In this document: positions 1 to 64,000 of the stretch, piece by piece | Layout of the letters: every line of letters begins with the position of its first letter | How positions within the stretch are numbered: the stretch's first letter is position 1 | DNA from: Desulfobacteraceae bacterium | GTDB taxonomy: Bacteria; Desulfobacterota; Desulfobacteria; Desulfobacterales; JAABSP01 | Assembly: GCA_011390345.1 (NCBI GenBank) | Contig: JAABSP010000023.1 | Coordinates: 1 to 64,000, forward strand | Reading direction: 5' to 3' | Length of the DNA: 64,000 nt | Program-made: the position numbers and the translations under genes | The notes under the pieces: model-generated | The model's input: the letters and a program-made list of their open reading frames with translations, nothing else | Told to the model about the DNA's origin: nothing | Databases searched by the model: none

Positions 1-114
1 GCAGAGTCCGGTGCATTTGCCGCACTGGAGACACTCCAGCAGATTTTGGCCGCTCATCCGGATGATCTCCTGGGAAAATGCCCGTTCAGTCGGGCTTCCG
101 GTAAGTCTGAGCAT
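1..114 (-). CDS. HdrC-like iron-sulfur protein, N-terminal part (runs off the window)
   Basis: Only the first 38 codons lie in the window. The peptide ends with a cysteine cluster, CLQCGKCTGLC, at residues 28-38. This is the first [4Fe-4S] motif of heterodisulfide reductase subunit C and related electron carriers. The ATG at 114 has an AGGA ribosome site about 9 nt upstream and follows the ferredoxin gene by 33 nt, so it is the third gene of the minus-strand redox operon. By family, such proteins pass electrons between a catalytic subunit and a flavin-based HdrA. The rest of the gene is needed to separate HdrC from similar ferredoxin-like subunits. Confidence 0.75.
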   Translation of the reverse strand, partial: MLRLTGSPTERAFSQEIIRMSGQNLLECLQCGKCTGLC

Positions 115-147
115 ATTTGTTATTCCTGTTCTCTTTGTCCGGCTCCG

Positions 148-672
148 TCAGTCCTGGGGCCGGCAGAAGGTTTCCACGATATGGACAGCATGGTCCCCCC
201 GCCGGAGGCGAACCACGTCGCCGGGGCTTCCAAATGAGAGCGCACCCGTGGGACACTTGAGCGCACATGCAGGCCAGAGCCCCTTGTCAAGCCGCTCCCG
301 GCAACTGTCGCACTTGGCGATCTTTCCGGTCCCCGGGTTCAGCTCCGGAATCCCGAAGGGGCAGGCGACCGCGCAGGTCTGGCAGCCGATGCAGAGTTCC
401 ATGTCCGAAAAGACGATTCCGTCATCCCGCTTCTGCATGGCCCCGGTGGGGCAGACCGACACGCAGGCCGGCTGGTCGCAGTGGAAGCAGGTGACGGCCC
501 GGTGGTGCATCCGGAATGTCCCGTCTTCCGCGATGGGTCCGATCCGGAAGACCTTGAAGGGCTTTGGCCCCGGCGGCAGATCATGCTCCATCCGGCAGGC
601 CGCGTCGCACCCGAAGCAGCCGATGCACTTCTCCGCATCCACCAGCAGCAGTTTCTTCTTCTGTACTTTCAT
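148..672 (-). CDS. Four-cluster ferredoxin, electron-transfer subunit of a molybdopterin oxidoreductase (DmsB/HycB type)
   Basis: A 174-residue soluble protein. Four cysteine groups are visible: CIGCFGCDAAC near residue 16, CFHCDQPACVSVC near 62, CIGCQTCAVAC near 93, and CDSC followed by CALKC near 121-138. That is the 4 x [4Fe-4S] layout of DmsB, HycB and FdhB-like subunits, which wire a molybdopterin catalytic subunit to its acceptor. It starts 7 nt after the stop of the molybdopterin gene. There is no signal peptide or membrane anchor, so it should act in the cytoplasm. The physiological acceptor is probably the HdrC-like protein encoded next. Confidence 0.9.
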   Translation of the reverse strand: MKVQKKKLLLVDAEKCIGCFGCDAACRMEHDLPPGPKPFKVFRIGPIAEDGTFRMHHRAVTCFHCDQPACVSVCPTGAMQKRDDGIVFSDMELCIGCQTCAVACPFGIPELNPGTGKIAKCDSCRERLDKGLWPACALKCPTGALSFGSPGDVVRLRRGDHAVHIVETFCRPQD

Positions 673-679
673 TGTTTAT

Positions 680-2410
680 TCAACCCATATCCTGTGTTTG
701 CGCTGTGCCTCCGTCCGGAAGGGAGATCTTTTCGGGCGCGGGGGCCGGCGGGATCTTTCCAGAATCCGTGGGGAAGGGAGGAGATGTCCGCTTCACCCCG
801 CGGCCCCGGTCCAGGGGCCAGAAGATCGGTTCGGGCGCACTGGCTTTGAGGGCTTCGACAGTCAACCCGGCCGTATCGGGATTTCTTGCGAGAACCCAGT
901 CGTAGAATCGGAGCGGGTCTGCGCGCCCCGTTTCGGTGCGCCAGGGAAAGTGATCTCCCCAGCCGAACCGGTCTGCAAGGCGCATCCAGAAGCCGAGCCC
1001 GGTCTGGCAGGCATCCTGGGGGGAGACCAGCCGGGGCCCGAACTGAATCCCCCGGTCGTTGCTGAAGCATAGGCCGTTCCGCTCGGGCCAGAGGGCAGAC
1101 GGCAGGATCATGTGCGCAAGATCCCGGGTCAGGTTGGCGAACGCGCCGAAGTGGACGATGAGATCCATCTCCCGGGTACTGACTTTGAAGGGGAGAAAGA
1201 AGTCATTGAAGCAGTTGCCAGAGGCGATCACGGCCTTGATCCCTTGGGGCGCATCTGCCCCCGATCCGCCTTGATAGGGGAAGCCGATCTCTCGGCCCCC
1301 GGGCCGCGGATTTTCGATATCCCCGGCCGCTGCCAGCCGTGGCCTTCCGGCCTCCAGGGGATACCATCCCCCGCCGACCCTGCTGGTCCATCCCGCGGCC
1401 GCGGCCAAGGTCTGCCAGACCCCGGCATCGGGCTGGTAGGCCAGCCGTTTCCCGGTGATGGCAGTGACCGGGGCGTGCTGTACCAGCATCCGGCAGATCC
1501 CGACCGCGGCTTCCGGGGTGAGGCCCAAAGCTTTGGCCCCATCGGCCAGGGAGAAGTTTTCAAAGGTGGCCCGCCACCCCTCGGGATCATCCAACCCCGC
1601 GGCCGCGGCCTCGTTATCCAGCCCATCCAGTTCCATGAGCCCCTTCAGCAGCACCATTCCCAGGAGATTGCCGCTGCCCGGAGGGATCAGCAGCGGCAGG
1701 TCCGCCTTGGAGAGGGTAGCGGTAAAGCAGACATCGGCAGCGATGATCTTCGCGCCCCGGGCCTTGGCTTGGAGGACTTTGCCGAAGGCTACCGGATGGG
1801 TCGCGGCTGGATCTGCTTCGACCAGAAACAGAGAGCCGCTCTCCTCCCATTCGGTACAGGGGGCTGTGGGCGCGGTCAGCGCGGATGTCCCCTCCTGATA
1901 TAGGGGTTTGTTTCCGGGATCATTTGCGGGATGGCCAAAGGGATTATCAATTGGATTATCAAGGGGATGATAGACATGGGGCGTCTCCCAGAGCCGGGCA
2001 AACCGCCGCGCGCCCAGATAGAAATCGAGGCCCGCTTCGGGATCGCAGCCGACGGCCAGAGCCCCGGGGCCGCTTCTGTCCCGGACCCGTTTCAGCGCAT
2101 CGGCCAGCCCATCCATGGCCTTTTCGATGTTTTCCATCGCGGCAAATGGCCCTGATGGTCGGTTCCGCGCTCCCGGGAACATGATCCGCTCCGGGCTTCT
2201 GATCCCCCGGACGAAATCGGTCCCTTTGGCGCAGACGCGCCCCCGGCTGACGGGGTGCTCCTCATCCCCCATGACATCGACGATGATATGGTCCTGGATA
2301 TAGGCGATCAGCCCGCATCCGACGGTGCATTCCCGGCAGACCGACCGCACGGCCCGGTCATTGGCCTTTCTCGTTCCGGATTTTCGTTTCAGTTGCAGTT
2401 GTTGGGGCAT
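680..2410 (-). CDS. Molybdopterin oxidoreductase, formate dehydrogenase-like catalytic subunit
   Basis: A 576-residue protein with an N-terminal [4Fe-4S] motif (CRECTVGC, then a cysteine in RVCAKG about 26 residues later) and molybdopterin-oxidoreductase signatures such as MILPSALWPERNG near the C-terminus. The ATG at 2410 is preferred over the upstream GTG at 2434 because AAGGA lies 8 nt before it. The protein is shorter than typical FdhA (700-900 residues). I see neither a Sec/Cys-His formate dehydrogenase active-site motif nor a twin-arginine signal. Together with the ferredoxin and HdrC-like genes this suggests a cytoplasmic enzyme linked to heterodisulfide reductase-type electron flow. 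The substrate is unknown. Confidence 0.8.
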   Translation of the reverse strand: MPQQLQLKRKSGTRKANDRAVRSVCRECTVGCGLIAYIQDHIIVDVMGDEEHPVSRGRVCAKGTDFVRGIRSPERIMFPGARNRPSGPFAAMENIEKAMDGLADALKRVRDRSGPGALAVGCDPEAGLDFYLGARRFARLWETPHVYHPLDNPIDNPFGHPANDPGNKPLYQEGTSALTAPTAPCTEWEESGSLFLVEADPAATHPVAFGKVLQAKARGAKIIAADVCFTATLSKADLPLLIPPGSGNLLGMVLLKGLMELDGLDNEAAAAGLDDPEGWRATFENFSLADGAKALGLTPEAAVGICRMLVQHAPVTAITGKRLAYQPDAGVWQTLAAAAGWTSRVGGGWYPLEAGRPRLAAAGDIENPRPGGREIGFPYQGGSGADAPQGIKAVIASGNCFNDFFLPFKVSTREMDLIVHFGAFANLTRDLAHMILPSALWPERNGLCFSNDRGIQFGPRLVSPQDACQTGLGFWMRLADRFGWGDHFPWRTETGRADPLRFYDWVLARNPDTAGLTVEALKASAPEPIFWPLDRGRGVKRTSPPFPTDSGKIPPAPAPEKISLPDGGTAQTQDMG

Positions 2411-2735
2411 AACTCCATTCCTTGCTGGGTACACTTGACGGTTGAACGCACACTACAGCCCCAACTGAATGCAACATCTGTGCCTGAAGGTCATTCTTTT
2501 CCGTTTTTCCCGTTGCCCTGGCGACTAATTATTTGAAATAAATGAATTTGATTCATTTACCGGAAGGCTTTGAAATTAATGGGGCAGCGGAGGGCCGGGG
2601 AGAAAAACCCCGGTTAATGAGGGGATATACTTTTTATCTTTCTGAATTAAATTGAAATATTTAAAAATGTGGCATTATGGGTTAAGGCGGGGCAAAAAGG
2701 GAAATGGGAAATAAGACGATAGCGTTTTTTTTCTC

Positions 2736-2764
2736 TTGAAAAACCGGATCGCTTCCTTTAGGAT
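2736..2764 (+). promoter_or_regulatory. Predicted sigma70 promoter of the TonB operon
   Basis: TTGAAA (2736-2741) and TAGGAT (2759-2764) are separated by 17 nt, in an AT-rich gap between the divergent redox and TonB operons (2411-2869). Transcription would start near 2771, about 15 nt before the terminator-like leader element. I see no gene in the rest of this 460-bp gap. Confidence 0.5.
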
Positions 2765-2785
2765 ACCTCCCGATTGCGATCAATG

Positions 2786-2848
2786 AAGCCATGAAGGCTT
2801 TCGCAGATGCAGTGAAGCTGTGTCTGGTAAGACTTCATGGCTTTTTTT
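2786..2848 (+). promoter_or_regulatory. Leader RNA with terminator-like hairpin and alternative fold (copy 1)
   Basis: An 11-bp outer stem (AAGCCATGAAG at 2786-2796 with CTTCATGGCTT at 2833-2843) is followed by a run of seven T. Inside is a second stem, CAGATGCAG with CTGTGTCTG, complete with G-U pairs. The first AAGCC can instead pair with GGCTT at 2796-2800, leaving a 5-nt loop, which would prevent the outer terminator stem. The same motif occurs at 16615-16668 before the ABC importer. The RBS and start of the DUF3450 gene follow directly, so the element probably controls the TonB operon by attenuation. The ligand is unknown. Confidence 0.6.
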
Positions 2849-2869
2849 GTTTTAGGAGGTATGGATTTT

Positions 2870-3565
2870 ATGTTTGATATCAGATTCTTATTGATGATGA
2901 TCCTCTTTTTCGGATTTCTGTTCCATCCGGTTTCGGCCCTTTCGGAAGAGGATAATGAGCGGGCCGACCTGCCGGCCCGGATCCAGGAGGCCCGGGAAAA
3001 ACTTCGACGGGCCGAGCATCAGGCGGAGAAATATGAGGCCTATATCGAAAAACAGGCGGCGGTGAACGCGGAACTGCGCCGGCGGAAGGCCGAGTCCGAA
3101 AAGATGGAGATGGCCCTGGCCCCTTTTCTGGATGATCTGCTGGACCGGCTCAAAGCCTTTGTGGAGAAAGACCTTCCTTTTCTGCCGGACGAGCGGAGAA
3201 AGCGGCTCGAAAGCCTGGCCCGGACACTGAACGACTTTCATGCGCCCCTGTCGGAGAAGAGCCGGCGGATTCTGGAGGCGCTGCGGATCGAGATGGAATA
3301 CGGGAGTTCCGTGGAGACCGGGTCCGCGGAGATCGACTTTCCGGAGGGGCCCGTGCGGGTCGATCTATTTCGGCTGGGGCGGACTGCGCTCTACTATCGG
3401 ACCCCGGACCGCGGAAGGTGCGGCCGGTTCAACCGGGAAAAGGGGGAATGGGAGGCGCTGCCGGAAAGATATGCCCCGGAGATCGCCAAAGCCCTGGCCA
3501 TTGCCGACAAGGAGCGAACGCCCGAGCTGCTGACGCTGCCGGTGGGAAAGGCTGCGGCGCGATGA
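2870..3565 (+). CDS. DUF3450 periplasmic protein of a TonB energiser system
   Basis: A 231-residue protein with an N-terminal signal peptide (hydrophobic residues 5-20, cleavage near VSA-LS) and a charged, probably coiled-coil stretch at about residues 25-85. DUF3450 proteins are encoded first in TtpC-containing TonB systems, as in Vibrio TonB2-like operons, and are thought to assist the ExbB-type motor from the periplasm. ATG 2870 is chosen because TAGGAGGT lies about 9 nt upstream. The ATG at 2861 is too close to that site, and the one at 2837 lies inside the terminator stem. The stop overlaps the next start (ATGA), implying translational coupling. Confidence 0.8.
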   Translation: MFDIRFLLMMILFFGFLFHPVSALSEEDNERADLPARIQEAREKLRRAEHQAEKYEAYIEKQAAVNAELRRRKAESEKMEMALAPFLDDLLDRLKAFVEKDLPFLPDERRKRLESLARTLNDFHAPLSEKSRRILEALRIEMEYGSSVETGSAEIDFPEGPVRVDLFRLGRTALYYRTPDRGRCGRFNREKGEWEALPERYAPEIAKALAIADKERTPELLTLPVGKAAAR

Positions 3566-4884
3566 GGGGGATGGTTTGCATTGCGGGATGGCTTCTTGGC
3601 TGTATGCTTTTTGCCTCTCAGCCGGCAGAGGCCCGGATTGACGAGATGAAGGGGGAACTGGCCCGGATTACGGCCGCGCTGGAGAAGACGGAAAATCTTC
3701 TGGCAGAGCGGAAAAGGGCATTTGAGAAGCTGTTGGAGACAGAGGCGGCCCTCCGGGAGACCGCAGCAGGGGACGAGGCCGACATCGGCTCGCTGGAGGA
3801 GATTCTGCGCGCATCGGCCGGAGAGATCCGCACTCTGCTGGCCCAGAGCCTGACCGGGCCCGAGTATCCGGATCGAAAGGCGCGGATCGACCAGATCCTC
3901 CTCCCGGACCGGATGCCGGGCATGGCCGATATCGCAGCCCTTGCGGATATCTGTTTCGAAGAGATGGCTGCAAACGGCCAAGTCCGTCGAGGTGAAGGGA
4001 AGATGATCGGTGCGGACGGCGCTGAAACGGCCGGAACCGTGGTGCGGGTTGGCGGATTCACCGCGTTCTTTGAAAAGGAAGGTGCTGTCGGATATCTGCG
4101 CCGGGACCCGGAGCTGGCCTATCCGGCCATGGTTCCCGGAACGCCCCCCTGGGGAATTCGGCGGGCCATCCGGGACTACTTCGACGGGGAGAGTGAAGAA
4201 CTCCCCCTGGATCTTTCCCGCGGCGTCATCGCGGCCGCGGCCAACCGGGAGAGCGACTGGCGGGCATTTCTTTCCGCGGGAGGCCCCCTGGTCTGGCCCA
4301 TCCTCTTTATCGGACTCCTTGCGCTGATCCTCTTCATCGAACGCTTCTTCTCCCTGCTTCGGATTCCGGCCCGCACGGACCGGTTCATGGAACGGCTTCG
4401 GGAACTGGCCGCGGATCGGCAATGGTCCCAGTGCCTTGATCTATGCCGTTCAAAGCAGCATATCCCGGTCTGCAATGTTCTGGCGGCCGGTATCGAGTAC
4501 CGGGATGCTGGGGCCGAGGTGCTGGAGACCGCGCTGGAGGAGGCCGTCCTGCGGGAGATGCCCCGGCTGGAGCGGTTTCTGACGACCCTCGGGGTGCTGG
4601 CGGCCGTGGCGCCGCTTCTCGGGCTTTTGGGAACCGTTACAGGTATGATCCACACCTTTCAGGGGATCACCCTCTTCGGGGCCGGGGACCCCCGGATGAT
4701 GTCCGGCGGGATCTCAGAAGCCCTTATCACCACCCAACTGGGGCTGGCCGTGGCCATTCCCATCATGATCGCTCACCACTTCTGCGACCGTCGGGTGGAG
4801 AAGATCACAGGGGATATGGAGGAGAAGGGAACCGCGCTTGAAGCGATCCTGCTGCGGATGCAAAGAACAGAGGCATCGCCATGA
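3562..4884 (+). CDS. TtpC-like MotA/TolQ/ExbB proton-channel protein with periplasmic N-domain
   Basis: A 440-residue protein. It has a signal peptide, then about 230 periplasmic residues with coiled-coil character at 25-75, then a membrane segment (WPILFIGLLALILFIERFF) near 250. The MotA/TolQ/ExbB core follows, with LGVLAAVAPLLGLLGTVTGM near 345 and SEALITTQLGLAVAIP near 390. This long form, with an added N-domain, is the TtpC type found in second TonB systems. It should use the proton gradient to drive TonB together with the shorter ExbB, ExbD and DUF3450. It overlaps both neighbours by 4 nt. Confidence 0.88.
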   Translation: MRGMVCIAGWLLGCMLFASQPAEARIDEMKGELARITAALEKTENLLAERKRAFEKLLETEAALRETAAGDEADIGSLEEILRASAGEIRTLLAQSLTGPEYPDRKARIDQILLPDRMPGMADIAALADICFEEMAANGQVRRGEGKMIGADGAETAGTVVRVGGFTAFFEKEGAVGYLRRDPELAYPAMVPGTPPWGIRRAIRDYFDGESEELPLDLSRGVIAAAANRESDWRAFLSAGGPLVWPILFIGLLALILFIERFFSLLRIPARTDRFMERLRELAADRQWSQCLDLCRSKQHIPVCNVLAAGIEYRDAGAEVLETALEEAVLREMPRLERFLTTLGVLAAVAPLLGLLGTVTGMIHTFQGITLFGAGDPRMMSGGISEALITTQLGLAVAIPIMIAHHFCDRRVEKITGDMEEKGTALEAILLRMQRTEASP

Positions 4885-5420
4885 TCCCGGCAATTCTCGA
4901 GGCCGGGGAATATCTCCGCCAGGGCGGCGCGGTCATCCCGCCGCTCATCGCTGTGTCGGTGGCCATGTGGTATTTCATTTTGAAGAAGCTGGTGCAGCTC
5001 CGGAATTCCCGGCCTTTTCTTCCTCCGGAGGAGCGGCGCGGGGACCGGAAAAGAATGATGGCAACAGTCCGCAGCCGCCAGCGGGATCTGGATCGGCATG
5101 TGGGGACGGTTCTGGTGCTGGCGGCCGTGGCCCCGCTGCTGGGGCTGCTGGGGACGGTGATGGGGATGATCGGGACCTTTGACGCGATCGCACGCTTCGG
5201 CGCGTCCGATGCCCGCGCGTTTGCGGCCGGGATCTCCGAAGCCCTTATCACCACCCAGTTCGGCCTGATCGTGGCGATTCCGGGGCTTTTCATGGGAAAC
5301 CTTATCCGCAGGCGGGTTCTGACCCTGCAGGAGGGGTGGGAGCGGCTGCTGATCCGCCGCACCGTTTTGGCCCGATCACTGCCGCCATCCGGAATCTTCC
5401 AGGAGGAGGAAAAACATTGA
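4881..5420 (+). CDS. exbB: ExbB-type MotA/TolQ/ExbB proton-channel protein
   Basis: A 179-residue inner-membrane protein with the standard ExbB core. It has a first membrane segment near residues 15-35, the LAAVAPLLGLLGTVMGMIGT segment near 78-98, and SEALITTQFGLIVAIPGLF near 120-140. It is the short, canonical partner of the longer TtpC-like protein encoded just upstream, and the two share the same signature with a few substitutions. It overlaps the upstream gene by 4 nt (ATGA) and the exbD start by 4 nt. The complex would channel protons to energise TonB. Confidence 0.9.
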   Translation: MIPAILEAGEYLRQGGAVIPPLIAVSVAMWYFILKKLVQLRNSRPFLPPEERRGDRKRMMATVRSRQRDLDRHVGTVLVLAAVAPLLGLLGTVMGMIGTFDAIARFGASDARAFAAGISEALITTQFGLIVAIPGLFMGNLIRRRVLTLQEGWERLLIRRTVLARSLPPSGIFQEEEKH

Positions 5421-5827
5421 AATCCATCCGAAGCCGACGGCATCAGCGGGGGCGCGCTGTCGAGATCAACATGGCCCCGCTCATCGACATGATCTTCATC
5501 CTGCTCATCTTCTTTCTGGTCACCACCAGCTTCGTGAAGGAGAGCGGCGTCACCATCGAGCGGCCCTCCGCGGCATCCGCGGTCCGTCAGGAGAAGATCC
5601 ATCTCATGGTGGGGATCACCGCGGACGGCAAAATTCAGATCGAGGGAAACCCCATCGATATCCGCTCGGTTCTGCCCCGGATGCAACGGTTCAACGCAAA
5701 GACCCCGGGAGGCGGGGTGGTGATCCTCGCGGACAAAGACAGCGCGACCGGAGACGTGATCCGGGTGCTGGACCAGTGCCGCCTGGCCGGGGTTCAAAAT
5801 ATCAGCATTGCAGCAGAGGAGCCATGA
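5417..5827 (+). CDS. exbD: ExbD/TolR biopolymer transport protein
   Basis: A 136-residue protein with the ExbD layout: a short cytoplasmic N-terminus, one membrane helix with the family's conserved Asp (INMAPLIDMIFILLIFFLVT, residues 18-37), and a periplasmic domain. It opens with TTG at 5417 after the strong site AGGAGGAGG, with the TTG overlapping the exbB stop. No ATG fits this position. It forms the proton-conducting stator with ExbB and passes energy to TonB. The stop overlaps the tonB start. Confidence 0.9.
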   Translation: MKSIRSRRHQRGRAVEINMAPLIDMIFILLIFFLVTTSFVKESGVTIERPSAASAVRQEKIHLMVGITADGKIQIEGNPIDIRSVLPRMQRFNAKTPGGGVVILADKDSATGDVIRVLDQCRLAGVQNISIAAEEP

Positions 5828-6729
5828 AGATGAAAGGGAAAAAAATTCTGGCAAAAGGAGGAATTCTGGCAACGGCGCTGCTGGTCAACCTGCTGATCCT
5901 GTGCGCCATTCCCCGGTTCGCGCGGCAGGAATCGGATCTGCCGCCGCCGCGGGAATACGATGCGATCCGCATCACCCGATACCAGCCCCAAAAGTTGCCG
6001 GAGCATCTGCCAAAGGTCCGGCCCGAGCCGCCGGCCCCGGCTGTGAAGAAGCTGCCCCCGGCCCCGGAGCCGATCCTCACCCGGCCCGAGCCGCCGGCCC
6101 CGGTTGCAAAGAAGCTGCCCCCGCCTCCGGAGCCGATCCTCACCCAAACCGAGCCGCCCAAGCCCATTCGGCCCAAACCGGAGATCCGGACGCCGCAGGT
6201 TCAGCCGAAAATCAGACCGGCAGTGAAACCGGCAGTGGCCGTGGCACCGCCGCCTCCCCCGGCACCAAAATCGGAATCAAAATCGGAACCCGGGCCCGCG
6301 CCGGAGCCGGCTGTTCAAAGACCCGCTCCGGCCCCCGAGCCCGCGGCAAAATCGCATTCGCCCTCCCGGAAGCCAGCGCCTGAAAAACGGTCATCCGCCC
6401 CTGCCGCGGAAATTCCGTCCCAGCCGATCCGATCCGAGTTCGGCCTGGAAGAGGTGGATAAGCCGCCCCGTGTCGTCCGAAAGATACCGCCCGACTACCC
6501 CTACCGGGCCCGGCGGCGCAACCTCCGCGGAATGGTGACGGTCCGCTTTCTGGTGACGGAAAAGGGGGATGTGGACCGCCTCTCCGTGGTTCGGGCCGAT
6601 CCGGAAGGGGTTTTCGAAAAGAACGTGGTCAGTGCGGTGCGGCGGTGGCGCTTCTCCCCCGGCATCTACGAGGGCCGGCCCGTGGCCACATGGGTGGAGC
6701 TGCCGATCCGGTTCCGCTTGAACGGATGA
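5824..6729 (+). CDS. tonB: TonB energy transducer
   Basis: A 301-residue protein with a single N-terminal membrane anchor (residues 11-28), a long Pro/Glu/Lys periplasm-spanning linker (about 50-210) and a C-terminal TonB domain (about 215-300, PPDYPYRARRRNLRGMVTV near the start and PVATWVELPIRFRL at the end). It contacts TonB boxes of outer-membrane receptors such as the one at 19765-22014. The linker carries a diverged 21-residue tandem repeat. It is the last gene of a five-gene operon in which every junction overlaps by 4 nt. Confidence 0.92.
   Translation: MKMKGKKILAKGGILATALLVNLLILCAIPRFARQESDLPPPREYDAIRITRYQPQKLPEHLPKVRPEPPAPAVKKLPPAPEPILTRPEPPAPVAKKLPPPPEPILTQTEPPKPIRPKPEIRTPQVQPKIRPAVKPAVAVAPPPPPAPKSESKSEPGPAPEPAVQRPAPAPEPAAKSHSPSRKPAPEKRSSAPAAEIPSQPIRSEFGLEEVDKPPRVVRKIPPDYPYRARRRNLRGMVTVRFLVTEKGDVDRLSVVRADPEGVFEKNVVSAVRRWRFSPGIYEGRPVATWVELPIRFRLNG
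6019..6144 (+). repeat. Diverged 63-bp tandem repeat in the TonB linker
   Basis: Two neighbouring units encode near-identical 21-residue blocks that begin RPEPPAP and end PEPILT. The copies differ at several bases, so this is an old, selected repeat, unlike the perfect duplications elsewhere in the window. It lengthens the periplasm-spanning linker. Confidence 0.7.
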
Positions 6730-7209
6730 GCCCCTTGGCCGCCCCGGCCCTTTTCCGGTGCTGGCTTCTTCTCCTTCTTTGCATCCCTTTTCCCGATCCG
6801 CTCGATGGCCTCGCGCCATGATCGCCTTCTTTTTATCATGTCCTTCTGCGGCATCATGCGTTATGATCCGAAAATGATGATCCGGCGGGTAACCCCGAGG
6901 GCCCGCCCGGCAGCGAAAATCATTTGGCCTCTGGGATATGAAATCAGTCCGGGAAACATGAGAAATTACAGGAGAAATTTTATGAGCGGAGAGTACACGA
7001 CCCAGATGGATGCGGCAAGAAAGGGAATTCTGACCCCTCAGATGGCGCAGGTGCTGGGAGCCGAGACCATATCGGAACAGGATCTGATGGAACGGGTGGC
7101 AAGCGGCCGGATCGCTATTCCGGCGAACAGGCGCCATCGGAATCTCATTGCCGCTGGGGTGGGTCAGGGACTGAAAACCAAGATCAATGTGAACCTCGGC
7201 GTATCAAAA

Positions 7210-7273
7210 GATGTCTGCTCGTTCGAATCTGAAATGGAGAAGATGTCTGCTCGTTCGAATCTGAAATGGAGAA
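7210..7273 (+). repeat. Perfect 32-bp tandem duplication in thiC
   Basis: Copies at 7210-7241 and 7242-7273 are identical. As 32 is not a multiple of three, the second copy destroys the thiC reading frame. Confidence 0.95.
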
Positions 7274-8183
7274 GGCCAGGATCGCGCTGGCGTATAAGGC
7301 TGATGCTGTCATGGATTTAAGCGTTTCCGGAGATACCGAAGGGTTCCGCAAGCGCCTTGTGGCGGAACTCCCTGTAATGATCGGCACTGTCCCCATCTAT
7401 GATACCCTGACCAGGACCGGCAGGCCCATCGAGGAGATCACCCTGGAGGACTGGTTTGAAACCGTTGAAATCCATGCTGAAAACGGGATCGATTTTATCA
7501 CTGTTCATGCCGGGCTGAACAGGAGATGCGTCCAAAGCATCCGGAGAAATCCCAGGTTGTGCGGCATTGTTTCAAGGGGGGGCGCCATCCTGTTCGAGTG
7601 GATGGAAAAAACCGGAAATGAAAACCCGTTCTACGAACATTTCGACCGGCTCCTCGATATCTGTGAGGCCCATGATGTCTGCATCAGTCTTGGCGACGGC
7701 CTTCGGCCCGGCGCCATCGAGGACAGCACAGATGCCCCCCAGATCATGGAGTTGATCACGCTGGGCGAATTGACCAGGCAGGCATGGGGAAAAAATGTCC
7801 AGGTCATGATCGAGGGGCCGGGGCATGTTCCGCTGCATGAAGTGGAAATGAACATGAAACTGCAGAAAAAGCTCTGCCACAACGCCCCGTTTTATGTGCT
7901 GGGACCGCTGGTCACGGATATAGCACCTGGCTACGACCATATCACATCGGCCATCGGCGGGGCCATTGCCGCCATGCACGGCGCGGATTTCCTCTGCTAT
8001 GTCACACCGGCCGAGCATCTTCGGCTGCCCACGGCAGACGATGTCAAGGAAGGGATCATGGCCTCGCGCATTGCGGCCCATGCCGGCGATCTTGCCAAAG
8101 GGCTCGAGGGCGCGGATGAAATCGATCACCGGATCAGCCGCGCGCGCGGGGCCCTCGACTGGGAAGGACAGTTCGCGGTCGCC

Positions 8184-8375
8184 ATTGACCCGGAAAAGGC
8201 CAGGGAATACCGGGAATCATCAAAGCCCTCTGAAAAGGAAGTCTGCACCATGTGCGGGGACTTCTGCGCGGTGAAGCGGATTGACCCGGAAAAGGCCAGG
8301 GAATACCGGGAATCATCAAAGCCCTCTGAAAAGGAAGTCTGCACCATGTGCGGGGACTTCTGCGCGGTGAAGCGG
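8184..8375 (+). repeat. Perfect 96-bp tandem duplication at the 3' end of thiC
   Basis: Copies at 8184-8279 and 8280-8375 are identical and in frame. They duplicate 32 residues that include the C-terminal iron-sulfur motif of ThiC. Confidence 0.95.
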
Positions 8376-8483
8376 ACCGGCTCGCTCTTGAAATAGCGGC
8401 TGCGCGAAAATCCTCCACTCCCATAGGGCCGGCCACCTGTATCGGGATTTATCCCTATCAACTCGACCATCAAAAAGGAGGTT

Positions 8484-8654
8484 ATGCATGCGGAATGGGC
8501 GTCTTTATCGGCCGCGGATATAACGAACCAGGTGCAGGATCGCCTCAGCGCAGAGCATCTGCCGGGTCATATATGCCGGGCGGGGGTCGGCTATCTTTAC
8601 AATTATCATATTCGCTGGCAATGTCTGTCCATAAAGGGGGCCGCTTGTCAATGA
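8484..8654 (+). CDS. Possible small protein of 56 residues, unrecognised
   Basis: A reading frame of 56 residues, beginning MHAEWASLSAADI, follows a strong AAGGAGG site, though the spacing to this ATG is only 2 nt. A second ATG 4 nt further on would encode only 11 residues. There is no recognisable domain. It sits in the 440-bp gap between thiC and a transposase remnant, which otherwise shows nothing clear. It may be chance. Confidence 0.2.
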   Translation: MHAEWASLSAADITNQVQDRLSAEHLPGHICRAGVGYLYNYHIRWQCLSIKGAACQ

Positions 8655-8837
8655 AAAAAAATGCAAAAGGTTAAAATGATGTTTACAGGGATTTTCTCTT
8701 TCGGTATTATGAGCAGAAATATGATAGGGTCGGAGATGACCGGATGTTAGGCGGAAATCGGATACTCACTGGTTCAAGCTGCCGGCGCAAAAAGCCGCGC
8801 CGCCGCTTAATGCTACATTATTAGACATTACAGGATT

Positions 8838-9059
8838 TTAATTTTGAGCTATCACCGGAACCCACGGCCTGAAATTCAATCTGAAATTATGCAGGCCGCA
8901 ACATGTTTCCATTACCATATCCCGGAATCCTTTTTTCCGGTTTCGGATTTTATCCTTTACAAGGCGATATCGTTTAACACCTCCGATCGCATGTTCAACC
9001 CGCACTCTTACTTTCGATATTTGCCTGTTGGACTGACTCCTGACACTCTTTTGCCAGAA
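8838..9059 (-). pseudogene. C-terminal fragment of an IS5-type DDE transposase
   Basis: The minus-strand frame encodes about 70 residues containing RVRVEHAIGGVKRYRLV and DMVMETCCGLHNFRL. These match the C-terminal end of DDE_Tnp_4/IS5-family transposases. The N-terminal and central catalytic regions are missing and a stop lies directly upstream, so this is an insertion-sequence scar. It marks the start of an accessory zone that runs to about 12.6 kb. Confidence 0.75.
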
Positions 9060-9169
9060 TCAGGCTAATTGGTTGATTTTGTTTGGATAAAAAATGGACA
9101 CTCAAATCAGCCCGAAACCCGCATGGATATTGGATTTTGTATGTCCATTTTCGAAATAGTGTCAGGAGT
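9036..9169. repeat. Nested inverted repeats between transposase remnant and toxin gene
   Basis: The outer arms are perfect 12-mers: ACTCCTGACACT at 9036-9047 and AGTGTCAGGAGT at 9158-9169. Inside them, AAAATGGACA (9091-9100) and TGTCCATTTT (9142-9151) form a second perfect pair. This could be a mobile-element end or a long hairpin before the toxin gene at 9177. Confidence 0.6.
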
Positions 9170-9176
9170 AGGTACA

Positions 9177-9458
9177 ATGAAAAAGAAAATCCTTCAGCAG
9201 GCATTTGAGGAACTGAATGATGCGATAGCATATTATGAGGAACAGCAGGCGGGACTGGGACTGAGACTTAAGGACGAGGTTGACCGGCATGTCAGGTGGA
9301 TTATAGGCAATCCCGATATTCCACGGATTCGCAGAGGCGGCTACCGACGTGTCAATCTCAAAACATTTCCATACTATATCGGGCATCTTTCAAAAAAGGC
9401 AAACAATGTATCAGAAAATCAATATAACTTTACCCGAACAGACAGCACATCTTATTGA
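9177..9458 (+). pseudogene. ParE/RelE-type toxin with altered C-terminus
   Basis: The first 70 or so residues match RelE/ParE-superfamily toxins: the helical segment AFEELNDAIAYYEEQQAGLG, then the strands ending NLKTFPYYI. After FPYYI the usual C-terminal strands (as in YIVEEDRIIVIAVAHGRR-type endings) are replaced by unrelated sequence that runs into the next gene. The 93-residue product is therefore probably inactive. The start ATG at 9177 lies just past the nested inverted repeats. The frame overlaps the antitoxin gene at 9406 by 53 nt, which suggests a deletion joined two toxin-antitoxin loci. Confidence 0.6.
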
Positions 9459-9633
9459 ACAGATGGCAGACAAAAGGAGTATCAGCAGATTTGTCGAGGA
9501 TGCTGTAATATATTACATCCAACATGTCGGAAAAGAGAGTCTGCGTGAACGGATGAAACAGGGGGCGCTGAAGAGAGCGGAAAGAGATTTGAAACTCTCG
9601 CAGGAATGGAACAGTCTGGAAGACAGCATATGA
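9406..9633 (+). CDS. Antitoxin of a MazEF/PemIK-type pair
   Basis: A 75-residue protein starting MYQKINITLPEQTAHLIEQMA, typical of ribbon-helix-helix antitoxins that bind their own promoter and neutralise a neighbouring toxin. The C-terminal half is charged (MKQGALKRAERDLKLSQEW), as expected for a toxin-binding tail. It overlaps the MazF-type gene by 4 nt, so the two are co-translated. It begins inside the truncated ParE frame. Confidence 0.75.
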   Translation: MYQKINITLPEQTAHLIEQMADKRSISRFVEDAVIYYIQHVGKESLRERMKQGALKRAERDLKLSQEWNSLEDSI

Positions 9634-9995
9634 TACAACACCCCGATTTTCCGAAAAGAGGGGAAATGTTTCTTGTCAACTTTGATCCGACTGTCGGGAC
9701 AGAAATCAGAAAGACGAGACCCGCTCTGATTCTCCAGAATGATATTTCAAACAAGTACAGCCCGATAACAATAGTTGCCGCAGTGACAAGCCGGTTCGAT
9801 GAAACCCTGTATCCGACCGAAGTGCTGATACAAACGCCTGAAGGCGGGCTGAGGAATGATTCTGTTGTGCTGCTGAATCAGATAAGATCGGTTGACAGGC
9901 AGAGACTCATAAAAAAGCTGGGAAATCTGCGGGCGGACACAATGAAAAAAGTGGATTTTGCCCTGCAAATCAGTTTCGGGCTTGTTGAAATATAA
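9630..9995 (+). CDS. MazF/PemK-family mRNA interferase toxin
   Basis: A 121-residue protein with the MazF/PemK fold signatures: RGEMFLVNFDPTVGTEIRKT and RPALILQND near the N-terminus, PITIVAAVTS, then the strand VLLNQIRSVDRQRL. These toxins cleave mRNA at short specific sequences. Family length is about 110-120, so it looks complete. It is coupled to the antitoxin by an ATGA overlap. Confidence 0.88.
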   Translation: MIQHPDFPKRGEMFLVNFDPTVGTEIRKTRPALILQNDISNKYSPITIVAAVTSRFDETLYPTEVLIQTPEGGLRNDSVVLLNQIRSVDRQRLIKKLGNLRADTMKKVDFALQISFGLVEI

Positions 9996-10148
9996 AGCAG
10001 AATCCGAGGGCAAACCCGGCAACGGCAGTCCGAAGCCGGACGGAGCGGGATTGCAGGCTTTGTATTGAGCCCCGAAACGGGGATAGTTGTGGTCACCGGG
10101 ATCATCTTTCGGGCAACCGGAGGAGAAAGCCGACAATGAGGGGATACA

Positions 10149-10826
10149 ATGAAATCGGAAAGCTTTTGCGGCATTCATGAAAATGCCTTTTCAAAAAGAC
10201 TGAAAATACGAAAATATCCTGGATGCGTCAAGGATGAAACAGTCATAGAGGCTTGGTACAAGGTAAGTTTTGAAGACGCACGTTGTTTCATTGAGAACAA
10301 CGACTTGATTGAACGAAAGATCGAACAGGGAAAGATGCTTCAGAATCCCTGGATCAAGCTGATTACATGTGAATATACGAATACTGCAACAGGGAAAGTG
10401 CGACGACATTGGTCCGCATCTTTGCGCCCTTACATTCAAGGGTATGGTTGTGACGGAACAACAGATCTGAATATTCATACGCTTGCCAACAGACTGGCCG
10501 AGCAACAGGGACTTGATTATCCTGCCCTGATGATCCGTGCCTATCCTGGCGAATTTTCTTTGGCAAACGATTTTCAGTGGCTCCGTGACGAGATTGTGCT
10601 GGCAGAAACGATAATCCCAAAAGATATCAACGCGGATCTCGTCTTGGAAGATTTGCAGGAAATCAACAATTACACCCTCGCGATGGAATTTGGTATTGAG
10701 TTGTATAACCTTGGCGTCATCTCAACAGACTGGGCAAAAATCCGTGAATTTCAGGATGTGATGAAGCATCGGATAGAACAGGATGTTGATGATTGGTTGA
10801 CTAAGTATGGTTCATTCAGAGGATAA
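10149..10826 (+). CDS. Unrecognised 225-residue protein
   Basis: I do not recognise a family. The protein is soluble, mixed alpha/beta by composition, with no signal peptide or membrane segment. Its middle part (WIKLITCEYTNTATGKVRR) looks like beta strands, and the C-terminus is acidic and helical. The ATG at 10149 follows GAGGGG by 6 nt. Codon use is more AT-rich than in the metabolic genes, as for its neighbours in this accessory zone, which suggests horizontal origin. Confidence 0.5.
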   Translation: MKSESFCGIHENAFSKRLKIRKYPGCVKDETVIEAWYKVSFEDARCFIENNDLIERKIEQGKMLQNPWIKLITCEYTNTATGKVRRHWSASLRPYIQGYGCDGTTDLNIHTLANRLAEQQGLDYPALMIRAYPGEFSLANDFQWLRDEIVLAETIIPKDINADLVLEDLQEINNYTLAMEFGIELYNLGVISTDWAKIREFQDVMKHRIEQDVDDWLTKYGSFRG

Positions 10827-10881
10827 AGCACAACTACTGTAACTTTGGAATATAAGTTCAAAAGAAAAGCAGGAAAAATAA

Positions 10882-11205
10882 ATGGGGACAAGAGCAAAAA
10901 TCAGAATAGAAAATAAAGGCAAATATTTATGTTCCAAGTATTTCAACATGGACGGACATGTGGAGAACTGGGCTCCGATGCTGATAACAGCATTGAATCA
11001 GACGAGTCCAGGAGATATTCTCAAAAACAGGCAATTGTTAAAGTTCATGTTTGATGACTATGAGAGAGATGATTACCTGGATTATCTGTGTGTGGTTGAC
11101 ATATCTGATGATGATTACAGGATAACAATATACGGGTATGAAAAGAAATTGCTTTTTGAAGGTACATTAGATGAATTCTCTGAAAAATATGATGAGATTT
11201 ACTGA
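10882..11205 (+). CDS. Unrecognised 107-residue acidic protein
   Basis: A small acidic protein starting MGTRAKIRIENKGKYL, with a run of Asp/Tyr (DDYERDDYLDYL, DISDDDYRITIYGYE). The opening resembles small phage and plasmid proteins of unknown function, but I cannot name a family. It has no membrane segment. It lies between another unknown gene and the Uma2 pair. The AT-rich base composition suggests a transferred gene. Confidence 0.5.
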   Translation: MGTRAKIRIENKGKYLCSKYFNMDGHVENWAPMLITALNQTSPGDILKNRQLLKFMFDDYERDDYLDYLCVVDISDDDYRITIYGYEKKLLFEGTLDEFSEKYDEIY

Positions 11206-11301
11206 ACTCAATCTCAATCTTATTTTTTAATTGCTTTATGCAATGAATCAAATGATATATAGACCATAAATCCCATTAATTGGCATTAAGAGGATATATA
11301 A

Positions 11302-11859
11302 ATGGAAGCTGTAAAATTTAAGACTGTAGAGGATTTATTGCAGTCAGAAGATGAACGGGTTGAATTGATCAATGGCGAAATTGTCAAGCGTCCAATGACA
11401 CGGTCTGATCATGGAATTGTTCAACTCAATTTATATGATGGGATTAGGTTATTTAAACATAAAAGTGGTTCCGGTGGTTGGTGGATAATATCTGAAGTCA
11501 GTGTTCGATACAATGAGCATCAATGTCCATCACATGATTTGGCAGGATGGAGAAAAGAGCGTGTACCGGACAGACCGACAGGTGTTATGGATATTGTTCC
11601 CGATTGGGTATGTGAAATTACTTCGCCAGGTCATGAGAAAAAAGATACTTTTAACAATTTTATGTTGCTTCAGAAGTATGAGGTTCCATATTACTGGATA
11701 ATTTGGCCGGAAGATAAGGCTTTAATTGCTTATAAATTGCTAAACAAGAAATATGCTGTTTATTTTTCAATAGATTGCAAGGATGATTCTGATTTTCAAA
11801 AAGTTCGAATAGAGCCTTTTGAAGAAGTCGAAATTGATTTGAATTATGTATTTAATTAA
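11302..11859 (+). CDS. Uma2-family (DUF820) putative restriction-like endonuclease, copy 1
   Basis: A 185-residue protein with the Uma2 layout: VELINGEIVKRP near residue 18, HDLAGWRKERVPDRP near 85, then the PD-(D/E)XK region PDWVCEITSPGHEKKD near 100 and VPYYWIIWPED near 132. Uma2 proteins are PD-(D/E)XK nucleases of uncertain role, common in cyanobacteria and other large genomes. It is a close paralogue of the next gene (12038-12604). Confidence 0.8.
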   Translation: MEAVKFKTVEDLLQSEDERVELINGEIVKRPMTRSDHGIVQLNLYDGIRLFKHKSGSGGWWIISEVSVRYNEHQCPSHDLAGWRKERVPDRPTGVMDIVPDWVCEITSPGHEKKDTFNNFMLLQKYEVPYYWIIWPEDKALIAYKLLNKKYAVYFSIDCKDDSDFQKVRIEPFEEVEIDLNYVFN

Positions 11860-12037
11860 GGATGTTTGAACCGGATTCGCAAATCGCTCACCGGTGATTT
11901 TGGCCGTTAGCCGGGCAACTACACAAGGGTCTGTGAACAGGCAAACCGGCTTCCTTCGAAATGAGTTCCGGATACTGAGCCGGAAAGCGTCGGCAGCTCC
12001 TGAACCTTCAACTCAAGTATCTTCGGGAATCAATCCA

Positions 12038-12604
12038 ATGGAAGCAAAAAAATTAAAAACAGCAGATGATTTACTTTTATCAAAAGATGAAAGAGCAGAG
12101 CTTATAGATGGAGAGATCATACAGCGTCCTTTGCCTCGTTTTGAACACGGAGCAGTTCAATCAAAAACCTGGGGCGAAATCTTACCTTACAATAAAAGAA
12201 GTCATTCTGACGGAGGTTGGTGGATCGTAACAGAAGTCAGTGTCAGATACAACGAATATCAATGTCCGTGTCATGATTTGGCAGGATGGAAAAAAGAACG
12301 GGTTCCCAATATGCCTAAAGGTATTACAGAGATAATGCCGGACTGGGTGTGTGAAGTCATTTCACCGGGACATGAAAACAAGGACACCGTCCATAATTTT
12401 TTGTTGTTACAGAGCTGTCAAGTGCCATATTACTGGCTGATTTATCCTGAAGAGAAAACAATTATTACTTACATATTGGCAGATAGTAAATATAAAGTAG
12501 ATTTTTCTATTCAATGCAAAGAAGAAAAAGATTTAAAAAAGGTAAACATAGCTCCTTTTGAAGAGGTTACGATTGATCTGAGTTATATTTTTGAAGGCTT
12601 ATGA
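12038..12604 (+). CDS. Uma2-family (DUF820) putative restriction-like endonuclease, copy 2
   Basis: A 188-residue paralogue of the preceding gene, with the same blocks: AELIDGEIIQRP, HDLAGWKKERVP, PDWVCEVISPGHENKD and VPYYWLIYPEE. ATG 12038 is chosen because it aligns with the start of copy 1. The open frame upstream of it (from 11894) has no homology and different codon use. The 180-bp gap between the copies holds no other gene. The pair probably arose by local duplication and has since diverged. Confidence 0.8.
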   Translation: MEAKKLKTADDLLLSKDERAELIDGEIIQRPLPRFEHGAVQSKTWGEILPYNKRSHSDGGWWIVTEVSVRYNEYQCPCHDLAGWKKERVPNMPKGITEIMPDWVCEVISPGHENKDTVHNFLLLQSCQVPYYWLIYPEEKTIITYILADSKYKVDFSIQCKEEKDLKKVNIAPFEEVTIDLSYIFEGL

Positions 12605-12777
12605 GAACATGTTCAAATCTTGATCAGTGATTATAACGAATGAATTAACCGACCTGAGCTGGTGATTTAATATTGGCCTGCCGTGCGAGCTGTTCGGAAA
12701 CGAAAGTAAAAGTTGGGACAGATCCGGAAAACCGTTGACTTTTTCGAGATAGCGCTCTATAAGGGGTTTTGAAAATT

Positions 12778-12945
12778 TGTTCAGGTGTTGATCCGTTCAA
12801 CGCAATAGGGAATCCCGTGAAAATCGGGAACGGGCCCGCCGCTGTTATCGGGGACGAAAGCCGCACCATGTCACTGTCTGGATAGAGGATGGGAAGACGC
12901 GGCCGGTAGGATGATCCGAGAGTCAGAAGACCTGCCTGGACAACA
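12778..12945 (+). promoter_or_regulatory. Cobalamin riboswitch
   Basis: The sequence follows the B12-riboswitch order: CAGGTG near 12782, AATAGGGAATCCCGTG near 12806, GGGCCCGCCGCTGT near 12831, a GTCACTG box near 12870, GGGAAGACGCGG near 12890, and the hallmark GAGTCAGAAGACCTGCC ending near 12937. It precedes a terminator and cbiK, so cobalamin should repress cbiK. The remaining sequence from 12605 shows no gene. Confidence 0.9.
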
Positions 12946-13010
12946 TACAGATCGGTGCAGAGCCCCGCGGTGAGGGCTTGGCCCGGCGATTTTGCGGATA
13001 AAAAAGGGAT

Positions 13011-13048
13011 ATCCCCGAATCGATTCTATCGATTCGGGGATTTTTTAT
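13011..13048 (+). terminator. Rho-independent terminator/expression platform of the riboswitch
   Basis: A perfect 14-bp stem (13011-13024 with 13028-13041) and a 3-nt loop are followed by TTTTTTATTTT. It lies between the riboswitch and cbiK and is the likely transcription-attenuation switch. Confidence 0.85.
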
Positions 13049-13092
13049 TTTCGGGGCAATGAAAGCCCTCAACGTCAATAAGGAGGTTTCAA

Positions 13093-13992
13093 ATGGTGAA
13101 AAAAAGGTTTTTGGGCTGGATGTTGCTGTGCTGCTTTCTCTTCTCGGGATTCGCTGTAGCCGGTGATGCACACCATGACATGGATCACAAAGGCGCCTCG
13201 GAAAAGGGGCCGGCCATCCTGCTGGTGACTTTCGGAACGAGCATCCCCAAGGCACAGGCCGCGTTCGACAACATCGAAAAGCGGGTCAAGGCCGCATTTC
13301 CGGATGTGCCGGTGAAGTGGGCCTATACCTCGCACATCATCCGGGAAAAGCTGGCCAAAACGGGCCGCCACCTCGATTCCCCCGAGGCGGCCCTGGCCAG
13401 ATTGATGGAACAGGGCTACAGCCGGGTCGCGGTTCAGTCCCTCCACATGATTCCGGGACAGGAGTTCCATGACCTTCAGGTCAACGTCAACGCCTTCAAA
13501 CAGATGAAGGACGGCTTTGAGCGGGTGATGGTGGGATATCCGGCCCTTTCCACATCAGAGGACTACGCAAGGGCGGTGGATATCATCTTCAGCATCATTC
13601 CCAAGGACCGGAAGAAGGAGGACGCGGTGGTGCTCATGGGCCACGGCACACACCACCCGGCCAACGCGGTTTACGAGGCCATGATGTACCGGCTCCAACG
13701 CCGGGACCCCAATGTCTTCATGGGAACCGTCGAGGGAATCCTGTCCCTGGATGAGATCAGGGAGATGCTCATGGAAAGAGGCGTGAAGAAAGCCTATCTG
13801 ATCCCCTTCATGTCCGTGGCCGGAGACCACACCGTCAATGACCTGGCCGGAGACGAGCCCGATTCCTGGAAGAGCGTTCTGACGGGGGCCGGCATCGATT
13901 CTGTTCCGGTGATCCGGGGGATGGCTGAATACGACGCGTTCGTCGATATATGGGTGGATCATCTACGGGGCGTCATGGCGCATATGGAGTAG
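13093..13992 (+). CDS. cbiK: Periplasmic sirohydrochlorin cobaltochelatase, CbiK type
   Basis: A 299-residue protein with a signal peptide (residues 1-23, cleaved near AVAGDA) and then the class II chelatase fold. Diagnostic stretches are AILLVTFGTSIPKAQ near 40, VQSLHMIPGQEFHD near 118, VLMGHGTHHPANA near 180 (metal-binding His) and IPFMSVAGDHTVND near 236. It is related to the exported CbiK of Desulfovibrio, which inserts cobalt or iron into sirohydrochlorin. ATG 13093 follows AAGGAGG. Control by the upstream cobalamin riboswitch and the nearby importer fits a role in cobalt or tetrapyrrole acquisition rather than in the full cytoplasmic B12 pathway. Confidence 0.92.
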   Translation: MVKKRFLGWMLLCCFLFSGFAVAGDAHHDMDHKGASEKGPAILLVTFGTSIPKAQAAFDNIEKRVKAAFPDVPVKWAYTSHIIREKLAKTGRHLDSPEAALARLMEQGYSRVAVQSLHMIPGQEFHDLQVNVNAFKQMKDGFERVMVGYPALSTSEDYARAVDIIFSIIPKDRKKEDAVVLMGHGTHHPANAVYEAMMYRLQRRDPNVFMGTVEGILSLDEIREMLMERGVKKAYLIPFMSVAGDHTVNDLAGDEPDSWKSVLTGAGIDSVPVIRGMAEYDAFVDIWVDHLRGVMAHME

Positions 13993-14027
13993 GACGCGGC
14001 CCGGGCGCAAAGAGGCTTTTCACCTGT

Positions 14028-14055
14028 CGAAGGCCGGCCCCGGGGCCGGCCTTCG
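14028..14055. repeat. Perfect 28-bp GC-rich palindrome after cbiK
   Basis: Two 14-base arms starting CGAAGGCCGGCC meet with no spacer. It would form a very stable hairpin 35 nt after the cbiK stop. There is no T tract, so it may protect the mRNA 3' end or separate cbiK from the small gene that follows. Confidence 0.75.
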
Positions 14056-14083
14056 CATCGAGCTTTACGACAAGGAGGAGACC

Positions 14084-14257
14084 ATGTATCTGTACTGGCG
14101 AATTCAGCAGGATCTGAACACCCTCGGAGAGGTGATCCGGTTTCACGACCCCTCCCTGATACGTTCCCTGCGAATCTGGGTCGGAAAAAAGTCGGGGGTG
14201 CTGGCCATGGCCGAGGACCGCTTTCCGGTCGGGCCCTGTGAAAGCAGCCTGAATTGA
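14084..14257 (+). CDS. Small unrecognised protein of 57 residues
   Basis: The frame begins MYLYWRIQQDLNTLGEVIRF and follows an excellent ribosome site, AAGGAGGAG, 4 nt before ATG. It has one cysteine (GPCESS) and no membrane segment. It is downstream of cbiK, past the 28-bp palindrome, so it may be co-transcribed under the cobalamin riboswitch. I do not recognise a family. The strong RBS makes it more likely real than chance. Confidence 0.5.
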   Translation: MYLYWRIQQDLNTLGEVIRFHDPSLIRSLRIWVGKKSGVLAMAEDRFPVGPCESSLN

Positions 14258-14304
14258 TGGGGCATGGGTCTTTTTATCGGCCGCCTCGATCAATATGAAG
14301 CCAT

Positions 14305-15447
14305 CTACAACATCTCCAGATACGCCTCGATACGCACCCGAAGCTGTTCGGTGTCGCTTTCCGCGTAGTCGGTCTCCAGGTGCAGGGTCGGAAGGCCGAA
14401 GGTATCCCGGATGAATTCGTCGATGGAAAAGGCCTCCACGTTGTAGGTGTGGCAGGCCTGCCAGGTGAGGTCGATGACGCCGTCCGCGGAAAAGTCCCGG
14501 ATCATCTCCTTCAGCAGGTCGAAGCGTCCGGTGTTGGGGCTCATGACGGAACAGGGGGTGGAAAGGTACTGCTCGGCCAGGGCATCCATGGGATCTTTTT
14601 CCGTATCCACCGTAAATGCCTGCTTGTAGCCGGAGCAGTTTTCGAATGCCACAACGGCCCCGCCGGCCTGCTCCACGATCTTGACAACCTTGTCGCTGCC
14701 GACGCCCACCGGCACGCCCGTGAGCAGGATGCGTTTTCCGCTTTTCCGGTCAATTGTCGTTGCGCCGAGTCCTCCGTTTCCGGCAATGGCCGCGATCTCC
14801 TCCATCAGGGAAATCCCCTTCTCCTTGTCCGCGAGAAAGCCGACCTTGAAGAGGATCTCCAACAGCCGGGAGCCGGGAAGAGGCGCTGGATTCAACTGGT
14901 TGACATCCATGAGCGCCTTTCGCGCGGCCCGCTCCCGGTTCATCAGATGAATCGCGCCGCGAAGACCGTCTTGGGTGATGGCAACGCCGGTCTTCTCTTC
15001 GATGATGGTCTTGTAGCGGGCAAGCTCGGCACGCCAGAGGGGAAGCGCGGTCTCCGGGTCCTGGTTCTGGGGTAGTTGAAGCACATGGGTGGCCTTGTAG
15101 CGGGAGAGCAGCTCGAACATCTTCTTTTTGCCGTCGCAGGTGGTATCCGCGATGATAATGTCGGAGAAGCGGAAGAAGGGGCAAGTGTCGGTGACCGCAA
15201 ATCCGAAGCTGCTCTTGATGAGGGGGCAGAGGTTTCTCGGCAGAATCTCCTCGGCCGCTGCAATTGGGTCGTTGCGGGTGCCGCAGAGGGTCAGGGGAAT
15301 GGCATCTGCGGCCACGGCCATCTCCGTCGGGGAATAGAGACAGTAGAAGCCGATGACGGAGCGGCCCTCGGATTTGGCCCTTTCGATGTCCGCGATGTTC
15401 TCATCCGTCATCTGCTGAAGACGGTTCATGATGTCGTTTTGTTTCAT
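14305..15447 (-). CDS. 2-hydroxyacyl-CoA dehydratase subunit D/double-cubane cluster protein family
   Basis: A 380-residue member of the HgdB/BcrC superfamily. Cysteines that could hold clusters occur in NLCP, DTCPF, TTCDGKKKMFELL, ENCSGYKQ and TWQACHTYN. A lone subunit of this type beside its own activator ATPase matches the double-cubane cluster proteins, which carry an [8Fe-9S] cluster and catalyse low-potential reductions, rather than two-subunit dehydratases. The activator gene lies upstream in the same direction (109-nt gap). No acyl-CoA pathway genes are near. The location inside a cobalt/tetrapyrrole uptake island suggests another substrate, which is inference. Confidence 0.8.
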   Translation of the reverse strand: MKQNDIMNRLQQMTDENIADIERAKSEGRSVIGFYCLYSPTEMAVAADAIPLTLCGTRNDPIAAAEEILPRNLCPLIKSSFGFAVTDTCPFFRFSDIIIADTTCDGKKKMFELLSRYKATHVLQLPQNQDPETALPLWRAELARYKTIIEEKTGVAITQDGLRGAIHLMNRERAARKALMDVNQLNPAPLPGSRLLEILFKVGFLADKEKGISLMEEIAAIAGNGGLGATTIDRKSGKRILLTGVPVGVGSDKVVKIVEQAGGAVVAFENCSGYKQAFTVDTEKDPMDALAEQYLSTPCSVMSPNTGRFDLLKEMIRDFSADGVIDLTWQACHTYNVEAFSIDEFIRDTFGLPTLHLETDYAESDTEQLRVRIEAYLEML

Positions 15448-15556
15448 TTTTCAGCCTTTCGGATTGATCGTGTCTCTGTCGGCCGTGGAGGCCGATAAAC
15501 CGTTAAATAGGATTATCTTTATTCTCTTTTGCATCCTCTTTTTGCATCTGCCGATT

Positions 15557-16327
15557 TCATGCGGCCTCCATTGCCAGCAGCGCCGCGCCCAGTGCGCCGA
15601 CATGCTGCGGATCTTCCGGAACCAGCACCTCCCGGCTCAACCGCTCCTTCAGAAGTTCCACCATGCAGGGATTCTTGGCCACGCCGCCGGTGAAGACGAT
15701 CCCGCCCTCCCCGGAGACCCGGTTGATCATCCCCGCAGCCCTTCGGATGACACTGATATGGAGGCCCCGCGCGATCTCCCGCCGGTCCTCCCCCTTTGCG
15801 ATGAGGGAGGTGACTTCCGATTCGGCAAAGACGGTACACATGCTGGAGACGGTCAGATCCCTTTTCGCGTTCAGAGCCTCGCCGCCAAAGGCCTCGATCT
15901 CATATCCGAGGGTTCTGGCCATGATCTCCAAAAATTTTCCCGTGCCGGCCGCGCACCGGTCATTCATCTCGAACCGTTTCACCCTGCCGTCCGCAAACAG
16001 GGCTATGGCCTTGCTGTCCTGCCCGCCGATGTCCAGAACCGTATGGGCGTCGGGAAAGAAGGCCCGGGCGCCACGGGCGTGGGCCTTGATCTCCGTCACC
16101 GTCGGCGCATCAAAGGACAGCTCGAACAGGTTGCGGCCGTAGCCGGTGGCCATCATCTGATGACAGGATACGCCGTTCATCAGCCGCCTGGCCTCCCGGA
16201 TCGGGTCGAAGCCTGTGTCCGCCTGAAGGCTTTGGACTATCCCGCCCTCTTCATCGATCACCACCAGCTCGATGGTTCGAGATCCTATATCGATTCCCGC
16301 ATAATACCCGGCATAATATCCCGTCAC
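15557..16327 (-). CDS. ATP-dependent activator/reductase of the 2-hydroxyacyl-CoA dehydratase family (BadF/HgdC type)
   Basis: A 256-residue ASKHA-fold ATPase: GIDIGSRTIELVVIDEEGG near residue 11, DIGGQDSKAI near 98, and GGVAKNPCMVELL near 213. The two cysteines that bridge a [4Fe-4S] cluster across the dimer are seen in DRCAAGTGKFLE (about 123) and SSMCTVF (about 160). It uses ATP to inject electrons into the double-cubane partner encoded downstream. It starts with GTG at 16327 after GGAGG, 9 nt away. It is divergent from the importer operon. Confidence 0.9.
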   Translation of the reverse strand: MTGYYAGYYAGIDIGSRTIELVVIDEEGGIVQSLQADTGFDPIREARRLMNGVSCHQMMATGYGRNLFELSFDAPTVTEIKAHARGARAFFPDAHTVLDIGGQDSKAIALFADGRVKRFEMNDRCAAGTGKFLEIMARTLGYEIEAFGGEALNAKRDLTVSSMCTVFAESEVTSLIAKGEDRREIARGLHISVIRRAAGMINRVSGEGGIVFTGGVAKNPCMVELLKERLSREVLVPEDPQHVGALGAALLAMEAA

Positions 16328-16483
16328 TGCGCATCACCTCCATTCTGTTTGGGTCTGACCAAAATCGGGGATATTTATATGCGATGATCGTCAATAGGTC
16401 AAATTGATTTTATCAATATAAAAATGCGTAGGCTATCGGAAAAGTTGATATCTCGGCTGTCGGCTTTCAAGAACAAAAAAGCT

Positions 16484-16510
16484 TGACTCTGCCCCCCATT
16501 CTGTAGTATT
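16484..16510 (+). promoter_or_regulatory. Possible promoter of the importer operon
   Basis: TTGACT (16484-16489) and TAGTAT (16505-16510) are 15 nt apart, which is shorter than ideal. If used, it gives a leader of about 100 nt before the terminator-like element. The gap 16328-16730 holds no gene. Confidence 0.3.
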
Positions 16511-16614
16511 GGAGATATGCTCGAAACAGGCGGCAGAAGCCGCGCAGGCAGGTGCTTAAAAAAGCTCCGGTGCGGGCAGTAGAAGCAGATAAAAAAACAG
16601 CATTGGTTACGAAT

Positions 16615-16668
16615 AAGCCACGAAGGCTTTGTCTTCCGACAACGGAAGCGGGTCTCGTGGCTTTTTTT
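16615..16668 (+). promoter_or_regulatory. Leader RNA with terminator-like hairpin and alternative fold (copy 2)
   Basis: The outer stem pairs AAGCCACGA (16615-16623) with TCGTGGCTT (16655-16663) and ends in seven T. An inner stem pairs CTTCCG with CGGAAG. As in copy 1 (2786-2848), the first AAGCC can instead pair with GGCTT directly after ACGAA, and AAGCCAYGAAGGCTTT and TGGCTTTTTTTGTT are shared. The inner stems differ in sequence but not in position, as expected of a conserved RNA fold. It precedes the btuC-type gene by about 60 nt. Confidence 0.6.
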
Positions 16669-16730
16669 GTTCCCGGAGAACGGGGACAGCCGATTTTAAC
16701 CGTTAAATCAGAAACAAAAGGAGGTTTGCC

Positions 16731-17807
16731 ATTTCTTCCTTCGATACTACACAGGCAGCAGTGCCTTATGGGAACCCCGGCGCCTTTGATGCATCTGCCG
16801 GGGCCGCTACATCGCTCTTTCTCGATTATATCCGGCGGAAACTCCTGATGCTCGGGGGACTGGCCGCGCTTATCGTCATTCTGGCCGTACTCGCCGTCAC
16901 CCAGGGCGCATATGATCTGACGCCGGTTCGGGTGCTGCAGGCATTGGCGGGGATGGCCGACGGCCCCACGGGCGTGGTGGTCTGGAACATCCGGATGCCC
17001 CGGATCATCGCCGCGCTCGTTGTCGGCTGGGGGCTTTCCCTCTCCGGCTTGACTCTTCAGTCCCTGCTGGAGAACCCGCTGGGATCGCCATCGACCCTCG
17101 GAATCAGCCAGGGCGCGGCATTCGGCGCGGCCGCGGCCATCATCCTCTTCGGCGCGCGGATCTTCTCTGTCACGCTCTTTGCTTTTGCCGGAGCAATGGG
17201 GGCCACCTTCATTATCCTGGCGCTGGCCCGGCTGCGGCGCCTTTCGCCCGAGGCGGTGATTCTGGCCGGGGTTGCACTCTCATCCCTGTTTGCATCGGCC
17301 ACCACTCTGCTCCAGTATGTGGCCACGGAAACCGAACTGGCGGCCGTGGTATTCTGGACCTTCGGGGATGTGGCCCGGTCCGACTGGGGGGAGATCGGAC
17401 TGATGGCCATTGCCGCCGGGATTTCAACCATTTACTGGATGATCCGCCGGTGGGATCTCAATGCCCTGGCCTCGGGCGAGGAGACGGCCCGGGGGCTGGG
17501 GGTGAATGTGAATCGGGTCCGGCTGGAGGGGATGATGGCCGCGGCCGTTGTTGCGGCGCTGGCCACGGCCTTTCACGGGGTGATCGCTTTTGTCGGGCTT
17601 ATCGCGCCCCATATGGCCCGGCGACTGGTGGGTGCGGATCATGGAATGCTCATCCCCTTTTCCGCGCTGCTGGGGGCACTGCTGCTGCTGTCGGCCGATA
17701 CTCTGGGCCGGATGCTGGTGGGATCGGGCGCACTGCCGGTCGGCGTCGTCACTTCGTTCATGGGCGCGCCGCTCTTTCTCTACCTGCTGATCCGGGGATA
17801 CCGATGA
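16731..17807 (+). CDS. btuC: BtuC/FecD-type ABC transporter permease
   Basis: A permease with the FecCD fold: multiple membrane helices, RMPRIIAALVVGWGLSLSG near residue 85, LENPLGSPSTLGISQGAAFG near 110, and GVIAFVGLIAPHMARRLVG near 285. It imports a metal chelate or cobamide with the ATPase and binding protein that follow. The start is unusual. The only good ribosome site (AAAAGGAGG) is about 6 nt before an in-frame ATT at 16731, while the first standard codon, GTG 16761, is 36 nt away. ATT initiation is rare but known. Substrate choice between cobalamin and iron chelates cannot be read from the sequence. Confidence 0.88.
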   Translation: MSSFDTTQAAVPYGNPGAFDASAGAATSLFLDYIRRKLLMLGGLAALIVILAVLAVTQGAYDLTPVRVLQALAGMADGPTGVVVWNIRMPRIIAALVVGWGLSLSGLTLQSLLENPLGSPSTLGISQGAAFGAAAAIILFGARIFSVTLFAFAGAMGATFIILALARLRRLSPEAVILAGVALSSLFASATTLLQYVATETELAAVVFWTFGDVARSDWGEIGLMAIAAGISTIYWMIRRWDLNALASGEETARGLGVNVNRVRLEGMMAAAVVAALATAFHGVIAFVGLIAPHMARRLVGADHGMLIPFSALLGALLLLSADTLGRMLVGSGALPVGVVTSFMGAPLFLYLLIRGYR

Positions 17808-18556
17808 TCCTGGATGTATCGGGGGTTCGCTTTCGCTACAACAGCCATCCGGTGCTGGACCGGATCGGTTTCGCGGTCGGAAAGAGCGAGATTCTGGCGG
17901 TGCTGGGCGTCAACGGGGCCGGCAAATCGACCCTGCTGAAATGCCTCAACGGTGTCATCCGGCCCCAGGCCGGATCGGCCCTGCTGGATGGGGAGGATCT
18001 GCTCCGGATGGAGCCGCCGGCCGTGGCCCGGCGGGTGGGATACGTTCCCCAGCGCCATGCCGATACCCGGCTCAATGTCTATGAGGCGGTGCTGCTGGGC
18101 CGAATGCCCCACATGGGCTGGCGGGTGGATGAGGCCGATCACCGGCAGGTGGAGACGGTGCTGCGCCGTATGGGGCTTTCCCATATGGCCCTGCGGCCCG
18201 TGCGGGATCTGAGCGGCGGCGAGGCCCAGAAGGTGGTGATCGCCCGGGCACTGGCCCAGTCCCCCCGCATCCTGCTGCTGGACGAGCCCACCAGCAATCT
18301 CGATCTGAAGAATCAACTGGAGGTGATGGGGCTGATCCGGGAGATCGTCGATGACAACGGGCTCTCGGCCGTGATCGCGATCCATGATCTGAATCTGGCT
18401 CTGCGGTTTGCAGACCTCTTTCTGTTCATCAAGGATCATCAGGTCTATTCGCTGGTGCGGAAGGCGGATCTGAAGGCCGGGACCATCGCGGCGGTGTACG
18501 GTGTGCCGGTGGTGCTGGGGGAGATGGCGGGGCGGACAGTGGTGGTGCCGGTTTGA
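17804..18556 (+). CDS. btuD: BtuD/FecE-type ABC transporter ATPase
   Basis: A 250-residue ATPase with Walker A GVNGAGKSTLLK (about 35), Q-loop VPQRH (about 84), the signature DLSGGEAQKVVIARAL (about 136), Walker B ILLLDEPTSNLDL (about 158) and the switch histidine in AIHDLNLALRF (about 193). It powers the FecCD permease encoded upstream and overlaps it by 4 nt (ATGA). The closest types serve siderophore, haem and vitamin B12 importers. Confidence 0.93.
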   Translation: MILDVSGVRFRYNSHPVLDRIGFAVGKSEILAVLGVNGAGKSTLLKCLNGVIRPQAGSALLDGEDLLRMEPPAVARRVGYVPQRHADTRLNVYEAVLLGRMPHMGWRVDEADHRQVETVLRRMGLSHMALRPVRDLSGGEAQKVVIARALAQSPRILLLDEPTSNLDLKNQLEVMGLIREIVDDNGLSAVIAIHDLNLALRFADLFLFIKDHQVYSLVRKADLKAGTIAAVYGVPVVLGEMAGRTVVVPV

Positions 18557-18577
18557 AAGGCAATGGACGAATGAAGA

Positions 18578-18607
18578 AATCAGGAATGAGGGAATCAGGA
18601 ATGAGGG
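18578..18607 (+). repeat. Perfect 15-bp tandem duplication between the ATPase and binding-protein genes
   Basis: Two identical copies of AATCAGGAATGAGGG lie in the short gap before the binding-protein gene. The second copy carries GAGGG just ahead of the start codons, so copy number may affect translation. Confidence 0.9.
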
Positions 18608-18617
18608 AATGGAACAG

Positions 18618-19718
18618 ATGATGTTGTCAAGAATGCGCATAGGAGCGGCCGCGCTGATGATCCTGTTCTGGTCATCTTTTGCGGCTTCTGCCGGCTCACT
18701 GGCACTGACGGATATTTCGGGCAGGCCGGTGACGGTTCCGGAAAATCCCCAGCGGATCGTTGCCCTGGGGCCGGGCGCGCTGCGCCTGATCGTCTATCTG
18801 GACGCAGCCGACAAAGTGGCCGCAGTGGAGTCTATGGAAAAGAGAAGCCCCAAGGGCCGGCCTTACTGGATTGCCCAACCGGAACTGCATAGGCTGCCGG
18901 AGTGTGGGCCCGGGGGGCCGGCCGCCATCAACAAGAAGCCGGATATGGAGGCGCTGCTCCGTGCCCGGCCACAGATCATCTTCGTCACCTACATGGATGC
19001 GGATCTGGCCGACGAGATTCAGCGGACATTGGGGATTCCGGTGGTGGGCCTCACCTATGGAACTTTGGGGGCATTCGATACCGCGATATACGAATCCCTG
19101 CGGATCGCGGGGCGGGCCCTGGATCGCTCTGAACGGGCTGAGGCCGTTGTGGCGCGGATCGAGGCGCTCCGCTCGGACCTCCGGGAACGGACCCGCGAGA
19201 TCCCGGCGGAGCAGCGGGTCCGGGCCTATGCCGGCGCCATCGGACACCGGGGGGCCCACGGCATCGAGAGTACCGAGCTGGAGTACATCCCCCTGGACGG
19301 GATCAACGCGGTCAATCTGGCCCATCAGGTCAAATCCCGCATCGGCGATCATCTCTTCGCGGACAAGGAGATCCTGCTGGGGCTGGACCCGGACGTCATC
19401 TTCATCGACGGCGGGGGCCTTGCGCTGGTGGCAGCGGACTACCGGAAGAAGCCGGAATACTACCACGCGCTGACGGCATTTAAAACCGGCCGGGTCTATT
19501 CCCTGCTCCCCTTCAATTTCTACAGCACCAATATCGGCACGGCCCTGGCCGATGCGTACGCGGCAGGAAAGATTCTCTACCCGGATCGCTTCGCGGACAT
19601 CGACGCGGAAAAGAAGGCCGATGAGATCTACGCATTTCTGGTGGGAAAGCCGGTCTATGGATCAATGGCCCGGGATTACGGGGTCATCGGCGGAAAGCCT
19701 TCATTTCTGAATCCCTGA
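18618..19718 (+). CDS. btuF: Periplasmic metal-chelate/cobamide binding protein (BtuF/FepB family)
   Basis: A protein of 366 residues with a signal peptide (about 1-25, ending ASAGS) and the periplasmic-binding fold PF01497. Key stretches are ITDISGRPVTVPENPQRIVAL-like at the mature start, IIFVTYMDADL, and a C-terminal lobe with DVIFIDGGGLALV. There is no lipobox, so it should be soluble in the periplasm. ATG 18618 is chosen over 18609 for ribosome-site spacing; both are plausible. It delivers ligand to the permease/ATPase pair encoded upstream. It is longer than E. coli BtuF (266), more like iron-chelate binding proteins. Confidence 0.87.
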   Translation: MMLSRMRIGAAALMILFWSSFAASAGSLALTDISGRPVTVPENPQRIVALGPGALRLIVYLDAADKVAAVESMEKRSPKGRPYWIAQPELHRLPECGPGGPAAINKKPDMEALLRARPQIIFVTYMDADLADEIQRTLGIPVVGLTYGTLGAFDTAIYESLRIAGRALDRSERAEAVVARIEALRSDLRERTREIPAEQRVRAYAGAIGHRGAHGIESTELEYIPLDGINAVNLAHQVKSRIGDHLFADKEILLGLDPDVIFIDGGGLALVAADYRKKPEYYHALTAFKTGRVYSLLPFNFYSTNIGTALADAYAAGKILYPDRFADIDAEKKADEIYAFLVGKPVYGSMARDYGVIGGKPSFLNP

Positions 19719-19764
19719 ACCTTGAACAAAACATTCCTTTACGGATAGGAGGCATTTTTTTCCC

Positions 19765-22014
19765 ATGAAAATTAGATTCCGGCGCAGCCTTTTTATCAGC
19801 TTTATCAGCCTGCTTTTCTGCTCCACTATTATTATTGCTCCATCCATCGCCCCAGCCCAGGAGAGGGATAAGGAACCGGATCTGAAGCCGGATCTGGAAC
19901 CGGCTCTGGAAGAGGAGACGCTCTACAGACTGGATGCCGTCACCGTGGAGGCCCGGCCGGCCGTCTCCCCCGAAGCTTCCAGAGAGCGGATAGAATTCCC
20001 GGAGGCCGGCGCGGCCGTACTCAACACCGTGCCCGATTTCCTGGAGAGGTCTTCCGGTCTGGACATTCAGACCCGGGGTATTCTCACTCCGAAGAACAGT
20101 CAGGTGAAGATACGGGGCATGGATGAGCGCCGCTCCCTGATCCTGCTGGATGGCCGGCCCCTGAACGGAACCGGCGTCATGGGCGGCCAGTTCGTGGACT
20201 GGAGCAGCATCGCAGCCGACAACTGGGAGGCCGTGACTGTGGGCAAGGGCGCGTTCAGCGCCAAGTACGGCAATACTCTGGGCGGGACCATCGACCTCTC
20301 TCCGGTTCCGATTCCCGAGGCGCCCGAATTTTCGGCCCGAACCGGATATAAGCGGTATGAGACCTTTTCTGCGGGGGCATCGGCCGCGGGAACCGTGTCG
20401 GGGCTGGGGCTGCGCTTAGGGGCCGGCTATGATGAGACCGACGGCAACCTGCGGAACAGCGGAGCCGAAAGAGCAAATATCAGCGCCCGGTCCTCCTGGC
20501 AGTTGGGCGAGGCCGGCCAAATCCATGCCGCGTTTCGCTACACTGACGGCGATTTCGAGATGCCGGTGGCCAATATAAAAGGGACCCCGGGCCATGACGA
20601 CGACTTTCCTGAAAGCGCGGGCTCCTATCTCATCGGGCCCGGCATCGCCTTCCCCGGCTCGGACCGACACGGGGACGGCAGTTTCTACACAAAGGAGCGG
20701 TACGAGGCGGATTTTGGGGTGAAGACTACCTTTCTGGGGCTGGAGGCGGATCTGAATCTCTACTTCAACGAGGAGGAGCGGGAGGATCGGATCTATTCCC
20801 ATGAAACCGGAGAACTGCTGCTAAAGCGGGAGGCAGCGCCGGACCGCTCCTGGGGATGGGTCGCCCGATTCGAAAAGTTTCTGGCCGACCACATCATCGG
20901 ATTCGGCGCGGACGGCAATTATCAAGGGTATGACGGCGCGGATTACACCTATATCCGGGAAGATTATTTTGCAAAGCCGCCGGTGGACGGCGCGGATGAA
21001 TCGGACGCCACCCGGTGGCAGGGGGCATATCTGGACGATCAGTGGCTGATCTCGGAATCCTTGGATATATACCTGGGCCTCCGGTACGAGAATTATGCCG
21101 GAGACCGGGAGGTGGACCGGGTGAAGGGTTACAAGGACGGAAAGCCGGCCGGATTCGAGCCCCATACGGCCCAATTCGACGAGCAGGCCCTCCTGCCAAA
21201 GCTCGGCGCGGTCTTTCGACCCGTATCGTCGCTGGCCCTACACGGCCGCTTTGCCCGGGCCACCCGGTTTCCGGACAACCCGGCCTTCTACTGGTATTAC
21301 GGCGGATACCGGCCCGAAGTGGACCCGGCCTCCGATGTGATTCGAAAGGATTTGACCTACGAGGAGGCTCTGCAATACGAGGCTGGGGCCGAATTCACCG
21401 GGATTCCGGACCTGACGATCCGCATGAACGCCTACTATTACAAGGTAGAAGAGTACATCCGCTGGATCTTCGGCTACGCGCCCAGCCGTGCCGTCTACAA
21501 CATCGACCAGGTGGAATTCAGGGGTCTGGAACTTGATGTGGAAAGCCGGATCTACCGCGATTTCTACGCGTTCGGCAACCTCACCCGGCAGGATACGGAA
21601 AAGAAAGGGGATGTGCTGGACAGCAGCAACAGATTGACCGACGAACTCTCGGAGCTGCCGGAATGGAAATGGAATCTGGGATTGAAATGGCAGCGGGAGG
21701 ACGGCGCATCGGCCCGAATCGCGCTGCGCTGGGTGGACGACCGCCAGGTCCCCTATCTTGGAGAGGCGGGCGGGGCTCCCTTTGCGGGTTCAAGCGAGCC
21801 GGACGGCGCGCCGGTGGGAAAAGATGTGGTTTTGAAAAGAGTGGATGACTTTGCGACCGTTGACATTCTGGTGCGATATCCGGTCCGGACCCGAGGCTTC
21901 AAGGGGTATCTGTCTGCGGGAGTGGAAAACCTGTTTGACGAGGATTATCAGGAGGAGTATGGATTTCCGGAGCCGGGCCGCGCCTTTGCCATCGGCGCAG
22001 CGATTGCTTTTTGA
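19765..22014 (+). CDS. TonB-dependent outer-membrane receptor
   Basis: A 749-residue receptor with a signal peptide (1-31), a likely TonB box (DAVTVEA near 57), a plug domain (about 70-185, with VKIRGMDERRSLILLDGRPLNG) and a beta barrel ending AFAIGAAIAF, with the terminal Phe required for Bam-mediated insertion. It brings a large ligand across the outer membrane, driven by TonB (probably 5824-6729). The position directly after the BtuCDF-type genes suggests the same substrate, a cobamide, siderophore or tetrapyrrole. AGGAGG lies 14 nt before the ATG. Confidence 0.92.
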   Translation: MKIRFRRSLFISFISLLFCSTIIIAPSIAPAQERDKEPDLKPDLEPALEEETLYRLDAVTVEARPAVSPEASRERIEFPEAGAAVLNTVPDFLERSSGLDIQTRGILTPKNSQVKIRGMDERRSLILLDGRPLNGTGVMGGQFVDWSSIAADNWEAVTVGKGAFSAKYGNTLGGTIDLSPVPIPEAPEFSARTGYKRYETFSAGASAAGTVSGLGLRLGAGYDETDGNLRNSGAERANISARSSWQLGEAGQIHAAFRYTDGDFEMPVANIKGTPGHDDDFPESAGSYLIGPGIAFPGSDRHGDGSFYTKERYEADFGVKTTFLGLEADLNLYFNEEEREDRIYSHETGELLLKREAAPDRSWGWVARFEKFLADHIIGFGADGNYQGYDGADYTYIREDYFAKPPVDGADESDATRWQGAYLDDQWLISESLDIYLGLRYENYAGDREVDRVKGYKDGKPAGFEPHTAQFDEQALLPKLGAVFRPVSSLALHGRFARATRFPDNPAFYWYYGGYRPEVDPASDVIRKDLTYEEALQYEAGAEFTGIPDLTIRMNAYYYKVEEYIRWIFGYAPSRAVYNIDQVEFRGLELDVESRIYRDFYAFGNLTRQDTEKKGDVLDSSNRLTDELSELPEWKWNLGLKWQREDGASARIALRWVDDRQVPYLGEAGGAPFAGSSEPDGAPVGKDVVLKRVDDFATVDILVRYPVRTRGFKGYLSAGVENLFDEDYQEEYGFPEPGRAFAIGAAIAF

Positions 22015-22036
22015 CTCAAATCCGATACAATGGGCC

Positions 22037-22064
22037 GGATAAAATGGATCGGATAAAATGGATC
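22037..22064 (+). repeat. Perfect 14-bp tandem duplication between receptor and fmdE-like genes
   Basis: Two exact copies of GGATAAAATGGATC, followed by the first nine bases of a third. It lies in the 100-bp gap before the FmdE gene. Confidence 0.88.
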
Positions 22065-22116
22065 GGATAAAAGATAAAATCGGCATGATTGCATAGAAAT
22101 AAAAAGGAGAAAGCAT

Positions 22117-22725
22117 ATGACCGCACAGGAAATAATGAACAGCGAAGATTTCAAAGCATGTGAACGGTTTCACGGCCATGTCTGTCCCGGCCTTTCCATC
22201 GGCTATAAGGCCGCAAAAGCCGCAATGGACCGGCTTGCCGAAAACCGGGCCGAGGATGAGGAGGTGGTGGCCATCGTGGAGACAGATGCCTGTTCCGCGG
22301 ACGCGGTGCAGGTGCTGACCGGCTGCACCTTCGGCAAGGGGAACTTCTTTTTCAGGGATTACGGCAAAATGGCCCTGACGCTTCTGAGCCGGAACACAGG
22401 AAAGGGGGTGCGGGTCTCCATCCTGCCGGATGCTTCTGCCCGGGACCCCCGCCATACTGAACTGCTTCAGAAGATGATGAGGGGAAATGCCACGGACGCG
22501 GAGAAGGCGGAATTCAAAAAAGTCCATCTCCAAAGAACAAAGGATGTGCTGGAGACCCCGCTGGAGAAACTCTTCAATGTGACGCGGGTGGAGATGGAGC
22601 TGCCGTCCCGTGCCCATATGGAGCCTTCGGAGAATTGTACCCGGTGCGGGGAGCCGGCCATGCCGTCGAAGATGGAGATGGCGGGCGGAGAGAAGATCTG
22701 CCGGGGATGTGCGGAGATCGGCTGA
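22117..22725 (+). CDS. FmdE-family protein with C-terminal zinc ribbon
   Basis: A 202-residue protein with the FmdE (PF02663) motifs FHGHVCPGLSIGYKAAKAAM near residue 14 and DACSADAVQVLTGCTFGKGN near 51, and a C-terminal zinc ribbon (CTRCGE near 170, CRGCAE near 195). FmdE was named from the methanogen formylmethanofuran dehydrogenase operon, but the family's function is unsettled; metal handling is often suggested. It follows the importer and receptor genes in the same direction, with AAGGAG 8 nt before ATG, supporting a link to metal or tetrapyrrole uptake. Confidence 0.88.
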   Translation: MTAQEIMNSEDFKACERFHGHVCPGLSIGYKAAKAAMDRLAENRAEDEEVVAIVETDACSADAVQVLTGCTFGKGNFFFRDYGKMALTLLSRNTGKGVRVSILPDASARDPRHTELLQKMMRGNATDAEKAEFKKVHLQRTKDVLETPLEKLFNVTRVEMELPSRAHMEPSENCTRCGEPAMPSKMEMAGGEKICRGCAEIG

Positions 22726-22879
22726 TCAGCCGGGAAGTTGTTCTCTACCCTCTCCTTTGAGCATTTCGGCATATCCCATCATCGGCAAAAAAATCTTGAA
22801 ATCATGAGGGGTACCCCCGGCAGATGCTTTTCCCGTAATCCAAAGGAGAGGGTGCGGAAAAAGGAGAGTCTTCGGAAAT

Positions 22880-22908
22880 AAAAAAGGGCAGGAAATATCC
22901 TGCCCTTC
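22880..22908 (-). terminator. Terminator of the ankyrin/cohesin operon
   Basis: Stem AAGGGCAGGA/TCCTGCCCTT (22884-22893 with 22898-22907). Read on the minus strand it is followed by a T-rich run, and it lies 39 nt past the ankyrin stop. Confidence 0.7.
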
Positions 22909-22946
22909 TCCAGAGGCAAAAAAAAGAGCCTATCTGATCTATCTGA

Positions 22947-23669
22947 TTACTCTTCCTGCTCAGTTGAAGGCGGTGAATCGGATGTTTCCGGCGGTTCTCC
23001 GGTCATATCCGTTGAATCCGCAGCAGAAGTCGGTGCAGGAGGTTTTGCGGCTTCCGGTTCTTCCCCCGGAGCAGGCATTACTTCAGCCTCGCTTTTTTCC
23101 GGCAGCACCGGCGTTACCCCGGCCGGTTCCTCAACCCGTTCCACTACAGGTTCTTCAGCCGTTTCCGCTGCCGTTTCTTCAGCCGTTTCCTCAACCCGTT
23201 CCGCTACAGGTTCTTCAGCCGGTTCCTCTTCCGGCCCTCTGAGCAGGGCGATCATCTCGGGATTTCCCTTGCGTTCGGCCACCTGGACCGGCAGCATTCC
23301 CCGGAAGGGAACATCGAGATCCGCGCCGGCCTCCTTGAGCATTTTGGCAATCTCCATATGGCCTGCGCCTACGGCCGCGTGGATGGGCCGAAATCCGCCG
23401 TTGTCCGAGGCATTCACATTCGCGCCCCGCTCGATGAGCAGGCGGGCCGCGGCTGTTTTCCCCCTTGCCGACGCATTTATGAGGGGCGTGGCCCCAGAGG
23501 GATCTCTCAGATCCGGCTCTTTCCCATTGTCCAGCATCTCCTTTATTGTCTCCACATCACCGGTCTGTGCGGCCTTGTTCATCTTCTCCCAGGATTCGGC
23601 GCATCCGCCGGCAAACAACAGCGCGGCCGTTCCGAGGATGATCAGGATCATCTGCCAATTTCTATTCAC
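22947..23669 (-). CDS. Ankyrin-repeat lipoprotein
   Basis: A 240-residue lipoprotein. The signal peptide ends in the lipobox LFAGGC (Cys23), followed by about four ankyrin repeats (residues 28-140, for example GATPLINASARGKTAAARLL and GFRPIHAAVGAGHMEIAKML). The tail of about 95 residues is rich in Glu/Pro/Val with imperfect internal repeats (EEPVAERVEET). Ankyrin repeats bind protein partners. The mature protein would be membrane-tethered in the periplasm. It overlaps the stop of the upstream cohesin gene by 4 nt, so the two products probably work together. Confidence 0.85.
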   Translation of the reverse strand: MNRNWQMILIILGTAALLFAGGCAESWEKMNKAAQTGDVETIKEMLDNGKEPDLRDPSGATPLINASARGKTAAARLLIERGANVNASDNGGFRPIHAAVGAGHMEIAKMLKEAGADLDVPFRGMLPVQVAERKGNPEMIALLRGPEEEPAEEPVAERVEETAEETAAETAEEPVVERVEEPAGVTPVLPEKSEAEVMPAPGEEPEAAKPPAPTSAADSTDMTGEPPETSDSPPSTEQEE

Positions 23670-24268
23670 TCTGCGGCTCCTTTCATCGGTGCTTTGAGGG
23701 TCTTTACGGGTTCTTTTTCGGTTTCGCTGCAGTCGGTCTCTGCTTCCGATGCCGGGGGGGATTCCTTTTTGGCGGTCTCGATGGGCTCAGCCGCCAAAAT
23801 TTCCACCGGCGAGACCTTCACCGCAGTCCGGATCTCCTTGAGCCGTTCGCTCATCATCTGGATCTCCATCACCTCGATGGCAGCTTGGGTATTCTTTTCA
23901 ATTCCTTCTTTGACCCCAAAGGTCAGGATCATCAGGGGAAAATCCTCCCCTTTGATGCCCATTGCCCCGGCCATCACAACCACCAGCCGGCCCGGGTTTC
24001 TGTCGTTTACGATATGCATCAGGGGCGTGGTCTGCCGGCTCTTTTGCGCCTTTTTGAAGGTCAGCAGATCCGGGTCGTACTTCAGTACGAGTTTGATTCC
24101 GGCCAGGTTCTCCACCCGATCTACCATCACCGGAAATTCAACGGTCCCCCCGGCCTTGACCGACGGCGGAGAAATGCGGATCTCCACTGCACAGACATCC
24201 GGGGCTTTCAAAAGGATCATCAGTGTGACAGCAACCGCCAGGCAACCGATCCGTTTCAACGCGCGCAT
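23666..24268 (-). CDS. Exported cohesin-domain protein
   Basis: A 200-residue protein with a signal peptide (1-27, ending VCA) and one cohesin domain (about 28-155). The typical features are VKAGGTVEFPVMVDRVENLAGIK-like first strands, LKYDPDLLTF near 62, and the hydrophobic LMILTFGVKEGI strand. Cohesins bind dockerins; a dockerin-containing protein is encoded at 60036-61718. The C-terminal 40 residues are a low-complexity Glu/Lys/Pro tail. The ankyrin lipoprotein is encoded immediately downstream in an overlapping frame. Cohesins also occur outside cellulosomes, and no carbohydrate-degrading gene is seen here. Confidence 0.8.
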   Translation of the reverse strand: MRALKRIGCLAVAVTLMILLKAPDVCAVEIRISPPSVKAGGTVEFPVMVDRVENLAGIKLVLKYDPDLLTFKKAQKSRQTTPLMHIVNDRNPGRLVVVMAGAMGIKGEDFPLMILTFGVKEGIEKNTQAAIEVMEIQMMSERLKEIRTAVKVSPVEILAAEPIETAKKESPPASEAETDCSETEKEPVKTLKAPMKGAAE

Positions 24269-24476
24269 CTTGTTTTCCTCTGTTCATAGATCATTTTAAA
24301 AATCATTCCATCGTTATTCACCTTCCATATAAATGGCATGAATTCTCTTATTTTACAATATTAAATCCGCAGCTCCGTTCACTGCATGATGGTTTTGCCG
24401 AAAGGAGATATTCCTTTTCGGGCGGAAAAATGATATATTTTAAAAAAAGAACCTTTTGAATGAGTCTCAATTATTT

Positions 24477-27400
24477 ATGCATAAAATCTTAAAAATCATA
24501 CTGATCACCTTCGGAATCTTCATCGGCCTCATCCTGATCGCCCTGATCGGGGTTCGCATCTATATCGGAACCGATGCCGGAGAGCGCTTTGTCCGTTCCA
24601 AGATCAACAATACTCTTCAGGGAGAGCTTCAATGGGAGGAGATGGATCTTTCCCTTCTGGCGGGTCGCATCGAATTGAAAGATGTCCTTCTGACCGGTCC
24701 GGAAGGAGCGGAGATCGCGGGCTTCGACCGCCTCTTTCTGGATCTCTCTTTGGGGGCTCTTTTCGGAGGAGACCTGGTGGTCGAGTCCGTGATTCTGGAA
24801 AAGCCTTGGGCTCATCTGAAAGTGGATGAAGATGGGAATCTCAATCTGCAGGAGGCCCTGCCGGAGCCGGGTCCGGAAGCGCCGCCCCAAGAGGAAGAGA
24901 AGAAGAAGGGGGGGCAGGGGAACATCATCATCAAGGAGGCCCGGATCATCGATGGCCGGTTTCAATATGAGGATGCGCAAACCCATATGGAGGCCCGGCT
25001 CGATGGCATCGGACTGATCGCAGACTTTGATCTGGGTCAGAAATCGGGGAAGATCCGTGCAGATATCGAGAAGGGCCGCTTTGAAAGCCCGGAGATAGAG
25101 ACCGATCTGGAAAGGTTCACTACAGAGGGAACCATCCGGGATGGACTTCTCAATCCCCTGCTTCTAAGCATCAAAACCAGTCCGATGAATCTCGATCTCA
25201 CCGGAACCGTGGCGCAGGTCTTTTCCCCGGACCCGCAACTGGACATAGATCTCGATCTTGCCCTTTCGCTGCCCGAGATCCAAAGGCTTTTGACCCTGGA
25301 ACCGGAACTGACCGGCGATGTGACGGTCGATCTGCAGGCCGCAGGAAGTGCATCCAGTCCCGAGGCAACCATAAAGCTGGTCTATGGCGGCGGAGACCTG
25401 GCCGATGTTTCGGTTGATGAAGTTCTCTTCACCGCAGCCTTGAAAGACCGGGCCCTGGATATCGAAACTCTTTCAGTGGATTCGGAGGCACTAACACTTT
25501 CCGCGGACGGAAGGGCCGATCTGGCCGGCGTTTTCACCCAAGGCTTTCTCTCTCCTCCCACGGATCTCAACGCGCTCTCCTACCGGCTCCGGTTGGAAAA
25601 TGCACAGGCCGATCTTTCAAAGATTCCCGCGGGGCCGGAGAAGATGACCGGAACTGTCCGTGCCACCCTGAACATTTCCGGAGAAGGGATCAGACCCGAG
25701 GGGATGAATACCGAGCTGCAGCTCTCGGTATCGGGGCAGGGAATTGCTGTGGGTGATTTCAAAAGCCCGGTGGGGCTCGATCTCGATGCCGAAGCCGCGG
25801 TCAATGAAGGGGTTGCCGAGATTTTAAAGCTCGATGCCAGGGCCGGTGATGTCAGACTCTCCGCATACGGGGACATGGATCTTTCCTCCGAAGAGATCAA
25901 AGCCTTCCTGGAGCTGAATGCGCCGCAGCTCGGAGAGACCCTTGCCGCATTGGGCGTTGAAGGGATCACCGGAGACACGGCGTTTCAGGCCGACATCGAA
26001 GGAACCGCCAAGCAGCCGGCCTTTGACATGCGTCTTTCCGGGGACAGTCTCGGCTATGGCGACTATACGATCGGAGATGTGCGGCTCAACGCATGGCTCT
26101 CTCCTGAGGGGCGGCTCACCATCAATCGGCTTTCGCTTCAAAATCAGGGATCGAGCATTACCGGAGAGGGAAAGATCGACCTTTTCGGCAAGGATTTCAA
26201 GATCAAGGAGAGGGTTCCGGTCGATTTTACCGCTACCCTCACGGATATCCAGCCCGGGGACTTTCTGCAAAAAGATATGGCAAAAGGGACATTGAACGGA
26301 AGCATCACCATTTTCGGGACAATGAAGGATCTGGAGGCACAGCTTCTTTTGAACGGGGAGGAACTCTCATTTCAGGAGACCCGCGTCGGCGATCTGACAC
26401 TCGATGCCGCTCTCATCGACGATACCCTGCACCTCAATGATCTTTCGGTGGAAAACCGCAATTCCGAACTGGCTGCATCCGGCACGGTGGGGGTCTTCAA
26501 GCCCGGAACCCGGGAGCTTTTGGAAAATCCGACCTTTGATATCGAAGTGAAATCCGATGAAATCCGGCTTTCCGATTTCAATCCAAAGGCTTTTGGTTCT
26601 CTATCCCTTGATGCGGATCTGACCGGCAGCACCAAAAATCCGGTTTTCGATCTTTCCCTCCAAGGAGAGAGCCTGAAATGGGATACCTACACCATCGGAA
26701 ATCTCAATATCGCGGCAGAACTGGCGGAGAGCGGGCTCTTGAGGATTTCCGATCTCAACCTCACGAACCAGGGCTCTCAAATTCAGGGGCAGGGGACTCT
26801 TCAGCCCTTTGATCCGGCTATTCCCATCGATTTCACCGCGCAGCTCAACAATGTGGAGGCGACTGATTTTCTCCAAAAGGAGATCGCCAGAGGCACATTG
26901 AACGGAACCCTGACTGCGGGCGGCAGCGTCAAAGTGCCCCGGGTTCAACTCGATCTGGAGGGGAAAAACCTCGCCGCGCAGGGATACCGGCTGGGAAACC
27001 TCGATACGCAGCTCACCCTGATCGACGGGAAGCTCGACATCGCCAATCTGACTGTCAAGAATCGGGATTCGGCTTTAAACATTACCGGAACCGCGCAGAT
27101 TCTGGACCCCCAGACCCTGGAACCGCTGGATGCGCCAAAGCTCGACTTCGACATCGATTCCAAAGGGATCTATCTGCAGGATTTTACGGATCAGTTCAAG
27201 GGAAGGTTTGTCCTGGATGCCGCACTGAAGGGAACCCCGAAAAAGCCCCAAGGAAAGATCGAACTCCGGGGAAACGACATCGACCTTGGGGTTCAATCTC
27301 TGGAATCTGTGACGCTTATGGCCGATCTTAATGGTCAGCGGGTCCGCTTCGAGCCCCTGCGGATAACCATTGCAGAGAATGAGACCATCACCGGCACCGG

Positions 27401-29345
27401 CTGGTATTCTATCGACAGGGGCGCATATGAAATCGAGCTTCACTCCGACCCGATTCCCCTGGAGCATATCGAAAAGATCGAGGAGATGGGATTTGCCAGC
27501 GGGATTTTTCAGATCGATCTTTCAGGAGAAGGAACAGTTGAATCGCCGACCCTGTCCGGAAACATCACCGCAAAGGACCTGCGGTTCAAAGGAAAGCCCT
27601 TGGACGATATCCGGCTTCAGGTGAATGTGGCCGATAACCTTGCCAAAGTCAATGGCCGGCTCAATTTCGGCATCGATGGGACCTATAACCTGGAAACCAA
27701 GGCGTTCAATGCATCGGCATCCTTTGACAAGACCGCGCTCGATCCCTACTTCGAGATCGCGGACCGGCCCGAGCTTTCCGGAAACCTCACCGGAACGGTT
27801 CAGGCCCAGGGAAATGCAAACAATGTCGAGGGGATTCAGGCCAATGCCGATTTTTCAAACCTTGACCTCAATTTCGAAGATACCGATCTGATCTCGGCAA
27901 GAGATCTCCGGTTTACCTTTGAAAACGGGGTTCTGGAGATCCCGGAGAATCGATTGCGCCTGCTGGAAGAGGGGAATCTGGTCATCGGGGGGCAGGTAGA
28001 TACCAGAGGGCCCCTCTCACTTTCCATCAATGGCGATATTCCGGCCCATGTCGCGGTCGCATTCTCGGACGCGGTCCCGGAACTCTCGGGCGGACTCTCT
28101 CTTTCCGCATCGATCCGCGGAACCATGAAACAGCCGGACATTCAGGCCGATCTCCATCTCAACGACCTGGGCATGGCGATACCGGAGATCGAGCAGCAGA
28201 TCCGAAATCTCAATGGCCGGATTCATCTTACGCCGGATGCCATTGAACTGGTCGATATCAAAGGGGAGTTCGGCACCGGCGAGTTCTCTGTCACAGGGGG
28301 GGCCGAGCTGCAGAATTTTCAGCCCGGAGCGGTGGACATCCAGTTGACGGCCGCGACCCTGCCGGTGGGAATTCCCGAGACCCTGGATCTTCTTTTCAAC
28401 ATCCAATTGAACTTCACCGGCAATCTGAACGAGACCGCAACCCTGGCCGGAGAAGTCACGCTGCTGGAGGGGCTCTACTACAAAGATATCCGGCTGAGTC
28501 CTTTGAAGATGCTCAGATCCGTGGGCAATCGATCCCGGGAGACCGAGCCCGTCAAGATCGAGCCCAAAAGAAAGGAGTCGGGCGGCGGGTCCAATCTGCT
28601 GAACCGGATCGAACTCGATATCGTCATCAAAAGCCGGCAGCCCTTTGTTGTGGACAACAATATCCTCTATATCGAGATCCGCCCCGATTTCAAGGTGACC
28701 GGGAACCTGAACCAGCCCTTGATAGACGGCAGGGCCGGCATCCCTGCCGGAACCGTCTCCTACCAGGGCCGCTCATTTGAAGTGACCCGCGGGGTGATCG
28801 ACTTCATCGATCCGTATGAGATCCGGCCCAATATCAACATCCAGGCCGTCTCCAATGTGCGGCAATGGACTATCACCATGACCATCACCGGAACCCCGGA
28901 CGCGCTCAAGGTCGATTTCGATTCCGAACCGTCCCTGGAGGACAGCGAGATCATCTCCCTGCTCGTCTTCGGCAGCACCCCGGACGAGCTGATCGAAGGG
29001 GAGGGCGGCACCAGCAAAGCTCCGGCACAGGCTGTTTCCGAGATCGTCTCCCAGACCTTGGGGGGGGATCTGAAGAAGGCCACGGGCCTCGATATTCTGG
29101 AGATGGAGGTGAATGGGGAGGGGGAGGGAACCGGGGCCGGCGGCGATACCGGGGTAAAAGTGACCCTTGGGAAGGAACTCTCCCGCAGGATGGCGGTGAA
29201 ATACTCGGTGGAATCCAGAGACGGCGAGGTGGTCCGGCGCACCAGCGCGGAGTACAAACTCCTGGAGAACCTGCTCATCAACGCATTCCAGGACAGCAAG
29301 GGCAACATCGGCGGCGAGCTGCAGTTCCGGCTGGAATTCCGCTGA
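24477..29345 (+). CDS. tamB: TamB-like translocation and assembly module/AsmA-like lipid-transport protein
   Basis: A protein of 1622 residues anchored by one N-terminal helix (residues 4-28) and then almost all beta strands, with internally similar AsmA/DUF490 blocks (for example two SLxYGDYTIGDVRLN-like segments). The C-terminal TamB domain is clear: LIDGRAGIPAGTVSYQGRSF and DSEPSLEDSEIISLLVFG. TamB bridges inner and outer membranes and works with an Omp85 partner, with roles in protein assembly and phospholipid transport. ATG 24477 is preferred over TTG 24456, which gives no better ribosome site. The Omp85 gene follows after 41 nt. The 208-bp upstream gap, shared with the divergent cohesin gene, is AT-rich and probably holds both promoters. 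Confidence 0.9.
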   Translation: MHKILKIILITFGIFIGLILIALIGVRIYIGTDAGERFVRSKINNTLQGELQWEEMDLSLLAGRIELKDVLLTGPEGAEIAGFDRLFLDLSLGALFGGDLVVESVILEKPWAHLKVDEDGNLNLQEALPEPGPEAPPQEEEKKKGGQGNIIIKEARIIDGRFQYEDAQTHMEARLDGIGLIADFDLGQKSGKIRADIEKGRFESPEIETDLERFTTEGTIRDGLLNPLLLSIKTSPMNLDLTGTVAQVFSPDPQLDIDLDLALSLPEIQRLLTLEPELTGDVTVDLQAAGSASSPEATIKLVYGGGDLADVSVDEVLFTAALKDRALDIETLSVDSEALTLSADGRADLAGVFTQGFLSPPTDLNALSYRLRLENAQADLSKIPAGPEKMTGTVRATLNISGEGIRPEGMNTELQLSVSGQGIAVGDFKSPVGLDLDAEAAVNEGVAEILKLDARAGDVRLSAYGDMDLSSEEIKAFLELNAPQLGETLAALGVEGITGDTAFQADIEGTAKQPAFDMRLSGDSLGYGDYTIGDVRLNAWLSPEGRLTINRLSLQNQGSSITGEGKIDLFGKDFKIKERVPVDFTATLTDIQPGDFLQKDMAKGTLNGSITIFGTMKDLEAQLLLNGEELSFQETRVGDLTLDAALIDDTLHLNDLSVENRNSELAASGTVGVFKPGTRELLENPTFDIEVKSDEIRLSDFNPKAFGSLSLDADLTGSTKNPVFDLSLQGESLKWDTYTIGNLNIAAELAESGLLRISDLNLTNQGSQIQGQGTLQPFDPAIPIDFTAQLNNVEATDFLQKEIARGTLNGTLTAGGSVKVPRVQLDLEGKNLAAQGYRLGNLDTQLTLIDGKLDIANLTVKNRDSALNITGTAQILDPQTLEPLDAPKLDFDIDSKGIYLQDFTDQFKGRFVLDAALKGTPKKPQGKIELRGNDIDLGVQSLESVTLMADLNGQRVRFEPLRITIAENETITGTGWYSIDRGAYEIELHSDPIPLEHIEKIEEMGFASGIFQIDLSGEGTVESPTLSGNITAKDLRFKGKPLDDIRLQVNVADNLAKVNGRLNFGIDGTYNLETKAFNASASFDKTALDPYFEIADRPELSGNLTGTVQAQGNANNVEGIQANADFSNLDLNFEDTDLISARDLRFTFENGVLEIPENRLRLLEEGNLVIGGQVDTRGPLSLSINGDIPAHVAVAFSDAVPELSGGLSLSASIRGTMKQPDIQADLHLNDLGMAIPEIEQQIRNLNGRIHLTPDAIELVDIKGEFGTGEFSVTGGAELQNFQPGAVDIQLTAATLPVGIPETLDLLFNIQLNFTGNLNETATLAGEVTLLEGLYYKDIRLSPLKMLRSVGNRSRETEPVKIEPKRKESGGGSNLLNRIELDIVIKSRQPFVVDNNILYIEIRPDFKVTGNLNQPLIDGRAGIPAGTVSYQGRSFEVTRGVIDFIDPYEIRPNINIQAVSNVRQWTITMTITGTPDALKVDFDSEPSLEDSEIISLLVFGSTPDELIEGEGGTSKAPAQAVSEIVSQTLGGDLKKATGLDILEMEVNGEGEGTGAGGDTGVKVTLGKELSRRMAVKYSVESRDGEVVRRTSAEYKLLENLLINAFQDSKGNIGGELQFRLEFR

Positions 29346-29386
29346 GACAGGGACAAGAGCAAACAATGCAAAAGGGAAGGGGATCC

Positions 29387-32314
29387 ATGCGCAGATTGAA
29401 GATGGGGATCGGGATCGGATGGCTGCTGCTGGCAATAGGGGTTTTGCCGGTTTTTGCCCAGAATACCGCGCCGGAAGCCGTTCCGGTATCGTTTGACGCG
29501 GCCCCAGGGACCGGGCCGGCGCCAATTGTCAGGGAGATCATCATCCATATCGAAGATCTCGCGCCCAAAGAAGATCCAAAGCGGGTCTATAACATCGCGC
29601 GGGATCTGATCTTTCTGGAGGAGGGAGAGCCCTTTTCCCCGGAAAAGCTTCAGGAGACCATCGATGCGTTGAAACTCTGCCAGCAGTTCAAAGACATCCA
29701 TATCGATTCAAAGGATACCCCGGCCGGCATAAAGCTGATCTTCAACATGAGCCGTTTTCACCGGATCAGCAACATAACCGTGGATGGCGCATTTCCCATC
29801 CTGGATCAGGAGGTGACGAACGTGATGACCATCTACACCGGGGATGCCTTTGATGAGGAGAAGCTCGACGAGCAGAAGGAGCGGATCATCGACCTTTTCA
29901 AAGGGGAGGGATTCATCTCGCCGGAGGTAACGATCGAGACCGAAAGAGATGAAAAGAGCGGAAACTATGCGGTGCATGTGGAGATCGAAAAGGGGGAATA
30001 CTATTCGGTCGAAGATCTTACGATCAAAGGAAACGATGCCTTCAGCGACATTCGCCTCAAACTCCGGATGGATACCTGGCCCCCCTCCTTTCTCCCCTGG
30101 AGCGCAGGCCGCTTTGTGGAAAAGGATCTGGATTCGGATGTGAAGAATCTTAAGGAGTTCTACCGGGGCAAGAAATATCCGGAAGTGGAGATCGACGCTA
30201 AGGCAGAGAAGAATGAGGAGAAAAGGACCGCAGACATCACCGTCACCATTGAAGAAGGGCCAAAATATGATGTGGAGATCACCGGAAACGACGAATTCTG
30301 GGGCTTCACCCTGAACAACGATCTGGTGCTTTTCGAGGAGGGAAACCTGCACGGACGGGGGCTGCGGAAGAGCGTTACGAACATCCGGGAGCGGTATAAG
30401 GAGGCCGGCTTTCTCGATGCCGAGGTGACGGTAGCCGAAAATGAGATCGATGCCCAAGGGGAGGCTCGGGTGCGGGAAATCCGGATCGACATCGACGAGG
30501 GGACCCGTTCTGTGGTGAAAAGCCTCGATATTGCCGGAAACACCGTCTTTGACGATGAGAAGATCAAAAAGCAGATGGTGACGGAGCCGCCGAGCCTTTT
30601 CAATCCCGGGGCATTTGTCCCCGAGGAGTTCGAAAAGGACAAACAGGCGATCCAGACCCTCTATTACCAGGACGGATACCGGAATGCCGAAGTGAAATCG
30701 GATCTGACCTGGAACGAAGCTCATACCGAAGTGGTCATAGATCTTCGGATCGAAGAGGGAATTCAGACCACGGTTTCCGATCTGACCATCACCGGCAATA
30801 CGGTGATCTCCGATGCGGATGCCCGGGAGATGATCGAGCTGAAGCCGGGGGAACCCTTCCGGGAGTATATGATGGAGAGCGACAAGAACACCCTGGCCAC
30901 GGCCATCTCCCCCCACGGCTATCCCCATGTGACTGTAACCAGAGATTATACCATCACAGATGACGGAAAGAACGTATCGGTCTCCTATGATATCGATGAG
31001 GGGAACTTTGTGGAGATGGGCGATTTCTATGTGGTGGGCAACTTCCGGACCAAAAGGAAGATCATCCTGCGGGACCTGCTGGTGGTTCCCGGCGAGCCCT
31101 TTTCCGTGCAGGAGCTGTTAAAAGCCCAGCAGAAGATCCGGAACCTCGACATCTTCGACCAGGTGCGCTTCAAGAGCATGGGTCTTCAGGAGAAGGAGGA
31201 TACGGTCAACCTCTTTGTGGAGGTGGAGGAGAAGAAGCCCTATGTCATCCAGTTCGGCCTCGGCTATGACACCGGCAGAAATCTCTATGCCAGTACCCGG
31301 GCCAAAAATCGAAATCTGCTGGGCCTTGATCTTAGGACCTGGCTGGAGGCCGAGGTCAGCCAGATCAGTACCCGGGCCAAAAATCGAAATCTGCTGGGCC
31401 TTGATCTTAGGACCTGGCTGGAGGCCGAGGTCAGCCAGATCGGGTACCGGGCCGACTATGGGCTGCAGGAGCCGAGGTTGATGGGATCGGAGATCGGCGC
31501 CACGTTCGGCCTCTTTGCGGAGCGCCGGGACGAGTTCAACCAGGAGTTCGAGGTAGAGAGCTTCGGCAGTTCCCTCCTGTTCGACAGACCCATCACCGAA
31601 AAGCTCCATGCAAATCTCGGGTTCCGGTATGAGCATCGGGAGCAGTTCCGGGATGACAGGCCGGACATCATCGAAGAGGGAGACATCCTTTATACCGTTG
31701 ACGAATTCGAGCCCCGGCAGATCTTCGTCACCTCCCCAAGCCTCACCTATGATACCCGGGACTCTTTCGTCGATCCGACCAAAGGAACCTTTACCTCGGT
31801 CTATGCCGACATCTCCATGGGAATGGAGAATTCCCTTGACAACTTCGTGAAATACGGATTTGATGCCCGATGGTACTATTCACCTGCCCAATGGCTCACC
31901 TTTGCGCTGCGGGGGCAGGCCGGCCACATCGAACCCTACGGCTCCATCGACAAGGTGGCCGATGACCAGCTCTTCTTCCTGGGAGGGATCTCCGACATTC
32001 GGGGATTTGATGAGAATCTGCTGAGAAGGGATGGGGAGGGCGATCCGGCGGGCGGCATGGATGCGGTCATGGGCACGGTGGAAGCCCGGATCGACATCGG
32101 CGGCAACTTCGAGCTGACGACCTTCTATGACATAGGAACCGTGTCCGATACCTTCAGCGATACCGCATCCGAAGAGTACCGCCATACGGCCGGCGCGGGG
32201 CTGCGGTATATGACGCCCATCGGGCCCATTGGGTTTCTCTACGGGGTGAAGCTGGACCGTCAGGAGGAAGAGGATTTTGGGCGGTTTCATTTTTCGGTGG
32301 GGTATACGTTTTAG
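29387..32314 (+). CDS. Omp85-family outer-membrane protein with about seven POTRA domains (BamA/TamA type)
   Basis: A 975-residue protein with a signal peptide (1-25, ending VFA). About seven POTRA modules follow, recognised by repeated openings such as ISNITVDG, VEDLTIKGN, VKSLDIAGN, VSDLTITGN and MGDFYVVGN. A C-terminal Bac_surface_Ag barrel ends HFSVGYTF. TamA normally has three POTRAs and BamA five. Pairing with tamB suggests a TamA role, while the length is closer to BamA. ATG 29387 has AAGGGG 5 nt upstream. A perfect 75-bp in-frame duplication lies at the start of the barrel (31292-31441) and would add one extra 25-residue segment there. Confidence 0.88.
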   Translation: MRRLKMGIGIGWLLLAIGVLPVFAQNTAPEAVPVSFDAAPGTGPAPIVREIIIHIEDLAPKEDPKRVYNIARDLIFLEEGEPFSPEKLQETIDALKLCQQFKDIHIDSKDTPAGIKLIFNMSRFHRISNITVDGAFPILDQEVTNVMTIYTGDAFDEEKLDEQKERIIDLFKGEGFISPEVTIETERDEKSGNYAVHVEIEKGEYYSVEDLTIKGNDAFSDIRLKLRMDTWPPSFLPWSAGRFVEKDLDSDVKNLKEFYRGKKYPEVEIDAKAEKNEEKRTADITVTIEEGPKYDVEITGNDEFWGFTLNNDLVLFEEGNLHGRGLRKSVTNIRERYKEAGFLDAEVTVAENEIDAQGEARVREIRIDIDEGTRSVVKSLDIAGNTVFDDEKIKKQMVTEPPSLFNPGAFVPEEFEKDKQAIQTLYYQDGYRNAEVKSDLTWNEAHTEVVIDLRIEEGIQTTVSDLTITGNTVISDADAREMIELKPGEPFREYMMESDKNTLATAISPHGYPHVTVTRDYTITDDGKNVSVSYDIDEGNFVEMGDFYVVGNFRTKRKIILRDLLVVPGEPFSVQELLKAQQKIRNLDIFDQVRFKSMGLQEKEDTVNLFVEVEEKKPYVIQFGLGYDTGRNLYASTRAKNRNLLGLDLRTWLEAEVSQISTRAKNRNLLGLDLRTWLEAEVSQIGYRADYGLQEPRLMGSEIGATFGLFAERRDEFNQEFEVESFGSSLLFDRPITEKLHANLGFRYEHREQFRDDRPDIIEEGDILYTVDEFEPRQIFVTSPSLTYDTRDSFVDPTKGTFTSVYADISMGMENSLDNFVKYGFDARWYYSPAQWLTFALRGQAGHIEPYGSIDKVADDQLFFLGGISDIRGFDENLLRRDGEGDPAGGMDAVMGTVEARIDIGGNFELTTFYDIGTVSDTFSDTASEEYRHTAGAGLRYMTPIGPIGFLYGVKLDRQEEEDFGRFHFSVGYTF
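31292..31441 (+). repeat. Perfect 75-bp tandem duplication in the Omp85 gene
   Basis: Copies at 31292-31366 and 31367-31441 are identical and in frame, duplicating 25 residues at the first barrel strands. A barrel would have to absorb an extra strand pair or bulge, so this is either recent or an assembly artefact. Confidence 0.95.
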
Positions 32315-32337
32315 GAAGTTGGAAAGAGGTCTTTTCA

Positions 32338-32975
32338 TGAAAGTCGAGGCCATAAAAACGGAGAATGGGTTTTTGATTCCGCTGACTGGGAGTTTCAAAG
32401 AGATCAAAAAAGAAAGGATACCAGTAGTGTCCGGTTAAGAATCTAATAATTTCAGTTAGATAGAAAAATTACTATCATAAAGTTTGTAAATAGAAATTCT
32501 AAGGCTCTGAAAAAGCCGAACTTTTCAAAACAGGCATCACATGAGGTCTTTAGAAAAGTGTAGAAAAGCAGGTTGAACTTCAGCCGCTTTATCAGCATGG
32601 TTAGAGCGACATTTCTGTATAAATCAATGCATAATTCTGTTATTTCTGCGTTTTCTGCTGCGCTGGCTGATGAATTGATTCACAAGCGGAACTAAATCTG
32701 TCGGACAGATTTCAAATCGATCATTCCTAAAAATGTGGATTTCAATAGCAATTAAAGCATCTTATGCATGATAAAGACAAGTTGAACCGGACACCAGTGA
32801 AAGGATACTTCTAAAATTGGAGATTCTTGATCCTGATATTGTGGAAAAAAAATCTATCTCGGAGGAAAATAAAAAGAGGGCTTTGGCTGCTGTTGGTCGT
32901 TTTTCATCAGGATACTCTGACATCTCCGTCCGGCACGATGATTTTTTTGCTAATAAGCAATCATTTTGGTGCTGA
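32338..32975 (+). pseudogene. Antitoxin-like gene split by a MITE
   Basis: The first 28 codons (MKVEAIKTENGFLIPLTG and on) match the intact gene at 35398-35634. The frame is then interrupted by the 377-bp element at 32422-32798. After the element it resumes with residues equivalent to ILLELEVLDPEI and runs to a stop at 32973-32975, ending with SDISVRHDDFFA, an antitoxin-like tail. It stops 2 nt before the PIN-like gene, so the two once formed a pair. Excising the element with one copy of the 10-bp target repeat restores the frame. Confidence 0.8.
32422..32798. mobile_element. 377-bp MITE (non-autonomous insertion) with terminal inverted repeats and 10-bp target duplication
   Basis: The left end AGTAGTGTCCGGTTAAG and the reverse complement of the right end (ACTGGTGTCCGGTTCAA) match over about 14 of 17 bases. 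The element is flanked by GAAAGGATAC on both sides (32412-32421 and 32799-32808). It holds no transposase frame. Ends of the GTGTCCGGTT type and a 9-13 bp target repeat are known from IS4-group elements, so a full-length relative elsewhere probably supplied the transposase. Confidence 0.85.
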
Positions 32976-32977
32976 AA

Positions 32978-33949
32978 ATGAGAATTCAAAAGGAATTATT
33001 ATATTTCGTAGGCCATCAAGGGTTAATGAATGATCTATATCAGGAATATAGTAAAATCATGTATGTTCCTGATTCAAATTTAGTGTTAGCGTTGATCCAA
33101 AAAGGCGCATCTGGCAAAAATTTAAGTGCTAAACACAATCACTATCTATCAGTGTCCAAAGAAAGAGTTCATCAGTGTTGGCACCTTGATAGAGAGTGGA
33201 TTCCTGTTAATCCAATACTCGCTCTTATGGAGTTAAGTAAACAACATCATAAACCGGAATATGCGAACTATTTGCGCCTACACAAAAATTTTTTTACTGA
33301 TATTTATAGCATTGATGATGTTGCGCCAGAATGGATAGCTTCAACATACATTGCAGCTATGCGAGCGTACATAAGCACGCATCCTTCCATATTGAAGACG
33401 ATTAAGAAGGTATATTCACTTATTCCCTCTTCTGAGAAACCAAGCAATAATATGATCCTTAGTTCTTGTGAAGAGCTATTTAATTGGATTTGGGCAGAAA
33501 GAGCTAATTTAACCTTGATCGGCGGCCCTTTGATGTATATTTGCGTATATGCAATCGCTGGAAGCCCAGATGCTAGAGAATTTATAAAACATTCCAAAGC
33601 ATCACGCGGAAATATCCATAAAATTGCTGAAAATGTCGCATGGGATTTCCTCTATTGGGTGATGATGGAGATTGAATACCACCGTAATGGATATCAAGAT
33701 ACTATTGTTTGTACCTCTGATCGTTCACTTGCGCAGCTACTTGCCAGCAGGATAAATAAGGGGCCTAGAAGTGAAATTGCAACAATTGAAGAAAAAACTT
33801 GTGTTGATTCGTTTGGTGATTTCTTTCCTTTTAAACTAAGTAGAATTGAAAATACTAAGCTTGAGAGAGAAATTTCTGGAAAACTAGTCGATATGTTACT
33901 TTTAATTGAAAATGTGGATAAAAATTCAATTAAATTTGGTTTCAATTAA
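32978..33949 (+). CDS. Unrecognised 323-residue protein, possibly a PIN-like nuclease
   Basis: I do not recognise a named family. Three acidic positions are spaced as in PIN-like domains: D in VPDSNLVLAL near residue 28, E in ILALMELSKQ near 83, and D in VCTSDRSLAQLL near 245. It begins 2 nt after the stop of an antitoxin-like gene (now split by a MITE), the usual position of a toxin. It is much longer than VapC (about 130 residues) and AT-rich (near 38% GC by eye), unlike the flanking Omp85 and azlC genes, suggesting transfer. Confidence 0.5.
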   Translation: MRIQKELLYFVGHQGLMNDLYQEYSKIMYVPDSNLVLALIQKGASGKNLSAKHNHYLSVSKERVHQCWHLDREWIPVNPILALMELSKQHHKPEYANYLRLHKNFFTDIYSIDDVAPEWIASTYIAAMRAYISTHPSILKTIKKVYSLIPSSEKPSNNMILSSCEELFNWIWAERANLTLIGGPLMYICVYAIAGSPDAREFIKHSKASRGNIHKIAENVAWDFLYWVMMEIEYHRNGYQDTIVCTSDRSLAQLLASRINKGPRSEIATIEEKTCVDSFGDFFPFKLSRIENTKLEREISGKLVDMLLLIENVDKNSIKFGFN

Positions 33950-33989
33950 ATTCTAATCAATTGTCCAAATACATAGGAATCAAATACAG

Positions 33990-34279
33990 CACCGACCATC
34001 ATCGACGAACCGGAACTCGGACTGCATCCCTATGCCATCGAAATTCTGGCTGAGATGATCCACACTACCGCACAGAAGACACAGATCATCGTTTCGACCC
34101 AATCCCCCGCTCTGATCGACTATTTTGAACCGGAGCATATCGTTGTCGTGAATCGAAAAAAGGGAGAATCCATTTTTGAGAGGCTCGACGCCGAAGATCT
34201 CGCTTCCTGGCTTGAGGACTATTCGTTGGGCGACCTGTGGCGGAAAGGTATTTTTTGCGGAGCATATCATCATGTCTGA
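33990..34279 (+). pseudogene. C-terminal fragment of an AAA/ABC-type ATPase (OLD/RecF-like)
   Basis: The frame encodes about 95 residues starting at Walker B (TIIDEPELGLHPYAIEILAEM), with QIIVSTQSPALIDYF and a C-terminal tail. This is the end of an AAA_21-type ATPase. The Walker A half is missing, replaced by AT-rich sequence after the PIN-like gene. It overlaps the azlC start by 8 nt, so azlC was probably once downstream of a complete ATPase gene. Confidence 0.75.
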
Positions 34280-35033
34280 TCAGGAGCAGCAATCCGTGCC
34301 ATCGAAACTGAATTATCTGCTTGAAGGCGCAAAAGACAGCACCCCCCTCATCATCGGCGCGATCCCCTTCGGCATCATCTTCGGAACCGTCGGCATCGCC
34401 AACGGTCTTTCCCCCGCTGGTGTAATGCTGATGTCCATGCTCGTCTTTGCCGGCTCCGCGCAGTTCGTTTCATTGGGGCTGATCGCGGTCGGCGCCACCA
34501 TTCCGATCATCCTCTTCACGACCTTTGTGGTGAATTTCCGGCATATCCTGTATGGCGCCAGCATCGCCACCATCCTGAACCGGATCTCGCGGTTTCGAAA
34601 GACCCTGCTGGCCTTTCTGCTGACGGATGAATGCTTCGCGGTCATCTCCACCAAGGCCCAAAGTTATCCGCCATCGGCTGAGATCGATCAGGATTATCTT
34701 TCCATCTACGGCATCGGCTCGGGTTTATCCATCTACGTCGCCTGGGTCTCCGCAACGGTCGCGGGGGTTCTGCTGGGCGGCTCGATTCCGAACCTGGACA
34801 AGTGGGGGCTCGATTTTGCCATGCCCGTGACTTTTCTCGGCATGGTCATCGTGGGCATCCGGAACTGGCCCACGGCCATTGCCGGTGTTTCCGCGGCCCT
34901 TGCCGCTGTTCTGCTCTATCCGCTTCCGAACAAGATCGGCCTTGTCATTGCCGTACTGATCGGCGTTGTCTGCGGTCTGGCCGTAGAGCATTTCGGGTAC
35001 AGGATGAACCGAATGGGGGTGGTCCATGAATGA
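34272..35033 (+). CDS. azlC: AzlC-family branched-chain amino acid exporter, large subunit
   Basis: A 253-residue membrane protein with the AzlC pattern: IIGAIPFGIIFGTVGIANGL near residue 26, VFAGSAQFVSLGLIAVGA near 56, and VVNFRHILYGASI near 85. AzlCD export branched-chain amino acids or analogues. ATG 34272 is chosen because it gives a normal N-terminus; it lies at the very end of the ATPase fragment. It overlaps azlD by 8 nt. Confidence 0.9.
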   Translation: MSDQEQQSVPSKLNYLLEGAKDSTPLIIGAIPFGIIFGTVGIANGLSPAGVMLMSMLVFAGSAQFVSLGLIAVGATIPIILFTTFVVNFRHILYGASIATILNRISRFRKTLLAFLLTDECFAVISTKAQSYPPSAEIDQDYLSIYGIGSGLSIYVAWVSATVAGVLLGGSIPNLDKWGLDFAMPVTFLGMVIVGIRNWPTAIAGVSAALAAVLLYPLPNKIGLVIAVLIGVVCGLAVEHFGYRMNRMGVVHE

Positions 35034-35346
35034 AGCCCTGCTGATTTCGGGAATGGCCGCCATCACTTTCTTCCTGCGATATGTGATGTTTCTGCTGCAT
35101 GAGAAGATGGAGTTCAAGGGGATCTTCAAGCAGGCGCTTGGATATGTTCCGTCCGCAGTCTTGTCGGCCATTGTTCTGCCCGCGGTCCTCTTTCCTGATG
35201 GCACGGCCTTGAACCTCAGCCCCTCGAGTCCCCATATCGTCGGCTTTATGGTTTCACTGATCGTTGGTATCCTGATGAGAAATGTGCTGATGGTGATTTT
35301 CTTTGGGATGGGGACGTTCATCCTTTGGCAGAACCTTTTTTTCTAA
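35026..35346 (+). CDS. azlD: AzlD-family branched-chain amino acid exporter, small subunit
   Basis: A 106-residue protein with four predicted membrane helices and the AzlD motif LGYVPSAVLSAIVLPAVLFP near residue 38. It forms the exporter with AzlC, whose gene overlaps its start. Length is typical for the family. Confidence 0.9.
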   Translation: MNEALLISGMAAITFFLRYVMFLLHEKMEFKGIFKQALGYVPSAVLSAIVLPAVLFPDGTALNLSPSSPHIVGFMVSLIVGILMRNVLMVIFFGMGTFILWQNLFF

Positions 35347-35397
35347 TAGTTTTTTTGCCCCTGGTAAGTTCTCGAAAATCTTGAAGAGAGGTGTTTT

Positions 35398-35634
35398 ATG
35401 AAAGTCGAAGCGATCAAAACGGAAAATGGATTTTTGATTCCATTGACCGGAAGATTCAAAAATATCAAGAAAGATAAAATTCTTCTGGAATTGGAAGTCC
35501 TTGACCCAGAGATAATAGAAGAAGTTTATGATCCTTTGGATCAGCTCATCGGAATCTGTGAGACAGGGATTAAAGATGCATCTGTAAACCACGACAGAAT
35601 CCTTTATTCTGAAAAAGATGATGATATTCGTTGA
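35398..35634 (+). CDS. Antitoxin of a PIN-type toxin pair
   Basis: A 78-residue protein (MKVEAIKTENGFLIPLTGRF) ending in an acidic tail. It overlaps the PIN-domain gene by 17 nt, the usual arrangement for antitoxin and toxin. A close copy is split by a MITE at 32338-32975. The N-terminal part resembles small AbrB/DUF104-like antitoxins, but I cannot assign the family firmly. A GAGAGG ribosome site precedes the ATG. Confidence 0.65.
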   Translation: MKVEAIKTENGFLIPLTGRFKNIKKDKILLELEVLDPEIIEEVYDPLDQLIGICETGIKDASVNHDRILYSEKDDDIR

Positions 35635-36028
35635 TACCGGCGCATGGATCGCGCTGACAGACAAATCAGACCAGTATCATCATCAGGCCGTTACCAGATA
35701 CAATCGTCTGAGGCATAAGAAAAGAAGGTTTTTGACAACAGATTATGTCTTCGATGAGACAGTAACGAGACTTCGATATGATGCAGGACATCGATTCGGT
35801 GTTCAGTTCATGGAGTTGATGAACCAATCGATAGAGCGGAATATATTGCAATTCGAAATCATTGATACGTCACTTTTTTCCGGAGCTTGTGATATATTCC
35901 GGATGTACGATACTGCACATCTGTCTTTTACGGATTGCACTAGTTTCGCTGTATGCCGAAAATATGGAATATCCACTGCCTTTGCTTTTGACAAGCACTT
36001 CACTATGATGGGAATTTCAATCTATTAA
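35618..36028 (+). CDS. PIN-domain toxin (VapC-like ribonuclease)
   Basis: A 136-residue PIN protein. The acidic residues expected for metal binding are visible: D in IFVDTGAWIALTD near residue 5, E in TTDYVFDETVTRL near 48, D in SFTDCTSFAV near 110, and D in AFDKHF near 127. VapC-type toxins cut tRNA or rRNA. It is paired with the overlapping antitoxin gene upstream. Confidence 0.85.
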   Translation: MMIFVDTGAWIALTDKSDQYHHQAVTRYNRLRHKKRRFLTTDYVFDETVTRLRYDAGHRFGVQFMELMNQSIERNILQFEIIDTSLFSGACDIFRMYDTAHLSFTDCTSFAVCRKYGISTAFAFDKHFTMMGISIY

Positions 36029-36031
36029 ACC

Positions 36032-36247
36032 ATGACCCAAAAATACAAATTCGACCGACTGGAACTCGCCGGTTCCCTCGGGGATATCGGCCCCCTTCTG
36101 CCCATTGCCATCGCGATGGTTCTCTCCACCGGCGCGCTGCTCATCTCCGGGGGCGTCAAATTCATGATCGGAACCTCCAAATTTCAGGCGCTTCAGAATG
36201 CAGCGGAACCCTCCTTCCGGCTTCGCAATAATAGAAATACAGGATAG
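36032..36247 (+). pseudogene. Remnant of a sulfate/molybdate transporter (MOT1-like)
   Basis: The start FDRLELAGSLGDIGPLLPIAIAM is the first helix of the MOT1-like family. After about 35 residues it jumps to GVKFMIGTSKFQAL, which resembles a later part of the same family, and then loses homology. The family has about 380 residues, so most of the gene is gone, through an internal deletion and a 3' truncation. Confidence 0.65.
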
Positions 36248-36298
36248 CGGGATTCCCTCCTGTTTCGGATTCCTCGGAAACAGGGCAACTCTTATAAG

Positions 36299-37903
36299 AT
36301 GGATGAGAAGAGTTCAACCGTGACACCCAATGAGACGAAACGGTATCAGGAGATTTTCGAGGCCATGCCCATCCCGGTATGGGAGGATGATTTTTCGGGT
36401 GTGGCCAATCGATTCCGGACCCTGCGGGAAGCGGGCGTTACCGATCTTCGGGCGTATCTGCAGCAGCATCCGGACGAGCTTGACCGGCTCGTCTCCGAGA
36501 TCCGCGTGCTGGATGTCAATTCCATCAGCCTGGAGTTCTTCGATGTCCGGGACAAGGCGGAGCTGCTGGGGAGCGTCGAGAGCGAGCTGACCGAGGATTC
36601 CCGGGCGGCCTTCTGCGATGAGATGGCTGCGCTTTATGCGGGGAAGACCCGGTTTTCGGCCGAGGTTCCCATCTATACCCGGAAAGGGGAGAGACGGATC
36701 GTCTCGTTCCAACTGGCGGTGGCTTCCGGTTTTGAAGAAAGCCTGGAGAGGGTGCTGATCACCTTTATCGACATCACCGAAAGAAAAAAAGGGGAAGAGC
36801 GGCTTCGGGAAAGTGAACAGCGGTTTCGGTTCATGGCCGACGGTCTGCCGCTGATCATCTGGGTTCATGACGCGCAGGGGGATTTGAGATTCGTGAATCA
36901 AACCTATCGCCAGTTCTTCGGCGTAACAGAAGCAGAAGTCTTTGACCAGGGATGGCGGCCCCTGGTCCATCCCGAGGACAAGAACAAATATGTGGAGAAG
37001 TTCGAGGCGTGTGTTCAGGACCAGAAGCCCTTTCAAGCCGAGGCCCGGGCCCGCCGCGCCGATGGCCAGTGGCGCTGGATCGAATCCTATGCACAGCCGA
37101 GATTTACCCCTGAAGGCCATTTTGTCGGTTTTGTGGGCACAAGTCCGGACATTACGGAGCGGAAAGCGGCCGAAGCTGCGCTGAGGCGGTCCCATGACGA
37201 GCTGGAGGCGCGGGTGGAGCAGAGAACCGAAGAGCTTCGGCAGCGGGTTGACCAGCTCGCCCGCCTCTCTTCGGAGCTGTCCCTGGCTGAACAGCGGGAG
37301 CGGCAGCGGCTGGCCGGGGTGCTCCACGACAACCTTCAGCAGATCCTCACCTCGATTCTCTTCCGAATGGAGATGGTCGCCCGCCGGGCCGGGGGAGAAA
37401 CCCGATCCGATATCGAAGATGTCAACAAGCTGATCAAGGAGTCGATCCGGATCTCCCGATCCCTGACCGCAGATCTTTCTCCCCCCATTCTCAATGAAGG
37501 GGGGCTGATTCCCGGCCTGGAATGGCTCTGCCGGCGGATGCAGGAGCAGTACGGGCTCTCGGTGGAATTGACCGCGGACACGGAGGATCTGGGGGAGCCG
37601 GAGGATATCCGAATTCTTCTGTTTCAGTCGGTGCGGGAGCTGTTGATCAATGCCGCCAAACATTCCGGGGTTTCATGGGCCGGCGTCGATCTGAAACGGG
37701 TGGATGCGGACCGGATCGCCATCACCGTGAGCGACCGCGGGGTTGGGATGGATCTGCAGGAAGTTGAAACCGAATCCTATCGGTTCAGCAGCGGATTTGG
37801 GCTGTTCAGCATCCGGGAGCGGCTCGATCTGCTGGGGGGGCGGATGGAGATCGCTTGGAGGGCCGGAAGATCCGCATTCTGCTGGCCGATGATCATGTTG
37901 TGA
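36299..37903 (+). CDS. PAS-containing sensor histidine kinase, NarX/DegS (HisKA_3) type, with disrupted end
   Basis: A 534-residue cytoplasmic kinase with two or three PAS regions (about 15-165 and 175-290), a coiled coil (295-340), a HisKA_3 box with the phospho-accepting His in LAGVLHDNLQQILTS near 345, and an ATPase domain (N box ELLINAAKHS near 448, DRGVGMD near 480, SGFGLFSIRERL near 498). The expected end of the ATPase domain is missing: after GGRMEI the frame runs into the receiver gene and stops. The kinase and the following receiver probably formed one hybrid protein before a deletion. Confidence 0.85.
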   Translation: MDEKSSTVTPNETKRYQEIFEAMPIPVWEDDFSGVANRFRTLREAGVTDLRAYLQQHPDELDRLVSEIRVLDVNSISLEFFDVRDKAELLGSVESELTEDSRAAFCDEMAALYAGKTRFSAEVPIYTRKGERRIVSFQLAVASGFEESLERVLITFIDITERKKGEERLRESEQRFRFMADGLPLIIWVHDAQGDLRFVNQTYRQFFGVTEAEVFDQGWRPLVHPEDKNKYVEKFEACVQDQKPFQAEARARRADGQWRWIESYAQPRFTPEGHFVGFVGTSPDITERKAAEAALRRSHDELEARVEQRTEELRQRVDQLARLSSELSLAEQRERQRLAGVLHDNLQQILTSILFRMEMVARRAGGETRSDIEDVNKLIKESIRISRSLTADLSPPILNEGGLIPGLEWLCRRMQEQYGLSVELTADTEDLGEPEDIRILLFQSVRELLINAAKHSGVSWAGVDLKRVDADRIAITVSDRGVGMDLQEVETESYRFSSGFGLFSIRERLDLLGGRMEIAWRAGRSAFCWPMIML

Positions 37904-38226
37904 TGCGCCAGGGGCTCTCCATGCTGCTGGAAGGAGAGGATGGAATGGAGATCATCGGCGAGGCCGCCAACGGTGAGGAGGCCCTGGAGATGGCCCGAAA
38001 ACATCAGCCTGACGTGATCCTGATGGATTTTTCCATGCCGGTGATCGACGGCCTATCCGCCACAAAGATCATTCACAATGAGATGCCCCGCATCCGTATC
38101 ATCGGCCTTTCCATGTACGAGGAGAGCGAAAAGGCTGCGGAGATGCTCAATGCCGGGGCCTCGGCCTATGTGACCAAGAGCGGACCGGCCGATGTACTGC
38201 TTTCGACGATTCGGGAGGGGCGGTAG
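37855..38226 (+). CDS. Stand-alone response-regulator receiver domain
   Basis: A 123-residue receiver (IRILLADDHVVMRQGL, phospho-Asp in VILMDFSMPVIDGLS near 58, YVTKSG near 107). NarL-type regulators normally continue with a helix-turn-helix of about 70 residues, which is absent; the gene stops directly after the receiver. It starts with TTG inside the kinase gene, 49 nt before the kinase stop and in another frame. It is more likely the C-terminal receiver of a broken hybrid kinase than an independent gene. Confidence 0.7.
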   Translation: MEGRKIRILLADDHVVMRQGLSMLLEGEDGMEIIGEAANGEEALEMARKHQPDVILMDFSMPVIDGLSATKIIHNEMPRIRIIGLSMYEESEKAAEMLNAGASAYVTKSGPADVLLSTIREGR

Positions 38227-38359
38227 CGAAACCGGGGGGATTGCTTTTTTTCGGACAAGCCGTTATATTTATGGAGAATGGGGATGCCGAACGGGGATTC
38301 CGTCCATTTCTTTGTCCTTTTTCAGTGGGATTTTGATTCCAGGTAATCGATAGAGGGAG

Positions 38360-39247
38360 GTGAGTGAAAATTTAAAGATGAAAGAGAAAAATCGTCCCAC
38401 TGACACATCGGAAAACAAAACGATTCCCTGGCACCGCCTGTTCGGACTGACGCTGACGGACTACTTTACAGATTCGCCCTATGAGGTGGAGCTTGAGAAG
38501 GATCTCTCCCTGAAGCAGCAGCTACTGGATGTGGTGATCATCGAAAAAGGAGAAGGACAGATTACCGATCCGCTGCCGGACGGCTTGGAGGTTCTCGGTA
38601 CACACAACCTGATGACCTATAAATCCCATCAGGAGAGACTGGACGGTTGGACAGTAGAGGAGTTGTACGGCCACTATGTCAACTACCGTAAACAGATCAG
38701 CCCCTCTTTCAACAAACTGATGCCGGCCCGTAACTTCCGCCTGTTTGCGGTGAGTGCCCGGTATCCGGAAAAACTGGCAGGCAGGATCCGGTTTACGGAA
38801 GTCGGAGAAGGGGTCTACGATCTTCGGTGGGGGATTCGGGATATCCGGGTCATCGTCCTGAACCGAATCCCCAAGACCGAAAGGAATGCGGCGTGGCTGC
38901 TGTTCAGTGCCGATGCAGGAAAAGTCGGATACGGAAGAGAGCATTACCGATTGAAAAGCCCGGTCAGTTCCATTATCAACATGATATTTGAAAAATATCA
39001 GCAGGAGGGTATCATCATGGCCTATACAATGGATGACTTTGAGAGGGAGGTCAAGGAAAAGGTTATCAACAGAATTACGCTGGAGGATTTTGATGAAATC
39101 GTAAATAAACTGGGATCCGACAAAGTCTTAAGGCGGTTTAAAACTGAGGATCGCCTGAAGGGATTGAAGCCGGAAGATCGCCTGAAGGGATTGAAGCCGG
39201 AAGAGATTGAAGAGATCGAAGCCTATCTCAAAAAGATCAAAGGATAA
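38360..39247 (+). CDS. Rpn/PD-(D/E)XK nuclease-like protein
   Basis: A 295-residue protein. HRLFGLTLTDYFTDSPYEVELEKDLSLKQQ-like opening and LLDVVIIEK near 52 fit a degenerate PD-(D/E)XK core as in Rpn/transposase_31 relatives, and the C-terminal third is charged and helical. Rpn proteins promote recombination, but the assignment here is tentative. The start is uncertain: GTG 38360 touches the ribosome site GGAGG, and ATG 38378 is 18 nt past it. Near the end a perfect 27-bp tandem duplication repeats nine residues (DRLKGLKPE). Confidence 0.5.
   Translation: MSENLKMKEKNRPTDTSENKTIPWHRLFGLTLTDYFTDSPYEVELEKDLSLKQQLLDVVIIEKGEGQITDPLPDGLEVLGTHNLMTYKSHQERLDGWTVEELYGHYVNYRKQISPSFNKLMPARNFRLFAVSARYPEKLAGRIRFTEVGEGVYDLRWGIRDIRVIVLNRIPKTERNAAWLLFSADAGKVGYGREHYRLKSPVSSIINMIFEKYQQEGIIMAYTMDDFEREVKEKVINRITLEDFDEIVNKLGSDKVLRRFKTEDRLKGLKPEDRLKGLKPEEIEEIEAYLKKIKG
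39149..39202 (+). repeat. Perfect 27-bp tandem duplication
   Basis: Copies at 39149-39175 and 39176-39202 are identical and in frame within the nuclease-like gene, repeating DRLKGLKPE in a charged C-terminal helix. Confidence 0.93.
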
Positions 39248-39265
39248 AAAGCATCTCCTCCCGCG

Positions 39266-39535
39266 CTACAAAACCACCTTCCCCGAAACCTCACACAGCA
39301 CCCGCTCCGCGGTCCGAACCGTCTCATCACCGGTGCGCCGCGCCACCTCCTTGAAGAAACAGCGGAACCATTCGGCCCGATCCCGGGGCTTCAGGCGAAC
39401 CAGAGCGGCAACGGCCGCATCGGTCAGCAGAAGGTTTTCGGTCCTGTCCAGAAAGGAGAGGCTCCCCTTCACCTCCCGCAGGGTGGGCCACAGAACTCCA
39501 TTGGCATTCCGGATTTTGGCCTTCTCCTCCATCAT
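39266..39535 (-). CDS. Unrecognised 89-residue protein
   Basis: A small soluble protein beginning MMEEKAKIRNANGVLWPTLREVKGS. It contains alternating hydrophobic and charged helices and one cysteine. The start at 39535 follows GGGAGGG, better than the longer frame from 39583. It lies downstream of glgA in the same direction (108-nt gap) and may be co-transcribed. No family recognised. Confidence 0.55.
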   Translation of the reverse strand: MMEEKAKIRNANGVLWPTLREVKGSLSFLDRTENLLLTDAAVAALVRLKPRDRAEWFRCFFKEVARRTGDETVRTAERVLCEVSGKVVL

Positions 39536-39642
39536 TTTTCCCTCCCCGCAGGATGATCCCCATTTGTGTTTCGACGACTCCATTATAACCGTTTATTCCC
39601 GAAACCGTAAAGGATTTTCAGGCTCTGAAAAGAAAAAGTCGG

Positions 39643-41151
39643 TCAGACCAGAGGCATGGGCAGCATCTGCTCATACAGCTCCATATAGCCTTGAGCCATC
39701 TTTTCATGATTGTACTCTTCCCGGCTCTCCGACATGATCCGCCGGATCTGGGCCGCGAAAGTCTCCTCCGGCAGCAGATAGAAGCTGACGGCCGCGTCGA
39801 TGGCCCCCAAAAAGAGGCTGCCGTCATAGGCATTGAAGGGAAAGCCGTTGCCGCAGTTCTTCTCGGGGATGAGCGGCTGCACCGTCTCCCGAAGCCCTCC
39901 GGTGGCATGGGCCACGGTCGGGGTTCCATAAATGCCCCCGATCATCTGGGGCAGGCCGCAGGGCTCGAAGCTGGAGGGCATCAGGATGAAGTCCGCAGCC
40001 GCATAGCCCAGGCGGGAGAGGCGTTCGTCGAAATCCGCGACGGCCGCGCGGCCCGAAAGATCCCGGTTCCGGATCAGCTCTTTGAAGATCGGCTGGGATG
40101 GGCCGTCGGCTACGAACGCGATCTGCAGGTTGAGGCATTCGTACCGGTCCAGGATCTCGGTGAAGATGCCAGCCAGCAGGTCGCACCCTTTCTGGATCGG
40201 GTCCAGGCGGGAGGGCCAGAAGAAGAGGGGGGCTTTGGGGTCGATGCCAAGTCCCATTTCGGTTTGAAACGCGCGTTTGTTTTCGGCCTTTCCCATCCGG
40301 TGATCCACTGCTGTATATTGTCGAACCAGGGACTTGTCCCGCTCGGGATGCCAGGTCGGATCGGGCGCGTTCATGATCCCGGCTGCGCGGCCCTCCCCGA
40401 GCTTTCGGATCAGCTCCTCTCGAATGGTCTTCTCCACCCGCTGCAGCCGGTTCTCCAGGATCTCGCCGAGAAAGACAGAACCCACGGTGTTGACATAGTC
40501 GGCCGCAAGGATGGCGCTGGTGAGAAATTCCACCGGGTTCCCCTTTGATTCCTCATAATCGACAGGCATCCTGTCGAAATAGAGGTTTCGCCAGAAGGGG
40601 CGGGGATCGAGACCATAGAGTTCCATGAAAGCGGGGGGGCTTTTCACGGTGTGAATGTTGTGAAAGGTGAAAAGGGTGGGGATTTTCGCCTCTTTGGCAA
40701 AGGCCGGAATCAGCCCTGTCATCCAGTCGTGGCAGTGGATCAGATCCGGCTGCACCTTTGGGATGATCTTTTGAATCACCTCACGCTGAAAGTTCAATGA
40801 GAGGCGGGTATTCTCCAGCCCGTCCGCGGTATAGACGCAGGAGAGATCGGCAAAACAGGGGGCATCCGCGAGATGGACCCGGCATTTGTTCGCCTTCAGA
40901 GGATCTGCGCGATGGGCTCCATCCCGGTTTCTGCGCCTTTCAAAGATCTTCCGGTAGTGGGGAATCGCCAGATGGATATCGACCTCCTGATCCCAAAGAT
41001 ATCGAATGAGCCCTGAGCAGATATCGGCCAGACCCCCGGCCTTGGCGGAGCAGTACCGTGCATCTTCATGGCCCATCGCCTCGGGAACCGCGGTAATCTC
41101 CGGCGTGATCATCAGAATCCGCGGCCCTTTGCGCGAATCCGGCTTTGTCAT
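39643..41151 (-). CDS. glgA: Glycogen/starch synthase (GT5)
   Basis: A 502-residue glycosyltransferase family 5 enzyme that extends alpha-1,4-glucan from ADP- or UDP-glucose. The N-terminal nucleotide-sugar motif appears as KAGGLADICSGL near residue 37 (usually KVGGL or KTGGL). Further motifs are LIHCHDWMTGLIPAF near 135, PLFFWPSRLDPIQKGCDLL near 310, and the C-terminal FILMPSSFEPCGLPQMIGG near 398. Its start overlaps the stop of the small cysteine-rich gene upstream by 4 nt, so the two are translationally coupled. No other glycogen gene is in the window. Confidence 0.92.
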   Translation of the reverse strand: MTKPDSRKGPRILMITPEITAVPEAMGHEDARYCSAKAGGLADICSGLIRYLWDQEVDIHLAIPHYRKIFERRRNRDGAHRADPLKANKCRVHLADAPCFADLSCVYTADGLENTRLSLNFQREVIQKIIPKVQPDLIHCHDWMTGLIPAFAKEAKIPTLFTFHNIHTVKSPPAFMELYGLDPRPFWRNLYFDRMPVDYEESKGNPVEFLTSAILAADYVNTVGSVFLGEILENRLQRVEKTIREELIRKLGEGRAAGIMNAPDPTWHPERDKSLVRQYTAVDHRMGKAENKRAFQTEMGLGIDPKAPLFFWPSRLDPIQKGCDLLAGIFTEILDRYECLNLQIAFVADGPSQPIFKELIRNRDLSGRAAVADFDERLSRLGYAAADFILMPSSFEPCGLPQMIGGIYGTPTVAHATGGLRETVQPLIPEKNCGNGFPFNAYDGSLFLGAIDAAVSFYLLPEETFAAQIRRIMSESREEYNHEKMAQGYMELYEQMLPMPLV

Positions 41152-41483
41152 GGATCGACCTCTTCCCTTTCGTTGAACATGACTTTCCAGAAAGCACCGT
41201 CTGCGATCTTGTGCTTGGAGAGTTTCTGATAGGCCTGGGGCAGAAAGATAGCGATCAGCAGCTTTATGTGCGCGCTCAAATTGATCTTGATCTCAGGGCC
41301 GGCTCTGTATCTGGTGCAACTGATGCAATCCATCTCGTCCGCATTCATCCGTGCGGCCTCCCCGAGGCAGATGCTGTACTCTTTGCAGTCATACCGGCGG
41401 GAGGGCTCGATCACCTCTCCGATCTCAGACCAGAGCTGCTTCTGTTCCGGGGTCTCACCGGTAAAGCTTCGATAGCGTCCCAT
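41148..41483 (-). CDS. Small cysteine-rich protein, paralogue 1
   Basis: A 111-residue protein with the pattern YDCKEYSICLGEAARMNADE, then DCISCTRY, and a helical hydrophobic C-terminal part (LLIAIFLPQAYQKLSKHKI). The gene at 51388-51702 encodes a clear relative with the same cysteines. The CX5C and DCX2C groups could hold zinc or an iron-sulfur cluster. It overlaps glgA by 4 nt (ATGA). The 290-bp gap upstream (41484-41775) shows nothing clear. Confidence 0.7.
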   Translation of the reverse strand: MGRYRSFTGETPEQKQLWSEIGEVIEPSRRYDCKEYSICLGEAARMNADEMDCISCTRYRAGPEIKINLSAHIKLLIAIFLPQAYQKLSKHKIADGAFWKVMFNEREEVDP

Positions 41484-41775
41484 ACCGACCCTGTCCTTTT
41501 CCGTCAGAAAAGCCGTTCTTTCGATAAAACCCCTTCTCTTATTCCGTTTTCCGTTTTCGGCCAGGCCGCCCGGATTTCCACCCCTCCGCTCACTTCACAT
41601 ATCAAGATGCTATCAATAATCCCGGAGAAATTAAACCTTGCTGACAACCGGGTTTTTTCGAGTACAACCGGCACCATTGGAATGGCTCGGGCCGGGAATC
41701 GGAATTTTTGGATTAAAATTAACAACTGACATTATTAAGAAAAAAAGATGTATCACTGGTAAAACCCGGTATTGA

Positions 41776-43248
41776 TCAAAAGAGGTTGAGCAGGTAGGTC
41801 TGCAGGTTGATCTTATGGTTTTTGATGCCCAGCTTTTCCCGGATGTTGCTCCGGTGGAAGCTGACGGTTTTGGAGGCGATATGGAGGTGTTCGGAGATCT
41901 CGTCGGTGGTGAGGCCCTCTCGGATCAGGGCCGAGATCCGGATCTCCATAGGGGTCAGGCCGTAGCGGCTCGAGGAGAGGGTCGAGGAGAATGCGGAGGT
42001 CAATTGCTCCAGCTCCTTTTCCAGCAGCAGGAGAAGCCGGCGGATCTCCTTGTCTCTGCTCTTCTGCTTCAGGTTCCGGATCTCGGGAAAGATCACCTGG
42101 CGCAGGTTGGCGCTGATGTTCTCCTCCAGGGCCCGTCTGCCGCCATCCTTCTCCTGCACCATCATCTCCATCAGAGTCCGGAGATCATCCAGGTGCTGCC
42201 CCTCCTCCATCTTCCGAAGGACTTGGGCCAGCTCCTCGGTTCTGGCCTCGAGCTGTGCGCTCAGCTCCGACTCCAATTCCTTGTGGGAGGTAATGTCCAG
42301 AGCCGTTCCCAGAATAGCCGGTGCGCCATCGTCAAAGGTCCGGTTGACCGTCACCTCGACCCGGACCTCCCGGCCCTGGGCCGTGAGAATCGCTAGTTCG
42401 CACCGGTACCCCCGGGTCTGCCGGTCGATCACACCCTGTATCTCTCCTTGGACCCGGCCCTGTTCTGCGGAATAGAGCACCTGAACCGGCTTCATCTCCA
42501 GCAGGGTCTTCCGGGGATAGCCGGTAATCCGCTCACATGCGGAATTGACGTAGAGGAAGCGGTCTCCATTGCAGATGAAGATCGCGGCGTGGGTGCTTTC
42601 GGCCACCATGCGGAACCGCTCCAGCAGGTGGATGTTTTCGTTCTTCTGCAGCGCAGCGTCGGAGCGTGCGGCCTTATGATCCGCCTCCATCCGGCGCCGG
42701 CCCGTCAGATCGGTCATGGCTGTTCGCAGGCCGGTCAGGCCATTCTGATCCAAAATGGCAATGGAATCGAGGCGGACCGGCAAAGGCTGTCGGTCGGGTC
42801 GGAGCATCTCCACCTCGCAGGACTGGCGGATGAGTTCATCCTTCACCGCCTGCAGATGGCGATAGTACCCGGATCGAAAGGAGGGCGAGACAAAGCGGGA
42901 GAAGAGCCGTCCCTTCATATGCTGCCGTTGGATACCCAGCAGATCGGCCCCGGCCAGGTTGACCTCGCCGATCGCGCTGTTCTCATCCAGAACAAAATAG
43001 CCGATGGGTGCGGTTTCAAAGTAATCGGAAAAGCGGCGCCGTTCCGCATCAAGCATCTCCAGGGTGTTGCGCAGCTCCTCATTCTGGATCTCCATCTCGG
43101 CCTGCTGGATGTAGAATTCATGGAGAAGGGCCGTCAGCTCCGATTCGGAGAACTCCCTGTCCGGCACACCTGTTTCGGAAAGAAAGGCTTGGGCCTGCTG
43201 CCGCAGGTATGCCAGGCTGTAGTGCTCTTTTTTGATCTCATCGTCCAT
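41776..43248 (-). CDS. PAS-domain LuxR-type transcriptional regulator
   Basis: A 490-residue protein: N-terminal coiled coil (about 35-70), PAS domains at about 75-190 and 210-320, a second coiled coil (325-400), and a C-terminal LuxR helix-turn-helix (LTPMEIRISALIREGLTTDEI near 425, then VSFHRSNIREKLGI). There is no histidine-kinase domain, so ligand or redox sensing by PAS would control DNA binding directly. The start at 43248 follows AGGAGG. The stop of a degraded CheR-PAS gene overlaps the start, so this was likely part of the same signalling operon. Confidence 0.85.
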   Translation of the reverse strand: MDDEIKKEHYSLAYLRQQAQAFLSETGVPDREFSESELTALLHEFYIQQAEMEIQNEELRNTLEMLDAERRRFSDYFETAPIGYFVLDENSAIGEVNLAGADLLGIQRQHMKGRLFSRFVSPSFRSGYYRHLQAVKDELIRQSCEVEMLRPDRQPLPVRLDSIAILDQNGLTGLRTAMTDLTGRRRMEADHKAARSDAALQKNENIHLLERFRMVAESTHAAIFICNGDRFLYVNSACERITGYPRKTLLEMKPVQVLYSAEQGRVQGEIQGVIDRQTRGYRCELAILTAQGREVRVEVTVNRTFDDGAPAILGTALDITSHKELESELSAQLEARTEELAQVLRKMEEGQHLDDLRTLMEMMVQEKDGGRRALEENISANLRQVIFPEIRNLKQKSRDKEIRRLLLLLEKELEQLTSAFSSTLSSSRYGLTPMEIRISALIREGLTTDEISEHLHIASKTVSFHRSNIREKLGIKNHKINLQTYLLNLF

Positions 43249-43911
43249 TGGGGCCTCCTTTTCTCTGGGGAGGATCGAAGTCGGGGGGCGGGTCTGCGAT
43301 GGCCAGCAGAATCTTCTCCTGATCCCTGCCCTGGTCCGCGAGACGCCGGGTGTTGAGGAGAAAGCGCCGGCGGCCCAGTTCCGGAAAATCCTGTTCCACA
43401 AAAAAGTCTTTGAAAAAATCCTGCTTCCGGATCGTATTCTCCATGAGCTGCCGCAGCTCCGGCATGTCCCACGCGCCGCCCGAGATCTCATAGAGGGGGC
43501 GGCCTTCGGTATCGGCTGTGCCGAGGCCGAAGGTTTCGTAAAAGGAGCGGTTGGCCGACAGGATCTTCAGACTGCGGTCCAGCACCAGCAGCGGCTCCCG
43601 AACCGTATCCACGATCGCTTCGGCATATCGGTGGCAAAGATCTGAACATCGAAGTGGCGGTCGAACTGCACCATGCATTCCCGCAGGAGGATGGCCACCG
43701 AATATGCCTCCTCTCCGGTGGAGCATCCGGCCACCCAGATCCGGAAGCTATCGTTGTCGGTCTTCTTTTTCTCCAGGGTATAAATCAGTTGCTCCTTGAG
43801 CGCGCCAAAGGCCCCCGAATAGTAGGGCCCGTTCCTGTCTTCCAGAAATGACTCCGGCCTCTTCTCGGCCTTATCCTTTCCTTCCGTCCGATCCTCCACT
43901 CTTTTTTTCAT
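43238..43911 (-). pseudogene. Remnant of a CheR-PAS signalling protein, frame-broken by deletion
   Basis: One frame (from 43911) encodes the SAM-binding part of a CheR methyltransferase (FRIWVAGCSTGEEAYSVAIL, then FDVQIFATD) and then loses homology. Another frame (to 43238) resumes with a PAS domain (EAIVDTVREPLLVLDRSLKI). The catalytic end of CheR is gone, and the change of frame at about 43630 marks a deletion. Complete relatives combine CheB, CheR and PAS in one large protein. Confidence 0.75.
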
Positions 43912-43971
43912 AGGAAAAGAAAAACCTTTAGAACTCTTTTCAAATCTCTGCCTGTCCTGTTTTCGATATTA

Positions 43972-44157
43972 TTATTCCGATTTCTCCCGGACCCTTCTCC
44001 GCTGGATCTCTTCGACGATTTTATCTGTCTGGTTTCCATCCAGCAACATATTCTTTGTGGTGGGGCTGTGGGCATGGGCCTCGCAAAGCTCCCCGTGGAC
44101 GCGTCCGTTCTTGCAATACCGAAGAATACATCCGCAGTCGAAAATTCTTTCATCCAT
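43972..44157 (-). CDS. Small cysteine-rich protein of 61 residues
   Basis: It begins MDERIFDCGCILRYCKNGR and has Cys/His residues (DCGC, YC, LCEAHAHS) that could bind zinc or iron. GGAGG lies 9 nt before the ATG. It is upstream of the CheR remnant on the same strand. No family recognised. It is unrelated in sequence to the two larger cysteine-rich paralogues. Confidence 0.5.
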   Translation of the reverse strand: MDERIFDCGCILRYCKNGRVHGELCEAHAHSPTTKNMLLDGNQTDKIVEEIQRRRVREKSE

Positions 44158-44282
44158 CGAGCAGCGCCTCCATCTTGAAATTTTTGGGCATTAAAATACT
44201 TTTTGGATCAAACCGGAAATGTGGTATATAAAGGATATCCGGATTGATCTAAATGGGTTGTCGATCCCGGATTATCCCTTCT

Positions 44283-44313
44283 CACCCCGGCTCTGATCGG
44301 CATGGCCGGGGTG
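44283..44313 (+). other. GC-rich hairpin in the 44.2-44.4 kb gap
   Basis: A 9-bp stem, CACCCCGGC with GCCGGGGTG, and a 13-nt loop are followed by a T/C-rich stretch. It lies 56 nt before a small gene and could be a weak terminator or leader structure. Confidence 0.35.
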
Positions 44314-44368
44314 TTTCATCTTCTTTTCTCATGTTTTGGGTGGGATTACAAGGACGTTTGGGTTTAAA

Positions 44369-44557
44369 ATGGATGAGAGGCGGCGTGTTGAGGAATTGAT
44401 GCACAGGCACGGCCATCGGATCGCCTATGTCCTCGACGGCGCGGGCAATTTCGAACGAAGCTCGGCACTGCAGACCATCATCAATTTCAGTGACTGCACA
44501 GCCTCCTACAGCGATGCGGAGATCAAACGTCTGGCCGCAACCATCAAAAAGAGTTGA
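44369..44557 (+). CDS. Small unrecognised protein of 62 residues
   Basis: Begins MDERRRVEELMHRHGHRIAY and has one cysteine. Its stop is 2 nt before the ATG of the DNA methyltransferase gene, so the two are probably co-transcribed. The charged, helical start could mediate protein or DNA contacts. I do not recognise a family. Confidence 0.5.
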   Translation: MDERRRVEELMHRHGHRIAYVLDGAGNFERSSALQTIINFSDCTASYSDAEIKRLAATIKKS

Positions 44558-44559
44558 AA

Positions 44560-45699
44560 ATGATCATTATGGCACATCGAAGTGAAGATTCAACCCCGCT
44601 TTCGGGAAAAGAGATACAACTCAGAGAGTGGAATGAACTCCGAAATCTGAAGACAACGGAGAAGGATGTCCATCTCTTCCATCTGGACACCGAATCCCCC
44701 TATTCAACTGCGGAAATCGAAGAAATCGTTTCAAATCTCAACCCGGTCCTGTTGAAAATGGCAGCACCATCCGTCGTATGTTTTCTGGTTTCTCCGGAGA
44801 ATGCCCTGCACCTGATCCCCGAAATCCAAAAAAGCCTCCATTACAAGCTCTGGATCAGCGTCCGCCGGGAAAATCCCATTGCCAAAGAGAACGATTTGGC
44901 CAATGCCCACATGGGCCTCATCATCTTTACAAAATACAGCACGGCCTTAAAGCACTGCAAGACGCAGATCGACTGGGATACGCGGTACCGGGAGGCCAAC
45001 ATTTTAAAACAGTGGTACTGCACAAGAGCCACATGCCTGAAAAAACGGAATTCTGCCGGTATCACGGACCGGGAGGAATTGACGGATCTCTGGTGGGATA
45101 TTCACCGGTTGAAGCACAATTCGAAAAGGGTGGATCACCCCTGTCAACTCCCGCCGCAACTGATGCGCCGCCTGATCTCCCTCTATACCCGGGAGGGGGA
45201 ATTCGTGCTCGACCCGTTCAACGGCGCCGGCACCACAACCCTTGTGGCCCAGGAACTGGGAAGAAAGTACATCGGCTTCGAGTTGAGCGAATACTATCAC
45301 CAGATCGCCCTGAACCGCCATGAGGAACTGGAAGCGGGCATCGATCCCTTTGCCAAGCGGAAATATACCCCGACCGCAAAGAACAGCAGGGTAAAGCGGA
45401 TGAAAAAGCAGAAATATGCCGTTCCCAAAAAGACCCTGCAACTAGAAGTGAAGCGCATCGCGGAAGAGATCGGCCGGATTCCCACCCGTGAGGATGTGAA
45501 GGCGCACAGCCAGTATCCGTTTCATTATTTCGAGGAGTATTTCATCGATTGGGGGGAAGTCTGTTCGGCCGTGGGGGACAAGGGGATGAACGAAGCGCCG
45601 GAGTTGGAATATGAAACGCCGAAATATACACAGCTTACCCTGTTCGAGCGGCGGAAGCGGTATGCGCTGGAAATCGCGCGGAATGAAGAGAGTGGATGA
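44560..45699 (+). CDS. Beta-class DNA methyltransferase (N6-adenine/N4-cytosine type) with degenerate motif IV
   Basis: A protein of 379 residues. The SAM-binding motif lies late (VLDPFNGAGTTTLVA near 214, then IGFELSEYYHQIALNR), the order of beta-class enzymes. The catalytic motif IV that should precede it, (D/S/N)PP(Y/F/W), appears only as ESPYS near residue 44, so activity may be lost or changed. A KHNSKRVDHPCQLP segment just before motif I matches the family. The 100-residue basic C-terminus is extra. No partner restriction gene is visible, so an orphan methyltransferase is likely. Confidence 0.75.
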   Translation: MIIMAHRSEDSTPLSGKEIQLREWNELRNLKTTEKDVHLFHLDTESPYSTAEIEEIVSNLNPVLLKMAAPSVVCFLVSPENALHLIPEIQKSLHYKLWISVRRENPIAKENDLANAHMGLIIFTKYSTALKHCKTQIDWDTRYREANILKQWYCTRATCLKKRNSAGITDREELTDLWWDIHRLKHNSKRVDHPCQLPPQLMRRLISLYTREGEFVLDPFNGAGTTTLVAQELGRKYIGFELSEYYHQIALNRHEELEAGIDPFAKRKYTPTAKNSRVKRMKKQKYAVPKKTLQLEVKRIAEEIGRIPTREDVKAHSQYPFHYFEEYFIDWGEVCSAVGDKGMNEAPELEYETPKYTQLTLFERRKRYALEIARNEESG

Positions 45700-45739
45700 A
45701 AAGAATCATTTTCCGGTTCCGGCCCCATCCGCTATTTCA

Positions 45740-46336
45740 TCAGGTCTCGCTATCCAGCCGAATCGTATGCGTAGAACAGGAGATGCACGGATCATAGGCC
45801 CGCACCAGCATCTCCATCCCCAGCCGGATCTCCCGGTCATCCCCGTCGGAGATCCCCGTCACATAATCCGCTAAATCCGCATTGATGCTGCCGAGATTCT
45901 GCGCCGTGGGAATCAGTTGGTTGGCGTAGGTGCAGATCCCGTTTCCGTCGAATTCATACTCGTGAAAAAGGGTCCCTCTGGGCGCTTCCACCACGCCCAC
46001 GCCGCGGCCGGCTTTGGGAACCGCCGGTTTTTGGGGCCGCAGATCCAGCGGCGCCTGCTCGAGCAGCACAAATGGCTCGATCTCCGGGGAGGAAAGCTCG
46101 GGGGGATCGCCTTCCCGGTAGGTGAAGACCGTCTCCTCGGGCGGAAAAAACCCCTTTTTGGGCGGAAGATCCGTGGTCGTATACTCCGGAACCCAGTCCG
46201 ACGGCTTCTCCAGCCAGTCGAAGATGACGGTTTCGGGGGCTTTGGGCCGGCACCGGGGCCCCATGACCGGCAAATCCTTCAGAAGATCTGCCAGCAGCCG
46301 CTCCATCTCCCTGTGGGTGATAATGTAGTTCGTCAT
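45740..46336 (-). pseudogene. Chimaera of a sulfhydrogenase beta subunit and a Ni-hydrogenase large subunit
   Basis: The first 85 or so residues (MTNYIITHREMERLLADLLK, then PKKGFFPPEETVFTY) match the N-terminus of sulfhydrogenase-type beta subunits. After FVLLE the frame continues with the C-terminus of a Ni-dependent hydrogenase large subunit (VVEAPRGTLFHEYEFD, LIPTAQNLGSINADL, and the nickel-ligand end DPCISCSTH). In complete operons these subunits are separate, with other genes between. One deletion that removed the middle and fused the frames explains this. The product lacks most of both subunits. Confidence 0.82.
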
Positions 46337-46512
46337 ATCCTTTGGGTTGTTTTTGGTTTCAAAACAACGGGTTTTCCAGTTTTCCATTTATACAGGGTAT
46401 CAAAAGGGAAGAATGCGCGTAAATGGGTAAAAGACTGTAGATTTCAGGTACAGGATCAAGCCATGACAGAATTGCTGTTGACATCAATTGCGCACTACCC
46501 TAATCTAAATTT

Positions 46513-46743
46513 ATGGAAAACGTAACCGTCACACTCGATGAAGAGATCGCATCATGGGTTCGGGTCAATGCCGAACAGCGCGGAACCGATATATCCATAC
46601 TGGTCAGCGAGATTCTGGAAGAAAAAATGCGGGAAGAAGAGGGCTATTACAAATCGATGCGGAACTTCCTTTCCAGACCTCCATCGATGATAAATGCATC
46701 CGGAACAGCGTATCCTTGCCGCGATACCCTTCATGAGCGATAA
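46513..46743 (+). CDS. Ribbon-helix-helix antitoxin
   Basis: A 76-residue protein starting MENVTVTLDEEIASWVRVNAEQ, the typical CopG/RHH DNA-binding opening, with a charged middle (ILEEKMREEEGYYKSM). It overlaps the PIN toxin by 11 nt. It should bind its own promoter and the toxin. Confidence 0.75.
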   Translation: MENVTVTLDEEIASWVRVNAEQRGTDISILVSEILEEKMREEEGYYKSMRNFLSRPPSMINASGTAYPCRDTLHER

Positions 46744-47182
46744 AATATTTGTCGATACGAATGTCCTTGTCTATTGCCGTGATGCTGGGAAACCGGAAAA
46801 GCAAGACCGGGCAATGGCTTGGATTGCGCATCTTTGGAAATCCAGGACGGGTCGAATAAGTGTTCAAGTTTTTCAGGAATATTATTCGATAGTTACGACT
46901 AAACTCAAGCCGGGAATGGACCCTTTGAATGCTCGTGAAGATGTCGAGTCGCTATTTGCATGGCGACCGATTTCGGTCAATGCGGCTGTCATCAGAGGCG
47001 CATGGAACATTCAGGATCGATATCGACTCTCCTGGTGGGATTCATTGATCGTATCCGCTGCACTGATCGACAATTGTGATTTCCTTCTGACGGAAGACCT
47101 GCAGAGGAATCAGAAGTTTGAAAACCTTCGTGTAATCAATCCCTTTGATTATACGCCGGAATCTCTCCTCTCTCAGAGATAA
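46733..47182 (+). CDS. PIN-domain toxin (VapC-like)
   Basis: A 149-residue PIN protein with KIFVDTNVLVYCRD near residue 3, VQVFQEYYSIVTT near 44, LSWWDSLIVSAAL near 104 and FLLTEDL near 122. These give the expected four acidic positions. ATG 46733 lies inside the antitoxin gene end. The two genes form a VapBC-like pair. Confidence 0.88.
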   Translation: MSDKIFVDTNVLVYCRDAGKPEKQDRAMAWIAHLWKSRTGRISVQVFQEYYSIVTTKLKPGMDPLNAREDVESLFAWRPISVNAAVIRGAWNIQDRYRLSWWDSLIVSAALIDNCDFLLTEDLQRNQKFENLRVINPFDYTPESLLSQR

Positions 47183-47409
47183 TCCTGCTTTTTTCTACCA
47201 TTGTTTCATTGAATCCATTTCTTATCAGTAAAATGAGAAAAAACTCTTTACGGGAATTCGTTTTTTGGTTATGAATGGAAAGCAGGTCTGTTATCGAATG
47301 ACATGACCCCTGCGCTCATAACCGGTAAAGAGGAAGGGGGGATGCAAAATTCCATCGAAGTTCCGGCAGGTTGTACCACTTTAACTTCAATGTGAGAAGG
47401 AGACAGGTG

Positions 47410-47760
47410 ATGGCCAATTTTCTTTTTGTCCTGAGCAAGGACGACAACGAGGCGGCGACCCGGTGTTTTCAGTTTGCGAAAATCGCCCATTCCAAGGATC
47501 ACAACGTCAATGTCTTTCTGATCGACGGCGGCGTGATGTGGGCAGATAAAGAGCGGAACATGGATATCAAGTCCCCCACCGGGGACTGCCCCAACGACTA
47601 TCTCCCCTATCTTGTGGAAAAGGAAGTCCCCATCGGGGTCTGAATCCCCTGCGCCAAGGCTCGTCAGGTTGACGAGTCCAGGTTTTTCGCCAACATGATC
47701 CTCGACGGCGGCCCCAATCTGATCGATATGGCGGCAGAAGCCAAGGTTTTCAACTTTTAA
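47410..47760 (+). CDS. DsrE-family protein with in-frame UGA: predicted selenoprotein
   Basis: A DsrE/DsrF-like protein of 116 residues if the TGA at 47641-47643 is read as selenocysteine (position 78). Before it: MANFLFVLSKDDNEAATRCF through VEKEVPIGV. After it, in frame: IPCAKARQVDESRFFANMIL and on to AEAKVFNF, then TAA. Relatives have Cys at the Sec position, so the motif becomes U-x-x-C, a redox pair. A hairpin of the bacterial SECIS type follows the UGA (47660-47676). DsrE-like selenoproteins are known from sulfate reducers. ATG 47410 follows AAGGAG. Standard gene callers would stop at 47643. The 227-bp gap before it shows no gene. Confidence 0.87.
47660..47676 (+). promoter_or_regulatory. 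Predicted SECIS hairpin
   Basis: A perfect 7-bp stem, CTCGTCA with TGACGAG, and a GGT loop begin 16 nt after the UGA. Stem position and a G/U loop match bacterial SECIS elements, which bind SelB and recode UGA. Confidence 0.7.
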
Positions 47761-47897
47761 TTCATTTTGCCGATCCGGATTTTGCATTGTAAATAAAGAC
47801 AACAGGTTTGCTCGGCCTTTTCTCTGTTGAAGCTGTTTTCCCGCGCAAACCTGTTTTTGTTCCGGACTTGACCTTCGGAATCGGTTGCGGAGATCCA

Positions 47898-48365
47898 ATG
47901 GAACCCATCGGAAGCATCCATTCGCCCCACGAAGATATCGAAAATATGCCCATCCAGCCCAAGGGCGCAGTGGATGTGGAGGGAAAAATCTCGATCCACC
48001 CGCCCTATGTGGAGGGCCTCAAGGATATCGAGGGCTTCAGCCACATCTATCTCATCTACCCCTTTCACAAGGCCGCGAGAACGAGCCTGCGGGTGACGCC
48101 CTTCATGGACACGAAGGAAAGAGGCGTCTTTGCCACCCGTTCGCCCCTGAGGCCCAACCACATCGGCATCTCCATCGTCCGGCTGGTCCGACGAGAAGGG
48201 GCAGTGCTTTTCGTGAAAGACATCGACATCTTGAACGGCACGCCCCTGTGGGACATCAAGCCCTACATCGAAAACTTCGACCGGGTGGAAGGGAGCGTAT
48301 CGGGATGGATGACGGCCGATGTGGAAGAAGTTTCGCAAAAGCGTTCGGATGGTCGATTCAAATAG
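47898..48365 (+). CDS. trmO: tRNA (N6-threonylcarbamoyladenosine(37)-N6)-methyltransferase, TrmO/TsaA family
   Basis: A 155-residue single-domain UPF0066 protein. Visible motifs are MEPIGSIHSPHEDIENMPIQ at the start, LKDIEGFSHIYLIYPFHKA near 40, and the signature GVFATRSPLRPNHIGISIVRL near 75. TrmO uses SAM to methylate t6A37 of tRNA. GGAG lies 5 nt before ATG 47898; the longer upstream frame is not homologous. Confidence 0.9.
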   Translation: MEPIGSIHSPHEDIENMPIQPKGAVDVEGKISIHPPYVEGLKDIEGFSHIYLIYPFHKAARTSLRVTPFMDTKERGVFATRSPLRPNHIGISIVRLVRREGAVLFVKDIDILNGTPLWDIKPYIENFDRVEGSVSGWMTADVEEVSQKRSDGRFK

Positions 48366-48448
48366 GGAAGAGGAAGCGCGCCTTTCTTTTTGAATGTTGA
48401 GGGTGAACGAAATATCGAAAGCAGATAATATCCCAAAATATTTATGGA

Positions 48449-48501
48449 TTGACAAAACTCCCCTTTCCGGTTACATTCAGACTGGTCTAAAAACTAGTCT
48501 G
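48449..48501 (+). promoter_or_regulatory. Promoter and inverted-repeat operator of a Phd/PIN pair
   Basis: TTGACA (48449-48454), 17 nt, TACATT (48472-48477) is a near-consensus sigma70 promoter. An imperfect inverted repeat, CAGACTGGT and ACTAGTCTG (8 of 9 pairs, 6-nt spacer, 48478-48501), covers the expected start point, as in autoregulated antitoxin operons. Confidence 0.7.
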
Positions 48502-48513
48502 AGGAGGTTGATG

Positions 48514-48753
48514 ATGGAAACAGTCGGTGCATATGAGGCCAAAACGAATCTTCCCAAGCTGCTGGAACGGGTCAAAAATGGGGAGCGCTTTACGATCACA
48601 AAACATGGCGTTCCGGTTGCGGTTTTACAACCCGCGGATAGCCGAAAAACGATGAATATTGAATCCGTCATTCAAGAACTCCGGAAATTTCGGGAAGGAA
48701 ATTCTCTGAACGGCATTACGATTCGGGAGATGATCGAGGAAGGAAGACGTTGA
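48514..48753 (+). CDS. Phd/YefM-family antitoxin
   Basis: A 79-residue protein with the Phd opening METVGAYEAKTNLPKLLERV and KHGVPVAVLQP near 32. The N-terminus binds the operator and the C-terminus the toxin. AGGAGG lies 6 nt before ATG 48514 (a second ATG at 48511 is too close). It overlaps the toxin gene by 4 nt. Confidence 0.88.
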   Translation: METVGAYEAKTNLPKLLERVKNGERFTITKHGVPVAVLQPADSRKTMNIESVIQELRKFREGNSLNGITIREMIEEGRR

Positions 48754-49172
48754 TCTCTGAAATTTTTGTTGTGGACAATTCCATTGTCATGTCCTGGTGC
48801 TTCAATGATGAAGCCAATGATTACGCAGATCGTGTCCTTGACCGGCTTGCCGCAGGAGCTGCATTCGTACCCTCCATCTGGCCCCTCGAGGTGGTGAATG
48901 TTCTGCTGGTGGCCGAGCGAAAAAAAAGACTCGAAACATTCGACTGCGTTCGTTTCCTCAGATTTCTGGAACAATTGCCAATCACTGTCGAATATGGGCA
49001 AGGGGAAGTGAGAATGAAGGAGCTGCTATCGCTGGCAAGGTCAAACCGTTTATCGAGCTATGATGCCGCTTATCTGGATCTGGCAATGCGAAAGGGAGTA
49101 CCGATTGCCACCCTTGACAATGCCCTGGCGAAAGCGGCCAAAAAGACAGGGATAGCCATCCTTACGGCCTGA
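48750..49172 (+). CDS. PIN-domain toxin (VapC-like) paired with Phd antitoxin
   Basis: A 140-residue PIN protein: FVVDNSIVMSWCFNDE near residue 6, IWPLEVVNVLLVAERKKR near 42, LSSYDAAYLDLAMRKGVPIATLD near 100. The acidic residues are in place. The start is TTG 48750 overlapping the antitoxin stop; GGAAGG precedes it. Confidence 0.88.
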   Translation: MISEIFVVDNSIVMSWCFNDEANDYADRVLDRLAAGAAFVPSIWPLEVVNVLLVAERKKRLETFDCVRFLRFLEQLPITVEYGQGEVRMKELLSLARSNRLSSYDAAYLDLAMRKGVPIATLDNALAKAAKKTGIAILTA

Positions 49173-49295
49173 AAAAAGATCCTTGTGTTTCGACCGGAGG
49201 AAAAGGAACTCCACGAATCCTTGTAGTCCGACCAATGCGCAAAAGCAAGAGAAAAATTCGAGGGAAGGCAACCCCCGAGAAGAGCCGCCCCCCCC

Positions 49296-50456
49296 TCAAC
49301 AAGGCTCGGCTCTTTCGGGCGTCATCGGCCTATCGGATTGCTTCATACCGCCCCGGAACCCCTTTGGAGGAGAGGACGATCTGCCAGAGCTGGTTCTTTC
49401 GGGCCCGGAAAGCCGGAAAGCCCCCGCGCAGGAGAGAAGATAATACTCCCACATCCGGTAGAACTGTTCATCATACTTTTCCTTAAGATCCTCCCAGCTT
49501 TCGGTGAAATTCCGATGCCATTCCAGAAGGGTCTTTTCATAATCCGTACCCAGGTTCTGCCAGTCCTCCAGCACGAAATACTTTTCAACGGCACTGCTGG
49601 TCTGTCCGGGGCTGGGGAGCATGGAGTTGGGGAAGATGTATTTTTCAATCCAGGGATCGGTATTTTTGGCGGCCCGGTTCCGGCCGATGGTCTGGAGCAG
49701 AAAGAGCCCGTCGTCCTTTAAAAGGCTGCAGATGACCCGCATATAGGTCTCATAGTTCTTATACCCCACATGCTCGAACATCCCCACTGAGACGATCCGG
49801 TCGTATTTGCCCGACAGCTCCCGGTAATCCTGCAGCCGGATCTCCACCGGCAGCCCTTCTGCCATCTCCCGGCCGTATTCGGCCTGCTCTTTAGATACGG
49901 TGACGCCGGTCACCTCTGCGCCATACCGCTCCGCGGCAAAGCAGGCGGCTCCGCCCCAGCCGCATCCCACATCGAGCACCTTCATGCCGGGCTCCAGGTG
50001 CAGCTTTCGGCAGATCAGGTCAAGTTTGGCCTCCTGGGCCTCGTCCAGAGTGCAGGCGTCTTTCCAGTAGGCGCAGCTATAGACCATGTATTTGTCGAGC
50101 ATGGATTTAAAGAGATCATTGCCGGTGTCATAATGGCGCTCGCCGATTTCAAAGGCCCGGGTCGATTTCTGAAAATTGTAGATCGTAGCCCTGGCATAAT
50201 CGACGGCAGACCGCCAGGTCCGAACGCTCTCCTCGATGCCGGCCGAAAGAATCCGGCAGAAGAACTCATCCAGCCGGGGACAGTCCCACCAGGTCTGCAT
50301 GTAGGACTCCCCCAGCCCCAGGGACCCTTTGGTGAGGATACTCGGATAGAGTTGAGGATCGTACACCCGGATATCCCAGGGCCGCTCTCCGTTGATTTGG
50401 ATGTCTGCCTTTTCCAAATACCCTCGGACCCTTTTTTGAAACGTCGATAGTTTCAT
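49296..50456 (-). CDS. cfa: Cyclopropane-fatty-acyl-phospholipid synthase with frameshifted C-terminus
   Basis: A 386-residue frame in which all but the end matches Cfa (E. coli 382): FEIGERHYDTGNDLFKSMLD near 125, the SAM site VLDVGCGWGGAACFAAE near 178, and VSVGMFEHVGYKNYE near 242. It methylenates double bonds of membrane phospholipids. A perfect 8-bp tandem duplication (49405-49420) shifts the frame after AGAFR. The other frame encodes the expected ending, ARKNQLWQIVLSSKGVPG and a stop at 49330. As written, the last 25 or so residues are foreign, so function may be impaired. The start 50456 follows AAGGAGG. Confidence 0.88.
   Translation of the reverse strand: MKLSTFQKRVRGYLEKADIQINGERPWDIRVYDPQLYPSILTKGSLGLGESYMQTWWDCPRLDEFFCRILSAGIEESVRTWRSAVDYARATIYNFQKSTRAFEIGERHYDTGNDLFKSMLDKYMVYSCAYWKDACTLDEAQEAKLDLICRKLHLEPGMKVLDVGCGWGGAACFAAERYGAEVTGVTVSKEQAEYGREMAEGLPVEIRLQDYRELSGKYDRIVSVGMFEHVGYKNYETYMRVICSLLKDDGLFLLQTIGRNRAAKNTDPWIEKYIFPNSMLPSPGQTSSAVEKYFVLEDWQNLGTDYEKTLLEWHRNFTESWEDLKEKYDEQFYRMWEYYLLSCAGAFRLSGPERTSSGRSSSPPKGFRGGMKQSDRPMTPERAEPC
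49405..49420. repeat. Perfect 8-bp tandem duplication causing the cfa frameshift
   Basis: CCGGAAAG occurs twice in a row. Deleting one copy restores the conserved C-terminus of Cfa. Confidence 0.9.
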
Positions 50457-50689
50457 TGCCGAACCTCCTTTTTTAAATCCTGCTTCAGAAAAATATCCCA
50501 TTACTACAGAATATTTTGACATGACCTGCCAAGGGCGGGGTATAGGGTCAACACCCGATTTTTTTTAGCAGAATACCCCAAAGCCATAAGATTTCCCGGA
50601 TAAGGACCTTTATGCTTGCCGATTCTTTCAGGATTGTTTACTTTAATAGGCAGGTAGTTCAAATGGAACCTCAACAGAAAGGTGGCGCG

Positions 50690-51313
50690 ATGAGATTACC
50701 ATTGGAGATTACGTTTCGAGGGCTGGAATCGAATGAGGATGCAAAGGATTTGATTCGACAGAAGGCGGAAAAGATCTCTAAAGTCGCCGAAAACCTGATA
50801 AGCTGCCGGGTGGCAGTGGAGAAGAAGCAGAAACACCAGCAATCGGGCAATCCCTTTCGGGTGCGCATCGATCTACGCATGCCGCCGGGGCAGGAGATCG
50901 TGGTGGACAGCGGAGAGGGGAAGGAGGGATTTCTCCATGACAATCTGCTGACCGTGATCCGAGAAATGTTCGAAATTGCCCTTCGGCGGGTAAAGAAGGT
51001 TGTGCGTCAGCAGCAGAATGCCGTAAAGGTGCATCCGCAGCAGGAGGTTTCCGGCACTGTGCTGCGGCTCTTCGAGGATGAGGGATACGGCTTCATCAAG
51101 ACCATCACAGGCCGGGAGATCTACTTCCACGAAAACAGCGTGATGAACAACGACTTCGACCGCTTGGAGGAGGGAACCGGCGTTGCCTACTTCGAGACCG
51201 AAGGGGAAAAAGGTCCCCAGGCCAGCACGGTACGGCTGGTGGACAAGCCGGGGGTCAGCGCTCCGAAGGTCGAGGGGGAGACGGCAATCGAACCTCCCAG
51301 AGGCTGGCAGTAA
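50690..51313 (+). CDS. HPF/RaiA ribosome-associated protein fused to a cold-shock domain
   Basis: A 207-residue protein. Residues 1-105 match the S30AE/HPF fold (LEITFRGLESNEDAKDLIRQ, CRVAVEKKQKHQQSGNPFRV), and residues 120-190 are a CspA-like domain (GTVLRLFEDEGYGFIKT, EIYFHENSVMNNDF). HPF proteins bind the decoding region of idle ribosomes, and cold-shock domains bind single-stranded RNA. The fusion suggests ribosome hibernation or mRNA handling under stress. ATG 50690 has AAGGTGG upstream. The C-terminal 20 residues are unstructured. Confidence 0.88.
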   Translation: MRLPLEITFRGLESNEDAKDLIRQKAEKISKVAENLISCRVAVEKKQKHQQSGNPFRVRIDLRMPPGQEIVVDSGEGKEGFLHDNLLTVIREMFEIALRRVKKVVRQQQNAVKVHPQQEVSGTVLRLFEDEGYGFIKTITGREIYFHENSVMNNDFDRLEEGTGVAYFETEGEKGPQASTVRLVDKPGVSAPKVEGETAIEPPRGWQ

Positions 51314-51332
51314 TCTGTACCTTTAACGGTTG

Positions 51333-51369
51333 AAAAAAGGCGTCCCTTTGAAAAAAGGGGCGCCTTTTT
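51333..51369 (+). terminator. Bidirectional terminator between convergent genes
   Basis: The stem AAAGGCGTCCCTTT/AAAGGGGCGCCTTT (one G-U pair) is flanked by A and T runs on both sides. It can end both the HPF-type gene and the minus-strand cysteine-rich gene. Confidence 0.8.
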
Positions 51370-51387
51370 GCCTTTATCGGCCCTGAT

Positions 51388-51702
51388 CTATTCCAGTTTT
51401 TCGAAGAGCACCGGCCAGAAAGCCTCATCTCCGATCTTGCATCTCGATATCTTCTGATGAGCCGCAGGCAGAAAAATAGCGATCAGCAGTTGAATATAGC
51501 CCCGCAGGTTCTCCAGCCTCAGAGGCACTGGGCCATACCGTTTGCAGCCGCTGCAGTCGATCTCGTCTGCGTTGATCCGCGCGGCATCGGAAAGGCATTC
51601 GGAATAGTGGCCGCAGTCGTAACGCCGCGTCGGCTCCATAACCTTCCCCATATTCGCACAATCTTTCATCTGTCTGTTGCTCGCGCTGGTAATCATCCTC
51701 AT
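51388..51702 (-). CDS. Small cysteine-rich protein, paralogue 2
   Basis: A 104-residue protein related to the one at 41148-41483: YDCGHYSECLSDAARINADE, DCSGCKRYG, and LLIAIFLPAAHQKISRCKIG. The start at 51702 follows AAGGA by 6 nt; the longer frame from 51954 has no family match. Function unknown. The conserved Cys positions between two otherwise diverged copies point to a metal or redox site. Confidence 0.7.
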   Translation of the reverse strand: MRMITSASNRQMKDCANMGKVMEPTRRYDCGHYSECLSDAARINADEIDCSGCKRYGPVPLRLENLRGYIQLLIAIFLPAAHQKISRCKIGDEAFWPVLFEKLE

Positions 51703-51961
51703 TGGAAATCCTTTTGTTTTGCCTTCGGTTTCGGTGGATGATGGTATCGTGCAAAGCGTCCGAGTCGAGAAAGAACGAAGACTCGGAGGATCAGCAATAG
51801 AATCAGAGGGAAGCCGGAGGTTCAGGAGAAGAAGAAAAAGTGAAAACAAGAGCATTTTCAAACATGGGCCATTATATGCCATTCGTAGAAATAAACAAAG
51901 AAAAAAATAAAATCGGTCTTTTCTCCCGAATTCTTTCCCACAAGCTTTTCGCATTTCATTC

Positions 51962-52050
51962 TTGACAAAGGTGCGGAATCTGCCGTATTAGGCGTAGGAC
52001 AGTCGGATAGAGATCCGGCCGATATGGGGCGGCTGCAGACCGGGCCGCCC
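51962..52050 (+). promoter_or_regulatory. Promoter and leader hairpin of the thiE-thi4 genes
   Basis: TTGACA (51962-51967), 18 nt, TATTAG (51986-51991) forms a good promoter. The leader then carries a stem GGGCGGC/GCCGCCC (52027-52033 with 52044-52050). I do not see a TPP riboswitch. The rest of the gap 51703-52118 shows no gene. Confidence 0.55.
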
Positions 52051-52118
52051 GATTTATTTGAGGGCTTCAATAATGGCCGATAGCGCCATTTCTGCAGATT
52101 CAAAAAAAGGGCTTATCT

Positions 52119-52775
52119 ATGCAGAAACCTTGGCAGATACCGGTACAGAGACCCGTGGAGCGGTTTCGGAAAAGGGCAGGAGATCTCTACTGTTTTGCCG
52201 ATGATCTCGATATCTGCATCCAACTGCTGAAGGCCGGGGTTCGGATCATTCAGATGCGAAACAAACATCTGGACGATCGGGCCTTCCGAAGCACCGCAGA
52301 AGAGATGCTCGACCGGGTACATCAGTATAGGGACGGGGTGCTGATCATCAACGACCGGGCCGGGATTGCAATGGATATCGGAGCCGATGGCATCCATCTC
52401 GGCCAGGAGGATGGCGACTATAAAGATGTCATCCGGAAGGCACAGAGCCTTGGAGAGGGGATGATCGTCGGGGTATCGGTCGATACGCCCGAAGAGGCCA
52501 CGGAAGCCCAGAACGCCGGTGTCGACTATGTAGGCGCGGGCGCGGCATTTCCCACCCCCAGCAAATCGGATGCGGTGATCATCGGCATCGACGGCATCGC
52601 GCAAGTGGTCCAAGCCGTAGATATTCCAGTGGTGGCCATCGGCGGCATCACATTGGAAAACCTTCCTTTGGTGATGGAGACGGGCGCGGATTTCTTCGCG
52701 GTCATCTCCGATATCAACAGAGCCCCGGATATGGAAGGAAGAATTGAGGCATATCAGAAAACCCTTCGCGGTTGA
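52119..52775 (+). CDS. thiE: Thiamine-phosphate synthase
   Basis: A 218-residue TIM-barrel enzyme that joins the HMP pyrimidine and thiazole phosphates. Visible motifs are GVRIIQMRNKHLDD near residue 40 (usually IQLRxK), VLIINDRAGIAMDIGADGIHLGQED near 72, DYVGAGAAFPTPSKSD near 134 and VVAIGGITLENL near 168. It lies 45 nt upstream of thi4 on the same strand, forming a thiamine operon. The pyrimidine enzyme thiC is frame-broken at 6982-8396. Confidence 0.9.
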   Translation: MQKPWQIPVQRPVERFRKRAGDLYCFADDLDICIQLLKAGVRIIQMRNKHLDDRAFRSTAEEMLDRVHQYRDGVLIINDRAGIAMDIGADGIHLGQEDGDYKDVIRKAQSLGEGMIVGVSVDTPEEATEAQNAGVDYVGAGAAFPTPSKSDAVIIGIDGIAQVVQAVDIPVVAIGGITLENLPLVMETGADFFAVISDINRAPDMEGRIEAYQKTLRG

Positions 52776-52820
52776 AGGGAAATTTTAAAAAGAAGAACAA
52801 TTCAAAAGGGAGGTATGAAT

Positions 52821-53594
52821 ATGGAGATCAATGAGGTAGTCATCACAAAGGCGATCATAGATCGGTATTACGAGAAATTGATGGCCAATCTCGAACTGGA
52901 CGTGGCCATCGTGGGCGGCGGCCCTTCGGGGCTGGTGGCCGGCTACTATCTGGCCAAGGCCGGAAAGAAGGTCGCGCTCTACGAGCGGAAGCTGAGCATG
53001 GGCGGCGGGGTCTGGGGCGGCGGCATGATGTTCAACGAGATCGTGGTGCAGGAGGCCGCAAAACCGATTTTAGACGAGTTCGGCATCCGGAGCCGGGAGT
53101 ATGAGAAGAACTACTTCACCGCAGATTCGGTCGAGTCGGCCTCGACCTTCTGCTCAAAGGCGCTTCAGGCCGGGCTGACGGTCTTCAACTGCATGAGCGT
53201 GGAAGATGTGATGATGCGCACGGATCAGGTGATGGGGCTGGTTCTGAACTGGTCATCGGTGGAGATGGCGGGGCTGCACATCGACCCGCTCACGGTCCGC
53301 GCCAAGTTCGTCATCGACACCACGGGCCATGCCACCGAAGTGGTGAATGTGGTCTACAAAAAGGTTCCGGGCCGGCTGATGACCCCCACAGGCGAAATTG
53401 AAGGCGAAAAATCGATGTGGTCCGACAAGGCCGAGACTCTGACCCTGGAGAACACCAAAGAGGTCTTTCCGGGACTTTATGTCGCGGGGATGGCGGCAAA
53501 TGCCACCTTTGGCGGCCCCCGCATGGGCCCCATCTTCGGCGGTATGCTCCTGTCGGGCAAGAAGGTGGCCGAGGAGTTGATCTCCCGCCTCTGA
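52821..53594 (+). CDS. thi4: Thiazole synthase Thi4, sulfide-using archaeal type
   Basis: A 257-residue FAD/NAD-binding protein: [20 protein letters not shown] near residue 28, [20 protein letters not shown] near 60, and [19 protein letters not shown] near 222. Thi4 makes the thiazole of thiamine from NAD and glycine. Yeast Thi4 gives its own Cys sulfur, while archaeal forms have His there and use sulfide. Here the position reads [10 protein letters not shown], so the catalytic, sulfide-using type is likely, fitting an anaerobe in sulfidic settings. ATG 52821 is preferred to 52815 for spacing from GGGAGG. Confidence 0.92.
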
Positions 53595-53682
53595 TCCCCT
53601 TTCCCGCTTACGGTTTTGCCTCTTTGAACCCTGTTCAGGGAGGCAGACCACACCCTTCCCGAAAACCTTCAAAAAGGTGTTT

Positions 53683-56091
53683 TCAGGCCAGGGCCTTTCG
53701 GATCGCAGCCGAGAGCTTCTGTTTGATTATGGGCTTGAGCAGATATTCCCGGATACCGGCCGCCTTTGCGGTCTCCTCGTCGACCATTTCGCTGAAACCG
53801 GTGGTAAGGATAATGGGAATGTCGGGCCGCAGATCGAGCAGTTTCCCGGAAAGCTCCAGGCCCGTCATATTGGGCATGGTCATGTCGGTGATCACCAGAT
53901 CGAAATGCCCGGGACGGCTCTGAAAGGCCGCCAGGGCATCGGGGCTGCTGTAGCGGATCGTCACCGTATAACCGAGCCCCTCCAGCATTCTTCTCAGCAT
54001 GGTTCCGATCGATTCCTCATCATCTACCACAAGGATATGTTCCCGGCCATAGACAATCGGCTCTATGATGATGTTCTCGTCTTGCCCTTGGGCATCCTTA
54101 TCCCCGATCAGCGGCAGAAAGATGGTAAACCGGCTGCCTATGCCCGGCTCGCTCTCCACAGTGATGAATCCCTTGTGCTCCTTGATGATGCCGTCCACCA
54201 CCGAAAGGCCCAACCCTGTTCCCTCCCCCATTCCCTTTGTAGTGAAATAGGGGTCGAAGATCTGCTTGAGAACCGTTTCGCTCATTCCAAAGCCGGTGTC
54301 CTTGATCGTAATCCGGAGATACACTGACCCGGATGCTTCGGGGTGGCCCTGCATATCGATGGCATCTTTTGAAACCTCTTCCAGCCGCACCTCCAGCCGC
54401 CCCCCGGTCTCCCGCATGGCATGATAGGCATTGGTGCAGAGATTGATCATGACCTGATGGATCTGGGTCGGGTCTGCCAGCACGGGTCCGGTCTCTTCGA
54501 TCTTCTGTCGGATTTCGATGGTGGTAGGGATGGTTGATCGGAGCAGCTTCAGTGATTCCTTGACAATGGGCTGAATCCGGATCGGCCCGAGTTCGGCAAT
54601 GTTTTTTCTGGAGAAGGTGAGAATCTGCGCCACCAGATCCTTGGCTCGATCCGTGGCCTTGAGGATCTGGGTGAGGTTTCTCCTTCCCCGGCTCCCTTGG
54701 GGCAGCTCGTCAAAGGTCATCTCGGCATAGCCGATGATGGGAAAGAGAATGTTGTTGAAATCATGCGCGATGCCGCCGGCCAGGGTTCCCACGGCCTCCA
54801 TCTTCTGGGACTGGCGGAGACGCTCTTCGAGCTTCTTCTGTTCAGTCATGTCCTGGATCACGCTGACCCAGCAGATCACATCTCCCTCGTCATCATGCAG
54901 GGGCGTCACCGTATGATCCGTCGGAAAAATCTCACCGTCCTTCCGCTTCATCTCGTAATCCCGGATCTTCAAAAAACCCTGTTCCACAAAGCTGTCGATG
55001 CTCCGTTCCTTGAATTTCCGGTAATGGTAATCACTTAAAAAGAGTTTGGATCGGTCCTGGCTGATCAGCTCCTTTCGGTCGTATCCGAAGATGGTCTCTG
55101 CGGCATGGTTGCACTCAAGGATGGTCGAAGTTCTGGCGTCGATGATGAAGACCGCGGATTTCAACGAGTTGTAGGTCTTCTCCAGAAGCTGCTTTCCCCA
55201 GCGGATCTTTTCCAGAGACTTTTTCAGCGCCTCTCTGGCCTGATGGCTCGGGCTGACATCATCATAGACCGCTACGATCTCTCCGGACGGCAGTTTGTAG
55301 ACAAAATTTTCAACCCAGTATTCTCTCCCTTTATCCTCGAACCGGGTGGCGGACTGACGCACCGGTTCTCCGTTGGCACAGACCCGCTGAAAGATCTTCA
55401 AAAGGCCGACATCCTGAATTGTCGGAATGATCTCTTCCACATCTCTGTCGATCAACTGTTCCCGGGGGACGCCGCTGATGATCTCGCCGGTCCGGTTGAT
55501 GTCTTTGAAGATAAAGCGCTTTCCGCCATCTTGGGGTTCATAGATCGCAACCCCGCTCGACATGTTCTCAAAAAGCTCTTTGTACCGGGTCTGAACATCC
55601 CGAAGCTCCTGCTTCTGCTGCTGAAGGGTCATATGGGTTTTGACCCGGGCCACCACCTCCTCCTGGCGAAAGGGTTTGGTGATATAGTCGGCCCCGCCCA
55701 GTTTGAAGCCCTCCATCTTCTGGTCGATACCCTTGAGTGCGCTCATGAAGAGCACGGGAATATCAGCGGTCTTGGGGTTTGCTTTAAGCCGGCGGCAGAC
55801 CTCAAAGCCATCCATCTCCGGCATCATGATGTCCAGCAGGATCACATCCGGTTCCGTGTTCTTCAAAAGCTCCAGGGCCTCGGAACCATCCGGAGCCACC
55901 AGGGGCTGGATGCCGGCCTTCTTCATCAGATTGACCAACAGGTTCATGTTGAAGGGGTCGTCATCGACAATCAGCACCCTTCCTATAAATAGCGGTTCAT
56001 CTCCACAATATTTCATCGCTGTCGTTTCTGTAGATGCCATAGATGGAACAAAGGCACTCCTCCTGTTTCCTGGCAGATCCTTCCGGATCAT
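53683..56091 (-). CDS. Hybrid sensor histidine kinase (REC-PAS-PAS-HisKA-HATPase-REC)
   Basis: An 802-residue cytoplasmic protein. The N-terminal receiver (about 38-155) has VILLDIMMPEMDGFEV. PAS regions lie at about 165-290 and 310-430, followed by HisKA with GGIAHDFNNILFPIIGY near 455, the ATPase domain (INLCTNAYHAM, DTGFGMS, GTGLGLSVV, about 550-665), and a C-terminal receiver with LVITDMTMPNMTGLEL (685-802). With receivers at both ends it belongs to multi-step phosphorelays. The exact start is unclear: AGGAGG lies inside the first codons, and ATG 56040 is an alternative. No output regulator is adjacent. Confidence 0.88.
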   Translation of the reverse strand: MIRKDLPGNRRSAFVPSMASTETTAMKYCGDEPLFIGRVLIVDDDPFNMNLLVNLMKKAGIQPLVAPDGSEALELLKNTEPDVILLDIMMPEMDGFEVCRRLKANPKTADIPVLFMSALKGIDQKMEGFKLGGADYITKPFRQEEVVARVKTHMTLQQQKQELRDVQTRYKELFENMSSGVAIYEPQDGGKRFIFKDINRTGEIISGVPREQLIDRDVEEIIPTIQDVGLLKIFQRVCANGEPVRQSATRFEDKGREYWVENFVYKLPSGEIVAVYDDVSPSHQAREALKKSLEKIRWGKQLLEKTYNSLKSAVFIIDARTSTILECNHAAETIFGYDRKELISQDRSKLFLSDYHYRKFKERSIDSFVEQGFLKIRDYEMKRKDGEIFPTDHTVTPLHDDEGDVICWVSVIQDMTEQKKLEERLRQSQKMEAVGTLAGGIAHDFNNILFPIIGYAEMTFDELPQGSRGRRNLTQILKATDRAKDLVAQILTFSRKNIAELGPIRIQPIVKESLKLLRSTIPTTIEIRQKIEETGPVLADPTQIHQVMINLCTNAYHAMRETGGRLEVRLEEVSKDAIDMQGHPEASGSVYLRITIKDTGFGMSETVLKQIFDPYFTTKGMGEGTGLGLSVVDGIIKEHKGFITVESEPGIGSRFTIFLPLIGDKDAQGQDENIIIEPIVYGREHILVVDDEESIGTMLRRMLEGLGYTVTIRYSSPDALAAFQSRPGHFDLVITDMTMPNMTGLELSGKLLDLRPDIPIILTTGFSEMVDEETAKAAGIREYLLKPIIKQKLSAAIRKALA

Positions 56092-56141
56092 TCTTCAGCC
56101 GCAATGGATCACTTCTCCTCAACAATAGAATATCATAAAAG

Positions 56142-56465
56142 TCAATTCGATGCATCCAACAGGTGTTGAAGAGCCTGGATCAGCTCTTTTCGAGAGATGG
56201 GCTTCATCAGAAAAGTGTCGATGCCCATCCAAAATCCCGCATCTCTGCCGCTCTTTCTCTCCAGCCGCATCTTTTTCAAGCGCTTGACTGTCATCGATGC
56301 CGCCTCCTTGGTCAGGACATTAAAAGAATAAAGCCATTTCATCTCCTCATGGGTAGTTTTATACCATTGTATCCCAAATAAAAAGGAAAAATCCTTTAAG
56401 CCCTGTCGCATTTGCTCAACAATTTTGCTTAACCATCCGGATCTGCAAATTTTATCATTTTCCAA
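56142..56465 (-). pseudogene. Fragment of a response-regulator receiver
   Basis: A 107-residue frame whose last 30 residues (GIDTFLMKPISRKELIQALQ) are the end of a receiver domain with its conserved Lys-Pro. The phosphorylation site and earlier strands are not recognisable. It stops 50 nt upstream of the hybrid kinase on the same strand and is probably the tail of a lost or decayed regulator. Confidence 0.45.
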
Positions 56466-56597
56466 TTATTGAAGATAATTCATGAAAAAAATGTTGAAAA
56501 AGAGAATGAATCGGGCTATAAATTTTTCATGATCTGCTGCGGATCTCCCCTGGAAAGCTTCTCCATACCGCAGACTGCCAAAAATGAGGAGTTGACG

Positions 56598-59282
56598 ATG
56601 TTTAAAAGTATCACTCTACATAACCGTATCCTGGGCGCATTTCTTCTGATCGGGCTTCTGCCGTTTCTGGCGGTTGCGGCAATCTCCTTCAACCGTTCCA
56701 AAACCGCTATGCAGAATCAGGCCTTCGGCCAGTTGCGAAGTGTTCTGGAAGTGAAAAAAGCCTCGGTCAACAGTTTTTTTGATGAGCTGGAGACCGATAT
56801 CCATGTTCTGGTGGATGAGCTGGAAATCCTTTATAAGAATGCGGATGAGAAGCTGAAGGCGTCCCAGGCGAGCCAGGTTGCAGAGATTGAAAATTTTTTC
56901 CGTAACAGCATGAGCAACACTAAGATCCTCTCCCTCAATCCGCTGATCAAGCAGTCTTTGGACACTTTTTCCCAGACGGTCTGGAGCAGTGGGAAGATCG
57001 ACACCCATCTCTATGATTTTTATGAGGATGTGAAATTCGGTGTCCTCAAGGAGTTCAAGGCGGAGTACGGATACCAGGACCTGCTGCTCATCGACATAAA
57101 TGGTCTGATCCTCTATACCATCAACCGTGGGCCTGAGCTGGGCCAGAATGTGCTGACAGGTCCTCTGAGTGAGACATCTCTGGCAAAGAGCTTTGAAAAG
57201 GGATTGAACGGGGTTTCCCTTCAGGAGTATTCGGCCTATCCGCCGGATCAGAACCAGTTCATGAGCTTTATCTCCGCACCGATCTTGGGCGGGATTCGGA
57301 AGGAGACGGTCGGTGTGCTGGTTGTAAAGTTGGACAAGACCCCTGTCAACCGTATTGTTCACCGGCAGGAGGGGATGGGAGAGACCGGCGAGACCTATCT
57401 GGTCGGAAGGGTCAATGGACAGGTCTTCTATCGGAGCGACCGCATCCTCAAGGATGGCCGGTTCGGAGAGCCCGGAGATGGCGCAGATATCGACCACGCC
57501 CTTTCCGGCCAGACCGGGGTGGAGGTAAAGATCGGCTCTACCCTGACCGTGGAGATGAGCCGGTATGCTCCCATCCCCATCCCGGGGCTGAACTGGGCCA
57601 TCATCACTACGGTGAGTCTCGAGGAGATCATCACGCCCCGGCTGGAGGGCCATGATGCAGATTTCTTTACGGAATATGCCGCGGCCTATGATTTCTACGA
57701 CCTTCTCCTGATCCATCCGGGGGGAGATGTCTTCTATACGGTTCGGCATGAATCCGATTATAAGGCAAATGTCTTCCGGGAGCCCCTCTCTGAAACGGGT
57801 CTGGGGCGGCTGGCGAAAAAGGTGATGGAGACAAAATCCTTTGCATTTGTCGATTTTGCCCCCTATGCTCCGTCGGGTGGAGTACCGGCTGCCTTTATGG
57901 GCAAGCCTTTTGTGCAAAAAGAAAAGGTCATCATTATCGTAGCGGTTCAAATCAATCCCGAGCCAATCAATGCGGTGATGCTGCAGCGGGAGGGGATGGG
58001 CCAAACCGGTGAAACCTATCTGGTGGGGCCCGATTTTCGGATGCGTTCTGCTGCGATTCATGATTCAAGCCGATATTCGGTTGAGGCCTCCTTTGAACAG
58101 GGGGATGCGGGGCGGATGGATACCCCTGCGGCAAGAGCCGCGCTTTCGGGGCAAACAGGAGAGGAGCTTATCACCAGTTATGGGGGGCGAAAGGTACTAT
58201 CTGCGTATACGCCGCTGAAGTTGTGGGATGTCAACTATGGCATGATCGCGGAGATGGAAACCAAAGAGGCATTCAGCCCCATCCACAGGCAGAGCCAATG
58301 GGTCGGCGCCATTGCCGTTCCTTCGGTACTGCTGATTTTTCTGATCGCCTTTCTGCTGGCCCGGGCCATTGTCAAACCGGTCAGCCGGATCATCAAAGGG
58401 CTGAGAAAGAGCGCAGAGAATGTGGATGGCGCTTCGAGCGAAGTTCTCTCGGTCAGTCTGATGCTCTCAAACGGCTCTTCCCAGCAGGCGGCCTCCCTGG
58501 AAGAGGCCTCCTCATCCCTGGAGGAGATCGTATCGATGGTCAATGCAAATGCCGACAGCATGAAAAAGGCCGAGCAGATGAAAGTTGAGGAAAGATCTGT
58601 CATCCAAAAGGCCCAAGCGGATATGGCCTCTTTGACCGATATCCAGCAGTCCATTGCAGAATCCGGGAAAGAGATTCAGGGAATTGTCCGAACCATCGAA
58701 GATATCGCTTTTCAGACCAATCTGCTGGCGCTGAATGCGGCCGTAGAGGCGGCCCGGGCCGGTGAAGCAGGGGCCGGATTTTCCGTGGTGGCCGAAGAGG
58801 TGCGGAATCTGGCCCTTCGAGCCTCCCAATCGGCAGGCGAAACCGGAGATCGGGTCCAGAAGAATGTCAGCCGCATCCAGGAGGGAAACGAATTTGTCAT
58901 GGTGACAGCCGGCGCCTTTGACAAGGTCTTTGAAACTTCCGAAGCCACGGACAAGCTGATCCGGGAAGTCTCCGCGGCATCCGAGGAGCAGGCCAGGGGG
59001 ATCGAGCAGATCAATCGCGCGGTCACAGAGATGGATCAGGTGACCCAGGAGAATGCATCCAATGCCCAGACCTCGGCCGCGGCTTCCGAGACCCTGAAGG
59101 CCGAAGCTCGACAGCTTAAAACTTTTGTGGATGACCTGGACGATCTGGTCTATGGGATCGCAAGAGCCCGGTTCGACTCGAAAAGCGCCCGGAAAAAGGC
59201 AGCCCCTGCAGATGAGAGAAAAGAAGAGATGACCCATTCAAAAAGAGCGTTTCTTTTAACCGAAACAGCAGAGGAGGAATAG
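56598..59282 (+). CDS. Methyl-accepting chemotaxis protein with two Cache-like sensor regions
   Basis: An 894-residue receptor: membrane helix at 12-32, an unusually long periplasmic region (about 33-565) with two Cache-like modules (EGMGETGETYLVGRVNG and EGMGQTGETYLVGPDFR mark equivalent points), a second membrane helix (IAVPSVLLIFLIAFLLARAI, about 569-590), and a cytoplasmic signalling domain with the hairpin tip FQTNLLALNAAVEAARAGEA near 706. A short HAMP-like linker may be present. ATG 56598 follows GAGGAG; the frame upstream is not part of the family. It senses small molecules and signals to CheA. No CheR-binding pentapeptide is seen at the C-terminus. Confidence 0.9.
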   Translation: MFKSITLHNRILGAFLLIGLLPFLAVAAISFNRSKTAMQNQAFGQLRSVLEVKKASVNSFFDELETDIHVLVDELEILYKNADEKLKASQASQVAEIENFFRNSMSNTKILSLNPLIKQSLDTFSQTVWSSGKIDTHLYDFYEDVKFGVLKEFKAEYGYQDLLLIDINGLILYTINRGPELGQNVLTGPLSETSLAKSFEKGLNGVSLQEYSAYPPDQNQFMSFISAPILGGIRKETVGVLVVKLDKTPVNRIVHRQEGMGETGETYLVGRVNGQVFYRSDRILKDGRFGEPGDGADIDHALSGQTGVEVKIGSTLTVEMSRYAPIPIPGLNWAIITTVSLEEIITPRLEGHDADFFTEYAAAYDFYDLLLIHPGGDVFYTVRHESDYKANVFREPLSETGLGRLAKKVMETKSFAFVDFAPYAPSGGVPAAFMGKPFVQKEKVIIIVAVQINPEPINAVMLQREGMGQTGETYLVGPDFRMRSAAIHDSSRYSVEASFEQGDAGRMDTPAARAALSGQTGEELITSYGGRKVLSAYTPLKLWDVNYGMIAEMETKEAFSPIHRQSQWVGAIAVPSVLLIFLIAFLLARAIVKPVSRIIKGLRKSAENVDGASSEVLSVSLMLSNGSSQQAASLEEASSSLEEIVSMVNANADSMKKAEQMKVEERSVIQKAQADMASLTDIQQSIAESGKEIQGIVRTIEDIAFQTNLLALNAAVEAARAGEAGAGFSVVAEEVRNLALRASQSAGETGDRVQKNVSRIQEGNEFVMVTAGAFDKVFETSEATDKLIREVSAASEEQARGIEQINRAVTEMDQVTQENASNAQTSAAASETLKAEARQLKTFVDDLDDLVYGIARARFDSKSARKKAAPADERKEEMTHSKRAFLLTETAEEE

Positions 59283-59286
59283 GCCA

Positions 59287-59922
59287 ATGAAAAGACTTCT
59301 CCGATTATCGGCAGCCGTATGGTGCTTGATCTTCGTCGGTTCAATCCTGATTTCTCCGGCGATTGCGCGGTTCGACTGGAACATATCTCCCTGGGTTGAG
59401 GAGAAGACGACCCTGCCGACGCTGATCATGGAGGGGTATCGGGTAATCTCCGCGAGCGTCTTTCGGAATGAACCGGGAGAAGGGTCCGGTCAAGAGATCG
59501 AAGCGGATGCTGATGAAGCAGCAGATCAAGAGACTGATGAAGGGGGCGGGCCGGCCGTGGAAACTGCTCTTTACGAGATCATCTACCTCACAAAAGGGGG
59601 CCGGCTCTATCGCTGCATCACCCTCTTGAACGGCTCCTCCCATCGGTGCGAATACACCACCTTTGCAGTCATTGGCGATAAAATGGCAGAACAGGCTTTG
59701 GAAAATGCCTATGAAGCCTCTCAGATCTTCTTCATGTACAACCCGGATGCGGTAGTCGAGCTGGAGGATCTGTTGAAAAACGGCCTGGAAAAGCCGGAAG
59801 AGGTGCAGATCGAAGTGCTGAATCAAAACAAGCGAAAGCTTCAGATATCGGCCTCCCATGAAAGGGGAAGCAAGATTTTTTTTGTCAATGCCACGGGGGT
59901 GATATCGGAGGCTTCGAAATAA
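59287..59922 (+). CDS. Exported protein of unknown function
   Basis: A 211-residue protein with a signal peptide (1-27, ending AIA), an acidic low-complexity stretch (EIEADADEAADQETDEGGG, 68-86), and a globular C-terminal part with two Cys (YRCITLLNGSSHRCEY) that could form a disulfide. It begins 4 nt after the chemoreceptor stop, so it is co-transcribed with it and may act as a periplasmic partner. No family recognised. Confidence 0.65.
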   Translation: MKRLLRLSAAVWCLIFVGSILISPAIARFDWNISPWVEEKTTLPTLIMEGYRVISASVFRNEPGEGSGQEIEADADEAADQETDEGGGPAVETALYEIIYLTKGGRLYRCITLLNGSSHRCEYTTFAVIGDKMAEQALENAYEASQIFFMYNPDAVVELEDLLKNGLEKPEEVQIEVLNQNKRKLQISASHERGSKIFFVNATGVISEASK

Positions 59923-60035
59923 TGGGCTTCTGCTGATCGGCATGGGAGCAGGTGCGGGAGTTTGAGGTCATTCGGCCCGGGCTTCAGCGGTATTTCTGAA
60001 ACAGCAACAACTACAAGGGGCTGCGCCGAGGAATC

Positions 60036-61718
60036 CTATTGTTCCCGCAGCCCAGCCACCGCCTGAAGCAGCCCGATCGCATCGGCCAGGTCCCATACCC
60101 CGTCTCCGGTATAATCGCCGTTTTCCCCAAGGCAATCTCCCGGCGTCTCTCCGCTGCCCACAAGAAGCTTCAGTGTGGCAAGGGCATCATGAAGATCAAT
60201 CGTTAATGAACAGTTGAAGTCGCCGTTGGGATAGGTCAGGCTTCCCCAGACCGAAAAGAAGACATCCTGGTCAAGAGCCTTTTCTCCGTCCACAGGATTG
60301 ACGGTGATGATGCTTCCCCCGGTCTCTCCGATGATTGCCCGCATATCTCCCAGTGATGCCATTGCGGTGATGGTCGATGCTCCGGCATCGGCAGCTCCGG
60401 TCCATGATGCCACACGGGTGCGTTCATCGAAATCGGAATTGACGCAGATATAGGCGTTCTCATTGTCAACGCGAGCGCCGATGGGGCTGCTGTTCAACAT
60501 CAGTTGATCCCGCAGCGGCATCTCCTTTTCCGATTGTCCCCCGATGCAGAGGCCGCCGTCACTGTTGACGGAAAGGGCTTCGATGGCAAAACTTCTGGCC
60601 TGATTGACGCCGGCTGAGCTGAACTGGAACTGACCCTTGACGACTGCGCCGGTCTCTGGGTTCATCTTTGCAAAGTATGCGATCTTTCCGCTGCCGAATC
60701 CCGCGCCGTTGTTCCAGCGGTCGATAACGATGTTGTTCGTCTGTGTTGACAGATAGTCAAGGGAATCCTTGGTAAAGAGATTGTTGCCGCCGTCTGTGTT
60801 GCCGACGAAGTAGAGAAAGCCGTCTTTATAGATGACCCGCTTGCCCCGGGCGTCGGCCGTCAGGTTTTCGTTTTCCGCACCGGAGCACCATAGTGTGTAT
60901 GCCTTCCATCTCTGGGTTCCGAAATCGTCTCCTGCAGTATAGCTGTAGGCCATGAGAAACGATGACTGGTATTGGCTGCACCGCTGGGCTTTGCCGGTGA
61001 CGAAGATGAGTTGATGATCCGCATCGATGGCGATATCCTCCCAGGTTTCATTGTAGGTTCCGCCGCCGATTTCCGTCGGGGGAATCTGGAATGATCCGGC
61101 TTCAATGGGGGTTCCCTCCGCGTCAAAGAGATGAACCGTTCCGATGTTGTCATTGCTGTCGTTGCGGATGTTTCCCATAATCGCGATTTCCCCGTTTTCG
61201 GCAACGGCAACGCGTCTGCCCGAGCTGTAGATAGCGGAAACATCGACCCGCCCGATATCCGCGCCGCTCTTCTCCCAGATGATCTCTCTGCCGTCCGAAT
61301 TGAGCAAAACCAGCCCAAACGGGCCGTAGGCAAGAATGCCGTCGGTTCCTGGCATCAGCGCCATGTCATCCACCGAATCACCGAGGCGGGTGACGGAGGA
61401 GAGCGTTTTGCCACCGTCGGCCAGACGGAGTAGGGCTCCCTGGGCATCGGCTTCGGCCCCCATCAGCAGGTGTGTGCTCCCTCCCTGAGGAAGCCCTGTG
61501 AACTTCCCTGCGATCACAACCGTTCCATGCTTTTGAATGGCAACCGCATTGCCAAGGTCCTCGCCGTCCCCGCCCATATAGCCGGCAGCGGTGATCTGCG
61601 TATCGGTTTCCGCTGCCAGAGATCTTTCGGGGTAAAGGAAAATCATCATAAGCAGAAAGGGCAGGGCAAGCAGAATCATCGGACACTTTACGGATCTTGT
61701 ATCGTTATTTCGGTTCAT
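60036..61718 (-). CDS. Secreted dockerin protein with beta-propeller-like repeats
   Basis: A protein of 560 residues. It has a signal peptide (about 1-36, ending LAAET), then about 430 residues of beta-rich sequence with propeller-like blades (AVAIQKHGTVVIAGKF, GLVLLNSDGREIIW, EDIAIDADHQLIFVTGKA), and a C-terminal dockerin (about 495-560) with two EF-like repeats, NGDFNCSLTIDLHDALATL and NGDYTGDGVWDLADAIGLL. Dockerins bind cohesins; one is encoded at 23666-24268. The start at 61718 follows GAGG by 5 nt. The propeller ligand is unknown. It resembles secreted SBBP-repeat proteins. Confidence 0.8.
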   Translation of the reverse strand: MNRNNDTRSVKCPMILLALPFLLMMIFLYPERSLAAETDTQITAAGYMGGDGEDLGNAVAIQKHGTVVIAGKFTGLPQGGSTHLLMGAEADAQGALLRLADGGKTLSSVTRLGDSVDDMALMPGTDGILAYGPFGLVLLNSDGREIIWEKSGADIGRVDVSAIYSSGRRVAVAENGEIAIMGNIRNDSNDNIGTVHLFDAEGTPIEAGSFQIPPTEIGGGTYNETWEDIAIDADHQLIFVTGKAQRCSQYQSSFLMAYSYTAGDDFGTQRWKAYTLWCSGAENENLTADARGKRVIYKDGFLYFVGNTDGGNNLFTKDSLDYLSTQTNNIVIDRWNNGAGFGSGKIAYFAKMNPETGAVVKGQFQFSSAGVNQARSFAIEALSVNSDGGLCIGGQSEKEMPLRDQLMLNSSPIGARVDNENAYICVNSDFDERTRVASWTGAADAGASTITAMASLGDMRAIIGETGGSIITVNPVDGEKALDQDVFFSVWGSLTYPNGDFNCSLTIDLHDALATLKLLVGSGETPGDCLGENGDYTGDGVWDLADAIGLLQAVAGLREQ

Positions 61719-61888
61719 GATAACCTCATTTCGGTTGTTTTCATCCCCATCGATCGCTTTCACATCTATTAAAACCTTACCTCATATCGGCTACCGGGTC
61801 AATGTGAAGAGGAAATGGCCGGTCTGATCCCTGGCTGAAAAAAAATTCAAACTGCCTCTTGACAACCCCCGCATGAATGGATTAATAT

Positions 61889-62587
61889 TTGTCGTACCAT
61901 TGAGGCGGAAAAGACAGTTAAAAGCCTCTTTTGTGGATCTTTGACTCATAAATATCGTACCAATCGACCAGAGCCGAGGAGCGGAGAGGATGAAAAGTCA
62001 AAATATCCTGCCGGTAGAAGAGATGGTTGCTCATGAAGAGTTCACGGATAGAGTGGAAATCCTGCGGGAGCTTACGGAACGGAAAAACCTTTGGCAGCAG
62101 GGATGCCATCGACCACCTGATCCGCTATGAAATCCGGCACGGAAAGATATTCGGCTTCTGGCAGACCCATTTCCAGGACAACCGGAAACAGATCAACTCG
62201 GAAGGTGACGAAGCCACAGGAAAGAAGATCATCTACTGTTTCACCCGCTACAACAAACGCCCCGTGGAGATCGGCGAGATCGCACAATCCCTGAAGATCC
62301 CCAAAAAGGTGGTGGAGGAGAAGATCGAAAAGCTCTATCTGGCCGATCTGGTCTGGCGGACCGAGGGCCGGTATTATGCCTTCAACGACATCTGCCTGAT
62401 GCGCTTCATCAAATTCGTCTATGCCAAAGATGTGGAAGATGTAGAAGAGATCGACCTGAGCGGGCAGAACCTTTTATGAGGGAATCAGCGCCATTTTCCG
62501 GGCTTTCCGCGGCAATTACAATATTCCCCTGTTTCAGAATTCCTGAACGGGTCCGGAAGCAGATAAAAACAAAATATCGTACCAATC
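61889..62587. promoter_or_regulatory. Three copies of a putative GntR/FadR-type operator
   Basis: The motif TCGTACCAWT occurs three times: 61892-61901 (TTGTCGTACCATTG context), 61955-61964 and 62577-62586 (both ATATCGTACCAATC). Read on the other strand it is ATTGGTACGA, close to the TTGGT-ACCAA half sites of FadR-group regulators. The last copy is 18 nt before the GntR gene; the first two precede the ATPase remnant. Autoregulation is likely. Confidence 0.55.
61990..62479 (+). pseudogene. AAA ATPase (archaeal-type/DUF234-like) with internal deletion
   Basis: The frame from ATG 61990 gives the usual N-terminus (MKSQNILPVEEMVAHEEFTD, then RVEILRELTE). It then switches frame near 62090 and continues with the C-terminal helix-turn-helix part (KKIIYCFTRYNKRPVEIGEI, YAFNDICLMRFIKFVY). 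Walker A and B motifs are missing. A deletion of most of the ATPase domain explains this. Confidence 0.65.
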
Positions 62588-62604
62588 AAGCTGAAAGGTC
62601 AAAC

Positions 62605-63375
62605 ATGGCGGATACATTGCATTTTTTACCGGCCAAGATGGGAAGGGCCGGGGAGGACGTGGCCCTGCAGCTCGAAGCGGCCATCATCGACGGACGGATT
62701 CTTCCCGGCCAGAGCCTGCCCAGCGAGCGGGATCTCCAGGCGGAGTTCAAGACGGGACGGGGGGTGATCCGGGAGGCGATGCGGGCTCTGCAGCAGAAGG
62801 GGCTCATCGAGATCCGGAAAGGGGCCAAGGGCGGTGCATTCGTCAAGCAGGTGGAGGTGGCAAAGGCCAGCGAATCCCTTGCGCTCTTTTTAAAACAGCA
62901 GAATGTCGATCCGGATTATCTGGTGGAATTCCGGGAGAGCATGGACCGCACCATCACTATTCTGGCCGTTGCCCGGGGCGATGGAAAGGAGAAGCGGAAG
63001 CTGGAGAAGGAGGCGTTGAAGCTCGCGGCGCTGATTGAAGAGGATGTACCGGATATGGAGCGGCTGGTGGAGATGGACCGGAACCTCAATATCCGGCTGG
63101 CGCAGATGAGCGGCAATCCCATCTTCGAATGGCTGATGCGGGCCGTTCAGCTCGGGTTCAGCTCCCACGACCATGCCCTCTACGAGGACCCGGAATATCG
63201 AAGGGAGACCGTGGCCAACTGGCTGGAGACAACCCGGCAGATCGCGGCTGATGAGCCCATGAAGGCGCTCTCCTCCATCGGACGACATTATATATTGCTG
63301 CGGAACCGGCTGGCGGAAAAGGGGGGAGATGTTTCCGTGGAAAAGGCCGGAGATGTTCCCAGGGCCAACGGCTGA
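62605..63375 (+). CDS. FadR-subfamily GntR transcriptional regulator
   Basis: A 256-residue protein. The winged helix at about 15-75 has LEAAIIDGRILPGQSLPSER and GVIREAMRALQQKGLIEIRK. The all-helical FCD ligand domain covers about 95-240 (EFRESMDRTITILA, MDRNLNIRLAQMSGNPIFEW). FCD regulators bind organic acids or fatty-acid-related ligands. A TATCGTACCAAT site just upstream suggests autoregulation. It is followed by a terminator and a GMC oxidoreductase, the likely target. ATG 62605 is chosen because the earlier frame (from 62476) covers the operator. Confidence 0.88.
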   Translation: MADTLHFLPAKMGRAGEDVALQLEAAIIDGRILPGQSLPSERDLQAEFKTGRGVIREAMRALQQKGLIEIRKGAKGGAFVKQVEVAKASESLALFLKQQNVDPDYLVEFRESMDRTITILAVARGDGKEKRKLEKEALKLAALIEEDVPDMERLVEMDRNLNIRLAQMSGNPIFEWLMRAVQLGFSSHDHALYEDPEYRRETVANWLETTRQIAADEPMKALSSIGRHYILLRNRLAEKGGDVSVEKAGDVPRANG

Positions 63376-63399
63376 AGGGCGTGAAAAATAAGTTTTCAA

Positions 63400-63432
63400 C
63401 TGCAGGATTCTGATCCTGCAGCCATTTTTTTT
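63400..63432 (+). terminator. Terminator after the GntR gene
   Basis: CTGCAGGAT pairs with ATCCTGCAG across a 4-nt loop (63400-63421), followed closely by a run of eight T. Confidence 0.85.
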
Positions 63433-63462
63433 GAACGAAAGAGGAGAAGGAGGTATCGCAAC

Positions 63463-64000
63463 ATGACCCGGACAAATTATGACTACATCATCGTGGGCGG
63501 CGGATCGGCCGGCAGTGTGCTGGCCAACCGCCTGAGCGCAGATCCTGAAAACAAGGTGCTGGTGCTGGAGGCCGGACGGCCCGACTATAAGCTCGATTTC
63601 CGGATTCATATGCCGGCCGCGCTCACCTATCCCCTCTCCAACCGTTTCTACAACTGGTGGTACGAGTCGGAGCCGGAGCCTTACATGAATGACCGGCGGA
63701 TCTATCAGCCCCGGGGCAAGGTGCTGGGGGGATCGAGCTGCATCAACGGGATGATCTATATCCGGGGAAATCCCCTGGACTATGAGAAATGGTCGCAGAA
63801 TGAGGGGCTGGAGGACTGGGATTATGCCCATTGTCTGCCCTACTTCATGCGCTTCGAGAACCGGCTGAACGGGGGGGATGAGAATCACGGAACCGACGGC
63901 CCCCTCTATCTGACCACGCCGGAGTGCGACAATCCGCTCTTCGATGCCTTCTTCAAGGCTGTGCAGGAGGCGGGCTATCCGCTCACCAACAATATCAACG
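63463..64000 (+). CDS. betA: GMC-family oxidoreductase (choline dehydrogenase-like), 5' part
   Basis: The first 179 codons are present and the gene runs off the window. The FAD-binding opening YDYIIVGGGSAGSVLANRL and the GMC signature GKVLGGSSCINGMIYIRGN near residue 85 are clear. The choline dehydrogenase type is the closest match (NWWYESEPEPYMNDRRIYQPRG-like region), but other alcohol dehydrogenases of this family cannot be excluded. AAGGAGG lies 8 nt before ATG. The GntR regulator encoded upstream may control it. Confidence 0.85.
   Translation, partial: MTRTNYDYIIVGGGSAGSVLANRLSADPENKVLVLEAGRPDYKLDFRIHMPAALTYPLSNRFYNWWYESEPEPYMNDRRIYQPRGKVLGGSSCINGMIYIRGNPLDYEKWSQNEGLEDWDYAHCLPYFMRFENRLNGGDENHGTDGPLYLTTPECDNPLFDAFFKAVQEAGYPLTNNIN

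Follow-up and report, generated by a model that had tools for sequence, protein, structure and literature searches.

DsrE-like selenoproteins with a UxxC motif have been known since 2005, when two sequences were described from the Sargasso Sea (PMC1088965). A further one was found in 2006 in Desulfovibrio vulgaris (PMC1794560), followed in 2008 by 21 selenocysteine (Sec) sequences, named DsrE 1 and DsrE 2, in the Global Ocean Sampling data (PMC2398784). A DsrE-like reference is available as WP_014524487.1, and the functions are still described as uncharacterised for the most part (PMC13188914). Among proteins of the same fold with cysteine, Allochromatium DsrE uses Cys78, a residue essential in vivo, to bind sulfane sulfur and pass it to DsrC (PMC3397948). 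In sulfate reducers, a second DsrEFH type is known whose active site contains a cysteine (PMC13293266). Recoding of another kind has been described in Desulfobacterales and Syntrophobacterales, in the form of the selC*/selB*/cysS* system, whose selC* is a tRNA-Cys with a UCA anticodon (PMC7609411). Here we analysed a stretch of 64,000 nucleotides (the window) from a Desulfobacteraceae bacterium (contig JAABSP010000023.1). One of its genes almost certainly adds a new sequence to the DsrE-like UxxC selenoproteins, which an earlier note on this DNA, made from the letters alone, had rightly placed in sulfate reducers.

The frame starts with ATG and closes with TAA (47758-47760), the TGA at codon 78 being the sole in-frame stop before it (Table 1). 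This TGA lies in a UIPC motif, with U78 and C81 forming the UxxC pair. DsrE (PF02635) is the only Pfam match of the readthrough protein, with an E-value of 8.5e-20 and a score of 71.5 bits, above the gathering threshold of 22.7 bits. The match covers residues 4-116 and spans the TGA, beyond which the protein continues as IPCAKARQVDES...AKVFNF. The observation of a TGA-interrupted DsrE frame with a hairpin downstream is thereby confirmed, and everything the earlier note stated about the sequence proved right, including the readthrough into homologous sequence, the UGA in place of the first Cys of a CxxC pair and the perfect 7-bp stem. Its warning that gene callers would lose the redox site is also borne out, as truncation at the TGA would remove the active site.

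Table 1. Features of the DsrE-like gene and its immediate surroundings in the window.
Feature	Position	Strand	Remarks
Predicted DsrE-like selenoprotein CDS	47410..47760	+	116 aa, Sec at 78; PF02635 match full-length across TGA; 85 close homologues align over their whole length
TGA codon 78, predicted to be read as selenocysteine (U78 of UxxC)	47641..47643	+	TGA in 35, TGC/TGT in 50 distinct homologues, TAA/TAG in none
C81 codon, putative resolving Cys of UxxC	47650..47652	+	Invariant across all aligned Sec and Cys members
SECIS-like bacterial hairpin	47658..47678	+	Core stem 47660-47666/47670-47676, loop GGT 47667-47669, plus two weaker outer pairs
AAGGAG, Shine-Dalgarno-like	47397..47402	+	7 nt upstream of ATG; from sequence
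Terminator-like inverted repeat	47801..47855	+	15-nt arms, 93%, then T residues; downstream of the gene's true end

Scanning about 85,000 genomes of bacteria and archaea revealed at least 80 close relatives with identities of 69-83%, hosted nearly all by sulfate-reducing delta-type bacteria. Whole genomes contributed further relatives, and once duplicates had been discarded the comparison set comprised 85 distinct genes. Close homologues with a genuine stop at this point had been named beforehand as what would speak against a selenoprotein; the homologues instead have either TGA plus the hairpin or Cys (Table 1), and no internal stop was found outside codon 78 in any of the 85 genes. The median pN/pS is 0.11 downstream of the TGA versus 0.21 upstream, indicating that purifying selection is stronger downstream.

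These comparisons bear on three other readings of the codon. If the UGA were a real stop, the product would be a 77-aa truncated protein or the gene a decaying pseudogene, with the hairpin as its terminator, and a terminator scan does call the hairpin terminator-like. However, the short T run behind this call is produced by Phe codons, and past the true gene end lies a repeat that makes a better terminator candidate. Moreover, the frame behind the TGA is conserved in 35 TGA genes at the low pN/pS given above, stops occur only as TGA and only at the Cys codon, and the active site would go with the truncation. We therefore regard a real stop as very improbable, the comparative data having in effect refuted it. 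A sequencing error might be suspected in a contig from a MAG, yet 34 further distinct genes, drawn from many assemblies, share the TGA at this codon. General reassignment of TGA is opposed by normal TGA ends in other genes of the window, such as the CMAS gene at 49296, and by homologues that carry Cys, not Trp or Gly, at this site. Error and reassignment together are scarcely credible.

In a tree built from 115 columns, with deep forks unresolved, the window gene falls among the Sec forms, and at least five changes between Sec and Cys are needed. One Cys homologue (TGC; L019:636-980), which stands next to the Sec gene L018, has kept the complete Sec-type hairpin and its QVDES context. It probably represents a recent change from Sec to Cys, the hairpin being a fossil SECIS. 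A second, distant DsrE subfamily of about 40% identity comprises L118 and L123, from genomes G010 and G011, and a Cys relative, L120. L118 and L123 likewise carry UGA at this position, and their hairpin is compensated, so Sec use in DsrE proteins appears broader than the close subfamily. No homologue was found in the plasmid records searched, and weak phmmer matches to C12orf65 release factors (E 0.02-0.04) were judged to be due to chance.

The hairpin, CTCGTCA-GGT-TGACGAG (47660-47676), begins 16 nt 3' of the UGA. It has the form of a bacterial SECIS element, that is, a hairpin just downstream of the UGA with a small apical loop containing G. A stem of at least five pairs at this fixed place occurs in 32 of 35 Sec genes versus 4 of 50 Cys genes, although the genes are related and P values overstate their independence; every one of the 35 Sec genes has G as its first loop base. 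In the Sec set, 75 conserved degenerate codons were compared, and synonymous conservation is highest at codons 85, 86, 88 and 89. Four of the five hairpin codons are thus the most frozen of the gene, as CGT (34/35), CAG (35/35), GAC (35/35) and GAG (32/35), whereas the same codon window in the Cys genes shows synonymous conservation below average. In L118 and L123, which share 41% and 39% identity in the alignment, the middle U-A pair is replaced on both sides by C-G. As Asp88 is replaced by Gly there, the pairing was kept while the residue changed. RNAalifold and pair counts detected no covariation above shuffles in the 32 close Sec sequences, because most core pairs never vary. The folding energy of the single-sequence hairpin is unremarkable (z = -1.3), so that the case for the hairpin is made by the comparative evidence. 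No SECIS family of Rfam was matched even at relaxed thresholds, and the two weak matches obtained were at chance level.

The genome of the window is available as an assembly of 4.79 Mb in 199 contigs, 97% complete. The earlier note had directed attention to the sel genes. Of these, selA (3e-180), selB (1.8e-107, one full copy) and selD (1.9e-115) are present, whereas Rfam, an anticodon-loop/T-loop pattern and a BLAST search with the selC of a relative all failed to find selC in the assembly. A tRNA-Sec pattern match on contig C108 was rejected, since ARAGORN did not recognise a tRNA there. SelD carries an in-frame UGA at GAGUASKLPP and is itself a predicted selenoprotein, which gives the genome at least one predicted Sec codon besides that of the DsrE-like gene. 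The selD locus (L010, G000:C131) adjoins a SirA-plus-DsrE protein resembling YedF.

Intact selC genes were found in 19 of the 25 genomes searched (73-81 bits), including both well-assembled relatives of the same family (G001 and G003), where selC lies about 260 bp past a gene for a 362-aa protein. In the window's genome the collinear contig C81 (5,471 bases) breaks off within this gene, leaving 196 residues of it, with 68-69% identity. Hence selC is likely to fall into an assembly gap, which is the likeliest reading of its absence from the assembly. A fragment at the end of contig C197 shares its protein family with the gene that precedes selC (54% identity) and has no selC behind it; we take it to be a paralogue, but it may instead continue C81, and selC would then be missing there. 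All 11 relatives with TGA forms possess selB, a weak test because selB is present in 52 of the 58 genomes overall. The genome also contains dsrA (1.5e-184), suggesting that the host is probably a sulfate reducer. The assignment to the DsrE family, with UxxC and in a sulfate reducer, thus holds, on PF02635, on dsrA and on the published family (PMC1088965, PMC1794560).

The same hairpin could also serve to decode UGA 78 as cysteine, by a selC*-type tRNA-Cys with a UCA anticodon and a second SelB*. Within this bacterial order, such a selC* stands beside a second selB in G013, G016, G019, G020, G025, G050 and G051, and the assembly to which the window belongs yielded no canonical selC. However, this assembly, about 97% complete, contains a single full selB and yielded no tRNA of the selC* kind, SelD is present with a Sec codon of its own, and 11 of the 12 genomes with a TGA form have no second selB. 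Cysteine decoding is therefore unlikely in the window's genome, where we give it very little weight, and may occur in others, e.g. G019. In the seven genomes with this arrangement (L179-L185, from G019, G016, G020, G013, G025, G050 and G051 respectively), the second selB is divergent and the tRNA gene beside it is a second one resembling tRNA-Sec; canonical selC is present as well in G013, G016, G019 and G020, and the arrangement matches the published selC*/selB* (PMC7609411). A similar tRNA with a GCA anticodon was observed at L187 (G008).

Based on the comparative evidence and on the presence of selA, selB and selD, we consider it highly probable that UGA 78 is read as selenocysteine and that the gene belongs to the known DsrE-like UxxC family, in a sulfate-reducing member of the Thermodesulfobacteriota. 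This confidence extends to the decoding only. The interpretation of the earlier note, a DsrE-family selenoprotein, is therefore supported. We propose that SelB, bound to the hairpin behind the UGA, would bring Sec-tRNA to the ribosome, and that reading of UGA 78 as selenocysteine would yield the protein of 116 residues.

The structure was predicted with a pLDDT of 97.7 and adopts the DsrE fold. Its nearest solved folds are YchN, 3MC3, 3PNX, DsrE (2HY5 chain A) and TusD, with Z scores of 14-17 for YchN, 3MC3, DsrE and TusD. In the model, residue 78 sits at the end of the strand 75-78, ahead of the helix 79-84, and in a profile alignment U78 falls on Cys78 of Allochromatium DsrE. On the other hand, the score of 19.5 bits against the DsrE/TusD sulfurtransferase equivalog TIGR03012 misses the cut-off of 89.25 bits, and no tusA, dsrF, dsrH or dsrC (nor tusC or tusB) adjoins the gene. 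The window protein is therefore not a member of DsrEFH or TusBCD. Neighbourhood clustering across 81 loci revealed no conserved neighbour that would name a substrate; the two biggest clusters were reading frames overlapping the selenoprotein gene itself and were discarded as partners.

The flanking genes are TrmO and PIN toxin genes. PIN-domain toxin genes lie on either side of the gene (46513-47182 and 48394-49172, plus strand), one accompanied by a Phd/YefM antitoxin and the other by a small upstream frame without Pfam match. On the minus strand, a frame of 215 aa (45743-46387) has a weak match to the N-terminal part of ShyB (sulfhydrogenase beta, E 0.01), joined to the C-terminal end of ShyA (sulfhydrogenase alpha, 326-415/415, 7e-19), with the terminus DPCISCSTH. 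It resembles what an internal deletion in a hydrogenase operon would leave behind.

Fold and active-site homology suggest that the protein could work on its own as a sulfurtransferase or persulfide reductase, in which Sec78 would be the nucleophile and Cys81 the resolving residue; for this role we see the balance as about even. In such a mechanism, the selenolate of Sec78 would accept sulfane sulfur as Se-S-H, or attack a persulfide or disulfide, and Cys81 would release the product or the reduced protein via a transient Se-S bond. The protein might thus act alone and fast in the sulfur metabolism of the cell. We found no demonstration in the literature of a sulfur-transfer role for any DsrE selenoprotein. 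The main functional rival is a general thiol-redox role: a genuine selenoprotein acting in thiol or peroxide redox, as a thioredoxin- or peroxidase-like UxxC protein, or in selenium or metal handling, and not in sulfane-sulfur transfer. Redox selenoproteins typically have a UxxC motif, DsrE-like proteins are grouped with thiol-based oxidoreductases in published lists (PMC1088965, PMC1794560), and the lack of adjoining tusA, dsrF, dsrH and dsrC fits as well. However, U78 occupies the position of the persulfide-bearing Cys78 of DsrE/TusD, the fold is that of DsrE and not of thioredoxin, and the host is probably a sulfate reducer. We hold this alternative to be quite possible. More tentatively, this stand-alone DsrE protein, which is widespread among sulfate reducers, may be a selenium-based sulfurtransferase, in which Sec replaces the persulfide-carrying Cys78 of DsrE/TusD and sulfane sulfur is passed on in the form Se-S-H. 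Where a relative has selC together with selC*, the supply of selenium might even decide whether this UGA is read as Sec or as Cys. If sulfur transfer is the true function, selenium would be tied to the transfer of sulfane sulfur in these bacteria.

The gene illustrates cleanly how standard gene calling would truncate a selenoprotein and lose its active site, and the finding is useful for annotation. With many relatives of both the Sec and the Cys form, one Cys gene still bearing the hairpin (L019) and an RNA pair that co-varies although the amino acid differs, the family is well suited to testing the interchange of Sec and Cys.

Compared with the published DsrE-like UxxC family (Pfam02635), the window protein is alike in Pfam family, in having Sec for the first Cys of CxxC, in a SECIS-like hairpin directly downstream and in a sulfate-reducing delta-type host. 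It differs in being a new sequence from a different lineage, the comparison covering family and motif description, and about 35 close members were collected here versus published counts of 1-21. DsrE of Allochromatium vinosum DsrEFH (2HY5) and E. coli TusD (2D1P) share the fold (Z 14-15) and have Cys78 where U78 falls, whereas identity is about 22%, they have a single Cys there in place of UxxC, and the window gene has no DsrF or DsrH nearby. E. coli YchN (1JX7) and Sulfolobus 3MC3 are the nearest folds (Z 16.6), and in YchN a CxxC occupies the corresponding position, but identity is 17-20% and both use cysteine only. The selC*/selB*/cysS* system of related bacteria (PMC7609411) resembles the present proposal in reading UGA through SelB-type delivery, but it would insert Cys and was not found in the window's genome.
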